Shown in pieces: positions 1 to 64,000 of a DNA stretch of 64,000 nucleotides. The notes below the pieces were generated by a model. The model searched no databases. It saw only the letters and a list, made by a program, of their open reading frames with translations, and was not told the DNA's origin. Each line of letters opens with the position of its first letter. Position 1 is the first letter of the stretch. Made by a program: the position numbers and the translations under genes. This DNA comes from Hirudo medicinalis (lineage: Eukaryota; Annelida; Clitellata; Hirudinida; Hirudinidae): positions 5,588 through 69,587 of the forward strand of contig MPNW01000064.1 in NCBI GenBank assembly GCA_011800805.1. The letters are read 5' to 3'.

Positions 1-60
1 GTGTGAATGCACGTGTGAATGCACGTGTAAATGCATGTGTAAGCACGCCACGGAAAAGAA
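1..60. repeat. 12-base tandem repeat at window edge
   Basis: About three and a half imperfect copies of a unit reading gtgtgaatgcac, decaying to the right (gtgtaaatgcat). It may continue left of the window. No gene is visible. Confidence 0.7.
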
Positions 61-690
61 TGCTTTCCAGCACTAAACCAGCTAAAGTGTTCCATAAATA
101 GAATGAGCAATGAACCCACATGAATATGTATTAGTTCATCAAATAACGACGGCAGAGTTTTGATAACTTGCGCCCGTTGCCAGGCAACAAAGGACACAAA
201 ACAACCTTCACTAACAAGAAAAGGGGAGACCGGAGTCGATGAGAAATAAAAAGAAAAAGAGCTTATGAGGCTGCATCCTTGGAGGAGGCATTAAAGTCAA
301 TTTGCCAGATTGAAGTCCCTCGTAAAGGGAAAGTGAAGAGGGGGAAATCCCAAACAATCGAAAGTTAAGAAACGCGAGATGTTAAGTCACGGGGGACTCG
401 GGTTATGAAGCGGGTTTAGTTGAGGGATTTAAGGATGAATTTGATTCCCCAACCAAGCACCCCTTGTTGTCAGACTGGAGTTGAAGCACCAACAACTGGA
501 TTAATTGATTCAAGCAACTCCGTGAGGTCCAAAATGAACCGAGACGTTTTATTGGCTCGTAAAAGTCCTCTCAAGCGTGTCCAAGTTTTTCTCGGTTCGA
601 TATTGCAATTGGATCATTGACGGTCATCATGCGGCTCCTTATTTCCAGGCATCCATCGATGGGAGGCCATCTCAAGAGTCTCGGAACCGT
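61..690. other. non-coding, nothing recognised
   Basis: AT-rich sequence with no coding similarity on either strand. The short open frames here are not supported by splice sites or by any known domain. Confidence 0.5.
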
Positions 691-830
691 CATCGTTATC
701 ATCATCGTCGTCACAGTAATCATCATAATCATTACCATAATCGCCATCATAATCACTCCAATCATCATGGTCATCGTCATCATCACCACCGCCATCATCA
801 ACGTCATCTTCGTCGTCGTCATCAAGACCT

Positions 831-908
<78 letters not shown>

Positions 909-948
909 ATCATCATCATCATCATCATCGTCATCGTCACCGCCATCG
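690..948. repeat. (ATC)n / (GTC)n microsatellite block
   Basis: Long, interrupted ATC/GTC trinucleotide array. It gives artificial poly-Ser, poly-His, poly-Ile, poly-Asp and poly-Met frames on both strands, none of which should be read as protein. The purest stretch is about 831-930. Confidence 0.95.
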
Positions 949-1079
949 TTATTATTATTTGTTGTTGTTGTTATTAAATTGAGGCCACTGAATTGAAGAG
1001 CACAAATTGGCAGCAGCGGATTTCCGAAGCTCATTCCATCCATATTCAGGATGCAGAAGCCATCGAACCACTCAAAATC

Positions 1080-1170
1080 AACCACCCACCTATCCACTCA
1101 TCTCTCCGCCCACCCATTCATCCACCCATCCATCAGCCCATCTACCCGTCCATTCGCTCACCAGTCAACT
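1080..1170. repeat. degenerate (CATC)n tetranucleotide array
   Basis: Imperfect tandem ccat/ccac/tcca units. This is the same sequence family as the arrays near 3,250 and 59,340. Proline/histidine/serine-rich frames across it are artefacts of the repeat. Confidence 0.85.
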
Positions 1171-1204
1171 CGCATCGCAACCAACCCATATCTTCTGGAG
1201 TAGG

Positions 1205-1322
1205 CAGATGAATAAACATGAGGAGGGAAGAATATTTTAAAGTGTGAATATGCATGAGGAGGGGGGAATGGATGTCTTAAAATTTGAATATGCATGAGGA
1301 GGGGATGGATGCCTTAAAGTTT
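1205..1322. repeat. about 40-45 base tandem repeat, three copies
   Basis: Three degenerate copies sharing a core 'atgcatgaggagggg' followed by 'ttaaa' (the first copy has 'aacatgaggaggg'). A minisatellite-like duplication with no coding meaning seen. Confidence 0.7.
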
Positions 1323-1498
1323 CCTCTGACGAAGGATTTCTTTGGAAATGGAGTCGTTTCCAAGTTCAAGTGGACGACGATGTGTCATGGCTGGCGGTGG
1401 ATGAGGTGCTCATGATGACTGCGATGATGGCGATGCTTTATGTCTCAAATTGTACATACATTTTGTTTGCTTGTTCGGCTCAATAAAAAAAAAGATTG

Positions 1499-1650
1499 CG
1501 ATGATGGTGATGATACTGATGCAGATTATGGTGATGATGCTGATGCAGACTATGGTGATGATACTGATGTAGATGATGGTGATGATACTGATGTAGATGA
1601 TGGTGATGATACTGATGTAGATGATGGTGATGATGCTGATGCAGATGAAT
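1499..1650. repeat. 24-base tandem repeat within GAT-rich DNA
   Basis: Higher-order tandem array of a 24-base unit (gatgatactgatgtagatg plus atggt-like spacer), about six copies. It can be read as an Asp-rich frame on plus and a His-rich frame on minus. This is a repeat of repeats, not a gene. Confidence 0.85.
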
Positions 1651-1763
1651 TTTTAAGTCAAACTCGCACAAACATTCACCCACTCCTTGTAGTTCGATCT
1701 CATATCTCAACTGAGGTGTGGAATCTTTTAAAGATTCAAAAACTCACGTTCAATATTTTTTCC

Positions 1764-1840
1764 ATTCAAATATTCTTAATGTTCTCATCACATTGCTTCA
1801 CAAATATTCTTAATGTTTTCATCACATTGCTTCACAAATT
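1764..1840. repeat. direct duplication of about 37 bases
   Basis: Two adjacent copies of a segment containing 'attcttaatgtt' and 'catcacattgcttcac', differing by one base. A recent local tandem duplication. Confidence 0.85.
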
Positions 1841-2082
1841 TCACGAACGTACTGCATCTCTATTGGCGTCAAAACATTAATTTGTCACGAGGAATTTTTT
1901 AGCTATAATTATTTTTTTATTAAAAATAATAAAAAACAAACATCTAAAAAGTGTTTTTATTTCAATTGTTCTTTCGCCTGAAGGCAGAAGAAATGGTTGT
2001 TTTGTTTTGTAATTCTATTTAAATTGTAACGATTTGTATATTAAATGTTATTCGGAAGAGGTCATGAGAAGCTTAGAAGTCT

Positions 2083-2385
2083 GGGATCATCATCATCATC
2101 ATCGTCAATATCATCATCATCATCATCATCATCATCGAAGATGTCATCATCATCGTCGTCAATGTCATCATCATCATCATCATCGTCGTCGTCAATGTCA
2201 TCATTATGTATATGTAAAATCATCATCATCATCATCATCGACGTCGTCGTCATCGTCGTCATCATCGTCATCGTCGTCATCACCATCGATGTAGCCATCA
2301 TTAAGTAACATCAAAGTCATCATCCTCATCGTCGCCATCGTCATCAGCGCAGTCGTCATCATCATCATCGTCGTCGTATGTATGT
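2083..2385. repeat. interrupted (ATC)n array
   Basis: Mostly cat/cgt trinucleotides in several blocks, separated by about 20 bases of unique sequence near 2,205. All frames across it are homopolymer-like artefacts. Confidence 0.93.
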
Positions 2386-3240
2386 ATTTATGTACAATTA
2401 ACAGTGCAATTATGAATAACATGAATCACTGCACTTGAAAATCACCTGATCTCTCATCGCCAATTAAGTTTAGTAATGTTTTCAAGCGCTCATTTATTTA
2501 GGCCCGAAATGCTTGCGTCCGTTTCAACCCCAATCGTCAACCCGCTTAATATCGCTCGTTTGGAAGAGTTCCAAAGAACTCAGACTCATCCCCCAAAACA
2601 AAGAACCTTTAGTTCTCTCGCGAGGGCATGTACTCATGTCGCACGACCTCCTCTGACAGTAAAAGAGACAATGAACTCCATCCACAAACACATTCGCAAA
2701 GCATTCCTTCCTTCGCCAACATTTTTTTTGACCAATTCTTCCCGACATTTTTTTGGACGACCGTGATCGCAGGACGTCCGGGAAGGCATTAAAAGTCTCC
2801 CCTTTTTATTGCTCGGCCACAAAGATAAAACAACCAGGATGCATCGACGGCTCTGATATCGGCCGTAAATAGGATTTCCAAGTTCGAAAAGCATGACTGA
2901 CGAGTGAGGGAATGTCAACTTCATTTTAAGAATGGTCGTGTCAACTCCAACAGGTCCATCCCTGTTGCTAATGACGCTCTCTATCGTCGTCAAGGGTGAT
3001 TAAAGATGGATTTAAGTCTGAAGTCTTATTGTTACTACGGCCCTGCGGCTGCAGTTGTTCGTTGTTTTGTTGTTTTGTTGTTTTGTTTTTCATCGGTGGA
3101 CGGAAAAATGATTTTTTAAATTTCGATATTTTGAGGAAAAAATGTTTGAAAATGTTTCAGAATGTTTTCGCATCGAGTCCTCTTCACGCATCGCCGATCC
3201 GTATTCGGCAACCAATTCTCATCCCGGTTATCATGTCTCC
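2386..3240. other. non-coding, nothing recognised
   Basis: AT-rich DNA between microsatellite blocks. Open frames of up to about 120 codons exist on both strands, but none shows a recognisable domain, a convincing start or splice sites. Confidence 0.4.
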
Positions 3241-3251
3241 CGCTTCCATAG

Positions 3252-3365
3252 TCGGCTGCCATCCATCCACCCATCCATCCACCCATCCATCAATCCATCC
3301 ATCCATCCATCCAACCATTCATCCATCCGTTCATCCATCCATCTATCGATCGATTCATCAATTAA
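3252..3365. repeat. (CATC)n tetranucleotide array
   Basis: Tandem ccatccatccat units, purest at about 3,260-3,345. It produces an 'HPSIHPSI' pattern in one plus-strand frame, an artefact. Confidence 0.93.
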
Positions 3366-3412
3366 TCAAGTGACAAATGGTATTAACAAATTGTTTTCAC
3401 TGACGTCAGCAT

Positions 3413-3429
3413 TATCGCCATCGTCGTTG

Positions 3430-3462
<33 letters not shown>

Positions 3463-3470
3463 CCACCACC

Positions 3471-3504
<34 letters not shown>

Positions 3505-3682
3505 CCATCATAATCGTCATCATCATCATCATCATAATCGTCNTTCAACCTAAGTGGTGTGTCCAGCCAAATTTACTTGGAATCACTAGGACGTGTCATC
3601 GTCATCATCACCACTACCGTCATCGTCATCATTATCGTCAACCTCATCATTATCATCATCATCATCATCATCATCATCAACG
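3413..3682. repeat. (ATC)n / (ACC)n microsatellite with an ambiguous base
   Basis: Two trinucleotide arrays (about 3,420-3,542 and 3,597-3,682) flank roughly 50 bases of unique sequence. An N is present at 3,543, at the end of the first array, consistent with uncertain assembly of the repeat length there. Confidence 0.9.
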
Positions 3683-4205
3683 CCACACCGCTTTCCATAG
3701 AAAGGACATTAAGGAATGAAGGAAGACTTTGTAATAGGACGAAGATGTCTGATGGTAATCTGTTAATCAATCCGTGCATTTGTCACCTCATCCTGTAAAT
3801 GTGGAATGCCACTCAACTCTTCAGTTAACTTCTCTCCTACGAACGTCAGATCGGTATTTGTATCTCTCCGAATGCTAGACTAATAATCTCCAATTAATAT
3901 TAATTAGCTAATTAAATATTCACATATCGATAACACAGGTCAGCGAGTGCGAAATTTCCAAATATTGCTATTTCAGTCCGCCAGAAATGACGCTTGCAAT
4001 TACGGAGCCCATTACTTAGAGGAGCATTCAATGTACTCAGATAATAAACAGTGAGATTTTTATTGAGACCAGCCTCTTATTACCTCATCAGCCAGACTCC
4101 ACGAGCTTCCTCATCCATCTTCCAAGTGCTGCCATTCAAAGAAAGACCCCATTGATAATGTTCAACAGAATTTAGAACAAGATGCCTGATCGTTCATGCG
4201 AAGCA
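3683..4205. other. intergenic, 3' flank of the protocadherin gene
   Basis: AT-rich. No gene seen. It lies downstream of the minus-strand protocadherin and may hold its 3' untranslated region or a further small cytoplasmic exon. Confidence 0.4.
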
Positions 4206-7200
4206 TCATTCCGTCACGCACATTATTTTGTTGGAAATAACTTTTTTGTCTCGAAAATATTTGTTTATGATAAAAGATTTAAAAACATGAAAAACAAGAA
4301 GTAAATCGTTTACTGTGGATTCGATGGAATTGGTCGGAGTTTCGTGGCAGGTTGCTGGAGAAACCACGTCGGAGGTGGTGAAGCAGGTGGAACTCGTGTT
4401 CTCCCGAGTCCTCGACGATGCTTCCAACTGCTCGAGTCTCGGAAGCATCTTTTCGGCAGACGACACGAAGTCCTTTTTGAAATTCCCACCTTTTGACATC
4501 TTGAGACCAAACGAATTTTCTTTGTCGCAAAAGCAAGATGGCGGCACGGATCTGTTTCCGTTGAGGTCGCGGTTAAACGTCATGGCGGTGTGCCGCCTCT
4601 TGCTCCTTCTGATGAGAAGCACGAGCAGGGTCAACGTACCACAAAGAACGAGCAAGCAGGCAAATCCTATGGAGACAACAAAGATCATGTAATACGATCT
4701 GCCTTTGTGACGGGATGTTGTCATGTGGTTCTCCATGAACAACTGGTTTTCCCAATTTTCTCTGAAGTCTTCAGGGGGGTTGTAGGGAACAGACGAGTTG
4801 ACGACCAGGAGGACGTTCGAACTCGACGAAAGAGAAGGTTTGCCTCCGTCTTCGGCAAGAAAACTCAGTCTGAAACTCCTGCCAGAAAGATTGGAGAGGT
4901 CGATTTTCGAGTAGAGCGTTCCTTGGAGGGGATCCACCGAAAATGTCGAACATTTCCTCGATCGACGCGTGTTTGGATTTGAAGGTGTCGTCGAGGTTGA
5001 TGCTGCAGTTGGTGAAATGTTTAAAACGGCTGAAGATTGAATTAATGAATGTTCGCTTTTTAAAGAATCCTTGTTGTTTTCAACAATCGTCTTGTTGTGA
5101 TACGAATTTCTAATTTGCTCGAAATTCATGCTCGCAAAGTCTGCACTGTCCTCTGCATCCCAAAGGTCTCTATTCAGTAATCTTTTGGTTTCAACCTCGT
5201 CGTAAAGCCTGCAATCGAGGAGCTGATACGTGACCTTTGCGTTCGAGTCGTGGTCAGCGTCCACGGCGGAGATGGAGATGATCGGTGTTCCAGGTGGAAA
5301 ATTACTCGACATGTGGAAGGTGGAATTCAGATTGGATGGGAAAACAAAGACAGGTGAATTGTCGTTTTGGTCCTCAACGTGTACGTTCACATTCGAGCTT
5401 CCCGACAGTGGAGGCTTTCCACGATCTTCGGCAATGACGGTGAAGTAAAAGGTGGGATGGGTTTCTCGGTTGAGGAGGACAGAAGTGTGAATTGAACCGT
5501 TACGAGAGTCGATTGTGAAGAAGTTCGAAGTGCTGTCCTGAGTGAGTTGAACTGCTCATGTATTTCAGATCAACTTGTAGAAATTATCACCAACATTAAC
5601 ATGCACAACGTGCTATCATCATCTTATAACCGCCATTTCCTGACGAGTATTTCATTAAATCCAGTAACGGTTACTTATTTAAATAAATTTATATCTTATC
5701 AGACATATCTTCAAGGTTGCTTAATTTGAAGAAGAAAGGAAATAAATGAGTTACTTTGATTTCATTTTACGTCATCATTACTAAAACTCCATTCAGAACA
5801 TTTTCAAACTTCCATAAATTCAATTTTCTATCTGGTTTTCAATCAATTTCATCTCTTTCTAATTCATCATTTCAGCGTAACTTCAAATGCTGAACAATTG
5901 AAGATTACTTAAAATTACTTAAAATTAATTATTGTGGATTACTTAAAGAGGGTGACCTCATTAATTACTCGTAAGTTATTCATTTATTCATGGGAATTAA
6001 TATTCATTTTGAAGATAGTTGACAAGACATCTTTATTAACTAATGAATGTTATTTCCGATCTCCAAATTATTAATAATAATAACAAAAATAAATAGTAAT
6101 AATAATAATAATAATAATAAATGTAATTATTATCGTCAACTTCATCGTCATCATCATCATGGTCATCGTCGTCGTCGTCATCGTCATAACAAGGTCTTGG
6201 AGTCGCACAGCAACACTGTCGGTAAGTCAATAAGTGAGGCCTTCCTACCAAGGTTGTAGAGAGCTTATGAAAGTTGCATTTTGAAAGAAGTGGGTCATTT
6301 CATAATTTACATCCTGCAGACTGATTTACAATTATTTTCTTAAATATGAGCACGTTACTGAAACAGACGTATTTGTAAGAATATTTGTGAAAACATATTT
6401 TGAGACTGGATTAAATAACGTAAAAAAATGATCAAAAGGACTTAAAAATGTCAACTGCCATCGTTAATTTATGCCGCACGTATTCACCTGGACGAGCGAG
6501 TAACGGATGTCCGTGTTGTCAGAGGCAAGATCGAGGTCCGTGGCAGATACATGACCGACGATTGTTCCAGGAAGTTGGTTTTCCAATATTTTGAAAATAT
6601 AATTACTTTCGGAAAAAACGGGATTCTGATCGTTGACGTCATCAATTAAAATGATGACGTCAGCAGTCCCTGTGCGAGGTGGTTCCCCGAAATCAATCGC
6701 AAGAATCTGTGACATTGTGAAAGGAGGGAATCAATTGTTTGTAAATAAAAATTAAAACCAAAAAACCAAATCAACCTTGAAGTGAACTTCGACCACGGAC
6801 TCTCTGTCAACGGGTTTAACAGCGTATATGTAGCCGTCATTTCGATCGACTGCAAAAGAATCTTTGCATTCAGTCGGTTCCCAGCCACTTTTGTCAATCT
6901 TGAAAAACACTTGACCGTTCAGTCCTAAGTCAGCGTCGGAGGCAGAAACGCCGAGTATGGGGTTGTTAGGAGCCACTTTGTTCTCCTGGATTCGTGCCGT
7001 GTAAATGGCTCTCGAAAAGACCGGGTCGTTATCGTTTTCATCGGCCAGCAACACCACCATGAACTTCACCGAAGTTTTTGGCGGCCTTCCTGAGTCCGAA
7101 CATGCTACGGTCAGCTTGTACCCCTGCGGTGCACTTTCTCTGTCGAGATGTCCTCCCGTCAGGACTTGATATTCTGTTTCGCCGTGGTGCGGTGAGGATC

Positions 7201-10086
7201 GTCTTGAAAGGCGGAATGGAGTGAAATTTGGTTGCGGTGGTCCGTCATTTTGGAAGTCCGCCAACTCTCTGTGTTTACATGGAGCCGAACATTTTATTAA
7301 CTCGGCTTTTTTGGAATCTCGAAAGGCTGGATGTTGCCTCAAAAGATTCAAATCCGTTGCGTTAATTTCTCCGACGAATCGTTTGTTGAATTTGCGCAAG
7401 AGAGAGTGGTTTTGGAGTTTCCTTCCATTTACGTCACGAGTGGCTTCCATTTGATCCAAAATGACGCAATCCACGGTTCCATTTTCTCCTCGGTCTGGGT
7501 CAACGACCGTGACCTGAGCCACGAAGGTTCCTGATGGGCTGTTTTCAGGCACAACTCCGATGACATCCTCGACGCCGTCAAAACTTGATGGCACTTCATC
7601 CGTGTTCTCGGTTGCTGCCAGGAGTGTGTTGATTGTTATTTCAGGCTCGTTGTCGTTCTCATCTTCCAGGTGAACGGTGACAGTGACATCTACAGGGTGA
7701 GAATCCGGACCTATTTAACGATAATATTTTACTATTTTGTAATTGCTTGTTTTTTTGGTTCAATCTAATTTACTTGGAATCTCAATTCTTTATAAACATT
7801 ATTTTTGAAATATGATGATAATAACATTTTATATTTGTTTTATAATTTTATCTACGTTATATTATACTATTTATCTATTATTTACTCTGATAATTGTGAA
7901 AATAAAAGAAAATCTGGCAACCTTCGTCTTCAGCAGTGATGATGAGTTGATAAGCAGGATGAACTTCTCTGTCCAACTTTCCGACGACAAAGATTTGTCC
8001 AGTGAGTTGTTGATGCCGAACACGTGTCCATACAAGACCCTCGTCTGCGAAGTGAGATCGTATCTGATTCGACCGTTCATTCCAAGGTCGGCATCAGTCG
8101 CTCTGACTCGCGTAACTTCTGTTCCTCTGGGAGAATTTTCGAAGATGCTAGTTTCGTAAGTTTGATGCTCGAAAATTGGTTCGTTGTCGTTTGAATCTTG
8201 GACGAGAATTGTTATGTTCATGGAGTCCGACCTAGAAATATGAAGGGCGTTTGCTTTTCCCAGGAGGAAATATCTCCATGTTTTATTTAGCGCAAACAAC
8301 TTGTGAATAATGCATCAGAAAGAAACTTGCAAACGATGACGGATGAAAAAGTAAAAAATTTGTTTGTCCCAAAAATACATTTCGCGTTCAACTCTTGTAA
8401 TTTCGTGCAAATGTTTCAGCAATAAGGAAGTGTTAGATGATTGATGAGTTAATTTTTCGATGCAGACAGGGTACAATTAAGCAAGAAATTCTTCCTGACA
8501 GCCAGTCCGTTGCAATTATGAAAGCCGTCAGAAATGTAAAGCATGTAAGCATTGCTTTCAAAGGAGGTGATGAAATAAAAAGGAAACGTGTTTAAGATGA
8601 AATTTGACTAATTACGATTTTCCAAACGAATGCCACCTGGGAAGATAACAAGCCAATTTAGCGCTGTTTGCGGGTCAGCATGATTGAGAAAAACATAGTA
8701 TTAATTAGAAAGTTATTAAATTTTCGCGATTGAAAAGATTTTTTGCGACATATTCTGTCAAATGAATTGACAGTTTTTAAAACTTATAAACGTGAGTCGA
8801 TAAATCTGACTTTGGCACTGGTCCTCCATCGTAAGCTGTCAGTTGAAGCCAATGAACGTCCTTCGTCTCTCGATCGAGTTTTTCCCTCAGCAGGAGTCTC
8901 ACCTCTAAAAATCCGTCCAACTTTTGCGAGGTGAGCAGACCAAATGTTCTGCTAGGAGTCAGACGAGAGAGTTTTTGAAGGTTGTATTCATGAGGATGTT
9001 GATCAGCAGTCCACTCCATCAACTCGTATCTCTTAACTCCGTACATGGGACTGTCTGGATCCATGGCTGGAGGTAGCAAGTAGGAGCTATTGATTGCAGA
9101 TGACTCTAGGATGTTCAGTTGGATGGAACGGTCACTGAAGCTTGGAGAATTGTCGTTGACGTCCAAGACTTCGACTCGAGCCTGCCAAGCATTTCCAGTG
9201 GATAATGAACAAGCACTTCATTTCAAAACGTCAACAAAAGATGCCGGTTACTTTGATAATCCTGAAATGCTCATAAGGTTGGACGGATAAATCGAGAGTA
9301 AAAGAGCAGTTTTTCTTCGAACGACACGAAGGCAAAGATTCTCTGTCGACGATGCCCCTGGTCCACACCATGCCATCCTTTGGACCAACCGACAGGGGTA
9401 TTGGGGGGTCGGTTGTGAACCTGAATTCCATGCCCTACATTTGTAATTTTACCTCAAATTAGTTTTCAATAAATTTGCCAATTTTTTACTACTTATTAAT
9501 TAAATAAAATATGTATTACTTAATTGTAATAATTATAATTAATTTTAAAATACAAAATTAAATTTTGAAAATTTATATTAATAACTAAGTGTTTGTGATA
9601 AAAGTTCGGCTAACTTTAAAGTGTTCATTACATTCTAGTGATTTATTTGAACTAAAGAAATATTTTTAACATATATAATCTTCAACATTTGCAAGTACTC
9701 AGACAAAAAGCGATCAATAATTTTTAAATACGAGAAATTTTCTCTGAAATAATTTATAAATTGCACACCAATGGACGACACTTTATATTTCTTACTCTTC
9801 TGCATCTTTAAAACGATGTGACACACGAGGTTGCTGCTCTCCGACAACATGGATGAAATTTAATCGTGTAGAGTTGTGGGAAATAATTGATAATAATTGA
9901 TCGATTCACCTGCAGTTGGTGTGAGGGCACGATTCTTCTTAGGCCAGAATCTGTAACAATATCACCGATCTTGGTTCCGATCGGGGAATCTTCGGGAATG
10001 GTGAGCAACACTCCAGTCTCCCGACTCTCGTACCCGATGGAGTTGGCGCTGCTTATTGTCATTGTTAGCATGAAGAATCCGATCAT
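4206..10086 (-). CDS. delta-type protocadherin, seven cadherin repeats (one frameshift)
   Basis: Single-pass calcium-dependent adhesion protein of the plasma membrane. Minus-strand coding exons, 5' to 3': 9910-10086, 9252-9434, 8811-9181, 7922-8231, 6776-7710, 6488-6706 and 4206-5537, about 1,175 residues. The start is ATG at 10086, 13 bases inside an exon whose acceptor is at 10099; a hydrophobic signal peptide follows (MIGFFMLTMTISS). The linker between repeats shows calcium-site motifs in order: DVNDNSP, DSNDNEP, DENDNEP, DENDNDP, DVNDQNP, DQNDNSP. LDRE-type motifs also occur, which fits seven ectodomains as in delta-1 protocadherins. One membrane span (IFVVSIGFACLLVLCG and on) is followed by RRSKRR and a roughly 150-residue tail. 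Exon 7922-8231 is one base too short to keep phase (see findings). The 3' end is uncertain: a possible donor at 4314 would replace the last 36 residues, which look intronic. Confidence 0.88.
6068..6190. repeat. (AAT)n and (ATC)n microsatellite in a protocadherin intron
   Basis: A run of about 30 bases of aat units, followed after 'atgtaattattatcg' by a short cat/cgt array. It lies between the exons at 5,537 and 6,488. Frames across it encode only repeat artefacts. Confidence 0.85.
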
Positions 10087-10101
10087 GCTTTGCTCGTATC
10101 T

Positions 10102-12985
10102 GCATTGGAAATCTAAACGTAATAAGTCATTACTGTCTTGTTCGTTGTTCGCGTAAATCTGCAATGCAACTCACGAAAACAAGCTGCAGCAAATAAATAG
10201 CAAGTGTAGAGGTTGGATGCGAAATAAAAGAACAAATTATAAATTATAAATATTACAGAAGAACTTCAAAGGATTGAAAAGTAGACACAAATATTCAAAT
10301 TATCGAGGTTTTCCTCAAATTGTCGTCATAAACACCGTCGAAGGCTCGTAAATATTCTCTTCGAAAGTATTTTATTTATATATAAATGATCGAAATATTA
10401 CCTGGTTGTTTATTATATATGCACCGCCGCTAGTTAATATTCATTACGTAAATTATATTAACAATAATAATAATTAGACCGATCGAGAAAGGTTGCTGCA
10501 AGATTAAACTCATTAAATTGATTTCGATTAAAATCGATGACGAAACACGAATAAGTCGTGAGGAAGTCGCATTTTTGAAGCCCGTGAAAGCGTTGTCGGT
10601 CGGTGTGGCATGGTTTCAGGAAATTTGAAAAACATTTAAGACTTGCTAATCATTTCCAAGCAGACGAAATTACATAAGATTTGCCTTTTTCAGATTTTTG
10701 ATGAAAACCACCCGGAGCGTGGCCTCTTAGCTGTAATATTATTGCGCACAAATTGGTCGCCTTGGAACTTGCTCTAGTTGATGACAGGCGTCTGCGTAAA
10801 CAAGTGATGGAAAGTCATGGAACAGCGGAGGAATTGCTGGATGTATCTGACAAGCACGTGGATTTTTCCATCTGGAGGAAATGGATTCAATCAAGTGTAC
10901 ATTAGAGAAGTCGCATTTTGATTAGGTGGGATGCCGAGTTATATTGTCTTTTGTGGCTTCTTTTTTAGGTAAGTCTTCAGTTCGCCACTTTAAATTCGTA
11001 TTTTCTCGGAAATGTTTTGGACTTTTTCTAAAAGATTGAATTATCGAAAAGCCTGAAACATCCATGTAAATAATTTTGAATTTAATCAATTTTAAATCTT
11101 TTTATGGACAGGTCACCTGAAATTTTAATTAAATTTTTCAAGAAATTTCACGACATTCTTCTGAAAGAAGAATATAGTCCAGAAAACTTTCGAAGCCTTT
11201 AAAGTCAGACACTGTTATGAATGGAGGGAATTCTTGAAGCTGGTGCTCGAAACTTGTGATTGTGTTATCGACTGGGTTCGTGATCAGATTGGCTGACCGC
11301 AGCACTTAGGAAGACTGCCAGGTTCTGCTGCTTCACACGTTTTCCCAACCACGGGTCATTTGTTCCAAGCGTTAAGTGTTTGTTCAGAGGAAGGGTTCTT
11401 CCCACAAACATGCATGAGAACTTTCTCCTTGCTCAACGTTTGCATTAGCTTCATTCTGTTCTGCGCCATTCATTTTAACAGCCATATTTTTTCTTTTGTA
11501 TAATTTAACAAGTGGTGAATATCTTTCAGAACTCGTGTGCACGTTGCATGTGTTATCATCATTATTATCATAATATCGTCATCATTAATATAACTATTGT
11601 AATTATTAATAATACAATTATAATACAGTAAAATTAATAAAAATATAAATATATAAAATTAAAATAATAATATTAAAAATTATAAAAGTTATATTCATTT
11701 ATTATTAATTGTTTATATAACTTAATTAATTAAAATAATATTAATATAACTATTATTATTATTATAATGTTTTAATAATAATAACAACGTTTTCAGTTAC
11801 GAAACTTTCAGAAGTTCAGTTGCAAAACACTGGAAGGTTTTGATTTCGATCTCTGGCCATTTAAAATGCTTTGTTAAAACATTCACGATCTCCGACCATC
11901 CTTCACCGCATTTACTCTGATAAGCAAACAAGGCGCTCGTATTAATCAAGTCTTAAAACTTTGAAATGTTTTTCATCACTTCACTCTTTTCCTGTTCAAT
12001 TCATCATAAATCCGTGCACTGGTCTCCGATTAAATGATGAAATGTAATTATGTCTTCGAGTTTAAAAAGAATAAAAATGGAGAATAAAATAATTGAAGTC
12101 ATCGAAGCTGTGATGGATGACTGACAAGGGATAAAACTTGTTTGTCTCCTACAAAGCTCCTCCACTTTTGCTGCCACCGTTAAATCCACTTATTACCGTC
12201 CGCACGACTCTTCATAACTTTCTTCGCAACTTTTGAAGGTAGAATTAATCAAGACCATTTCTGAGAACAAGCGATGCATTAGACGCTGTCGTACATCAAA
12301 GCGTTTGTTATTGCTTTATACCTTGCCACGTCCTCTTATTGGCCCGACAAGTCCTGCGTCAGGAGATTTTGACATGTCATCCCCAGGAGAAGAACCTGTC
12401 TCTTCATTACAAGTTTCCAGAACAAGCGCCATTATGCGCACTCGAATCCATTACGGAAGCTATTTGTTAATCGCGGAGGCTGTTAATATTTCAGCGCAGA
12501 GTGCTTCATTCTCACATCAACCGTGCATCTGACTGAATTGCAAACAGCCATCACGAGAAATAAGATGCATCAGGCAGCTTCTAATGCCAGTCTCACAGTC
12601 GACATTATCTTCGCTGTCACAACAATGCATTATCAGCGTGTTAGAATGTCATCGTCATCATAACGGATGAGTTTTTTGCTTGGAAAGGAGTTCTGGATGG
12701 ATGTGTTTCAGGAGATATTTCATTTTATTTACTTTTTAATGTCCAAATAATGAAAATAAGTTGCCGGTTGGTGTTTTCATTCTCAATGGAAAAAAATGGT
12801 TATAAAGGACATCGTGTTGCCGAAAGATTACAAAGGTGATTGGGAAATAAATGTTTAATCTTTTATGGGTGCCACAAAAAATTTAATTTTCGCAAAATGT
12901 TTTTGTAAAATTTTGATCCATGAAAGGCATTTTGTAGAACTTTCATTTTTTGTTATTAATTAAAAAAACCCACTTCGTAACCACT
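10102..12985. other. non-coding, likely 5' flank and 5' UTR intron of the protocadherin
   Basis: The protocadherin's first coding exon begins with a splice acceptor, so its promoter and 5' UTR exon should lie in or beyond this stretch, but I could not place them. 11,560-11,790 is almost pure A/T. A 99-codon plus-strand frame at 12,233 is GC-richer than its surroundings but matches nothing I know. Confidence 0.4.
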
Positions 12986-13098
12986 TCAAGTCACAAAAAG
13001 AAGAGCCATTGGAAAGGTTAAATAATGCATGAGAAGCAATTTATGAGGGATTTCAATGGATCTTGAATGCTCAAGTAATTCCTCTCCCAAATTCTTCG

Positions 13099-13186
13099 CA
13101 TGTTTTGAAGCAACGACAATAATGTAATGGAACACTCGATGTTTTGAAAGCTTACACAACAACAATAATGTAATGGAACACTCAAG
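13099..13186. repeat. tandem duplication of about 45 bases
   Basis: Two copies, each beginning 'atgttttgaa' and ending 'ataatgtaatggaacactc', the second with a few extra bases. This duplication is part of why an unsupported 134-codon frame is open on the minus strand. Confidence 0.75.
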
Positions 13187-14338
13187 AACAACATGGATGA
13201 AACTTTTAAGATCTAATAGATCCCAAGGGTGGATGGGCGATGGAGGCATCAAAAGTTTGGTGAAAGTGCTACTGGCGTGGCAGGTTATTGTGCGGAGTCC
13301 ATTTATGGCGGCTTTAAGGAAGGTCGAAGAGACTCGGTTCAGTGATTTCATGTTTGAGTAGCAAAGCAATAAAAGAACGCCACTGGACATGCGCCAATAA
13401 CGTGCAGCTCCTTGGAAGTATCACAGCCTATGACTTTGCATAATCCTCTTACGTCCTCCTACGTTCACAATCCTATGCTGAAACTTTTTTTAAGAAATAC
13501 ATTGATTCCATTGAAGGCATTCTCAAGCCATAAATATTAAATTATTTCTTATTTGTTTCGTAATAGGAACTGAGAAAGAAAATTCACGGAGAGTCGTTGA
13601 ATGAGAACTCGCGGGAACAGATGACTCGATCCTTTTTTCTGCTGCTTCAACGGACACCAAATGTTGCAGGAATGTTGTGTCGTCTTCATGAATATTTGTC
13701 GTTGCTGTTGTTTTTTAAATCCAGTCCAGATCTTAAGTGTTGTTCTCTTAACGAATACTTGGCATCTTCACTCGAGGGTCCTGTGATCCATCGAGCAGTT
13801 GTGTGGAAAATAATAATGATAATAAATTGTATCCAATTGGATTAAATTGTCTCGTAGAACGCAGATTGATGGCGTGTTGTGGAGAGTCTCATTCACTTCA
13901 TGCTCCTCTTGTCTTCCTGGAAACTGCTCTCAGCATTCCATGTTGCTCGAGAGGTCACAGATTATGCCGCCACATCGTCCTAAGGTTTACCTTGCTCTTT
14001 AATGGAGACACACAAATGAAAATATTTCCTATGCTCGTCCGACTAATACAAGAAATGAATCCCATATTTTCTGTTCAAAATTTAACACTTCTATAAATAG
14101 ATTTCTTTAATAAAATAATAGCTAAAATGAACTTGGGTTTTATTTCTTTTCAAAATAATTTTATTCAGAATTTATGCAAACATTTGGAAAATGTAACGAT
14201 ACATAATCAGCCAAATAAACATTTTTCTCATACCAAGCAGAGCAGATACTTCCGTTGTGAATGTTCCATGAAAATAAGAGGGAGACGTTTTATGTATAAA
14301 AGCAGAAGCTAAATGATTGTGACATCCTCTGGAACTTC
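13187..14338. other. non-coding, nothing recognised
   Basis: Mixed AT-rich DNA with short open frames on the plus strand that show no domain or exon pattern. Confidence 0.35.
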
Positions 14339-14404
14339 GTATGTCAGGAACATGATGATGATCATCATCACACAAATAATTGTCATCATCATCATCATCA
14401 TCAC
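14339..14404. repeat. (ATC)n microsatellite
   Basis: Short cat arrays in opposite orientation around 'acacaaataattg' (gatgatgatcatcatc then catcatcatcatc), giving a local palindrome. Confidence 0.85.
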
Positions 14405-14900
14405 AAGTGACGTGAAGTGAAGTAGGAAATTGTAAAATTGATTCCATTTTCTTGGGTCTTCATCAACTTTTTATGACGGCAATCACGTGATCATCTGTCT
14501 CCATTCGATATCACGTTAAAGCCTTTCATGACCGCTCGAATCTAACATTGACCAATTGGAAGAACGTATGTCGTCACGTGAGGCCAATTGACCGGAAGTT
14601 GATGAGTGAATCGTCACATGACATCTCTATTAAGGCAATAATTTATGACATCTCTTTTCAGGCATAATTTTTAATAATTGCAGTTGTGAGTAAAAGTTGG
14701 ACCAACACGTGTTTCAAATTGTATTTGTGCTGACGAATTGTCACTTGCACGGGAGGATTAAGCGGGAAGATGGCAGGTACTTTGCACTCCTTCAAGAAAT
14801 AAATGTGTTGGCGATTGAATGAAAACCTAACAAAGATTTGCCGACACAAATGTACGACGTTTTAATCCCGTTTCGAAGCATTAAGTCTCTTTCTCACCAG

Positions 14901-14976
14901 GGTGATGATGATGACGATGACGATGACGACGACGACGACGACGGCGATGACGATGACGATGATGATGATGATGATA
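14901..14976. repeat. (GAT)n / (GAC)n microsatellite
   Basis: About 75 bases of gat, gac and gac-ggc units. Poly-Asp and Met/Thr frames across it are artefacts. Confidence 0.92.
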
Positions 14977-17900
14977 TTTGTTTCACTGTTTACAGCCTCA
15001 TGCTGTGGTCGACCAATTGAAAGTTGCTCAAATAGTCGTAAATTGTTAGGCAGCCGATGTTCTACTTCGTTACTATTTTCGTCTCAAATAAAATTAATGT
15101 TACAGTGTTTACAACACTTTAACATCTCAAAATAATTATAATTTAATTAAACAATTATTTGGAATAAACATATAAATAATTGTTTTTAATTTTAAATTGA
15201 TTGAAATTTGAAAACTTCAAAATCCTCTTAGAAAAGTGAATTCGCCAAATGAAGAAACCTCAAAAAGAAATTATGAGCCTAAGTCCTAAAAACAAATATG
15301 TTTTCGAGAATTTCTGTTATTATTAATATTACTATCTATTATTTTAAAATTGTTAAAACTAGAACTTCCAGCGGAATATAAGGAATGATCGGTGGCAAAA
15401 TAAAAGAGATTTTGATTGCAAAATGAGATTGCATCTGAAAAAATCTTTATTGTAATTGTAAATAACAAAAGATTACAATTACGATTACAAGATCTTTATT
15501 TCACGCACAGGAAAAAATAAAAAAGTTGTAATAAATGACGATCACAAGAAAAATGTTTAAAACATATTTCTACGTTGCTAACTACTTTTTCGTTCATCAT
15601 TTACATGATTTCTTTCAAATATTCCTCTAATTTAAGTGTTTCGTATATAATTTAAGTGCGCTTCATGAATAGGACCCAGTTACGTTCTTTGACGATGACT
15701 TTTGTGTGGGAATCACTCAGGTCAGTATTTTACTTAATGTCCCGAAAAGCATTGGATTTATAGATTTATCAATTTTATTGAACTCAGATGCATATTTCGC
15801 CCGGATTTCAGAAAAATCTGAAAATGCTCAAAATTACCTGAATCAACCACAAGCACAAGAGCATGCGTCTTCATATTTATTAAAATCATTAAATTATAGA
15901 TTATAAAATAACCAAGTATCCATTTTATCTCCTTTTTTTTAGTAATTAACTCTCGGACTCTATCTTTTAATTAATTTGGGACAAGTTTCAAGCTTTTTCT
16001 ATCCAGTTCTTTCCAGGCCTAACTCGAAGCCTCTTCGTGAAAATTCGTGAACACTGAACCTTGGTTATCATTCAAGTACATTTTCCTAGCAAGAAATCCC
16101 CACATTTTCAATGAGTTCAAGTCTGGAAGGTTTGTGTCCATCTTGAAGTGCGTCGGGGAGCATTAATATCAATTTTAATTTACGTGATTAAATGTAATAT
16201 TGAGTTTCTAAATATTAATTCTAATAATAACCATAATTATGATCCAATTAACACAACCTTAAGCTTGTGACTATTCCAATAAATATTTCATAAATCCGTT
16301 GGATTTAGAAAGAAGTAAAACTGCATTTCTACTGTAATTTGTGTGAAAAAATTTGTAATTTGCTGACCTGTTTTTTGAACCGTCCTTCTGTGAGTAGCAT
16401 TAATGATGTGTCATCAGATGATGACATATTCAGATGATGGTTAAGAACTTATTGAAAATCGATTACATTAATATTAACTGTTATAATACTGTTGCAATAA
16501 TTATAAATAACATATTAATAATAATTCTAAATAAGACATTCACAATAACAATTCTAACGACACTAATAATAAGTCTTAAAATCCAGTGAGCCTTGAACTC
16601 CATGATTCCATTACGTTGAGATAGTTCACATTTACTCACTTAATGTCAGCTGATCCATTTTTTTTTAAATCTGTGAATATTTTCATTGCTTATTTAACAT
16701 AATTAATTTAACTAAATAAGTTAATTGTCCAATTATTAACCTAATTATATTAATGTCATAATGTTGCTATTAATCTTATTATATTAACCTAATTAGCATT
16801 AATTGTCTCATCGCATTGTTGTATTGTATCTCGGTGGTTGACTGACAATTGCATGGCAGTTACACCTCAGAATACTGCCTAACCCGGCAGAGAATGAAAA
16901 CTCAGTCATTAGCGCGGCAAACAAAAGCGACTCGGGAACTAAATAACGGCTCTGCCAGCCTCGAAGACATCAAATGGATCCACAGACTTCCACGGACATC
17001 CATCACTTGCAGGGCACTTCCAGTTGGATCTCTTCGCTCAGAAAATTCGATCAATTCTCAGTTCTCGATTTGCTTGAATGAAATAAATTGCTTTTTCCAT
17101 TTTTCCACTAAATTATGATAAAATAATTTGTCATCTGCGAAACTCTCCCCCATCCGAAAAAAAAGGGGATTAAAGATCAGCCATCCGTATTTAACAATTT
17201 CATTTCAACTCTCAAAGCATGAAAATCTGACATGAAATGAAATGAAAATGTCTTCAAATGGTCGCTTCATTAAAGCTGTTATCGTCATGCAGATTGAATT
17301 TTAAAAGTCAATCAGTCAACAAAGAGAAGCGAAAGTCCATATGGGCGTACAAGAAGCAAATATTTGCAGCCAGGGAATGAACACGAGAGGTCAGCACCCT
17401 GTGATTCGTTATTTTCACCCACACCTCGTTTCAGTCACGCAAGTAAAGCAGGAATTAAATTGAAGGAAACTTTAGGAGATGGAAATTTTAATTAGAAACA
17501 AAAATGGAGGAGGAAGTAATGAAGAGATGGTTGAGATGAGCCAAGATTATTCTGAGTCGAGTTTTCATGGAGGTGTTGCACTCGTTTTAAAATGCGGTGC
17601 CGCGTGAAGAATAATTCTGATGAGTCAATCAAGCCACACGAGCGTTGTTTGGTGGACAAAATTGTTTCTTCCTTGATAATTCTCTTCAACATTCCCGTCT
17701 GTTCGAGAATCAAGATAACCAGCGATGCTATCGGACATGAATTTATGTGTGAGTGCTGCTACTGCCAATAAAACAAACAGAACGAAAGCAAGTATCAATC
17801 AGCATTGTTTACACCTGGTGAAATGATAAATCAATAATGGAGTTAATGAAACCTCTGTTGCAAAGGCAAGGATTGTTGCATTACAAATGGTTATTTTATG

Positions 17901-19890
17901 CGTTTATTCTTTCGAAAGAAGTTAATTTAACCAAAGACGCGTTCACTCAATTTGTCACTGAGAGTTTCTTTGGTCAGAACAATTTCTCGCGAAAAAAATT
18001 TATTCCTCAGATGCGGACTTATGTCGTAAACCAATCTGACGCAATAATGGCCTCTTCCCTCTCTTCCAATTTTCCAACAGGCTGTTTGCTTCCTTTCGTG
18101 AACAAACAATTGTTTTTAGATTTTCCGACGACCGTCAAATCATTAAGGCGCTGAATAATCAACTAACTAAACCAATGAATATGAAACATTCTTATTCGTC
18201 AGAAGTTCGAAGGTCGACGTCATTTACTCCAGGAGATCAACTGTACTTACGATGTAATGTAATCCCAGTACATCGGTGTATTTTTGTTTAAATTGTGGAA
18301 AGTGAAGTGATTTTGAAATTGATGTGCTTGTGTTAAACTTCATGGTGTTCACGTAAATGATGTCCGAATGAATGGGAGGAATGTTTATATTTAAAAGTGA
18401 ACATTGATTGAGATCGCATGTTCTCCTCAACTTTAAATTTAATCACATGGTAGCTCAGTTTTGATTCACGGGTGCATCTCCTCATCCCATTAAAAATAAG
18501 TTGGAATTTATTACTGCATACGACAAGCAGATAATAATTTCTTGCCCTGAAACTTCCATACGGCGAGGTTCAAACCCTTTGTTAATATTTATGTTCAACA
18601 AACCACTAACTTTCCTGAGTTAGTAAAGCTTCGTGAATTCAAAATCCAACTTTTATCCTCCGTTATTTCATCAAGCACATTCAAGCACTGTGCATGCGGG
18701 TGAACTCATAACTCGTGATAATTCGATTGATATGCGCTTTATTATGGCGTCGTTTCATTGCGAGAATCTCGACCTAGGAGATCTTCTGGAGAATTACACA
18801 AAAGAAGGTCAGCACAGTTTGCATCGTGTTCTCATAACTACAACTTCTTCTATTCAATTACATCAATTCGCCGAAAACACATTAAGAAATGAACAATATA
18901 GAAGACGATCAATAAACATTGCAAACATTGTGCAAATTACTGCCAACATAAATAAACTCACCTCTTCGAGTGTGCTTTGGCTTCATGTGTTCCAACTCAT
19001 GGAACTCGCCGAAATTCCGACATGAAAGAATTGCGAACACAAAGAAGGCTTCATAGAAACAAACACATCATTCTCCCCTTTTTTATTATTACGCTCACTT
19101 CCGCTCTGACGATTGCTGAGATCTCGCGATCGAAGTCCAATCTCACGAGAATTGTACAGCACTGACTCGACGGAAAGCAAACCCGAATGAAATTGAGAGA
19201 TGTGGCAATGGAGAGTATGAAGTTGATGATGACGATGTTAACGGTCCATGCACCAAAAATTAAATTCTCCACTTAGTCTTCCACTGGTCATCCATTTTTT
19301 GCTTACCTTCGGAACACCTTGCCCGACCAACTTAATTTTCCTGTTATTTCCTTTTTTCTTTTCTTTATGAGGCCTCGAGTGGCGGCAATGCCTAAAAGAT
19401 GTTTCTGATGCAACGCAAAGGAGAAACTTTGAAATAAAGATCAAAGAGTCCACTGATCAATGAATTACACTTTCTATCAATTTGCAAGCAGAAGTCACCA
19501 TGGACTCACATCTGCTCAATTCCTCCTCCTGTTTTGGATACATCCTCAAAAGACCACAGTTTTTGACTAATTATAAATTTATTCACGACATATTTTATTT
19601 CAAATCTCATAAATTTAATTTAAATGTTTCAATTTATTCGTTTAAAAATTATATCTACATTCTTGTATGCCTCCACTCAAACTGCTCTGATATTCGCTTA
19701 GTTGGCAGGCACTCATTAAAATTAACGTTCATTTTATAACACGGAAGATTACAATATCCTCCGTCAGGTTTGTCAATCCTTCTATAAAGTCCTCAGTAGT
19801 CATAAGCCAACTGAGCTAAAATTAACAGTTGTCGAAAACCCAAGAAGCTATGTACGAGTTCACGGAACTACTGGACTACTCGAGTAGTAG
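14977..19890. other. non-coding, nothing recognised
   Basis: Long AT-rich intergenic stretch. Frames of 60-130 codons (for example 18,633-19,025 plus and 17,837-18,154 plus) were read and match no family known to me. No run of phase-compatible exons could be assembled. Confidence 0.35.
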
Positions 19891-19904
19891 CAATGCCAGG
19901 ATTT

Positions 19905-20035
19905 AGGCCTGGTCGGGATATGCCTCTGCACAGGGGCTCCACCAACCTAAAAACCTTTTTTTACTTATCTGGATTGGAGGCAACATGACTGGCGCAGAGG
20001 CTCTGGGGTCCACCACCATACTGCAGAGGGGCCTC
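19905..20035. repeat. GC-rich imperfect repeat, possible transposon fragment
   Basis: The motifs 'cctctgcacaggggctccacc' and 'ctctggggtccaccacc' recur within 130 bases beside 'gcagaggggcctcc'. This local GC-rich, semi-palindromic composition is unlike the surrounding AT-rich DNA. It resembles the ends of degenerate DNA transposons, but I cannot name a family. Confidence 0.35.
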
Positions 20036-20786
20036 CAACTGGGTAAATCCGGTGCTGATTAGTCGTGCAAATACGTGTTCAATAAAAGTAATAGAAATTA
20101 ACAATATGTACCCTCTTTCAATTAATTTCATAATCGTTCCACCACCAATCACGATAATCGTGGGAAAATCATTCACCAACCATTGGAAACATCCTTTACT
20201 TCGAAAGCATGTCAGAGTCTGAATTAGCGTTTTTTCTTTTTGGCTTACCGCGATGATAACGGACGCGGAGTTTTCCTCCTTTCGGTTGCTGCTCAACCCG
20301 AAACTGCCTCCGAATGGACCAAATAATGTAATATCATTTAAAACCTATTGGCGGAGAGTCGCTTTGTGGTATTCATTTCAAGTCAACATCGTATGTTGTC
20401 ATCAATCAAGATCTTCAACCGCGTCAACCCACCAATGCCATGCAAACTGAAACACCTGTCAACCAACAAGCAGAAGCTCTCTTTTTTCCACCAGGTGCCA
20501 ATTAATAAGTCAAGAACTTTTGATATCAACAAAGAACTATTCACTTTATTATTGACTTTGCTGAAGCACATTACCAGTGCTCGGCCTCGTGGAAAGTGCA
20601 CGTCGAAGCAAAACGTCACTGAAGCAGTAAGCTGCAATAACATCAAGTTTCACTGCAATGACGTCGCAGCTATGCGATTGATTTTAATCAGTGGTACGAC
20701 AAATAAAGCAACGATTTAGTCAACAAAAAAAGATGAAACATCAGACAGACATGAAAGTTTGAGACTTTGTGGCCCAATTCAGTGAG

Positions 20787-23355
20787 TTAAGCTTTAGCAA
20801 GAGCAACAACTGTGAAGTTCAGATTTGTGGGGTCCCTCTCCATAAATTTCTTCACCACTGCAACTGAATCCTGAAATGGAAGAGGCAAAGTTATGATAAA
20901 AACAGGTAATAACAAAATATAATGCTTCAAAATACTCATCACGTATGACGGCATTAAGAGCATTTTTGCACGACATTTCCGTGCCCGTCGCTGTTTTTTA
21001 TTGTTCGCGATCGACAGGTCGGTTTCCGTTCGCTCGTTCGTCGCCGAAGATGTTTTCGACGATCGTCCGAGTCATAAATAATGCATTCAAATATGCTAAT
21101 AATATGGTTAAAATCTTTTGTTGCTTTGGTTCTGTTATGGATGACCCCTCAACCTTTTATGTCTTTGGCGAATTTCAGAACAAAGTCTCAAATTTTTTGA
21201 ACCAAAACAGCTGAAAGACAGGATTAAAAAAGTCACCTCTAAAAGCGTTTCCTCTGTTGTCGGTCCGTGACTCACGGGTCCGTTCCTACGACCATCTGCA
21301 ACGCAAACTCAATTAATGAACATCTCTGTGAATGTCATCAAACCAAACTACAGCGATTAAAAATATATGCCCACATCTTCAGCAACATATAACGATTCAG
21401 AGTTCGATCAGCAGAACTTTAAGAGCACAAAAATAATGCACCTTAAATAATAAACACATCTCCTTAACATGTTTTAGGCGTCTCACAAAAACTTTATAAC
21501 TGATTAAAAAGCGGCTTGTTGGAAACACTGGCAATTTATGATATCGCTGTGCTGATATCGCAATTTATGATATCCTAACAGTAGAAAAAAATGAAACCGA
21601 ATTCATTTCATAATTTGGCAATGTTTCAACGACTCATTTATAAATTAGCAAATAAAATATATTTATTCTGATAACATGAGGATTGGCCCAATTAGGTGCA
21701 TTCCTGCACTAAGCATTATATAACACGTTGGCAACCCAGCCTTAAACAGCCCGTGCCAACCTTTACATAGGGGTGCCATACAAATGCTAGAGCGATTGAA
21801 AAGAGCCTTCGCATCCAATTCAGACAGAATTCGTCAAGACATCTAAATAATATAAATACAAATCCCGTAGAAAAAAGGTATAATACCGAGTTCATAAAGA
21901 GTTCCTCCGTAATGAATGAAAGCTACAAAATGGAGATCAACCTTTTCATGTCTTGATGGCACCTGTTTAATAAAGTAAACAGTAAATCATTAATTTTAAG
22001 ACATGTGAGATGATCAATGGAGAATCTTCAAAGAAGAAATAACACCTAAAAATATTGAAGCAATAAAAGCTGACTGACTCTAGTCTGGCCTTCTTTTGCC
22101 ACCTCCTCGTGCACCTCTCCGAATGCCTACAAATATTTCACCCGATAAATTCACTAGCCGCTCGGCAATCGCTACAAAATTGTCGTTATCTCTAAATTTC
22201 TTTTAATTTTTTAAGCAACGATAAGCACGAAGAAATCAATTAGACCGAATCTGATTCTAGAAGTTTGCCTCTTTCTTGAGGGGTCATGTTCTTTGTGTCC
22301 CCCAAAAATTTGCTGAGATGTTTCTCTTCTGATGTAACAAAATTAAACAAAATGTCATTCTAACAAAATTCTAAGACGAGATTTCCTAAATATTACTTAC
22401 TGTCAAAACCAAGTTGGTTAGCATTGTTTAGAAGAGCATGTATGAGACCAATAGTCCCACAAGCATTTCCTATGCTTTGCCTGATAAAATACACTTCAGG
22501 TGCCTCTACTTCTTTCCCTATTGCAGTACTTTGACTCTAAGAAATATTTTAAATCTTATGAAATCAACATTCCAAAAAAAACAAAGTAAATTTAACTTTG
22601 CATATGCAACAAAATGAATGAATTATTTCAAAAATGATAAAAATAAATAATTTAATGCACAGAAGAAAAACTATCTAAACAAAAAAAATGCAAGCAAACT
22701 GAAAACCTGTACTGAGAGAGGAAATAAAAGCAAAACAGCCACAACTGGTCTTGGAATCAAAGATAACATTTCTTGTTCAAATGTAAACACATCAACAAAC
22801 TCCCAGTCCTTTTTCACACCTAACTGCCTAAGATACTAGACAAAATTTGAAGGAAACACATTAAAAAAACAACATAACAAAACATAATGCAAAATAATAT
22901 GTTAATGACTGCACTAAAAGCTTATATAAACTGATTGACTTGTCATCACATTCTTCTCAAACCTTTTGCTCAGGGCACAGAAGCAAAAGAGCAATGACTG
23001 GCCGTTTTAGGGCTTTAAGACCCTCTTCGGTCAAATCATATATGTCATGAAACGACCATTCATTGGAAACCCCAAGTTTCCAGGCATACTAGCATTTTTG
23101 TTAATAAAATAAAGATTAGTGAGGCACAAAACCTTACTTACTTTAAATATATTACAATTATTCTAATAATTTATAATTACGAAAACCATTAACACTAGAT
23201 CAAAGTTGATAAAATTAATGTGAAAACTGTTACCTTGTTCATGACCTGCACAGAAAATAAAACGAATTTAGTAACTTTAGTGTATGCATGAACAAATTTC
23301 CAAATATAGTAACCTCAGGATTTGATTCTAACGGTAACCATCTAGTTTGGCTCAT
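20787..23355 (-). CDS. ubiquitin C-terminal hydrolase, UCHL1/UCHL3 type
   Basis: Cytosolic cysteine protease (peptidase C12) that removes small adducts from the C terminus of ubiquitin. Minus-strand exons: 23314-23355, 23234-23245 (12 bases), then 22963-23088 (exon A) or 22707-22835 (exon B), 22401-22536, 22246-22328, 22079-22126, 21887-21962, 21237-21295 and 20787-20870. All phases agree, giving 221 or 222 residues, close to UCHL1 (223) and UCHL3 (230). It starts [14 protein letters not shown], as in UCHL3. The catalytic Cys is in [12 protein letters not shown] with the oxyanion Gln seven residues before it, the His is in VDLHFVAF and the Asp in LYELDGR. The end, FTVVALAKA, resembles UCHL1. 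Exon A/B duplication and the microexon are described separately. The upstream neighbour, about 740 bases away and also on minus, is eS25. Confidence 0.93.
22707..22835 (-). CDS. UCHL alternative exon B
   Basis: 129 bases, phase 0 at both ends, preceded by a ctag acceptor and followed by CAG|GTTTTC. It encodes 43 residues beginning [16 protein letters not shown] and containing [13 protein letters not shown]. It is the copy closer to vertebrate UCHL1/UCHL3 in this region, so it is probably the ancestral form. Confidence 0.9.
22963..23088 (-). CDS. UCHL alternative exon A
   Basis: 126 bases, phase 0 at both ends, same ctag|TA acceptor form as exon B, donor AAG|GTTTGA. It encodes 42 residues beginning [16 protein letters not shown] and containing [13 protein letters not shown]. 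It aligns end to end with exon B with about 17 of 42 identical residues by hand count, so it is a tandem exon duplicate, separated from exon B by 127 bases. Confidence 0.9.
23234..23245 (-). CDS. 12-base microexon of UCHL
   Basis: Reads GTCATGAACAAG (V-M-N-K) between a ctgtgcag acceptor and a gtaaca donor, phase 0 on both sides. It fills exactly the gap between NPE (exon 1) and the Y of exon A or B, matching M-L-N-K at this place in UCHL1. Confidence 0.85.
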
Positions 23356-23379
23356 CGTGCGTTTCTAATCACTAAAAGC

Positions 23380-23445
23380 TCCGTCCCCAGACAGCCGACG
23401 GCAGATCGATTCTGACGAGCAGTCTCACTTTTATCTATAATAAAC
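23380..23445 (-). promoter_or_regulatory. probable UCHL 5' UTR / core promoter
   Basis: A short GC-richer island directly upstream of the UCHL start codon. On the minus strand a TATA-like 'tagataaaagtg' (about 23,425-23,440) precedes it by 30-60 bases. Inferred from position and composition only. Confidence 0.35.
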
Positions 23446-24093
23446 CCTAAATTAACATAGATTTGAATATTAGTCAGTTTTACAAAAACGTTCACATTTT
23501 CAAAACTTCAAGATTATAATTTTTTAATTTATGATAAATAAATACACATATGCCATTACTTGCAAAATCAAGGAATATGCGGGTTCACCACAAATTTCAC
23601 CACTAGGTTGTTCTACATTAAATTGTTATTATTTTATTACTAGCTGAACTTGATGCCGAAATAAGTCTCTCAAGTAACCCTGTGGCACTAAAATAACCGA
23701 TAAAGTTCATTTACAACGCGATTTAGTAACACGATGTAATTAGAATTTCCAAGATTGTCTAACGACTACTAACGCATTATATTTGGTCACAAAGATTCAT
23801 TAAACACAAATTTTCTTTAGAAAACTCATCTAATAATTTGATCGTTTCTCAATAAAGCCAACCCTGGAAAAGCTTAAAACATACCAAAAAGCATGTATAA
23901 CCCACACTCTGGTTGATCACATTTTAAAACATTAATGTTACTCCCAAACTCTGGTCACATTAAATTTACTTGTATAGATATCCAGCTGCATTTCATAACA
24001 TCTAATTTGGATATGCAAGTAATTTGTGTGATAAAATAGCAGGAAGTCTGTTTTAATAAAATTCCCTTTAAAATTTTATTACATCAGTAACAT

Positions 24094-24668
24094 TCATGAG
24101 TCAGCCTCTGTGCCCTTGGTGGCTCTGGTGAAAATCCATTGAGAATGGTGCTTCTCAACAAGTCGAATCAAACCTAATTAAAAAATTTGGCATTTTAGCT
24201 CATGAACCCATTATTAAAAAATGTAAATTAGTGTTACCTTTCTGCTGGAGTTCCTGAAGGGCAAACCTAGCCAACGAAGCCCTGATCTTTAACCTTTCTG
24301 AGACAACAGATGGAGTGATCAGCTTATAAGAAGGCACCTCCTTGTACAATTTGTCATAAGTAGCCTTGTCAAACAACACCAAATTGTTCAATTTATCCCT
24401 GACTTTTCCCTTAGACCACTTCTGCAAGCACAAAACGAAATGTGATGTAACCGCGTCCTACACTCAAGGTTGGGAGAAATTACCTTCTTCTTAGCCTTTC
24501 CTCCGGAGCTTCCCTCCTTCTTTTTGGCTGGAGCGGCACTTTTCCCCTTTTGTTGCTGCTGCTTAGGCGGCTAGAAAAAATTAATTTAGTTAAAATTTGT
24601 AGTTCAAATAAATCGGAAACGAAATTAACTATAAACTATTTGAAAGTGGAGCAACGGGAACCAACCAT
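24094..24668 (-). CDS. RPS25: 40S ribosomal protein eS25, copy 1
   Basis: Component of the small ribosomal subunit head. Minus-strand exons: 24666-24668 (the ATG alone), 24484-24570, 24238-24421 and 24094-24173; total 117 residues, the normal eS25 size. The N terminus is [10 protein letters not shown] followed by Lys/Ala-rich sequence. The conserved core runs from [20 protein letters not shown] through [16 protein letters not shown], and the end is [17 protein letters not shown]. Placing the first intron right after the ATG is also seen in vertebrate RPS25. A polyadenylation signal AATAAA (minus strand, 24075-24080) follows the stop within 20 bases. All four exons have proper GT..AG neighbours, so this copy looks functional. 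Confidence 0.96.
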
Positions 24669-24687
24669 CTCTCAACACGCACGTACT

Positions 24688-24697
24688 AAAAAGGAAG
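24688..24697 (-). promoter_or_regulatory. 5' TOP-like pyrimidine tract of eS25 copy 1
   Basis: On the minus strand CTTCCTTTTT lies about 20 bases upstream of the start codon. This is the position and composition expected of the terminal oligopyrimidine start site used by ribosomal protein genes for translational control. Confidence 0.55.
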
Positions 24698-24719
24698 TAG
24701 AACATTGTTGTTAATCGAA

Positions 24720-25160
24720 GGTGCACAGATATGAAACTTTTAAAAGATGAAATATTTTTATGTTTAAATTATTTTTGTTATATTTTAAATTTAATTACGC
24801 AATTAATAATTTAAACCATTGTGTATTACACTTAATTCTAAATGTTTCTATCTCTAACAAATCTAGCCATGAATATTAGTTGCAAAATCATGCATAGGGA
24901 TGGCTCTAGTACATAATGTATAATTTATTTTTAAATTTTATGTTATTAAAATGACTATTGTAAATCATTAATCATCCCTAACATCTCGGATTCGAACAAG
25001 ACGAACAAAAAAAAAATCGGTCATGAACCGTTTTGTTTACACCTTTATGGTGATGAGCCCGAGTGTGGTTTTGCTAGCGCATGTTCTAATGAAACTTCAA
25101 TTCCACTAAAACAAAGAAAAGAAGATATACTTCAAGAAGACTTTAATAGGTCTTAAAAAG
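24720..25160. other. non-coding, 5' flank of eS25 copy 1
   Basis: AT-rich DNA with no exon recognised. Confidence 0.4.
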
Positions 25161-25161
25161 G

Positions 25162-25206
25162 AGTGGTTTTATCACACAGACAGTCAACCTAAACCAATAT
25201 AAATTA
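25162..25206 (+). repeat. hairpin-tail repeat, copy 1 (degenerate)
   Basis: Reads agtggttttatcacacagac, then a spacer, then taaacca followed by ataaatt. It is the most diverged of three copies of the element also at 25,857 and 33,132. The stem is reduced to TGGTTT/AAACCA. Confidence 0.6.
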
Positions 25207-25227
25207 ATGTTAGATTATCCAAACGAT

Positions 25228-25766
25228 TGACAGATGCTTTTCAATGCAGATAAATACTCCATTATGCATATGAGATGTAGAAATGCAAAAGTGGAATATG
25301 AATTTGGAGGAAGCTTTTTGGAATTTGCAAAAAAAGAAAATAGAGTACTTGGAATGATAAGGAGAACAGCAGTAAGTAGAGTTAAAGATGTAGTTCGGAG
25401 ACTGCATAAAGTATTGGTGAGACCACATCTAGAGTATTGCATCCAAATTGGGAATCCACATTTGAAAAAAAATATGTTGGAAGGAGTGCAAAGAAGGACA
25501 ACCAGGATGATAAAAGGATTAAGAAGCTGAGTTATGAGGAAGGATTAAAAAGGTGTCAGATGACTACTCTGGAGAAGAGGAGAAGCAGAGGGGACCTCAT
25601 TGAGTCTTTCAACATTTTTTATCGGGGAGGGAAAGCCTTTTGTCTCAATAGTTTTTTCAAAGACACAAAAACTGCTTCTACTAGTGATTGTAAGTTATAT
25701 TTAAAGCTTCCGGAAACTCAAAAAATTATTTCAGCACAAAGGCGGTTTCCCTACGGACTAAATTAG
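25228..25766 (+). pseudogene. LINE reverse-transcriptase C-terminal relic
   Basis: Remnant of a non-LTR retrotransposon pol, covering the region just after the catalytic fingers/palm. Recognisable pieces are LFNADKYSIMHM, then NRVLGMIRRTA and LVRPHLEYCIQIGNPHLKK. After a frame change near 25,527 the reading continues RRTTRMIKG / LSYEEGLKRCQMTTLEKRR / RGDLIESFNIF. These are the usual motifs of CR1/Jockey-like LINE C termini. The segment between GSFL and EFAKKENRVL looks internally deleted. No start, endonuclease or complete RT domain remains, so it cannot be active. Confidence 0.78.
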
Positions 25767-25856
25767 AAGAGGATGATATCCATGTGGATGCAGTAGATAA
25801 ATATAAGATAATATATAATATAATAATATAAGTAAATATGGATAATAGGAATTAAG

Positions 25857-25902
25857 AGTGGTTATTACATAGATCTTGGTCTTCTTAACCACTATAAATA
25901 AC
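25857..25902 (+). repeat. hairpin-tail repeat, copy 2, downstream of the LINE relic
   Basis: AGTGGTTA (25,857-25,864) pairs with TAACCACT (25,886-25,893), followed by ATAAATAA. It lies about 90 bases beyond the end of the LINE reading frame, in the place of a LINE 3' UTR. Confidence 0.7.
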
Positions 25903-26071
25903 TATGTTGTGTTAAGGCTGAGGGCAGCTTTCCTCAAAGCAAGAAGGTTTCAAGACTGTGAAATCCAGCTGATATAAAAATAAGTTTTAATTAAGTGTCC
26001 AAAAAGTTGCCTTTTGAATGCATTGCATCTGAGAATTGCTGTCTAATATATTTGATATCTTATGTCTATAA

Positions 26072-27058
26072 ATGAAAGTGCAACATCCGATGATCATTCA
26101 AAGTCTGGTTGAAGAAGACCCAGATGTTGATGCGTTTTACAGACTCACAAGAAGACATTCAAATGTTTGCTTGGATATCCAACCCAAAGCTCGTCTGTAC
26201 CTCAATCCTTCTAAAACATTCTCCCTTCAATTCACAAAACATCCTTTTCCACCAGAGGGCTTTCTAGGGATTGCTTTTACCATCAACTGTGACACATCAA
26301 GCCATGGGCATCTTCAGGTCCTACAGGTCTCAGCAACTCATGTGGCTCATTAGACACAAACTTGCATTGGTCATGCAACATTTTATCAGAAGAGGAATGG
26401 TCACAACCTTTTGATGGACTTTGGAACAGCAGTTTATGCTGTATTCAAAAGTGGGAACTTTTAAATACTCTGAAATCATGGAAATGTTCTTCAAAGAGTT
26501 TTGAGGAGTTCATCTTGGAACTCAACAGAGTTGTTGTTGATGGTGGATTTTGGAAAGAAGATTATGACCTGGTACAAGCCTAGTTAGCTGATCTCAAAGA
26601 CATTGACAGTTCACCACTTGATCAAGTCATTGCAGACATATTTGTTATCAATGTTATGAACTATAATTGGTTGCCTCGTTAAGTACAAAAAACAGGTCTC
26701 ACACTTTATGCCAGAGAACAAATGACCTAAATAACAAGCACTGTCATAGCATACACGATGATATCATCTTTGAAGTCATGCGTAGTCAGTGCGGACTTCC
26801 GACATTGAACACATGGAAATTACTGAGCAGCAATTTGCTGGCAAGCGTTGCTCTTGCTGTCAGCATTTTTTTGGACGTGGAATCATCTCTAGGCTTGCCT
26901 ATGAAGCGCTTTACAGACTTCACTTCCATAATATTGTTTATTCCGGGGACAATGACGTGCCAACGAAATTATCGAACGAATGGAAAGTTACACCAATAAA
27001 CTTAAAATATGATGAATTATCCAGTCTCTTGCTTGCATGGCTGCATGCTTCTTGAACC
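26072..27058 (+). pseudogene. STELLO/DUF288-like glycosyltransferase pseudogene
   Basis: Decayed copy of a family of Golgi-type glycosyltransferase-like proteins. The first frame reads VEEDPDVDAFYRLTRRHSN, matching the family's 'DPDVDAI(Y/F)RLT' signature, then FTKHPFPPEGFLGIAF, corresponding to the 'NSQNTLFH-A-WG' region. A frame change near 26,300 continues with GIFRSYRSQQLMWLIRHK, which fits the family's 'DIWR-Y--QRLLW' block. In-frame stops and at least three frame changes follow, with pieces such as FWKEDYDLVQAW and, from 26,789, another open stretch that may be the C terminus. No introns are apparent, so it may be a retrocopy. The family is assigned from memory of its motifs, so moderate confidence. 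Confidence 0.5.
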
Positions 27059-29979
27059 TAAATGTGAAAAGCTTTCTTCATTTGAGTGGCAGCTTGTACT
27101 CCAACGTCATATCCGTTTAGAAAGGAAGACATTCTAAAAAAAATATGGCTACCATAACATGTTTGCACATTTACAAGCAACAAGCGTTATGTCCATTAGG
27201 TTAAGACAAAGCAAAAAAAGTTCTCTATGGCATCATGGACCTCAATTTCAAGGTTTGGTGAGACTACAAGCTCGATTGAATACTGCCCAATCAGAAGACC
27301 AATGAATAATAATGAGATATATTTAATTAAGATTACTTGAAAAGTAATTTTTTTTTTTATGTGTTTTTTATTATTAGAATTTTTTTAAATTTGTTAAAAT
27401 AAATGTGTATGAACTTAAGTTTTATGTCTATCTTTGATCTCGCCCATCTGTTGCATCAGAATACATAGGCAATGACAAACCAAATAAATATTATTTGAGT
27501 GTTGGCCAATTGACGGGCAAAAGCCATCTCACAGGCAACGACCTTTTGTATCTAACTCCGTCAATAACCTTACCCTATCCCTACCTCATGACCCTGGAAA
27601 TCTCGGTAGACTGACAAAAGTCGTTGCCATATTATTTGTATTCCAGCTTTTATTTGCTTAATCATGATCATGTAACAGGTAATTCCTACTAACCACTTGA
27701 AAATTTATACTTCATATTTTGTTTGCTATTTATAATTTGTCTATATTAGGTAATATTTAATAAATTTTACTTTAATCATGTAATATTCATTCGTCTTCTG
27801 ATTAGCGATTCGTTTTTTTCGAGCTGACGGGTGTAAATGCACGTTACATTCGGATACATTCAGATCCGGGATTTACGAACTACAGTAGAAAACATACTGA
27901 TCAAAGCAAACGACCAAAACTTTACGCTTCAAATTAATATTAATTTAAATATTAAAAAAAATTTATTCTAAAATAAAATAGTTGGCACTTTTTGTAGGTA
28001 GCAATGAAGTCGTTGTCTTTTCAATAATAATAATCGTTATTGATAACTTATGCTTCCTTCAGTAATATTTATTTAAATATTATTCTATATGTTTTACACA
28101 CATTTTAATATAACCGGATGAAAAATAAATGTTTTAGGCGGTAGAATTCCGCTATGTATGTCGTCAGCACACAAGGTGCCGAATCGGGACATTAACGTTC
28201 CTTACAATGGGTAAACAACCATTTTTGGAGATAAATAAACCCGTGATTTTCCAATTGAATAATTCCCTCATGTCCTGATGATGAATAAATAAAAATGTTA
28301 TTTGTCAACGTCCTAACAATTTGTGTAATGAAGCAGATTAAAAACACAAGCATTTTACTGTGGAATTGCAATGGTTTCAAGTTAGCTTATATTGCAGTGT
28401 TTTGAGTCATTAAATTGAATTGGAATATTACTTTTCAACTTATCTAATTGTTATTAAATATTATTTAAACTTGATTACTATTTAAGGAAGTCATTCAAGT
28501 GGTTAAATATATTGCGAAATGTGACATCTCAGAGCGATTGTTTCACATTGTTAAAATAAAATTCCCCATAATCATGGAATATACGAATATATTATAAATT
28601 ATTTGTTAAGAATGAAGTCTGAATATATTCAGTGAAATCCTTTCGAAGCTTTCATCTTTTTCGTAAGACAAGTTTGATTAGTCAGGTGAAGATGCGACCA
28701 TGTTTTCTGACGTGTTCTAATTTCCGTAGGCGTAACTTCGACCGATTTTAAAATCCTAGCTACGCCATTGCTTATTTCATCACTTGTTATTTTATTACTT
28801 AATCAAATTATTTCTTCAAGAAAGCACAATTTAACAAACCTCAGAATCAGTGGAGATTTAAAAATTTTTAAGATTTGAAATTAATTTGGTTATTAAGAAG
28901 GGGAGTGGTTATTATTGTCTGCGGTTTGAGAGTACGGTAAGTAAGATTGTACACTAAGGTTTAACCTTGAGTTGAATTTCATTTGTATTAGTATTTTGTT
29001 TCATTTCGGGGAGTAATGAACATGTTCATGAAAGAGTTTAATAACGATTTGATGGTGATTGTACAAAAATTTAGAGTGCCAGGATTTTACAGGATGAATT
29101 AAAGAATCTGCGCATGCGTAGTTCTCGTTTTGGTTCCATCGGTATTTCTTAATTATTACCCATTCATAAATTTAATCCTAGTCACCCATTCCGGTATGTT
29201 TACTCGTTGTCAGCGTAACTCAGGGCACTTTCGATTTCATAGGCTTTATTTAACCTTTGGAGGTCTCGTTAGAGATCGGCTAAAAACAATTATAAGGCGC
29301 ATAATTTAAAAGGGTCGGTGTTATTGCCTTGTGAGACATAATTACATGTACTTTGTTTTTTAATATAAGTTCACATGACACCCGATTTTATGCTAGTGAT
29401 TCAATTCATGGCAAGATTTTCTAAAACCTAAAATATATTTAATTATTTATAATAATATCTATTATTTAACGATGATTATTATTAATAATAATAACATTAT
29501 AAGTTTTGATTGGTTTGTTTGTCTAATTATAGTGATCTAAATATGAATATTTTGTGATTCACGGTTTCAGAGGAATATGGGTCAAATAATAAATAATTGA
29601 CCCCTTAATTTACTAGTTCGTTTGAATGAGATGATTTGTTCAATGACTTGCTGGTCATGAACCCCAACTCGATCCTTATGATGACTTGAACGGGAACCAG
29701 TTAAATTCAAATTAATTAATTGCTTAACAGAAATTATTTAATATTAAGTAATTATTCATACCTTTTAGATATAATAATAAAATAATACCCAGACGGTAAG
29801 CAACACATGTTTGTTTTTTCATCGCTAAAATTCAGATGTCGACTTCGCAATCTGATCAGTGGCGCTTGTTTGATAAAACTGGTTGATTTTAATACAAAAA
29901 AATTAACTAATTTCAATTGAAAGCATTTTCTCTTTGAGCTGAAGTCAACCATAGGCTAGACTCTAATCGTTAAAAAGTG
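27059..29979. other. non-coding with one inverted repeat
   Basis: AT-rich DNA with no gene recognised, apart from the inverted repeat at 27,534-27,628. Short frames show no similarity to known families. Confidence 0.4.
27534..27628. repeat. small element with terminal inverted repeats
   Basis: ggcaacgaccttttgt (27,534-27,549) is repeated in inverse as acaaaagtcgttgcc (27,614-27,628), differing by one extra C. The 64 bases between are unrelated. Size and structure fit a MITE-like or hairpin remnant. Confidence 0.6.
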
Positions 29980-31020
29980 TTCTATATGGCTCGTACAGGT
30001 ACTAAAAAGTCCTAAATTTCTGAAACTTGGATTTTTAGTACTAAAATGTCATAAGAACATGAGGGAAGTCCTGAAAAGAATAAAAATACCAAATCAAAGG
30101 CCCTAAAATTTTACAGGAATTTAATTCATAAATTGTATTGAGAAATCAATAATAGTGGGAATTCGATGTCTTTGTTCCAGTTGGACACTGGAACGCACTC
30201 AATTAAGTGTCGTATTACGTTCGATCTCTTCAAGTTTTAACAACACTGCCAATCATGCCTGGAGTTTGTTCTTTCAACAGTAACTCAACAGGCTAATTCT
30301 TGCTACCTATAAAAGGGAAAAAAGAATTTATTTGTTTCATAAGGAGCACATGGGAGTAATGACGACTACATATTCTTGTGTAGGGATATAGTCAGAACGT
30401 TGCTGACATTAAGCCATGGTCAGGCATCTCTTTAAAGGAGCTTTTCCATAAGCATGAGCTTGTTTTGTGAACATCAAAAATAGAAACACCTAAATGCACG
30501 AATAAGAGATCACATCAAAAGTGTTAATAATTTCAAAATTTATAAATCTGTCGTTGGTCATTGCAAAGCATCGAGGCAGAGGTATTATTACTTTGATTTG
30601 AACACTTTAGATCTGGAAGAAAGGTTGCTGCATTTAAAAACAAGAAGATGAAATGATGAGGTTGAGAAAAACTGAAAAACTAAAGCATGACCAAGATTCA
30701 TGAGACAAAGAATTTTGCAGATTAACAGTGGGAAGTATCACAGCCAGGAATGTGAGTCAACATTCTAAAAAAAAAACAATAATTAGGCAAAACCCATAGA
30801 AATTGCAAATTTAGAATTTTATGAATCAAATCTCATGTTAATAAATTGATATCTCAGCCTCCAAGCATTTCTATTTTGAATTACAATTCAAAAGTCTAGA
30901 AATAAAAAACAATAAATAAAGTCTAAATACCAGTATTTGTTAATAGTTTCAGTCTAAAAAAATTGAATAAAAAGCCCTGATCTGAGTTTTGAAACTCCTT
31001 TACGAGCCATACTTATAGAA
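29980..31020. mobile_element. 1.04-kb element with imperfect terminal inverted repeats
   Basis: The left end is ttctatatggctcgta (29,980-29,995). The right end, tacgagccatacttatagaa (31,001-31,020), is its reverse complement with a 4-base insertion, and weaker inverted similarity runs further inward. The interior has no intact open frame, only short stop-interrupted pieces. It is best read as a decayed non-autonomous DNA transposon. I could not identify a clear target-site duplication or name the family. Confidence 0.5.
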
Positions 31021-31503
31021 ATGTGTGGAACCCGAGGGTTTTTTTCATTGCCGAGGATACTAAACCTTCCGAGTCTCTAAGTTGTCCCTCACCTTTCAGC
31101 GAACATCCATTCCCGAGCCTAATATCAAGGTGGTCATTATCCATTGTTATCCCGTGCTTTCTGGAGAATTTGCTACAGAATTATTCAACCCCTAGAACAT
31201 TAAACTGATGTGGACACAATGAAATTCTCGTTTATGATTTTGAGAATTATTACAGCATTTCTGAAAACACAAGTTATTAATAACATTAATACTAGGCACA
31301 TTTGTATAGCACCTCATCCGAATGCTTTATGGTGTTGAAACTCGGGTTGCACAACAACTGTTGCTTTCACTGTTACCTGCTGCATAACAACTCTCTGAGC
31401 TAACTTGGATGCATTAATTCCAAGCCATTCAAGTGCATGAAACAAGAACCCAGACTTCAAAGGCAATGCCATAAAGCTTTATTTTCTCAAGTGGTCATTG
31501 TAC

Positions 31504-32409
31504 TTATGAATCAGCCTCTGTGCCTTTGGTGGCTCTTGTGAAAATCCACTGAGAATGGTGCTTCTCAACAAGTCGAATCAAACCTAATTAAATAATTTGG
31601 CATTTTAGCTCATGAATCCATTATTAAAAAATGTAAATTAGTGTTACCTTTCTGCTGGAGTTCCTGAAGGGCAAACCTAGCCAACGAAGCCCTGATCTTT
31701 AACCTTTCTGAGACAACAGATGGTGTGATCAATTTGTAGGAAGGCACCTCCTTGTACAATTTGTCATAAGTGGCCTTGTCAAACAACACCAAGTTGTTCA
31801 ACTTATCCCTGACTTTTCCCTTGGACCACTTCTACAAATGTCAAATGAGGGTTTTGTAATAACCAAACTATAAATCCATCAACCAGAAAGCAGATTATTC
31901 AGATGCTTTCAGATTACTAATTTCAAACTTTATGCCATTGCATCTTTAAGGATTTACATGTATGTCACCAAACCTTTTGCAATCACATGACAATCTGTTT
32001 TACTTTAACCACAATGCTGATGTCACAAATGTATTAGGAAAAGCCAATCCATTACACTCTTAAAATTACATGAATGAAATAAAGCAGAATAAGAATTTAG
32101 TCATGAAAATCCCCAAATTACATGTAGTCCTCATAAACAATGTGCTGGCTTCAAGCTCGAAAAAAGCTTCAACATTCACTGGTTAGAGCGTGTCAGCTTA
32201 AAAAAAAAAGATCAACGAGCCTTCTTTTTGGCTTTTCCTCCGGAACTGCCTCCCTCCTTCTTTTTAGCTGGAGCGGCAGCCTTGCCTTTTTGTTGTTGTT
32301 TCGGTGGCTAAATAATGTGTTCATATTTAGTCTAACATAAAAAGCAATATAAGGTTTCGACTTTACATGATTATCCAAGCTTTCTAAACATAACAAAGTG
32401 ACCAACCAT
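31504..32409 (-). CDS. RPS25: 40S ribosomal protein eS25, copy 2 (defective or GC donor)
   Basis: Second eS25 gene about 7 kb from copy 1 on the same strand, same exon plan: 32407-32409 (ATG), 32221-32307, 31648-31831 and 31504-31583, encoding 117 residues. From KWSKGK to the end the protein matches copy 1. The N-terminal exon differs slightly ([19 protein letters not shown] in place of GSSGG). The exon ending at 32221 is followed by GCTCGT instead of a GT donor; without splicing there the reading ends A-R-stop. So this copy either uses a weak GC-AG intron or is a recent pseudogene. AATAAA (minus strand, 31478-31483) follows the stop by about 20 bases. Its own TOP-like tract suggests it is, or recently was, transcribed. 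Confidence 0.82.
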
Positions 32410-32428
32410 GCTCCTCAAACAACTGGGC

Positions 32429-32439
32429 GGAAAAGAGGA
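32429..32439 (-). promoter_or_regulatory. 5' TOP-like pyrimidine tract of eS25 copy 2
   Basis: Minus strand TCCTCTTTTCC about 20 bases upstream of the copy 2 start codon. It differs in sequence from the copy 1 tract, so the two promoters have diverged. Confidence 0.5.
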
Positions 32440-33131
32440 CTCGTCGCAGTTTGTAAAGATAAAATAGTTTCCAACATTACCAGAATGAATTTGAATATAG
32501 CATGTAATTAATTATATAAATTTAAGTTAATTTGTACAATAAATTAAATATTATAAATTTGTATGCTTATTTCTTCCCAGTATTTGAGTAGCTTGGCAGA
32601 TTTGTCCAGGAATCACAACAGAATGAAAAAATTTTTATTACCAAAATTTTAATACTGAATCTAATGAAACTTTCTAAACAAAAAAACAACAAAAATATTG
32701 AATTTTCGTCTTGGTCTGATTACGTTTTGATACTAAGATCCCACCCTAATCTTTTTTCCACTAAATCCTTACGCTCCAGAAGCAATACGAACATTACCTT
32801 GTCTTAATTTAGGTCGTCACAATACGACTACTATAATAATTTAAAAAATCTTAACGATGGAAAGACTGAAAACTACTTAAAATTGGAAGTCGTTTCAGAT
32901 GTCGGCTTCTGCCATTGAGAACCGTTCGACATTAATTTACGGAAATAAATCAGAAATCATAACACCATCAAAGCATATTTTAAAGGTTATTTCTAGTTTA
33001 AAAGCTAGAAAATTCTAATTTTAATAAATTAGAGCTTTGAACATGAATTCAGATTTAATTCCATTCTCACATCCGAACTTCAACACATTTTTTCAAAGAT
33101 TAACATTGTTCATAGCTTGATTTGCATACAG
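32440..33131. other. non-coding, nothing recognised
   Basis: AT-rich 5' flank of eS25 copy 2, without exons I can support. Confidence 0.4.
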
Positions 33132-33180
33132 AGTGGTTTATCACATAGATATCGGTCTCCTTAAACCACTATAAATAAAT
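33132..33180 (+). repeat. hairpin-tail repeat, copy 3 (best preserved)
   Basis: AGTGGTTTA (33,132-33,140) pairs perfectly with TAAACCACT (33,162-33,170), followed by ATAAATAAA. The loop 'tcacatagatatcggtctcc' is close to that of copy 2. No LINE reading frame is visible beside this copy, so it could be a 5'-truncated insertion or a SINE tail. Confidence 0.7.
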
Positions 33181-35450
33181 GTTAACTTATGTTAAGATTT
33201 CCTTTCATAAATATTAAAACAGAGAATGATTTTTGACCATTACTTTTATTGTTTCCACAATCATAAACGACATTTAAAAGAAACATAATACAGAATTCTT
33301 TTACGGAGTTGCCATTACGATAGTTTAATGATCACGATGATAACAACAAGACGCGAACTTGAAGCAAGCAGGCAAACTATCACCTGCACCTCCAACGACG
33401 AAAATGAAAATGTTCTATGCTTTCGAAAATACACGATGCGTTCGCGTGGGAAACTACGCAATGTGGACAAATATAGCTCACGACTAATCATAAAACATTC
33501 TAAATTAGCCAGCTAATGCTGAGATCCAACAGATCCACCGACAAATTGGATGCATTACCAAACATATCGTTCCTAAGCAACTCAAATTAACAAGCTGATC
33601 TAAGAATAATTTATAGAATTCTGTCGAATTAAAACCACTTGGTGCGCCATGGAGAATGAATTTTCGGAACTGGAGGAGAAAGTTATTCGTAAGCATTGGA
33701 CGGGCTGAACTAAGGCTGAACTAATTTAGCATTGAAGATATATTATCAGCGTATTATTAGAGCAAACTGTTTTTTTCTCTCGAAAAAGGATAATTGAATT
33801 TCGAATAGGATCATACGATGACCAACAAATACCAACAAATGTAATGTTTACCGAGACGTATCTGGGTTGAAAGAAACAGAACGCAAACAGGGTACTGCAA
33901 AAGTTAACATTTGAATGTGATCACCTCTATTTACAAAAATTAAATGAGTTTCATGCACACGAATTTATTTGGATCAAATTGGCTGTTAATAAATTAATTA
34001 AATTTGGAAATAGTCACAAAACTCGAGAAAGCATTATTAACCAGCTAACTATCAGAAGCTTCTGAAGGAGAGCTTCTGCCCAGCTTTTAAGATCAAGTGT
34101 TGCTACTTATATGAACGACAGAGCCAAAAACATTGAAAGGGGGCATTTAGCATGCAAGTTATTTACAAATCAATGAATTCAACACAAGCTACCCTGAAAC
34201 GAATGAAATGTAACCTAAGATTTAACAACATCGATCACATAAAACTGTACTTAGATTGTCCAGGTAAAACAAATGCTGGCCTCCATCATTGTGAGATGTG
34301 CAAGCCAATATACAAGCGCAAGGATCAGCGTGGGTTAACAATGATTCCTGCTACGTTTCCATGGCAGCGCATACCTACGAAGTTTCTGGGGCATGGATGA
34401 AATATAATTGGATTGGGAACAATTAATGTCGTCCTCAGAATTCATCGACTATAATTTAAAGGAAATACAATCATAACGAAGGTCTAATTAGAAAATCAAC
34501 GAAAACTTTAAACAACGCACCAAGTCGAAAAGAGCGTCAAGATACAAAATCAAATGATAGGATTCCAACAAGTTCTCAACAAATTCCATTTAGATTCCGG
34601 AAGAGTCCCCAAAATTCAGATCGGATGTTGAAATAACGAAAGAAATGGATTGAAAAGATTTAAGAAAGATGCCAGAATAAAAGCATGTTTTTATTCCAGG
34701 GAAGGTAATCAAGCGCAACAAAACATCAACTGTCAATTATTTACAAAAATTAAGCTCGACAGTAAAGCATGCACACGAGTTGAAATCCTTAAAGTCAGAA
34801 CCAACAGCCTGAAAAAGCAACAGAGCATATCGACAATCAACGCTTGTCGGGAATATTAAGTAGTATTATGGAAGCCAAAATCTGGTTCACCGAGTACAAG
34901 TTGAAGTTGTGTACATACACACACGAGATTCACGATTGAATCCGGGATAGCCTTTTTTCTGACGAACTTGTTGCTTGGCACCAGTTCGTGCACATAAGTT
35001 GTGGCTGGCATAAATTTTGACCGTCGCATGCATCATGTCAAGAGACGCTAAGTTCTAACATTACCTCTTGTAAATCACAAGTTACGCGGTTAGCACGACT
35101 GAAGCTATACAAAAAAAAAAGACTGCAAACGTTTTTGACATCGCGAGATGCAGAAACAATTATTAGTAACGAACGAAAACATAGAAATCATAACTTGTCT
35201 CTCAACTAATGTATAATTTCAGTTCGGTGATTTACAAGTGTTTGGAATTAGAAAAATAAGAAATAAATTCAATTAAGGTCGACTGTTTAAAATTCATTCT
35301 GAAGCCTATAATTTCGTCTAAATTTGCACCAACATTTTGAAACAAAACCAAACAAGCATTAAAATAAGGGAGACAAAATTTTTAGTAAAATTGTCATGCA
35401 GAGAACAAATAAAGACAATCCATTTGAATGAAAGATTCTCCAAAAGCAGA
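33181..35450. other. non-coding, 3' flank of the nuclear receptor
   Basis: No gene recognised. A plus-strand ATG in good context at 33,649 (gcgccATGG) heads 13 codons that run into a strong-looking donor (gtaagc at 33,689), but no continuing exon was found. Confidence 0.4.
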
Positions 35451-38400
35451 TTAACAACTGAGATCCAAAACTTCCTTCATTAACGGTTGGATGCCTTCAG
35501 GATTAACTTTGAGGAGAACTTGAGAATGTTCTTCATTCAAATTTCTGATATCGGTCAGCTTCATAAGGAGTCTTGGAAAAAGAGACCTAGCAGTGGGGAC
35601 AGGATATATGGACTCTAAATAGTTCTTCAGAAGAGCCGAGTACCGTTCTTGCTCTGCTGCAACGAGACTCTGGTATTCCAGGTTGTCTCTGTCTGGAGAG
35701 AAGAGGGAGATGACGAGCAAGAGGATGAGGACGGTGTTATCAGCGCAGAGATCGAACGCCAACGATCGAACAAAACGCATGTGGTCTTCAAACAATCCCG
35801 TTCCATTCTCGGCTCTTTCCAGTTGTTCTAATTTCATTGCTTTGGTTTCCTCGTGATCAAAAGGGTCGAGAAAGTGTTGTTTCTCTTTGTCAAAAGTGAT
35901 GACCGAACGAAGGATGAGCAGTTCTATGCTGCCTCCCTTCAGCAGGTGAATTTGTTCGACTTGCGGCAGGTCCTTGAAGGCGGGCACCTATGAAGTGATT
36001 AGAACACGTTAGAAAATAACGACTTCAGAAACCATTTAAGTTTCGTATTTATTGTAAAAATTGCTGCAGCACGTGCCGCATTATTTATAATCATTTGATT
36101 AAAGGATTCTAACCTGCTTGGCCATAGCAATAACTCTTCTAACGCTCAACTCGGCAATGTTGACGAGATCAGAAAAATTGGCTTCGTGTCGTGAGACGTC
36201 CCTTTCTATGCTCACCTGTAATCAGTTCAGATGACGTTAGTCTGAAGATCCACGGAGGCATTAAAAACAATTGAAATATAAAAGGCATTGTAAACTGTTT
36301 GCAACCTCTAGTGAGTTACTATAAGCAACATGTAGCTCGTATATGGCATTGTTGTCTGCAGCTGATAATGGGGTTGTATGACTAAGGATGGGTATCATCG
36401 GCTGAGGGGGACACGCGGGAATGTACGGCATGCCACCCACTGCTCCTGCAACGATTCCCACTGAACAGTGATCGTAATCCACTCTTGGTCTAACTCTGGA
36501 AAAAAAAGAAATTTAAGGTTAATAAACTCGAAGGCTCGTGTGTGTGAAGACCACAAGTGGGAGCTTTTGTGACCGCGTGTAGGAACAAGGCAAGCAGAAA
36601 TAAGTGCAGAGCAAATAAAGCAAACAGCCTCTTCTCTTGGGCATCAGAAAGTTCCATAAAAGTCCTACCCATGAAAGTACATATGGGAATTTATGGGAGA
36701 ATTATTTACAGATTGTCTTAAGAATAAAATTCAACACATAAATACAATACAATCGTCATCTCTTCTGAACTCAGGAAAACTTATTGACTCTGAACTCGTG
36801 ATCAAATAATCGAACGTTCTCATTACTTATCGAAACACTTGCTCACTTCAAAGCAAATTAATACATTATTAAGGATGTCATCATCATCATCACCATCACC
36901 GTCATCATATTCATCGCCATCGCCATCATCATCATCATCATCATCATCATTATGATGATGATCATGAAATAACAACGATCAATGTCTTCACATTAATTTT
37001 CTTGTCCGATACCTATTGGCATTCATTCAGTTTGTCTTTTGTAAATTTCTAATAGATATCTAATAATTAATGATGGCATGCAAATCGTTTGAAGCAAACA
37101 ATATTGTTGAAATAAAATATCAGATGCTAATGTTCTGATTTGGTCAAGAATGAGGCCTCCACGTGAGTCTTCGAGAATAAACACGGATGATTGATGGCAA
37201 TGAATTGATCAAAGTTTGCCTTAAATTTGAATAATCAATGAACTCCGATGACCGGAAAATCTCAAAAATTAATGGAAATAAACTTTCAAATATCGAAAAT
37301 GATAAATCAACAAGGCTGAGAAGCGATATTTACTCGTGTTCCATGGTTGAAGGTGACCTCTGGGGTGCCATCTGAGAAATTTGAGGAGTGTGAGACTGCG
37401 GTGGAGGAGGTGGTGGAGGGTGGAGAGTTTGGTGGTGATGGTGGTTGTTGTGATGAAGATGGTGGCTGGTGCTCTTCGATGTCGATGGATTTGATGATGA
37501 ACTTGTGGCAGCACCGCACATGCGTCTCAGGAAGCGGTTGTCTTCGATCTTCTGCCTTTTTTGAGCCTTTTCTTCCTCAGAAAGGATATATTCTTTGCGC
37601 ATTCCTATTTCGAAACACTTTTTCAATCTGCATCTTTTGCAGAATCGTCGGTTCGATAAATCCATCTTGCATTTCTCATCGTAGGGGCACTTAAAGTAAC
37701 CCTAAAATTTGGGAATGACAAAATAAAATTTTAGATGAAAATATTGCGAATAGCAAATCAATTCTACTCACCAATCCTTTAGGGGCATTTCTTCTGAAAA
37801 ATGCTTTACATGATTCACATGAGATGGCATCAAAGTTAAATCCAAGGGCTTTGTCTCCACAAACACCGCAAATTTTTTCTTCTTTATTCTTCCTGTTTCT
37901 GTTTTGGGTGCCTCCACCACCACTGGACTGGGAAGATGGCGACGAATCCATATGGCTTTCCATGAGTCCCTGACCGCAGTACATGCTTCCGCCGCTCAGG
38001 GAATCAGGATCCACTTTGAGCTCCAGCTCTCTGGGGTAACCAACGATGGAGGACTCCCCATATCCGTAATAATCTCTCCTACCATCGCCTAGACGAATGC
38101 CTGGGAAAGGTTTAATGTTTTCAATTAGTTGAATCATAACCTTACTAATTAACGCAAGTACACCACGAAACCTTCAAAATATCTACTAGGAAATAAGATT
38201 TATTTGCAAACTTATAAAACAGCACGTCATTGAGAATGTTTTACATAAATTTGGGAACATTGAATTTTCGAACGACGAACAGTTTCAATGAACTTTGAGC
38301 TCGAACACCAGTCATAACCCAGTAGGTGCAATTGAAGCTGGTCACAAGTAACAAGTCACAAGTAATGGAGAACTTTCGAAAATGTTGGAACAAACGAGTT

Positions 38401-40026
38401 GCATTAAAAAATTAAGTGCAACCATTGAAATGTGACGAAACCAGTACAAGGAAAGTTAACTGAAGAATCGATGGTTACAATTAGGAAGCAATAAGCTCCA
38501 ATTAAAGGAACGTGCGAAGCCAAAAACGAGAGCAGAATGAACATCTATTTTTCCATAATTCAAAAGGAAATTGAGGAGAACAAAGCAATCTTTGATACTT
38601 TAATAACAGGACAATATAAACGAACTTGCCATGCATCAGGTCATTCAGAAAAGAAAAACTTAACAAGGAAATGATCGAAGAGGAATGAAGCTAATGACAG
38701 ACAATAATGATAATAATGATATTTTGAGGATACTTGGAGATTGATTGAAATTGAAACTATCCAAAAAAAGTTGTTAGTTTAAACACCATAAAATATTGAA
38801 TGGGAATTGGGCAAATATCGTGTGTTGATTGAAACGTGCAGGAGAATCGAAGCACACGAGATAACAAAAAACCAGAAACTTATAAATAGAGTTTGTAACA
38901 ATTTAGTGAGGCCTACAAAGGGTTCCTAGAGAAATCAATGGAAAATTGAAGCAGGTGAAACACGTGTCAATATGGGGATTGTTCTAATTATACGCTGTCG
39001 AAACGCCTTTAAATTATCAAATCTAAGAATATCGAGACTTCATTTGTGTTATTATTGTTTACATATTAATTTAACAATTTCGCTTGACAATTATTCACAA
39101 ATGTGCGCATTTATTCCCGAGGGAAGCATCCACGGATGACATTTACGTAAACAATTTCACGTGACAACGTTTAACATGCTTAGAATGCATCCAATTTACT
39201 GCATTTACAAGAATTCATCGCGATGGTTTAACATTTGAATAATCAACGAAGCAAAGCGGTGATAGGTTTGTCTATCATCGAACACGAACAAGAAAGTGAG
39301 AATGAATGACGAAGATGTTAACGACGACAATGCATGTCGAACACATAAATTTTACCGATAAATGCTAAGAAAGGGGAGCAGGGGAAATCAATATTGCAAT
39401 TAGACAAACAAGAGCAATAAGCAACGAACCCATGTAGACGAGTACATTTACTCAGCACGAATAATCTTCACGTCTCGAGTGAACGAGGTTCATCGAAGCA
39501 CATAACAGGTAAAAAGTGAATGAATAAAACGCATTCCACGTGCAGGTATAAGGTACGCGCGCGTGCACTCGTCGTACACCGCGTGCACTGGCGCTCTCGA
39601 AACACTTTGAGCAGTCAGTCAGCTCGGGAGCAACTAGTTTTGTACTAAACAGTAGCTCGCTCGTACGCCGAGGTCGACTCGGTGCAAACAGATCGAGCTA
39701 CTCAGCCGAAGGCTGGCTAATCGCGGCAAGCAGCACAGCCACTCAGACGCCATCTTCTTAATATGCACGGCAAATAGTTAAGAAATTAGTTGCTGAAGTA
39801 GGAGAACGCAGTCAAGATTGGAGTTATTTGAAAATGCAAATTACATTTAAAATGACATTGGACGAGTTATCAAAAAGAAAGGAATGACAAATAATTTATG
39901 AATGTTGAGGAGAAATCGGAGATGAAATTGATTGATGATTGATGAGACGTAAGTTGAAGGAGCACCCTTGACGATGTAGCAATTAAACGCATTATGGCCA
40001 ATTGATTGAAGTCATTCATTGTCATC

Positions 40027-40093
<67 letters not shown>

Positions 40094-43000
40094 GTTATTT
40101 GTTGTTATTCTCTTATTCTTTAGCATCGCTACTTTTCCTATCCGAACGAACGCAGTTACGGATGCTTAAAGCCTTAAACTTAGATGTTAGATTTACATAA
40201 ACGGCACACACATCGGGTTGGTTTCTTTGCGCAAGAACACTGGAAATGATTTTCGGAGACAACAGAATACTCTCAATCTCGATACACGCAAAGGCTCTTA
40301 CATGGAATAACTCCTGAAGAGAATAATTTGAGGAAGTCTTCAATTTCCTTTCTTCGATGCACGAATCACAAATCACAGCACTGGAAACTCAACTCAACTT
40401 AGCCCAACTCGATGTGCAAGCAGCCTGACAAAGCACAAGTAGAGACTAAGTTTTGCATGCACGGGCCTCGTAGTAATGAAAGCTGTGAGGTTAACAAGTG
40501 CGTGCCAAGTCTCAGGCAACGAAGGAAGCCATAAACATCGGAGATTCATGCTACGAAAATCTTCATGTTTATTCATTCGGATGATCGAAAATAACTCCGA
40601 GTCAAAATGATAATGCGAGCTAAATATAGCTTCGCGGACACCGGCATGACTTTTCTTATTCTTTGTGTCTGTTGAGTGCAAATCATAAACAAAATGGACA
40701 GGCTGATTATTCACTGAGAAGTGTTGCATAAACTCGAGAGAAGCATTCCGACCATGAGAATAAAGAGCACCTCGGATCACGAGGTGCAGATGTTTTCGAA
40801 CGATGTGCAGGATTATTTCTCGGAAAATCTCACCAACACCTCACTAAAACTTCCTTCATCGGGAAGTACTGAAACACGGAGTACTGGAATTAATTTGAAC
40901 GCCTCACCAATTTATTGACACACGTTCCTGACAAATTATTATTGTTATTACTGAATAAAAAATTCTGATATTTAAAAAATATTGTTTATAACTTAAAACA
41001 ACGTATAGCCAGTAACGGCTTGAGGCCGTCGAAAGAAAACTTGTTGCACGAATAACAAAGCCTAAGAAAGACAAAGAGCGCACTTCAGTGGGTTCTCAGA
41101 GTTCGTTGTAATAATTTACAGAAAGAGGTGGAGAGATGTTGAGATGTCGAGAGAGGGATCCCGAAATTACTCTCGTGCGAATCACATCCTTAAAGCACCT
41201 TCACAGGCACTGATAAAATGAAGTAACATTCACAGACGTTATTTCATCAGCTGTCGAAAAGAACTCTTAAATGAAATGAAATTTATTGAAATTCATACGA
41301 ACCTTTAATAAGGAGTGAAGTTATTAGTTTCACCAATTTCCATGTTTATATTAATGTTTATATTAATATTATATTAATGTTATATTAATGTTTATATTAA
41401 TATTATATTAATGTTATATTAATGTTTATATTAATATTATATTAATGTTATATTAATGTTCATATTAATGTTATATTAATGTTACATTAATGTTATATTA
41501 ATGTTCATATTAATGTTATATTAATGTTACATTAATGTTATATTATTGCTCGATGGAAGTAAGCGATCGAATCAAAGCTTATTATAGACTGATGAATCGC
41601 TGGTCACTAATAGTCCAAAGATTGATGTTCTATGCAAATCTCCTCGCAATTTTATGTCTTGAATATAATGAGAAAATTTAATGCTTTGTAGGAAGGCAGT
41701 CGAATGAAACAACCGGATTTCTGACATCAGCACTTTTGACGAGACGTGATTCTAAATCTTCTCGGAAAATTGTTGCCGATCATAGAATAATTATTATTAA
41801 TAATATTATAACCAGCATTTACACTGACAACGATATTATTACTAAAAGAAAACATGAACAATTATCCTGTTGTTGTTGTTGTTGTCGTGATTGCCGAGGT
41901 ACGAAAGATGCGAGCAGAAAGTGGCCAGGCTAAGTGATTGTTAGGAGGAGGTTCTGAGGGACTGGGTGACCTTTGAACTTATTACAACTCCGAGTAATCT
42001 CTTATGGTCGAACAATTGGATTATGCATGGAACAAGTGATTTCTCTAATTACTTGCGGTAATTCCGAGCCCCGACTGACAAGCAAGTCAGAAAAGGGCAA
42101 ATCAAATGTCCTATCTGGGAATTAGCATCAACACACTTTGTGAACTTAGAATGCACCGAGATAGCATCAATCTATCTTCTCGAGACAAAACTTCACGGCT
42201 TGATGACTTTCACAGCGAGCAGGACTCACGTACGTGCGTGCGTGGCTCAATTTGGACAAAAACTCTCGATTGCAATCGTGGCCTTATAATCAAAAGAACA
42301 ATAAGATGTTTAATCAGTGGTTTATCAACAATTAATCATCATTCACTCTAATTAACAATCATTATTCATTTTTGACGATGTCAGCGTGATCTTCTAAATC
42401 TAGAATTAAATTATTTATTTACATTTTAAAAATTAAGAAACACCGTTGCATTTACGACTAAATAGCTTTTATAACTTGTTAATTAATTGAAGATTACAAT
42501 TATTTATCGGAAAGAGATAAGGAAATGTAGCAGATGCCCATCACGATTAAAGACTTATCTTAACAAATGGCTTTGCATATTATCATTATCACAAACATAA
42601 TATTTAGGCGAACGCAAGATAAATTGAAAGACTGATTATTCTGTGGACAAAAAATAAACTTTCGTTGCACGCAAAAGTCTCATTAAAATGAGTAACAAGC
42701 TTCGGTAACAATTCGCTAGCAATCTCATTTGGAACAATAGCATCTGGAGGAAGAAAAAATATCAAACAACACAACTTGAATGACCATTAATTAAGCTCTT
42801 AATTAACAACAATGCCACTCAGCATGCAAAAAGGCAGTAAAGTTTGGAGAATATCTAGGACTCCCTTCACGGACAACTCTTTCTTCATCCCCGGGAATCT
42901 CACAATAAATTAGTTATAATGTCGTAGGAGTCATCGTATGCAATATCAACTTGAGATTAAGTTCTCATGCATAAACTTATTTGAATATCGAGAACGTTTG

Positions 43001-46000
43001 AGCATTTCAATTAATTTCAATGGAGAGGAAGACAAATTCTGACGACTGGTTAAGATTTCTCATCTTTTTAAAAGTGCATGTTAACGCTTCTTAAAAATCT
43101 TCTTTGGATGGATTTATTTAACTTGCAAGAATTTTAAAATTCCAATTAGAAGTTCTGTTCATTTAACGGCACAAAATAATTGTAACTCCCGAATTGTACC
43201 TTTTTCATTTAATTAGAATCTTCGATTTCTGTCTGAGTGATTAGATCTTCTCATAGAAAACAAAATGTCATGCCAGGATGCTTCTTACAACTTACCGCTG
43301 ATTGAAAAGTCTTACCAAGTGAATGAACCTTGATCAATGCAGGCACTGTTTTCCATTCCACCACAAAAAAATGGGAGAAAATGGGTGTAAAGAAGAAGTT
43401 TACAAGAAACAAGAAACCAAGTGATGGAGGATTTAATGGTAATTTCCAAAATTTTTGAGAATGTTAAGAAAATATCAACTTTTACAAGGAATAATTTACA
43501 GTGATGATGGGAAGATTGATAAAACATGAAAGAGGATTAAAAGCTCTCCGTCGTGCATTCCACATTTGCACGTGCATCACCGAAGCACATGCAAAATGTT
43601 TGCTGCACCAGCGCTCCTATCAGTACAGAAAAAAGTGCCAATCAATCATCATTGAACAGTTTTGATAATCCTTGGCTTGGCAAGATTAAAACAAAAACTT
43701 CTAATGCGATGATCTGAAAATATACGAAGTAGTGTTTAAAACCTGAGAATTAGATCAAGTATTTAATAGTTGCTTTAATTTAATAATACATTATTAAAAT
43801 TCCAATGATCGAGAATGACCAAGTGACGAGAATAAGAAAATAAAAACATTAAGAAAGGGAGTTGCATTGATTCAAGCAAGTTTATCGATCCTCCAACAAC
43901 TAATAGCGATGAGGGTTGTAAAATTTCATCGAAGTCGAACATGTGTGGCATCACTGGCTTCGTAGGTGCAATTCAATTCCAAGGTTGTTCAACAAATCTC
44001 AAAAGAAATGGCAAGAAGATAAGGGAAGTTAAGGAACAGGTGAAAATATGTGAGTTTCAAGTGCTTATAATCGATCAGAGCAGAAATTTCAATAGATAAG
44101 CACTTTAAAACTCTGTGGCCAGTTGCTTTATTTTAGCACAAGATATTATAAAAATAATACCAAGGAAATACTTATTGGGTCCTCAAAAAATGACAGCGCA
44201 GACTTATTGTAGGTCTCATTATTAAAGTAATGCGAAAGAACTATTGAAGGGACATTAAGATGGTTAGATAGTGATGCGTGACATCCATCAAGTCGTTTAA
44301 CAATTATTTGGAAATGTTGTTTCAAATTTATTATAAATAGGCGGATTACGACAAAAAGTCTGCGCATTTCACTTATTTCACGGTAAAATTTGATCAGAGC
44401 ATCTTGACAGATCTTGCACAAACATAGGTCAGAAGAAGAGAAACATGACAGGACATGGAGATCATATGGAATGACTTGCACCGAGATAGCATCAACAGGC
44501 TGCTCATAAGACCGAAGAAAACACATTGTTGTCTTGCTTATGAACATCGGTCGGCTGGGAGATGGTATCAGAGATGAAATCTTGATGTATAACAGGCAGA
44601 GGGAACAATCAGCACAAGTACTTTCATCGCATCATCACTAACTGATCATATTAACAATGACCAAAACACCGCTTGAAACGTACTGCCATGTTGAAGTCAG
44701 TTCCTTCAAAAATCACCGCAAACCCTTGCTATTTACTTGCGTAGGAGTATGTATGCTTCCATCTTAGTAGAATATTTTAAAAGTTTAACAGAGAGATCGG
44801 ACGGGCACAGGCATGTACCTCGTCGAGTGCAAAGTCGCACCTGACAGTCGAGGTGACTTTCTTGGTTCGAGCATGCTTACTCTTGCATTTCCACGCAGAT
44901 GGCCAAATAAGTCACAACTCGTCTCACCTGGGCAGAGATCAAGAGACATTTGTTCAATTAGGTCCAAATCAGTCAAGCAGAAGAAAATATAAACTAATGA
45001 GTCTCTAAACAGAAATAACAAGTCCTAAGCAAGAAAAAGTGTAACCTTAAAATGTAACGGAAAATGTTTAAATAAATATTTTATCAATAAATAAAACAAG
45101 AAAATTATATCGTTGCTCCAAGAATTGTTAAGCAAAGTCCGAACGTGTGTCAAAATGTGATGACAGACCATTAAAACGCTAAAACTAAAAATTGGCAGTT
45201 GCGAGTTGAATGGGTTGGTTTATTTAAATGGGAATAAATTTAGTTGTTGATTAATTTTTGAGCTCTGAAAAGAATATGATTTGTCCAAGGGTAACTCGTA
45301 ACATCGCGGGCAAGATTAAGATTTCTCCGTGGCAATTTATCGATAATACGTGTAAATTGTCGTTGCACGTGCAAAACGAAAAGCGTCTCCGAGGACAGAA
45401 ACTTTAGCGAGTGCCTCGAAGAAACTTCACAGAATGAAATAACAAGGAATACATGACAACCTCTTTCTCAGTTTAAGGAAGACTGGAAGATGATCTGACA
45501 AACGATCGTAAGTAATTTGTAATTTACAATTTACGACGAAGCTAACTCGAACGAGTTGAAAAGTGCAAAATTGTTAGAATTTACACGACAATTTGAACAT
45601 TTCACTGACTTTGTGTGTCAAAGTGTTCGTATCACGCCTCGCACTCATTTGTTAGTGAATTTTTTACTTTCTACTGAAAGCTTTTCCAAGTGCAAACTTT
45701 GCATAAATAAATGCACTATTTTAAGTTAATGCATTTAAATGACTGAATTCAAAAACTAAAGAAAGTAGGAAAAAAAGTTTTCGGAATGCACTGGTTTAAC
45801 CCCACAACTTCTTATCAGAACTTTGTAGAAAATACTCTGCCTTGGCAGATTCCGCTGTCATCACTTGAAAAATCTAAAAATAAAGCAGTTTCTTGCTCCC
45901 GAGGAAAATTTTCGAAAGAAATAATAAACATCCACCGACCTACGATTGGAAACTCGCAACGATGTCAAACGGTAGCACAGTCGGTCCGCTAAATTTCAAT

Positions 46001-46635
46001 ACACCATAAGTGCGATCAAATGCAGTCGTTGGTGCTTTTTGCTTTTCGACTGATGAGATTAATTTAACTACTGACATAAAAAGGCCTCAATTTAGGCCTT
46101 ACAGATTTTATTGGTTAAATCACAAAGAGCGAGAGCAACTTATTACGGTTGGTCAGAAGAAAGTCACTGGAATAAATGCACGAACAACACAAATCTGAAA
46201 ATATTTCTTAGAAGCGGTTTAATCCGTCACAACTTTATCAAGTAATTCGTGATTGCAAACTGAAAGTGTGAACAAGCTGTCGAAGTAGAAGAACTAATTA
46301 TAACTTGACAAACAGATTTTTGATTCCACCAGACAGTCTTACAAAAAGTCATCACTTTAAGGAGGGTGGCATCAATAAGTGTGAATGTAAATGTAAAAAG
46401 GCTATAAATTGTTTATTTATTTTAGGGAAGGGTAAATAAATGCTCGCTTGTTTGTGTGGAAGTTTGTGAAACGAGTCCATACCTGGTGAAAGTCATTTAT
46501 TCAAATATTTCAACATCACCGAAATTAGTAAAACGTCAAAAGGTAATTTGAAGCAAAGAGAGATCTCATACCTGATATCATTGGAGTTATTGTTCGGTCA
46601 GCAGAGTCCATGTACTGCGAATACATGCAGGCCAT
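35451..46635 (-). CDS. nuclear receptor of the HR96 (NR1J) group
   Basis: Ligand-regulated transcription factor; the insect HR96 and nematode DAF-12 relatives respond to sterols, lipids or xenobiotics. Minus-strand exons: 46572-46635, 37772-38100, 37334-37701, 36306-36495, 36114-36215 and 35451-35987; all phases agree, giving 529 residues. The DNA-binding domain (about residues 98-170) has both zinc fingers: [18 protein letters not shown] with P-box ESCKA, typical of HR96/DAF-12, then CPYDEKC ... [17 protein letters not shown]. The long hinge has His-rich and seven-Pro stretches. The ligand-binding domain follows (about 320-529): [18 protein letters not shown] in helix 3, then [20 protein letters not shown], ending [10 protein letters not shown]. 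The start is ATG at 46635, 13 bases inside an exon with an acceptor at 46648, so at least one non-coding exon lies further upstream. Intron 1 spans about 8.5 kb. Confidence 0.92.
36876..36970. repeat. (ATC)n microsatellite in a receptor intron
   Basis: About 80 bases of cat/cgc units that end in an inverted gat stretch (catcatcattatgatgatg), forming a hairpin. It lies in the intron between 36,495 and 37,334. Confidence 0.9.
39540..39770 (-). promoter_or_regulatory. CpG-rich patch with YY1-like site, possible alternative promoter
   Basis: About 230 bases unusually rich in CG dinucleotides (acgcgcgcgtgc, gctcgctcgtacgccgag) within AT-rich intron. On the minus strand it contains AAGATGGCGTC, close to the YY1 motif AAGATGGCG that often sits just downstream of transcription starts and in their orientation. 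This would place a minus-strand start here, within intron 1 of the receptor. A 39-codon frame from that ATG ends without a splice site, so it would be 5' UTR. Inference only. Confidence 0.4.
40025..40096. repeat. (TTA)n microsatellite
   Basis: About 23 near-perfect att units. The poly-Tyr frame across it is an artefact. Confidence 0.97.
41343..41545. repeat. AT-rich minisatellite, 11-12 base unit
   Basis: About 17 copies of a unit close to ttatattaatg, with variants tttatattaatg, ttcatattaatg and ttacattaatg arranged in a higher-order pattern (about 50 bases, repeated four times). Confidence 0.9.
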
Positions 46636-46648
46636 GTTCGTGAAACTT
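46636..46648 (-). other. 5' UTR part of receptor exon 1
   Basis: AAGTTTCACGAAC precedes the start codon directly after a good acceptor (tcttttcag on the minus strand), so the transcript begins in an upstream non-coding exon not located here. Confidence 0.6.
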
Positions 46649-49600
46649 CTGAAAAGAATTATTACTGAAGATTACTCGGGTTATATATTCAAATTGCTAC
46701 TCAAACGAATATTCACGCGAATGTTGCATTCACAAACTTTGGTTAAACCGAGTTGCGTTTGGAATGTGACGAGCTGTATCTAAACGTACGAGGCAAAGAC
46801 ATATGCTAATAAGTTTTATTTAAGAAGTCCCCTCCCTCGTCAACTGGCTGTGATGGGAGTTAAAATCTGCACTTGTGAACTCAAAGTGCTAAAAAATGTC
46901 CTCAACGTTCCGGACTTTGCACGTTAAAAACGGTCTGACTCTTGGGAAGCATGAAACAGCAGTCAAGCAGACGTTATAAAACGACGACATCTCGCTCGAA
47001 TGACATGCACGCCATCTCCATCGTTGACCTGGAAACGCTTCGAGGATCACAACCTGCTTCGGACGACCTTCGACCTCTCTCGGACTTAATCATTTCAGCC
47101 ATTAAACTATCTACTCACATGATCGACTATTCGGATATAATTTAATATCGATGTTCTTCAGAAGAGTAACAACTTAGGTGAGGAAATTAAGGAAAGAGCT
47201 TAGGGCGTCTTTGGAGCACGTTTTGGTCATTTCCACTGGAATGAGAGAAAATTTATGTGTAAAAAATAAAACGACCTCCGTGAACCTCCTTTGCACTTGG
47301 TTCACCCTGCCCGGCTCGCTGGCTCAGACGGCGTGAGGAAGATTATTCAAGGAGTAGGTAATAAACTCGGCCATAACTTTTTGTCCGACGTTGCCATGCT
47401 TCCTAGCAAAAGCTCGGTTTTTAAATTTAATAACAACTAAAGCTGAAATTCTCTCAAATTAAAAGCAAATCGTGATTCCTTTTATGAATCTCATCGTTTG
47501 GCGAGAAAGTGCACCTTTGTACCTTTTAACGAAGTCGTCATTTAATCGTTGAAATGTGAATCGACACTTTAATAAGTTCAGCTAATCGAAATGAAAGATT
47601 GATCTTCGCCCAGAGTCTCCTTGATTGATGGAAGAGTGATTGAGGTGAAGAAACACGTAGAAAGGCATCGAGTTGAATAGTTAAGTTGGTTATTAAAAGC
47701 AGAAAAGATCCAGTACAGCGGTTGTTTTCAAGGCGAGAGTTTCCAATTATGGAGAAGGAGCCCAGTTGAATTACAACTCTGAGAAGACGGGTGACTGATC
47801 TGCTGTTTGCAAGTACCGACTGCACTCTTCAACACATTCGCATAGAAATTCAGTGCAGTAGAAAAGCAAAGAAAAATTGATGCTTTGTTATTAAATACCA
47901 TGAATGGGCTTCGAAAGGATCCTGACTGAAGTTTCTCAAGGCGTTGGTACATCGCTTCATTCCATCAAAATTATTGGCTTCACGTACTGTCCCATTAAAG
48001 AGGTAAATTAAAACAGCGAAGACGTTTCAAAGTGTAATTATAATGCGAAACAATGCAGTGATTTCTTGCATCATCTTTTAAGTCTACTGACGACCTCGAA
48101 GAGATTTCCCTTCTCCAGGTTGCTTTTCATGTTGGTGCGTTCATCACGTGTCACCTCGTAGTTTTAATGGGTCCATTGATTCTGATAAATTATAAATAGA
48201 TACTTTTAGTTCTTTTCTTACTTTCTCTCACCGCACACATACAAATGTACTTCTACTTAATTAGACCAACCGATTGACACCAGTGAGACAACCTCATCAT
48301 GGAATGATCTCTAAAACACTAAGTGACATCAAATCTAAAACATTAAATACAATGCCACCTCAAGCATCATTTACAATGAATGTCATAATGGTTACTATTC
48401 ATTTAGTTACTATTCATTCCTGTTCTCATTATAAATGCAAAGTAAAGTAGAAAACATGTCGATCTCCATTTAAGTTGAATGATGAATTTCGGTGATTAAT
48501 ATGAATTAATTCATTAAGTCCATGGTAATTCACATTTCCTATATTGGCGTCGTTATTTCATCGATTCCTCGGATACTCACTTGTTTGTTCAGTGTACTAA
48601 AGATGCCTATTTTAATCAACATTTACTCAGAACCTCTCGAAACTGATGTTCAAGTCAGAAAATCTTTCAACACTTCTGACGTACACAAATGATGGGCTGA
48701 CGAGTACATTTCCATACGAAGAGGCCCATGAATGTTTAACAATTTCATATTTACAACAATGGTAACATCAACCGTTACATTCTTGTTTAAATAAATCGCA
48801 TTACACAGAATCATGTGGTGAAATATTATTTTATGTAATGAACAATTCGAAACAATCAAACTGATTCATAACGAATAGCAAATAATAATTCTAATAATAA
48901 CCAGCTCAATGTTCTGTGGAATGGGCGTAATTATGATCGCTCAAGCAATTAATGAGAAAATTTGTGGGAAAATTGAAAACCGAAATAAAGTCATTGGCAT
49001 CGCTAATAGGAAAGATTTGAATCCAAATAAGCCATTAATACGAGAAGAGGATAAGAAATGGTGAATTCACTTTAATGTTTACAAAAATACAGTGTTTCCA
49101 TGATCATTCAATAGTTTAATCCTTATTTCATTTCATTTAGCAGTACTTTGTGAATATTCTATTAAACATTCAAGTAGAATCCTTCGCAATTCCAATAACT
49201 AAGAATCAACGATTCAAATAATTTCAGATGCAAAAACAAAAACAGCCCTGGAAATGTGTCAATTGAGCACAAATTACTTCAGCCTAGATAAAAATTATAT
49301 TTAATATGGCATCAACTACAACATCAAACAAACATTTGCACAGAACTTTAAGAGTTTCTTGACTGTTTCTTGACTTAACAAGATCAGTAAAACAGAAATC
49401 AACTTGAAAATACGTTAGCAGAATCGTGCTGCATAATGTTCGTGGTGCAATCTTTTGAGGCACGAACTTTTCTTTGAGCCATAAATTTCTCGCTTTCGAT
49501 ATTTCCACTGGCAATAAATTTGAATTACAGTCCACAGACGTACTGGAAAACAACACCGGCCTTCACTTCTTCCAGGTACGACAATAGCCTCCGGCTCCCA

Positions 49601-50460
49601 TCCATTCAATTTCTATCGGAGTTTAGAAGCTTCGGCAGAAGAGATAATTGCGGATGAATAATTCAAATATGGCTTCCAAGCTTGCAAATAAATTCTCAAA
49701 ACATTTATAAAATTACATAAATTGCTCGCAAGTATGTTTATAAATTTATAGCAAAACCGGCCGGCACGGCAGAGACTTTATGGGAACTTATAATGGGATT
49801 GGTGTAATATTAACTTGCAGGTTTAATATTAATTACCCAACTTATGGTCTACCACAAGAGAGACCTCATAAACTGGAAACGTCCTCATATAAATGATGCC
49901 AGACCACTTACATTCAACTTTGAAAACCCCATTCACGTAATTCACATCAAGTTAACTTTAAAAGCTACATTACAAGGCTTACAATGAGTTGCTCGATTGT
50001 GCGAATGCATTGCTCGCATGAATAATCTTTCCAGGAAGTGGTAAAGCATTCATTTAGAAACGTTTTAAATGTATATTTTAAAATAGGAAAAAATTGTAGA
50101 TTTTCGCGAACAAACCACGTCTACTTGATTGATCAAGGACTTGCGATTAAAGGTGCAACGGGTCATACGCTGCCTGATACATCCGTGAAACATCGGCTCG
50201 GCTTTTTAAAGAGAAATAACATTGAAGTTCAAATCAATGGATCATGCTTCCCCTTTAAGCGTCGGGCAAAACATAAAATACAAACTCTAGAGGCGCCAAT
50301 TACAAAGGTGGTGATTTCCAATTTCCCGGATAATTTTTCTAGTTTTTTTTTAAATGAGACAAAATTGGTGCTTAAAATTTGAAAAAACCAACATATTTGT
50401 AATTAATGATATAATCGAAGTACAACCGACGAAGAACACATGAAGCATTGTTTTTTATTA
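46649..50460. other. non-coding, 5' side of the nuclear receptor
   Basis: No gene recognised. Since the receptor's first coding exon starts at an acceptor, part of this stretch is probably its 5' UTR intron. The 114-codon frame at 50,038 (plus) has no known match. Confidence 0.4.
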
Positions 50461-50790
50461 TTTATTATTATTATTATTACTATTACAACTGCCAACGATT
50501 TGTACAATGATATACGGTAAGTAAAGCCAACGAAGTACACATGAAGTATTGCTAGGATTGCTACTATTAATCAAATCATTATATTATATAATAATAGTAA
50601 TAATATATATATATTATTATATCTATATAGTTATTATATTAATAATTATATAATATATATAATATAATTATAATAATAATTTATATAATAATAGTAATAA
50701 TATTTATTATATTAAATAGTTATTATATTAATAATTATATTATATAATATATATAATGTAATTATAATAATAATAATTAATATAGTAATT
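50455..50790. repeat. AT-only duplicated region
   Basis: Nearly pure A/T. A segment of about 110 bases (from 'aataatagtaataatat' through 'taataattatataatata') occurs twice in tandem, at roughly 50,585 and 50,690. Strongly palindromic locally. Confidence 0.75.
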
Positions 50791-53700
50791 ATTATTACAA
50801 CCAAAGAGAATGCAAATAAAATTGCGGAAAGAATGAAGAAAGGATGTCGGCAAAACAATTGTAGATAAACACAATTACGGACCTGCTTGAGTGATTTGAC
50901 GAAAGAAAGATAGAATGCAGTCGGCTGCATTATTGACCACATCTTCTCAAAAATTAACACCGATGTTCATTCCCTCCAAACGAATGGTCACGCGAAAACA
51001 ATGACGGCACTAATGAGCAGTCATCTGCCGAACAATGTTCTAGCTGACAATGAGAGAATGACTTTCATGAGAACAATTGGACGCACAAAACCATCCAAAC
51101 CCGAAGTTTTCCTTTCCAAAGCTTTTCTCGATTTTGCGATCCATAAATTATTAAATAAGCAATAAATCAAATTAAATCTTACACGAAAGTGCGAATGAAT
51201 CGAAACCCCATCCGAACAAATTCCACTGCTCCTTTCAACAGGTGTTTAAAGTCAAAGAATCACACGTAAGTCGTCATCAAACCTTCGAGAAGAAGGACAA
51301 TACTGTGGGAACGTGACGCGCTCTTCCAATCCGTAAGCATTAAAGTGACTCGATCAGATGAACATACAAAAGTAGGAATGCATATAAATCCTATTACAAA
51401 TCCTCATTCATTCTTCAACTACGTACACCCTTCTTTGCAAGCTCTTTTGAAAATGCAAAACCCCTAATAACCCATTTTTGGAGGTCAAATTAGTGCTTTT
51501 CTTCGATGCTCATCGAAAATGGCAAGACGAATATTGAGTAGGCCTTACAATTTCGTATAATTATGCAGGACTCCATTTTGCTAAAATGATGTCATCAACC
51601 ACGAGGTAAAATATATTTGTCAAATTGCCCAACTATCGGCTTATTGAACAAACAGATGAGTAAAACAAATGATCAAATATTTATGCTGTTCTAAAAAAAC
51701 AACACGGAACAATGAATCTCTTTGCACCCCAGGACTCTTTGAATAAATTATACTCCACTTTCATTCACCAGCATCCTGGAGACAATGGAAAAATTATTCA
51801 GGAGATCGACATTTTACGGTTCCGCAGCATTTGAGACAAATTGTTCGAGTATGAAACAGTCAGCGGAAGAGAGGAAGAATGCGGAATGGGAACCAATAAT
51901 GATATGCTGTGAAGCCTAACATCTCTAACAAGACTTTTCATGCACTTCCAATATTTGGCCATGTTTGCCTGTTTCACGATGTTCTTAAAGTTTTAAGACT
52001 ACATTTATACAAGTAACATCCCAAAGAGCTATGAATCAGGATTACAAAGGTGGAATTACTAACCAGTCTCGAGTAGCCAACTAAACGGACTTCGTGTAAG
52101 AACGTTGGTTCGTAGCAGACGTCTGTGGATGGCGGGAGTTTAATCGATGAAGAACGAGTGGCAACTCAACGACTTCACAAATTGAAGGTTGTTTTTTGAC
52201 GAAGAATTGCAGCAAAAGCAAATACAAGGAGGGATCGATGCATGGAATGACAAACAATGGAGGCCTCCGAAATGACTAGGCACCATTCACTTGTCAGTGC
52301 TTTCGGCGCGCCATCTCTCGATGACACCTTCTGAAAAACAATTCAAAAAACCATCGAGGCGTTCCAAGGATTCGATCAGGTGAGATACAAGGAAAGTTTT
52401 GCACACCTGGATGAACCGCGAGGTAGGCCGTGAATGGTGTGGGAACTTGTTTATAGGCGACATTACTTATTCCTCGACAAGCAACCAAACGTTAAGTTAA
52501 GTCGAGCTTTGTGTTATTTTAAGTGAAACTTAATTCCTTTAAGCCAGTTACATAACTGAAAATACATCTTGGCCAAGAAATGTTCGTTTGAATAAAATTC
52601 CAAACAACCAATTATCCGTCTTAGAAATAATTGCTGCAGATTCATTGGGTGCTCGCGAAGAGCGAATATGCAATCCGTAATGGCACTCGTAATTGAAGCT
52701 TTTAGAAAGAAAAATAATTAGATGTTTTTAAGAAATATTCAAATTCGTTGGTGATGGAAAATGAAAAAGCACGGGCGATCAAGGTGTGTCAGGCGTGGAG
52801 ATGGGGAGTACGATAAAGACACAATATCGTGCAACGTTAATGAAAATCCATTGAACCAACAGGAGAAAGCTCAGTAAACTAAGATCTCTTAAAACTTCTG
52901 TGGCCAGTGCACAGGCGCATGCAACAATCTCAAATCTCTAATTGAACGTGTGATGGCACTCGTCTAAGAACTTGTTATTTGTTCTTAGCGACCGTCTCCT
53001 CGTCCTAATGCATGAATCATTTTCTTCGATTCTTAGATCACGCAGATAACCCGGCCGTTTGTTTATTCCAATTTCAAGCAGACGTAACATTCGAAAGCAC
53101 TGCCTATTAAAAATCATTTCATTGTGGACGTGGAAACCCGTTCAGAAAAGGGCCTGAATAACTTTTTTACCTTTGAGGAATCAAAGACTATTACTCCGAC
53201 ATTTATTTAAATATTATCTTGCAGAAAAATATCAATGCCTCGCGGTCCTCTACGGAGCGCACCTGTCAGGTCTCCCATCGGCAGCAAAAATCAATCAAAT
53301 CGAAGCAATCGTAATCAATCGAATGCACGAGGAAATGCTTGATTTCGAGACAACATCACCTCCGTGAGGAGAGGAAAAGATTTAAGATTGGAAACTTTGA
53401 ATAAAGTCTGCAGATGAGAATGCATGGCATCGCATCGACGGGCTGCATTAACGCGATTGTTCGTGTAGCAGAACAATGAAATCCTCGTCAATACTTAGGC
53501 TCATTCACTTTATTTGCAAACAAGCATTGTTTATCACGAAATACAATTAAAGGTGTGCATTTATATTTTAATTTATTAATTATGAAATATGACGACCACC
53601 CACCATGAAATTAAATTTGCAGTGTGCTCCAATAAAGTGTAAAGTAACGTGAGCAATTCATTGGCGTGCACAACACCAACGTGGCAATTAGTGACAATAA

Positions 53701-54000
53701 TATCATCAGAAGCTCTCGGAGAACACACACAGGTTGTGTGAAAATAAAATTGGAGCTGAAATCAATATTCATCGACATTCCAAGATTTCATTGGAAGAAA
53801 TTGTTGGGAGAAATGATGTGGTCAAGTGGGCATTAACATGTCATAATCATTCTGATTCACGTAGCCCTGAAACAACTCAGTGACACCATGGAATACAATA
53901 TTATTAGCTCACTTAGAAAAGCTGCTTGAAATCTGCATTCAATTATCAAACATTTATTATTAAACATCAATAAAATTCATTCATAGAACAAGGATGAAAC
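50791..54000. other. non-coding, nothing recognised
   Basis: Mixed sequence without domains, RNA genes or splice-consistent exons that I can support. Confidence 0.35.
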
Positions 54001-54025
54001 ACAAGTGAATTTTACTTAAAATGTC

Positions 54026-54102
54026 ATTGTTATTATTATTGTTTTGTTATTATTATTATTATTTTGTTGTTGTTATTATTATTATTATTGTTGTTGTTGT
54101 AT
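54026..54102. repeat. (TTA)n / (TTG)n microsatellite
   Basis: Interrupted ttattattg units. The Leu/Tyr/Val-rich frame over it is an artefact. Confidence 0.9.
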
Positions 54103-55585
54103 TAACGTATATAAGGATGAAGGTCGAATGTTATAAAAAGAAACTTCAATGTGAACCCAGATGTGAAGTCAGATGCTTGAAATGGCAACACAAAAGAATT
54201 AGAATCCACTTAAATATTGTGACAGCAGTGGTTTCATTGAATGATGAAATAATCAGCTGATGATGACTTGAAATCATTTATTAAAGTTAAACACTGTTAA
54301 CTTTTTCATAAATCAGATAAAAGAAATCTTAATTATTGACATAATTTAAAACACATGATGGACCAATGCATTTCTTGGTTGTTACCAAATGTGAGGATAT
54401 GAAAACATGAACAACCAAAATGTTTTATAAATTAGGTTTAATCCTTGTCACCCAAGTTCAGACCACCAATGAGAAGAAAGTGGGTCAAGTGTTGTGGAGG
54501 GAGTACACCTCTTATGATATTAGATGCATTTCTTGCTGACATTTGGTAAATAGAACATCCAGTTCATCTTGGTGGTTTGAAAGCACACTGTCACATGTCT
54601 GGTTTTCATTTATTTAAGAATTTTAATTATTAATTAACTTAATTAAACTCTTGTTAAATAAGTACTCTGTTGGAGCCGAAGTGTGTAAGCCGCATGAATA
54701 TTACCGAAGTTGTACGAACAAGCATTTCGGCAAATAACGCGAACAAAAAGACTGGGATCATTTTTGTGGTGCTTCCGAGAATATGAACTTGTTCAGCAGA
54801 AATCAATTCGAGTCATTTCCAAGTTCATCAGAAGTTCGCGTGATTACAAATCCATCCATTCACCAACATGGCGAACAACATGGCAGGTAAAACTTTCAAA
54901 CAAATGCTCACCTCCCCCCTGAAATCCTACTGAAATCCAAACTGGCAAAATTCTTCGTCTCTAGGCTGTAAAAACTTTCGTGAAATCTCCAGGTCAACAA
55001 AGCTGACAACTCCGAAGAAAGCAGAAGAGGCGGAATTTCATCCAAATGTCTTCCGAATTAAAGAAAAGCTTCCAACACGTGCTTTAAGGAAGTTTTGAGT
55101 TTTCGTCGACCGTCTTTCGACCCAAGTTCCCTGGAGGATTTGTGGGTTGTCATAATTAGACTACAGACAAATGCACTCATCGAGCATTAGCAATCGGAGT
55201 CGCATTGAAAAAAAGTTAAGTACAACAAGCTATAAATAAAAGAGTCGTGCATAATTTACAAGATAATAATGAATGCGGAATGAAATATTTTATCATATCA
55301 GTGATGAATTAAGTCGCACCTGACCGACCTTGCAATTTCATTAATCTATTTCACTTTCCAATCTCACAGGAAAGATGGAAGACATACAGAGCAAAGGCGA
55401 AACAACTACTCGCAGCGAGAAGTCCAACAATTTATACGACGCCCCAACATCAGCCATTTATACGGGCTGGTTCATTCGAGTACATATATGTAAATGCATT
55501 TTTAGTCTTTGTTTTCAAGCTCCCATCAATATCCTGAAATACATTTGAACACTTTTTGAGACGAAATATTGCTTCCGAATCTTAC

Positions 55586-55622
55586 AACAACAACAACAAC
55601 AACAAGAACAACAACAACAATA
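55586..55622. repeat. (CAA)n microsatellite
   Basis: About 12 caa units with one interruption, followed by taataat. Confidence 0.93.
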
Positions 55623-56700
55623 ATATTCGTAATAATCGAGCGAACTCTCGCTTTAAGCTGTAATTGGTAGCGTAATGTCATCATCTGGAAACGTAATTCA
55701 TGGAAATACTTCCTGGAGTTGTGATTGCTGGATAGTGTTTGCACTTCAAACCACTTACGTCATAGTCAATTAATAATCAAATTGTTGGCATGCAGACATA
55801 ATTTGTACTTGGGGGCCTTCTCCTGAGCGAGAGAGCTGTGTTGTACTCCAAACTTTTACTGGCTACGTATGAATTTCAATTAATTGGCTTTTATTGGACA
55901 ATTTTTTATGGGAAATACTTAACGTGATTTGCATTTTCAAAAATTCGCCTACGAGTGGATATTAGCGAGGTAACCGTAGAAGTTGTGAATAATTTGAGAG
56001 TTAAATGTTAACCCGAGTAAGATAACAAGCGATAATTGCGATTGCGGTGACAACGAGTACGCGGATGTGAGATGTTGGATAAGAGAAAATAATGGAGAAC
56101 AATTAAAAGTTCTCGTCGGAGGGAGACGTCGTATTGAATTAATTAAAATTTAAATGTGCACCCGTTCAACTGGACTCATTAATGTCAACAATTAAGCAAT
56201 TATTAGTTCGTTAAATGACCGTCGGTATCACGCAACATCGTCGAGACTACAAGAGTTCCTTGCTTTGTTTACGTCGACATCGCAGGCCTTGTAAACGACG
56301 CTTCATCTCCTCTCGAAATAAACACCAACCACGTTCGGTGACAAGATTTGAAAGAGTTCAAAACAACAAGTTTTATTCGCATTTCAACCTCACTCGGTCG
56401 ACGGATTTCCGAAAAATCTCGAGAGCTTAATTTGTGCCAATTAATAAAAGAGTGAAGCATTTCTACAAGCAGCTCGTAAAGTTTACAACGAATCATACGC
56501 TTGCACTCGGAAGCAAGCACTCGAAGGCTGGCGTGTGTACACTAATTCTAGTTTATGGTATCGTACGCAGAGGCTCGTCTAATAATGGATCTGTAGGAAA
56601 CAATGGCAACCGAGGTCTCCAAAGGCCAGCATGGGAATTTTTAACATAAAGCAATAACAATTATCTTGGATTAATTATCGCACGCGGCCATTATCGCGTA

Positions 56701-56701
<1 letters not shown>

Positions 56702-56747
<46 letters not shown>

Positions 56748-56748
56748 T
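56702..56748. repeat. (AAT)n microsatellite
   Basis: About 15 aat units after 'atcgcgtaatagt'. Confidence 0.95.
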
Positions 56749-57339
56749 ACAATATCGAGCTGTTAATTATTTCTCAATAAATGTTCTCACGTCAACTCGA
56801 TTGCAGCTACTACGCATAATAACCGAGATAGTCCAGAGCAGACACGCCCAAGCGACCGTTTGTGGCTGGAGTCTGCCGCTAGTATTTATGCTTGGTTATC
56901 TGACAACCATGTATCATAGATTCGAGCCTATCTTTACTCGTGCTTGTGTGCAGAATGATTCCTTATCAAAGCATTGTTTATATCGAGCTTTGGTACAACG
57001 CAGCATAAATTCTCCGGCATTTAATATCTCCATCGTAATCGCTGGACTCAAAAAACTCCGACTTCTCCGACGTGGCAAAATTTAAAAAAGAGTTAAAAAG
57101 TGCTTCGAACGGTAATGGTTTGTTTGCATAAATGACGAGAACCGATGCTAGCACTTTTCCTAAAGTCCGTTCGGGTTAATCTCGGATGATCTCGAATGTC
57201 TCGTGAAGGAACACGACGAATGATTCTCAACATGACATTCAAGCAAACGAGGACGACGACAACTCCGATGGACTCATCCCTCGGAAAGATGGAGAAACAC
57301 ACGTGCAACCTCTCACTCAACTTTTATGCTTTGTTTACA

Positions 57340-57660
57340 AGCTCGCAGAGTTGAACGGGTGCATCGGTCGCCCATTGGTCGAATGGATGTTAGGGCGGAG
57401 TCAATTAGGATGATTGATGGCTTCGTGAGTCATTGAAACGCACTCGGGCCCAGGGCGTCAGGTTCGACGCGGCACTAAACGGGACGTAAAAGTCGGCTCG
57501 ATGTGGCATTAAGGACCGTACGTGATGTGAATTCTTATGCACGCGCGTACGTGACTTAACTCTCGCGTGCGTGTGAATACGTCGTGTAAAGTCTCGAGCA
57601 CGTGTGCGTGTCGAGCGCTAGCCTAAAGTTTTACTTGCAACGCAGCGGGCTGGCTGATGA
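57340..57660 (-). promoter_or_regulatory. CpG-rich patch, possible distal promoter
   Basis: Locally CG-rich DNA (cacgcgcgtacgtgac, ctcgcgtgcgtgtg, gagcacgtgtgcg) with E-box cacgtg and, on the minus strand, a CCAAT box (cgaccaatgg, about 57,371-57,380). It is the next CpG-rich patch upstream of the nuclear receptor and could hold that gene's 5' UTR exon, but no donor was tied to it. Confidence 0.3.
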
Positions 57661-58125
57661 ACGCTCGTTTCCTAAGCCTTTGTTTGAGAGTTAAAATGTC
57701 AAATGTAGAGAGAATATTAAAATTTCAATATTAATTTCGTTACTCGGAATGCAAAACATTTATTTACGACTTTGTCATCCACTTTTTGTTAATTAAGGTT
57801 ACTCCTTATCGAGAGATTTCTGGTGAGGCGAAGAAACGAATGCGTTGTAACAACAAATCACAAATGCGCTTGATTTACATTGAAATTAATTTTAAACATC
57901 ATTTTAATAAATTTATTGATATTTTAAATAAATTAGATTTTACGATTGTTTGCAGGTGGCTTAAACAAATTTATCATTAAAATGCCTTATAAAAAATATC
58001 AGCATTTCTCACTGTTATTCGGTAGGTGGCGCACGAGAGTATTTTATCGAACATCAGCATAAGCTCAAATTGTACTGACACAACAATGTAATATTTATTT
58101 CGCGTTATTTAAGAAATTTATCCAT

Positions 58126-58126
58126 A

Positions 58127-58167
<41 letters not shown>
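58126..58167. repeat. (AAT)n microsatellite
   Basis: About 13 aat units. Confidence 0.95.
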
Positions 58168-58170
<3 letters not shown>

Positions 58171-59331
58171 TTTAATATAATAATTAAACGGTCACATTAA
58201 TTTTAGCGCTTCTCTTTTTTACTTCGGTCTTTGATTTGGACATTTGGGAATTTGATTACTGTTAATTAACAGACTGAATATGCTTGAATTTTATTATTTT
58301 TAAGATTTAACATTTTTGATTTATATTAATAATGAAATTAATTCCATTATGTTTTAAGGTTATGCGGTGATTTCAAATGTTATATTCGAAGCGGAATTAA
58401 TGTCAGTAATCGGTTCGAACAAATTAGAAATAGGATTTGAAACGTTTGTTTGCTCATTAAGAATTTAATAAAAGGCATTTAACAATTTTTAGTGATTTTA
58501 GAGTAATTTCGAGAAAATTTTACACGTTACGAAGATATATCAAATATTGATATGAGTCAAATGATAGAATGCGAAGTTATGTGTAGGTTAAAATGATCAT
58601 TTTACGATAAAGTAACCAATCTTAAAGTGATTCGAATGGCACGATTTAAGATTGAATGAAATTGCGTTATGGATTGCATTTAAAAATATTTCGGATTGGT
58701 TGGATTAATATTTTAGATCTATTTGCAAATTAACTTGAAATGGAGCCATTTTAAACCTCCACCATTTGTTGATAGTTTATCTTTCAAGCGCTCCTATCGC
58801 TTATTACTTTACACATTCATCGATTCTTATTTCTCTTGAAATCATTCGGATATCCTGTAAAATGTAGCAAATGCCTTTTGCTTCTGTCAGATTTTCTTTC
58901 TTGAAAAAGAGGGTTTTGTTTGAGTTAAGGAAGGATGTAAATTCTTTCTGCTCATTATTATTTAAAGACACAAAACACTTAAATCATACCTGTTGAAAAT
59001 ATTTTCATTTTTAGATTTCAAAGAAGCTGTGAATATTAACTCTAAATGCCTCACGTAAAGCATAACAACACATATTATTACAAACAGTAATCCATCCATA
59101 TTTTAATTAAACGTCTCAACAAGCCATAAATAGAGTACTAGCTGATACGACACGTTATTGGAGTCCTTGACGACCATTAATTAGGTCAGTTGGTCTCCAA
59201 GGAGTTCAACTCGTCGTGCTCATGTTCTCTGAAGTTTACTGCTGTTATGAGGCGAAGCAATATGTCGGATGATCATCATTCACAACGACCTTGTTGCTCC
59301 ATATCTGTGATTGGACATTTTACGATGTCCA

Positions 59332-59404
59332 ACCATCCGCTCGTCCGTCCATCCGTCCATTCATCCATACATACATCCATCCATTCATTCAACCATACAT
59401 CCAT
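59332..59404. repeat. (CATC)n tetranucleotide array
   Basis: Degenerate ccgt/ccat/tcat units of the same family as the arrays at 1,080 and 3,252. Confidence 0.85.
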
Positions 59405-59582
59405 GCTTGAGATCGTAGTAGAGATAATCCGATTAGTTTCATATCAAACTACTCAAGATATTGCATTAAGAAAGTACAATGGTATCTTTTATATCTTTAT
59501 ATCTTGTGTCTTTTATATCTTAACGTCGCCGTTGCAAATTTTTGTTTTCGAACGAAGTTTCACATTTAAATAATCAAATATA

Positions 59583-62500
59583 ATGAACATCTTCCTTATT
59601 TTGTGTGGATTTTTATCGCTAACCAGCTGTAATGAAAATAAATTCAAAAGTGAGATTCTACTGATATTTTAAACTTTATTGACTTTGTAATAAAAACGTT
59701 ATAATTAGAATAACATCTCATAAAATGCTTTAAAATAATCCATTTAAATCTATTCAGGTTGCATTAAGCATCCCGACTTTCAAAACTTGATAATCAGAGG
59801 CTTGACAGGAAAGTTTACGGACGTTCGTTTTTGGAATGAAAATTCAGCTCCACGCGAGCACCTTGTGAAAATCATCGTGGAAAAAGCTAACGAAACTGAC
59901 GGGACACTCTTCAGAGAAGTTTTTCATGCTCAAAACAATCACAAGTTGTATAAAACAAAACATTTGCCAGCCATGCTACTTCATCATCCAGACATTACCT
60001 CTGGATTGTCGTCTACACTATTGAGTGGTGGTGGTGAGACAGGCCCTTCTGAATTAGAAAGTTTTATTTCGAGAAGTTCGGACATCTTTTGGGTTTGGTT
60101 TATCAGCAGTTTGAAATCGCTTGAAAGTTGGTTGAGAGAAAATTTTCATTTGTTATCCAACGACATCTCTGAAATTGGTGCCACAGAAATAGCAAGAATA
60201 ATCAGATGCTTAACGAAATATTCCGACGAAGACTTTGAAGACAAATTCACATGGTTTTCTTGCTTCTACGTGTGTAGGTGAGTTCCAGTTTTTGTGAACA
60301 ACCAATAAGTTCTTTAAACATTTCTTGAAAAATTAAACACATTAATGGTCGCATTCGACTTAAAATTGTGCAGGGATCTGAGGAATATTTCCAAAGATAT
60401 TGAAGGCGTTTTTAAGACTATTCCTCAATGCAGTGGAAGTGAATGGCTTGGCGACCTAATCATCAGAATCTTTATGGATTTTGTTCACCTCAATGACTGT
60501 TATTTCGAGGTGATGCATTCCTCAACCATTTTAATTTAATGATAAGATTTTTTCTTTGAACGATCGTGAAATGTTGATTATAAGACTCTCCTTATGTGAG
60601 ATCATACATTTTAAGCAGGTGATTTCTCCAAAGAAGACGCTGTTACTTGTAGAAGGAGATTTGAACAAACTCGCAGTAAAATTTCAAACGTTTGTCACTC
60701 CGGGTGTCCACTGCTTTCCATCAAATGCTTTCCAACATAAGAAAAAAGTAGTAAAGGAAATCATAAAATATGTTTTTGGACTGAGAAGTTACTGTAGAGT
60801 AAAATTGGAATTTTCAACTTCAAACTATTTGAGAGATTTTATGCCTCCGCCAATAGGCACTCCGAAGTAAATTAATAGTTGTAAACCCAACATGCATTTA
60901 TGCCTGTTTTTACTGTTTTTTCCTGAAATGCAATGAACGTGGAAATCAGGTGCAGGGACGGATCTGGGATTGTACAGGTGGCCATAGAATTCCACCCGGA
61001 TGGAATTAACAACAAATCAGCCGACATTTTACTGACGACGGATAACTGGAACAAGACGTTCGTTATACCTTTGATCGCAGTCGTTGATCATAAATTGGAA
61101 CGAATGCGTGAAACCGACCTGAACTTTACAATCAAAATGGTGGTTGACGATAAGAGAATAAACTCGACAAAGTTTCCGGTAATTTTATTTCTGCGTGATA
61201 AATATAAAAGAAATAAAGCCAGAGATGAATTTAATTTCCAAGTTATTCTTGCAAATCATTCGTTTAACAATAGTTAAAAGTTGTCGACAAAGAATCAAGG
61301 AACGTGGGTGTCTGCCAATCCATCAATGACCCTCATCTTGTAACTTTCGATAACTTGTGGGTTTGTTGATTGTCAATCACTTGCGGATCACTAAGCACAT
61401 TTCTGCTTGCAGATATTACAACAATTTGGAGCAAGGATATTTTATACTTTATAAAAACAAGGAACTTCCTTACGAAGTAACGATTTTAAACAGTAAGGGG
61501 GTGTTTTCTTCATGACTTGATAACGCAATAACCTGCAGGTTCAAGTGATTTACCAATCGTGCGGTCCCAAAACTCGAGAATCTTGTAACTGTGCTGTTGC
61601 AGTCAAGTCTTATGACGACGTTTTTGTGGTAGACAAATGTCGATTGCGCACCAACGGTTCAAGTGACAACTCCGAGTCTCTTCGCGTCATGAAAGTCACA
61701 CTGTTTGTCAATGGGAGGCTCAACCGAGCAACTAGAATATTCCGAAAACATGGTGGCATGGCTTATCAGGTAAATCAGCACAATGTTGTTGTTCTTCAAG
61801 AGATGATGTGGCGCTGCACCTCGGTTTATAAAATCCAAATGATTTCATTCGATGCAACTCTATAGCGAATGTAAATGTATCATAAATGTAAAAGCCGCTT
61901 GTCATTGTTCTTCCGACAAGAAAATTCTGGTGAAAAGAATTCATTTCAATCTGATTTATTTTCTATTATTACTTCTCAAATCCAGAAACTAGAAGGCGTT
62001 GGAGAATACTTACTTAAAAATATATTATTTTTAAATATTTAGACTTTTCTACATTACTCATTAATTTTTCGTTCTTTATTATCATATTTGAATGAGCAAG
62101 ATTGCTGAAGTTCCCGGCCTATCGTTTCATCCTCCTTCTGAATTTTTAATTTGACAATTACTTAAATATAACTTATAAAGACATCGACCAAATGCTAAGA
62201 ATTTTGTAATTGCTCAGATACTTCTGCCTCATGGGACTTTAATAAATATTAGAGCGAACGCTTTCAATTTTCTCAACGTGTGGATTTCACCATCTCCATT
62301 TGATAGAAATAGGACTTCCGGTGAGGCAAAAATTATAAATTTGATTTAAAATCATTTGACTTTCCCACAATAAGTGATAACAACTACAGCGAGCACTCCA
62401 GAAACTGAACTCCTAACGCACAAAACAAACCTTGGCCCTTCGGCCACCGACGCCCAAGTAAATGGGACTCGGCAGACGATGCAGTCACATTTCTGCTCTG

Positions 62501-63989
62501 ATGTGAACAGGTTCCGAACTGAAATGATATTGCTGCCCGTTTTCTCATTCTGGCAGCCGAGTGGTTAAGGCTTTCGCTGTGGTGCGCTGCGTAATGAGTT
62601 TCTGTAATTAATTAATTAATGCAGTGACACCTAATTTCGTTATGTCGTTTATTGTTTTAGTAATCGTAATAGGAACAATAAACAAATAATTTTTAAAATA
62701 AAGTTGCATTTCAGGACTTTGTGGAACTTTTAATGACATAACAGGAGATGACCTTCTGCACTCGGATGGAAATTATAGCGAAGTAACAAAAGTCAGAAAA
62801 TACCCTCCTCACAATTTCATAAGATCTTGGAGGTGAAGGATTGATAATTAATTAACTAAATAATATATAATTCTAATTTTATATTTATTTTCACAAGTTG
62901 CAAAACACGATAAACGAAATAGTGCATTAACAGATGAGGAAACAAGACAGTTTTATTTCAATTAATTCATGAAGGAATCTTGTTTAATGATTTAAAGGGA
63001 TGATTTGGAAAGATGATGAGAAACCGAAAAACGATAGAATGTTCACAAATATATTTTGCAAATAAGTAAACAATTTCTAATGATCCTGAATTGTAATTCC
63101 CTTTTCTAAAGTACGAGCACCAGTTTGCCAAAAGACCAGTTGATTTTTGACAGGAAGCACGTGACCGATAAGTGAAGGTCATGCCATTAAGAGAAAACAT
63201 TCCATCGATAAAGTGATCGGATTATAAGTTGAATCGTTCTTAAGAATAAAATGTGAAATACAAAACGCTTCATAAAAACTCGGTTCCTCAATTCATCCGC
63301 GCGTGCTACTTAAGTTGATTTAAACACCACAAACTTCAATTTAGTTGCAAGGTGCTCATTTATGAACACGCAGAAATGCACAAATTGAACAATTTCGGTT
63401 TTTTCAAATATTCGTTCATTTGCAGAGTTAAACCTCAAGATAGAATCTTTGAAGGCGTTGAAGCAACAAATGAAGACTTGAACGAAACATGCAGGTGTTC
63501 GCATCAAGCGCTCAAAAATATTTTTTGTAAATGTGGATTTCAACAATTTGTGGAATCATGCCACTTGGATCTAGGTAACTGACGTGTCAATAAAAAATAA
63601 TTTATTAATTAAAATAAAAAAAATCAATTATTCTGAATAACAAATAAAACATTTAATTATTAGGAGATGAATTTTTATCAACAAATATCAGTTTGATAGC
63701 CAGAAAAAGCAAAAGGAACTTTCATGAAAATGACTCAAGAGACGTGGATGAATCATTTCAATCGGTTTCCTGTTTAATTCTTTTTCCTCATTGAACAAAT
63801 TTCCATAATAAAATACATTATCAGGAATTGAATTTCACTGGCAACAATTTCCCACTAAGAAAGTATTGCACTTCTCTGTTGATAAGAAATTCAAAACTCA
63901 TAAAATTATGTTCGGGGAGTTTCCTGTTCAAAAATAGTTCCAGAGGACCTGTTGGAAATGCCGTCGAAGGTTGTATGGATGATATGAAA
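59583..63989 (+). CDS. VWDE-like secreted protein (vWF type D domain), 3' end outside window
   Basis: Extracellular protein resembling vertebrate VWDE (von Willebrand factor D and EGF domain protein). Plus-strand exons: 59583-59649, 59758-60277, 60374-60509, 60619-60866, 60950-61178, 61274-61356, 61413-61492, 61546-61769, 62218-62320, 62715-62832, 63426-63574, 63664-63764, 63825-63989; phases agree throughout. It starts with a signal peptide (MNIFLILCGFLSLTSC). About 300 unrecognised residues follow, then a beta-rich segment (VQVAIEFHPDG). The vWD domain follows: CQSINDPHLVTFDN, YFILYKNKELPYEV, CNCAVAVKSYDDVFVVDKC, LNVWISPSPFDRNRTS, GLCGTFNDITGDD. After it come NFIRSWRVKPQDRIFEG and a Cys-rich tail with EGCMDDMK, as in VWDE. 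The exon 7/8 junction is less certain: acceptor 61545 keeps phase with donor 61493, whereas the stronger cag at 61538 would need a weaker donor at 61501. EGF repeats would lie beyond the edge. Confidence 0.78.
62553..62600 (+). other. tRNA-like fragment (A box only)
   Basis: gccgagtggttaaggc resembles the D-arm/A-box of tRNA-Ser or tRNA-Leu, but no anticodon arm, T arm or B box (ggttcgaatcc type) follows. It is not a functional tRNA. It may be a decayed tRNA pseudogene or the head of a tRNA-derived SINE in the intron between VWDE-like exons. Confidence 0.3.
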
Positions 63990-64000
63990 GTACGTTTTTG

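What the first reader, a model, noticed from the sequence alone, without database searches (positions are those of the whole stretch)
22707..23088. Tandem duplicated alternative exons in a ubiquitin C-terminal hydrolase
Two consecutive exons (126 and 129 bases, both phase 0/0, both after a ctag|TA acceptor, 127 bases apart) encode the same segment of UCHL1/UCHL3: ...LGV--(N/D)W-F-D... to RPV-A-LLL-P. By hand they share about 17 of 42 residues. Vertebrate UCHL proteins have this segment once, so the layout is the classic one for mutually exclusive splicing. It would give two isoforms differing in the stretch before the catalytic Cys. Both exons keep frame, so inclusion of both is not excluded by frame alone. 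I do not recall this being described for UCHL genes.
Basis: partly seen in the sequence, partly recalled or inferred. Interest (0 to 1): 0.78.

Follow-up and report, generated by a model that had tools for sequence, protein, structure and literature searches.

The report
Swappable exon pair in UCHL3 deubiquitinase
A single ubiquitin-cleaving enzyme gene in a leech-like worm carries two interchangeable versions of the exon that helps it grip ubiquitin, and a related worm appears to make both protein versions, so one gene probably yields two enzymes.

Summary
The window holds a complete, apparently single-copy UCHL3-type gene on the minus strand (8 constant exons plus A and B, all GT-AG). Exons A (42 aa) and B (43 aa) encode the same piece of the fold and share 17 of 42 residues. 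A-only and B-only readings give one full C12 peptidase domain; A+B is in frame but splits it, and skipping truncates it. The key evidence is from a relative: contig proteins P0008 (A-type) and P0011 (B-type), organism unnamed, are identical at 178 of 178 positions outside the segment and 19 of 43 inside, and identity resumes exactly at the window's B/e3 junction. Six A-type sequences form one clade on the segment (99/97, 35 rows) but not on the rest of the protein (p 2e-53). So this is an old exon swap in annelid-like worms, not a recent copy. Exclusive use in this species, its splicing mechanism and the functional difference are untested. I found no earlier report in an open-access library. 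A new, conserved member of a known kind.

The parts
23314..23355 (-). constant exon 1, [14 protein letters not shown] (start codon at 23355)
   Evidence: aligns to the start of human UCHL3
23234..23245 (-). constant exon 2, a 12-nt microexon, VMNK
   Evidence: VMNK is present in annelid homologues
22963..23088 (-). alternative exon A (variant), 42 aa
   Evidence: A-type clade with 5 unnamed homologues
22836..22962 (-). 127-nt intron between A and B
22707..22835 (-). alternative exon B (like UCHL3 elsewhere), 43 aa
   Evidence: 41 of 43 identical to P0001
22401..22536 (-). constant exon 3, carries the oxyanion Gln and catalytic Cys (NACGTIGL)
   Evidence: alignment to 1uch; residue roles recalled
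22246..22328 (-). constant exon 4
22079..22126 (-). constant exon 5
21887..21962 (-). constant exon 6, carries the catalytic His (VDLHF)
   Evidence: residue role recalled
21237..21295 (-). constant exon 7 (the codon of the catalytic Asp in DGRR is split over e6/e7)
   Evidence: residue role recalled
20787..20870 (-). constant exon 8 with stop codon

Best explanation
This is a single UCHL3 gene of an annelid, probably a leech, with two tandem homologous exons, one of which is joined between exon 2 and exon 3 in each mRNA. Exon B gives the standard UCHL3. Exon A gives a second enzyme with the same catalytic residues, in which the unit made of the end of helix 1, strand 1, a short helix and strand 2 is replaced. 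Both exons keep Asp33, the residue that in UCH enzymes lies by residue 72 of ubiquitin or NEDD8. A changes the next residues in a fixed way (Asp36; Ser/Thr/Gly at 38 in place of Asp/Glu; Gly/Ala at 41). The likely effect is a tuned affinity or preference for ubiquitin, NEDD8 or their conjugates, or for a partner. Shown: gene structure, both full readings, common descent of A-type segments, and both forms as uninterrupted contig proteins in a relative. Inferred: mutually exclusive use in this species. Speculative: the functional difference.
For: Gene model complete, all GT-AG. A-only and B-only give one full C12 domain. P0008/P0011: 178/178 identical outside, 19/43 inside, common suffix of 163 residues starting exactly at the e3 boundary. 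P0002/P0004: 169/177 outside, 22/43 inside. Segment tree of 35 rows: six A-type rows one clade 99/97; P0008+P0011+P0006 as a clade rejected p 0.0012, P0002+P0004 rejected p 0.0085. Rest of protein: the A-type rows as a clade rejected, dlnL 180.7, p 2e-53 (isoB stood for the window, the identical pair P0008/P0011 was left free). The triple D36 / non-acid 38 / G-or-A 41 is in 6 of 179 sequences, the six A-type ones. A- and B-type proteins of one relative are predicted with equal confidence (mean pLDDT 87.7 and 88.1; block means 95-97 over residues 21-50) and both match 1xd3, UCHL3 with ubiquitin, first. UCHL3-level matches at one locus only.
Against: No RNA from this species. A+B and skip are both in frame, so frame does not force exclusivity. 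No enforcing device was found: donors look U2-type (by eye); intron pairing is no stronger than in shuffles (as low in 230, 74 and 124 of 300); branch-like motifs inside the AG-free stretch lie 61 and 102 nt from the A donor, not under 50 (a third, at 36 nt, lies before that stretch). For the window's own pair (isoA, isoB, P0001), a recent duplication is not rejected at 5% (p 0.063). In a wider 52-row segment tree the A-type rows were not recovered as a clade. isoB resembles the A-type P0002 (24/43) almost as well as the B-type P0004 (25/43). The A-type group was named after seeing the alignment.
Confidence: 0.86

Rival explanations
1. Both exons are joined in one mRNA, giving a 264-residue protein with a repeated segment.
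For: The A+B reading is in frame and its summed Pfam score is the highest of the four readings, 258.6 bits.
Against: It would insert a second copy of a core strand-helix-strand unit; Pfam sees two stretches instead of one. None of 177 listed homologues has a double segment; for the 120 the length limit would have admitted it. A relative has single-segment proteins of each kind.
Confidence: 0.04
2. Exon A is a dead or dying duplicate that is not used in this species.
For: Exon A has a pyrimidine-poor acceptor (10 of 20, the lowest value among the 9 introns, shared with e4-e5), one residue fewer, and a long branch (0.69) in the wider segment tree.
Against: Open frame with intact splice sites; chance of no stop in 42 random codons of this base make-up about 0.05. 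The A-type signature is kept. Between the window and two relatives, A-A identity (24/42, 20/42) is close to B-B (25/43, 22/43).
Confidence: 0.07
3. In relatives the A-type and B-type proteins come from two paralogous genes, not one spliced gene.
For: The contigs of the relatives cannot be read here; 5 of 5 outside A-type proteins are unnamed.
Against: 178/178 identity outside the segment in one pair, with the switch exactly at the exon junction of the window's gene; the window itself shows both exons in one gene.
Confidence: 0.05
4. Cassette or loose alternative use of A as an extra or skipped exon rather than strict mutual exclusion.
For: No exclusivity device was found in the sequence; many neighbouring similar exons are not spliced exclusively in human (PMC5740500, passages seen).
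Against: Skipping loses the first 72 positions of the domain profile; no double segment among the listed homologues. Skipped forms were not searched for.
Confidence: 0.08

Closest known systems
coq-2 mutually exclusive exons of helminths, annelids and molluscs (PMC7434440, passages seen)
   Same: Single enzyme gene, two homologous exons that remodel the enzyme core, one like other animals and one special, found in annelids; the swap changes which product is made
   Different: Different enzyme; the effect of the swap was tested there by exon deletion in C. elegans, nothing comparable here; UCHL3 exon A is not tied to a known metabolite or life stage
Human UCHL3 (1uch, 1xd3) and UCHL1 (2etl, 3ifw)
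   Same: Same family and fold; window B and A forms match UCHL3 best by sequence, and the relative's A- and B-type models match 1xd3 first
   Different: One copy of this segment in those proteins; whether the vertebrate genes hold an unannotated second exon was not tested here
Mutually exclusive exon clusters of vertebrates and insects (PMC5740500, PMC9013439, passages seen)
   Same: Adjacent, homologous, in-phase exons of near-equal length; swap of one structural unit
   Different: Frame does not enforce exclusion here; the main text of PMC5740500 has no occurrence of UCHL

Membership tests
mutually exclusive exons (MXE) | adjacent internal exons, similar length, same phase and frame | tested here: met
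   126 and 129 nt, both phase 0/0
mutually exclusive exons (MXE) | exons homologous, encoding the same part of the fold | tested here: met
   17/42 identical, score 81 vs shuffle maximum 16; same secondary-structure elements through the segment in the A- and B-type models of a relative
mutually exclusive exons (MXE) | transcripts with A alone and with B alone exist | tested here: inconclusive
   in a relative, uninterrupted contig proteins P0008 and P0011 fit this; no RNA of this species is held
mutually exclusive exons (MXE) | double inclusion and skipping absent or non-functional | tested here: inconclusive
   no double segment in 177 listed homologues, 120 of them from a search whose length limit admits it; domain split or truncated; skipped forms not searched for; reads lacking
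mutually exclusive exons (MXE) | known enforcing device (frame, U2/U12, steric, RNA pairing) | tested here: not met
   none found (donor type by eye). A device is common but does not define the class
UCHL3 (peptidase C12) | full-length C12 domain | tested here: met
   PF01088 positions 1-211 in both forms, 222 and 228.8 bits
UCHL3 (peptidase C12) | catalytic Gln, Cys, His, Asp and ubiquitin-contacting Asp33 kept | tested here: met
   alignment of both forms to 1uch; Asp33 invariant in 44 of 44 fetched proteins aligned. Catalytic roles recalled
UCHL3 (peptidase C12) | deubiquitinase activity of both forms | not testable with these tools
   needs enzyme assays

The most novel reading that the evidence does not exclude
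An annelid-wide (perhaps older) splice switch re-tunes the ubiquitin/NEDD8-facing unit of the single UCHL3 gene, so that one gene makes two deubiquitinases with different preference for ubiquitin, NEDD8 or their conjugates, analogous to the coq-2 substrate switch.
Probability: 0.3. Interest if true: 0.8.

Novelty: new member of a known kind. Interest (0 to 1): 0.6.

Why it matters
As far as I recall, UCHL enzymes are treated as single forms. A conserved natural swap of the unit that holds Asp33 gives a ready-made pair of enzymes, with three consistently changed positions, for asking what sets ubiquitin against NEDD8 preference. A single residue at this spot shifts that preference in UCH37, though not in PfUCHL3 (PMC6837540, passages seen). 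It would also add a core, apparently single-copy enzyme to the known exon swaps of annelids such as coq-2.

Tried and rejected
Recent duplication in this lineage: disfavoured by the segment and rest-of-protein trees, though p 0.063 for the window's own pair. Collapsed or paralogous loci: disfavoured for the window (all 10 candidates scored; the other two C12 loci, C31 and C446, reach only 16.4 and 20.2 bits and were not identified). Competing intron pairing, steric block and U12 incompatibility: looked for, not supported (donor type by eye). Repeat search of the gene: AT-rich short repeats and the A/B exon similarity itself. A search that scored only residues 13-60 of the A form (end of e1, e2 and A) found no candidates. 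A search with the N-terminal parts of 8 A-like sequences listed 120 of 1965 hits and added no further protein with the full A signature. Octopus, Argonauta, P0118/P0123/P0124 and a scorpion protein (P0154) look partly A-like but lack the full three-residue signature, so I do not claim the A exon outside the six sequences. Holding the A-type rows together without P0020 was also tested: p 0.157, not rejected, P0020 nests among them. Literature: the listings showed no report of alternative exons of this kind in UCHL genes; open-access library only, and only the papers cited were opened.

Rows dropped: trees used 52 rows, 35 and 34 of the 179 aligned sequences, chosen by me to cover annelid-like worms and other phyla; the A-type group was named after seeing the alignment. 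The 'outside' identity counts leave out four alignment columns just after the segment; one search covers those for P0008/P0011.

Full report
WHAT IS THERE. The minus strand of 23355-20787 holds a complete UCHL3-type gene. I built it from the raw sequence: e1 23355-23314, e2 23245-23234 (12 nt), A 23088-22963, B 22835-22707, e3 22536-22401, e4 22328-22246, e5 22126-22079, e6 21962-21887, e7 21295-21237, e8 20870-20787 with stop. All introns are GT-AG. With A the protein has 221 residues, with B 222, with both 264, with neither 179; all are in frame.

IS IT MORE THAN CHANCE. A and B share 17 of 42 residues; the alignment score of 81 compares with a maximum of 16 in 2000 shuffles. By codon position 18, 28 and 17 of 42 bases agree: second positions agree best, as expected if protein sequence was preserved. 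No third copy lies in the 9 introns (best score 29).

THE GENE. The B form matches human UCHL3 (1uch) at 3.6e-73 and UCHL1 (2etl) at 8.3e-60; the A form UCHL3 at 1.2e-64 and UCHL1 (3ifw) at 7.2e-56. The C12 domain covers profile positions 1-211 as one stretch in both forms; A+B gives two stretches (summed score higher, 258.6 bits, as both copies count), skip covers 73-211 only. A search of the window's own 133-Mb assembly with the A form finds UCHL3-level matches only at this locus; two other loci reach 20.2 bits (C446) and 16.4 bits (C31).

HOST. The rest-of-protein tree puts the window and P0001 next to Helobdella (82/91) in a group with Capitella. The assembly has 46 antistasin-domain matches (the 14 control genomes have none, but I do not know that they include animals). 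I infer a leech or near relative. The assembly is smaller than three published leech genomes of 157.5-203.7 Mb (PMC10087013, passages seen). The species is not identified.

RELATIVES. One search (A form as query) found 1379 proteins, of which the 120 best were listed; (8 A-like N-terminal parts) found 1965 and listed 120, 57 of them new. The 177 listed proteins and the two window forms, 179 sequences, were aligned. P0008 and P0011 are identical in 178 of 178 aligned positions outside the segment and in 19 of 43 inside. Their common start is 20 residues, ending MNKYV, and their common end is 163 residues, beginning SEL, which is exactly where e3 begins in the window (SQS). Because each transcript of the window's gene would have 8 introns, uninterrupted proteins on contigs of 2053 and 2392 bases are most simply cDNA; I could not read the contigs. 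This is what two splice forms of one gene look like. P0002 and P0004 are a second, looser pair: 169/177 outside, 22/43 inside. Other A-type proteins are P0015, P0017 and P0020, without a listed partner of the same species (nearest outside identities 134/158, 132/161 and 104/160). All five are from unnamed sources.

AGE. On the segment alone (35 rows), the six A-type sequences form one clade with 99/97 support; grouping P0008 with P0011 and P0006 is rejected (p 0.0012), P0002 with P0004 too (p 0.0085); grouping isoA with isoB and P0001 is not quite rejected (p 0.063). On the rest of the protein (34 rows, isoB standing for the window, the identical pair P0008/P0011 left free) the same A-type rows cannot be one clade (dlnL 180.7, p 2e-53). 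In a wider 52-row segment tree the A-type rows stood unresolved; with 43 columns this is not surprising, but it is against me. P0020 falls outside the Capitella-Helobdella group on the rest-of-protein tree (weakly with Lingula, 88/70), so the A exon may be older than that group. Between species, A-A identity is 24/42, 20/42 and 25/45 and B-B identity 25/43, 22/43 and 31/43: A is held about as well as B in two comparisons and clearly less well in the third.

WHAT DIFFERS. Across the six A-type and 14 B-type sequences of the same part of the tree, position 36 is Asp in 6 of 6 A and 0 of 14 B (Gly in 11); 38 is Ser, Thr or Gly in 6 of 6 A and Asp or Glu in 14 of 14 B; 41 is Gly or Ala in 6 of 6 A and Leu, Met or Val in 14 of 14 B. 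All three together occur in 6 of 179 sequences, the six A-type ones. Asp33 is kept in all 20. In PfUCH37, changing the equivalent Asp to Glu nearly removed NEDD8 cleavage and left ubiquitin cleavage; in PfUCHL3 the same change was only mildly inhibitory and not selective (PMC6837540, passages seen). That paper places the residue of UCH37 near residue 72 of ubiquitin and NEDD8. Human UCHL3 D33A is used as an inactive mutant (PMC7297794, passages seen). So the swapped unit sits at a known specificity spot, but the residue itself does not change, and a specificity change is a hypothesis. By my own alignment from recall, the UCHL1 polymorphism S18Y also falls in this segment.

STRUCTURE. P0008 (A) and P0011 (B), each with a 44-row alignment, give mean pLDDT 87.7 and 88.1 and the same elements through the segment: helix 13-22/23, strand 29-33, helix 39-42, strand 49-57. 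Both match 1xd3, UCHL3 with ubiquitin, first (E 1.5e-25 and 3.7e-28). So an A-type protein is predicted to fold as well as a B-type one. The models are of the relative, not of the window's protein, and the alignments mixed A- and B-type rows.

SPLICING MECHANISM. Frame does not force exclusion. Donors look U2-type by eye. The A-B intron is 127 nt with 73 AG-free bases at its end and branch-like motifs 61 and 102 nt from the A donor inside that stretch (a third, at 36 nt, lies before it), against the under-50 rule for steric block used in PMC5740500 (passages seen); e3-e4 is only 72 nt. Intron-intron pairing is no better than shuffles (as low in 230, 74, 124 of 300). Exon A's acceptor has 10 pyrimidines of 20 against 15 for B, which would fit B as the default and A as the regulated form; but e4-e5, a constant intron, also has 10, so this is weak. 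Failure of the double and skipped proteins to fold would add selection for exclusion; this is inference.

COMPARISON. The nearest parallel in kind is coq-2, where annelids, molluscs and helminths swap one exon, shown in C. elegans to set which quinone is made (PMC7434440, passages seen). The listings showed no report of this exon pair in UCHL genes. The library is open-access only, and genome annotations of named annelids were not searched.

VERDICT. Real, conserved and very probably a mutually exclusive pair. New for this gene family as far as I could search; the class of event is known. Interest 0.6. The odds of the rivals overlap (for example, paralogues in a relative would not exclude splicing here), so they do not sum to one with the best explanation.

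Noticed in passing
window about 24575-24095 (-): An RPS25-like (eS25) gene lies just upstream of UCHL3 on the same strand, its stop about 0.7 kb before the UCHL3 start codon; identified by eye.
   Followed up: no
window 23234-23245 (-): 12-nt microexon VMNK. The Mercenaria protein named isoform X2 (P0038) lacks exactly the corresponding VLNK, so this microexon may be skipped in a clam.
   Followed up: partly
P0022 (Lingula anatina): A 270-aa UCHL3 prediction holds a different segment (GGNNFLANFLAKTKDISPDERAKKLEIDP) twice; another exon duplication or an assembly error.
   Followed up: no
P0154 (Hadrurus spadix): A scorpion UCHL3 reads DVVDLSDDML, with two of the three A-type marks.
   Followed up: partly
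window 4206-5390 and 6752-7594 (-): Cadherin/protocadherin-like open frames, by eye.
   Followed up: no
window 35451-35987 (-): Open frame resembling a nuclear receptor ligand-binding domain, by eye.
   Followed up: no
own genome, e.g. contigs C189, C1178, C353, C36: 46 antistasin-domain matches, several clustered.
   Followed up: no
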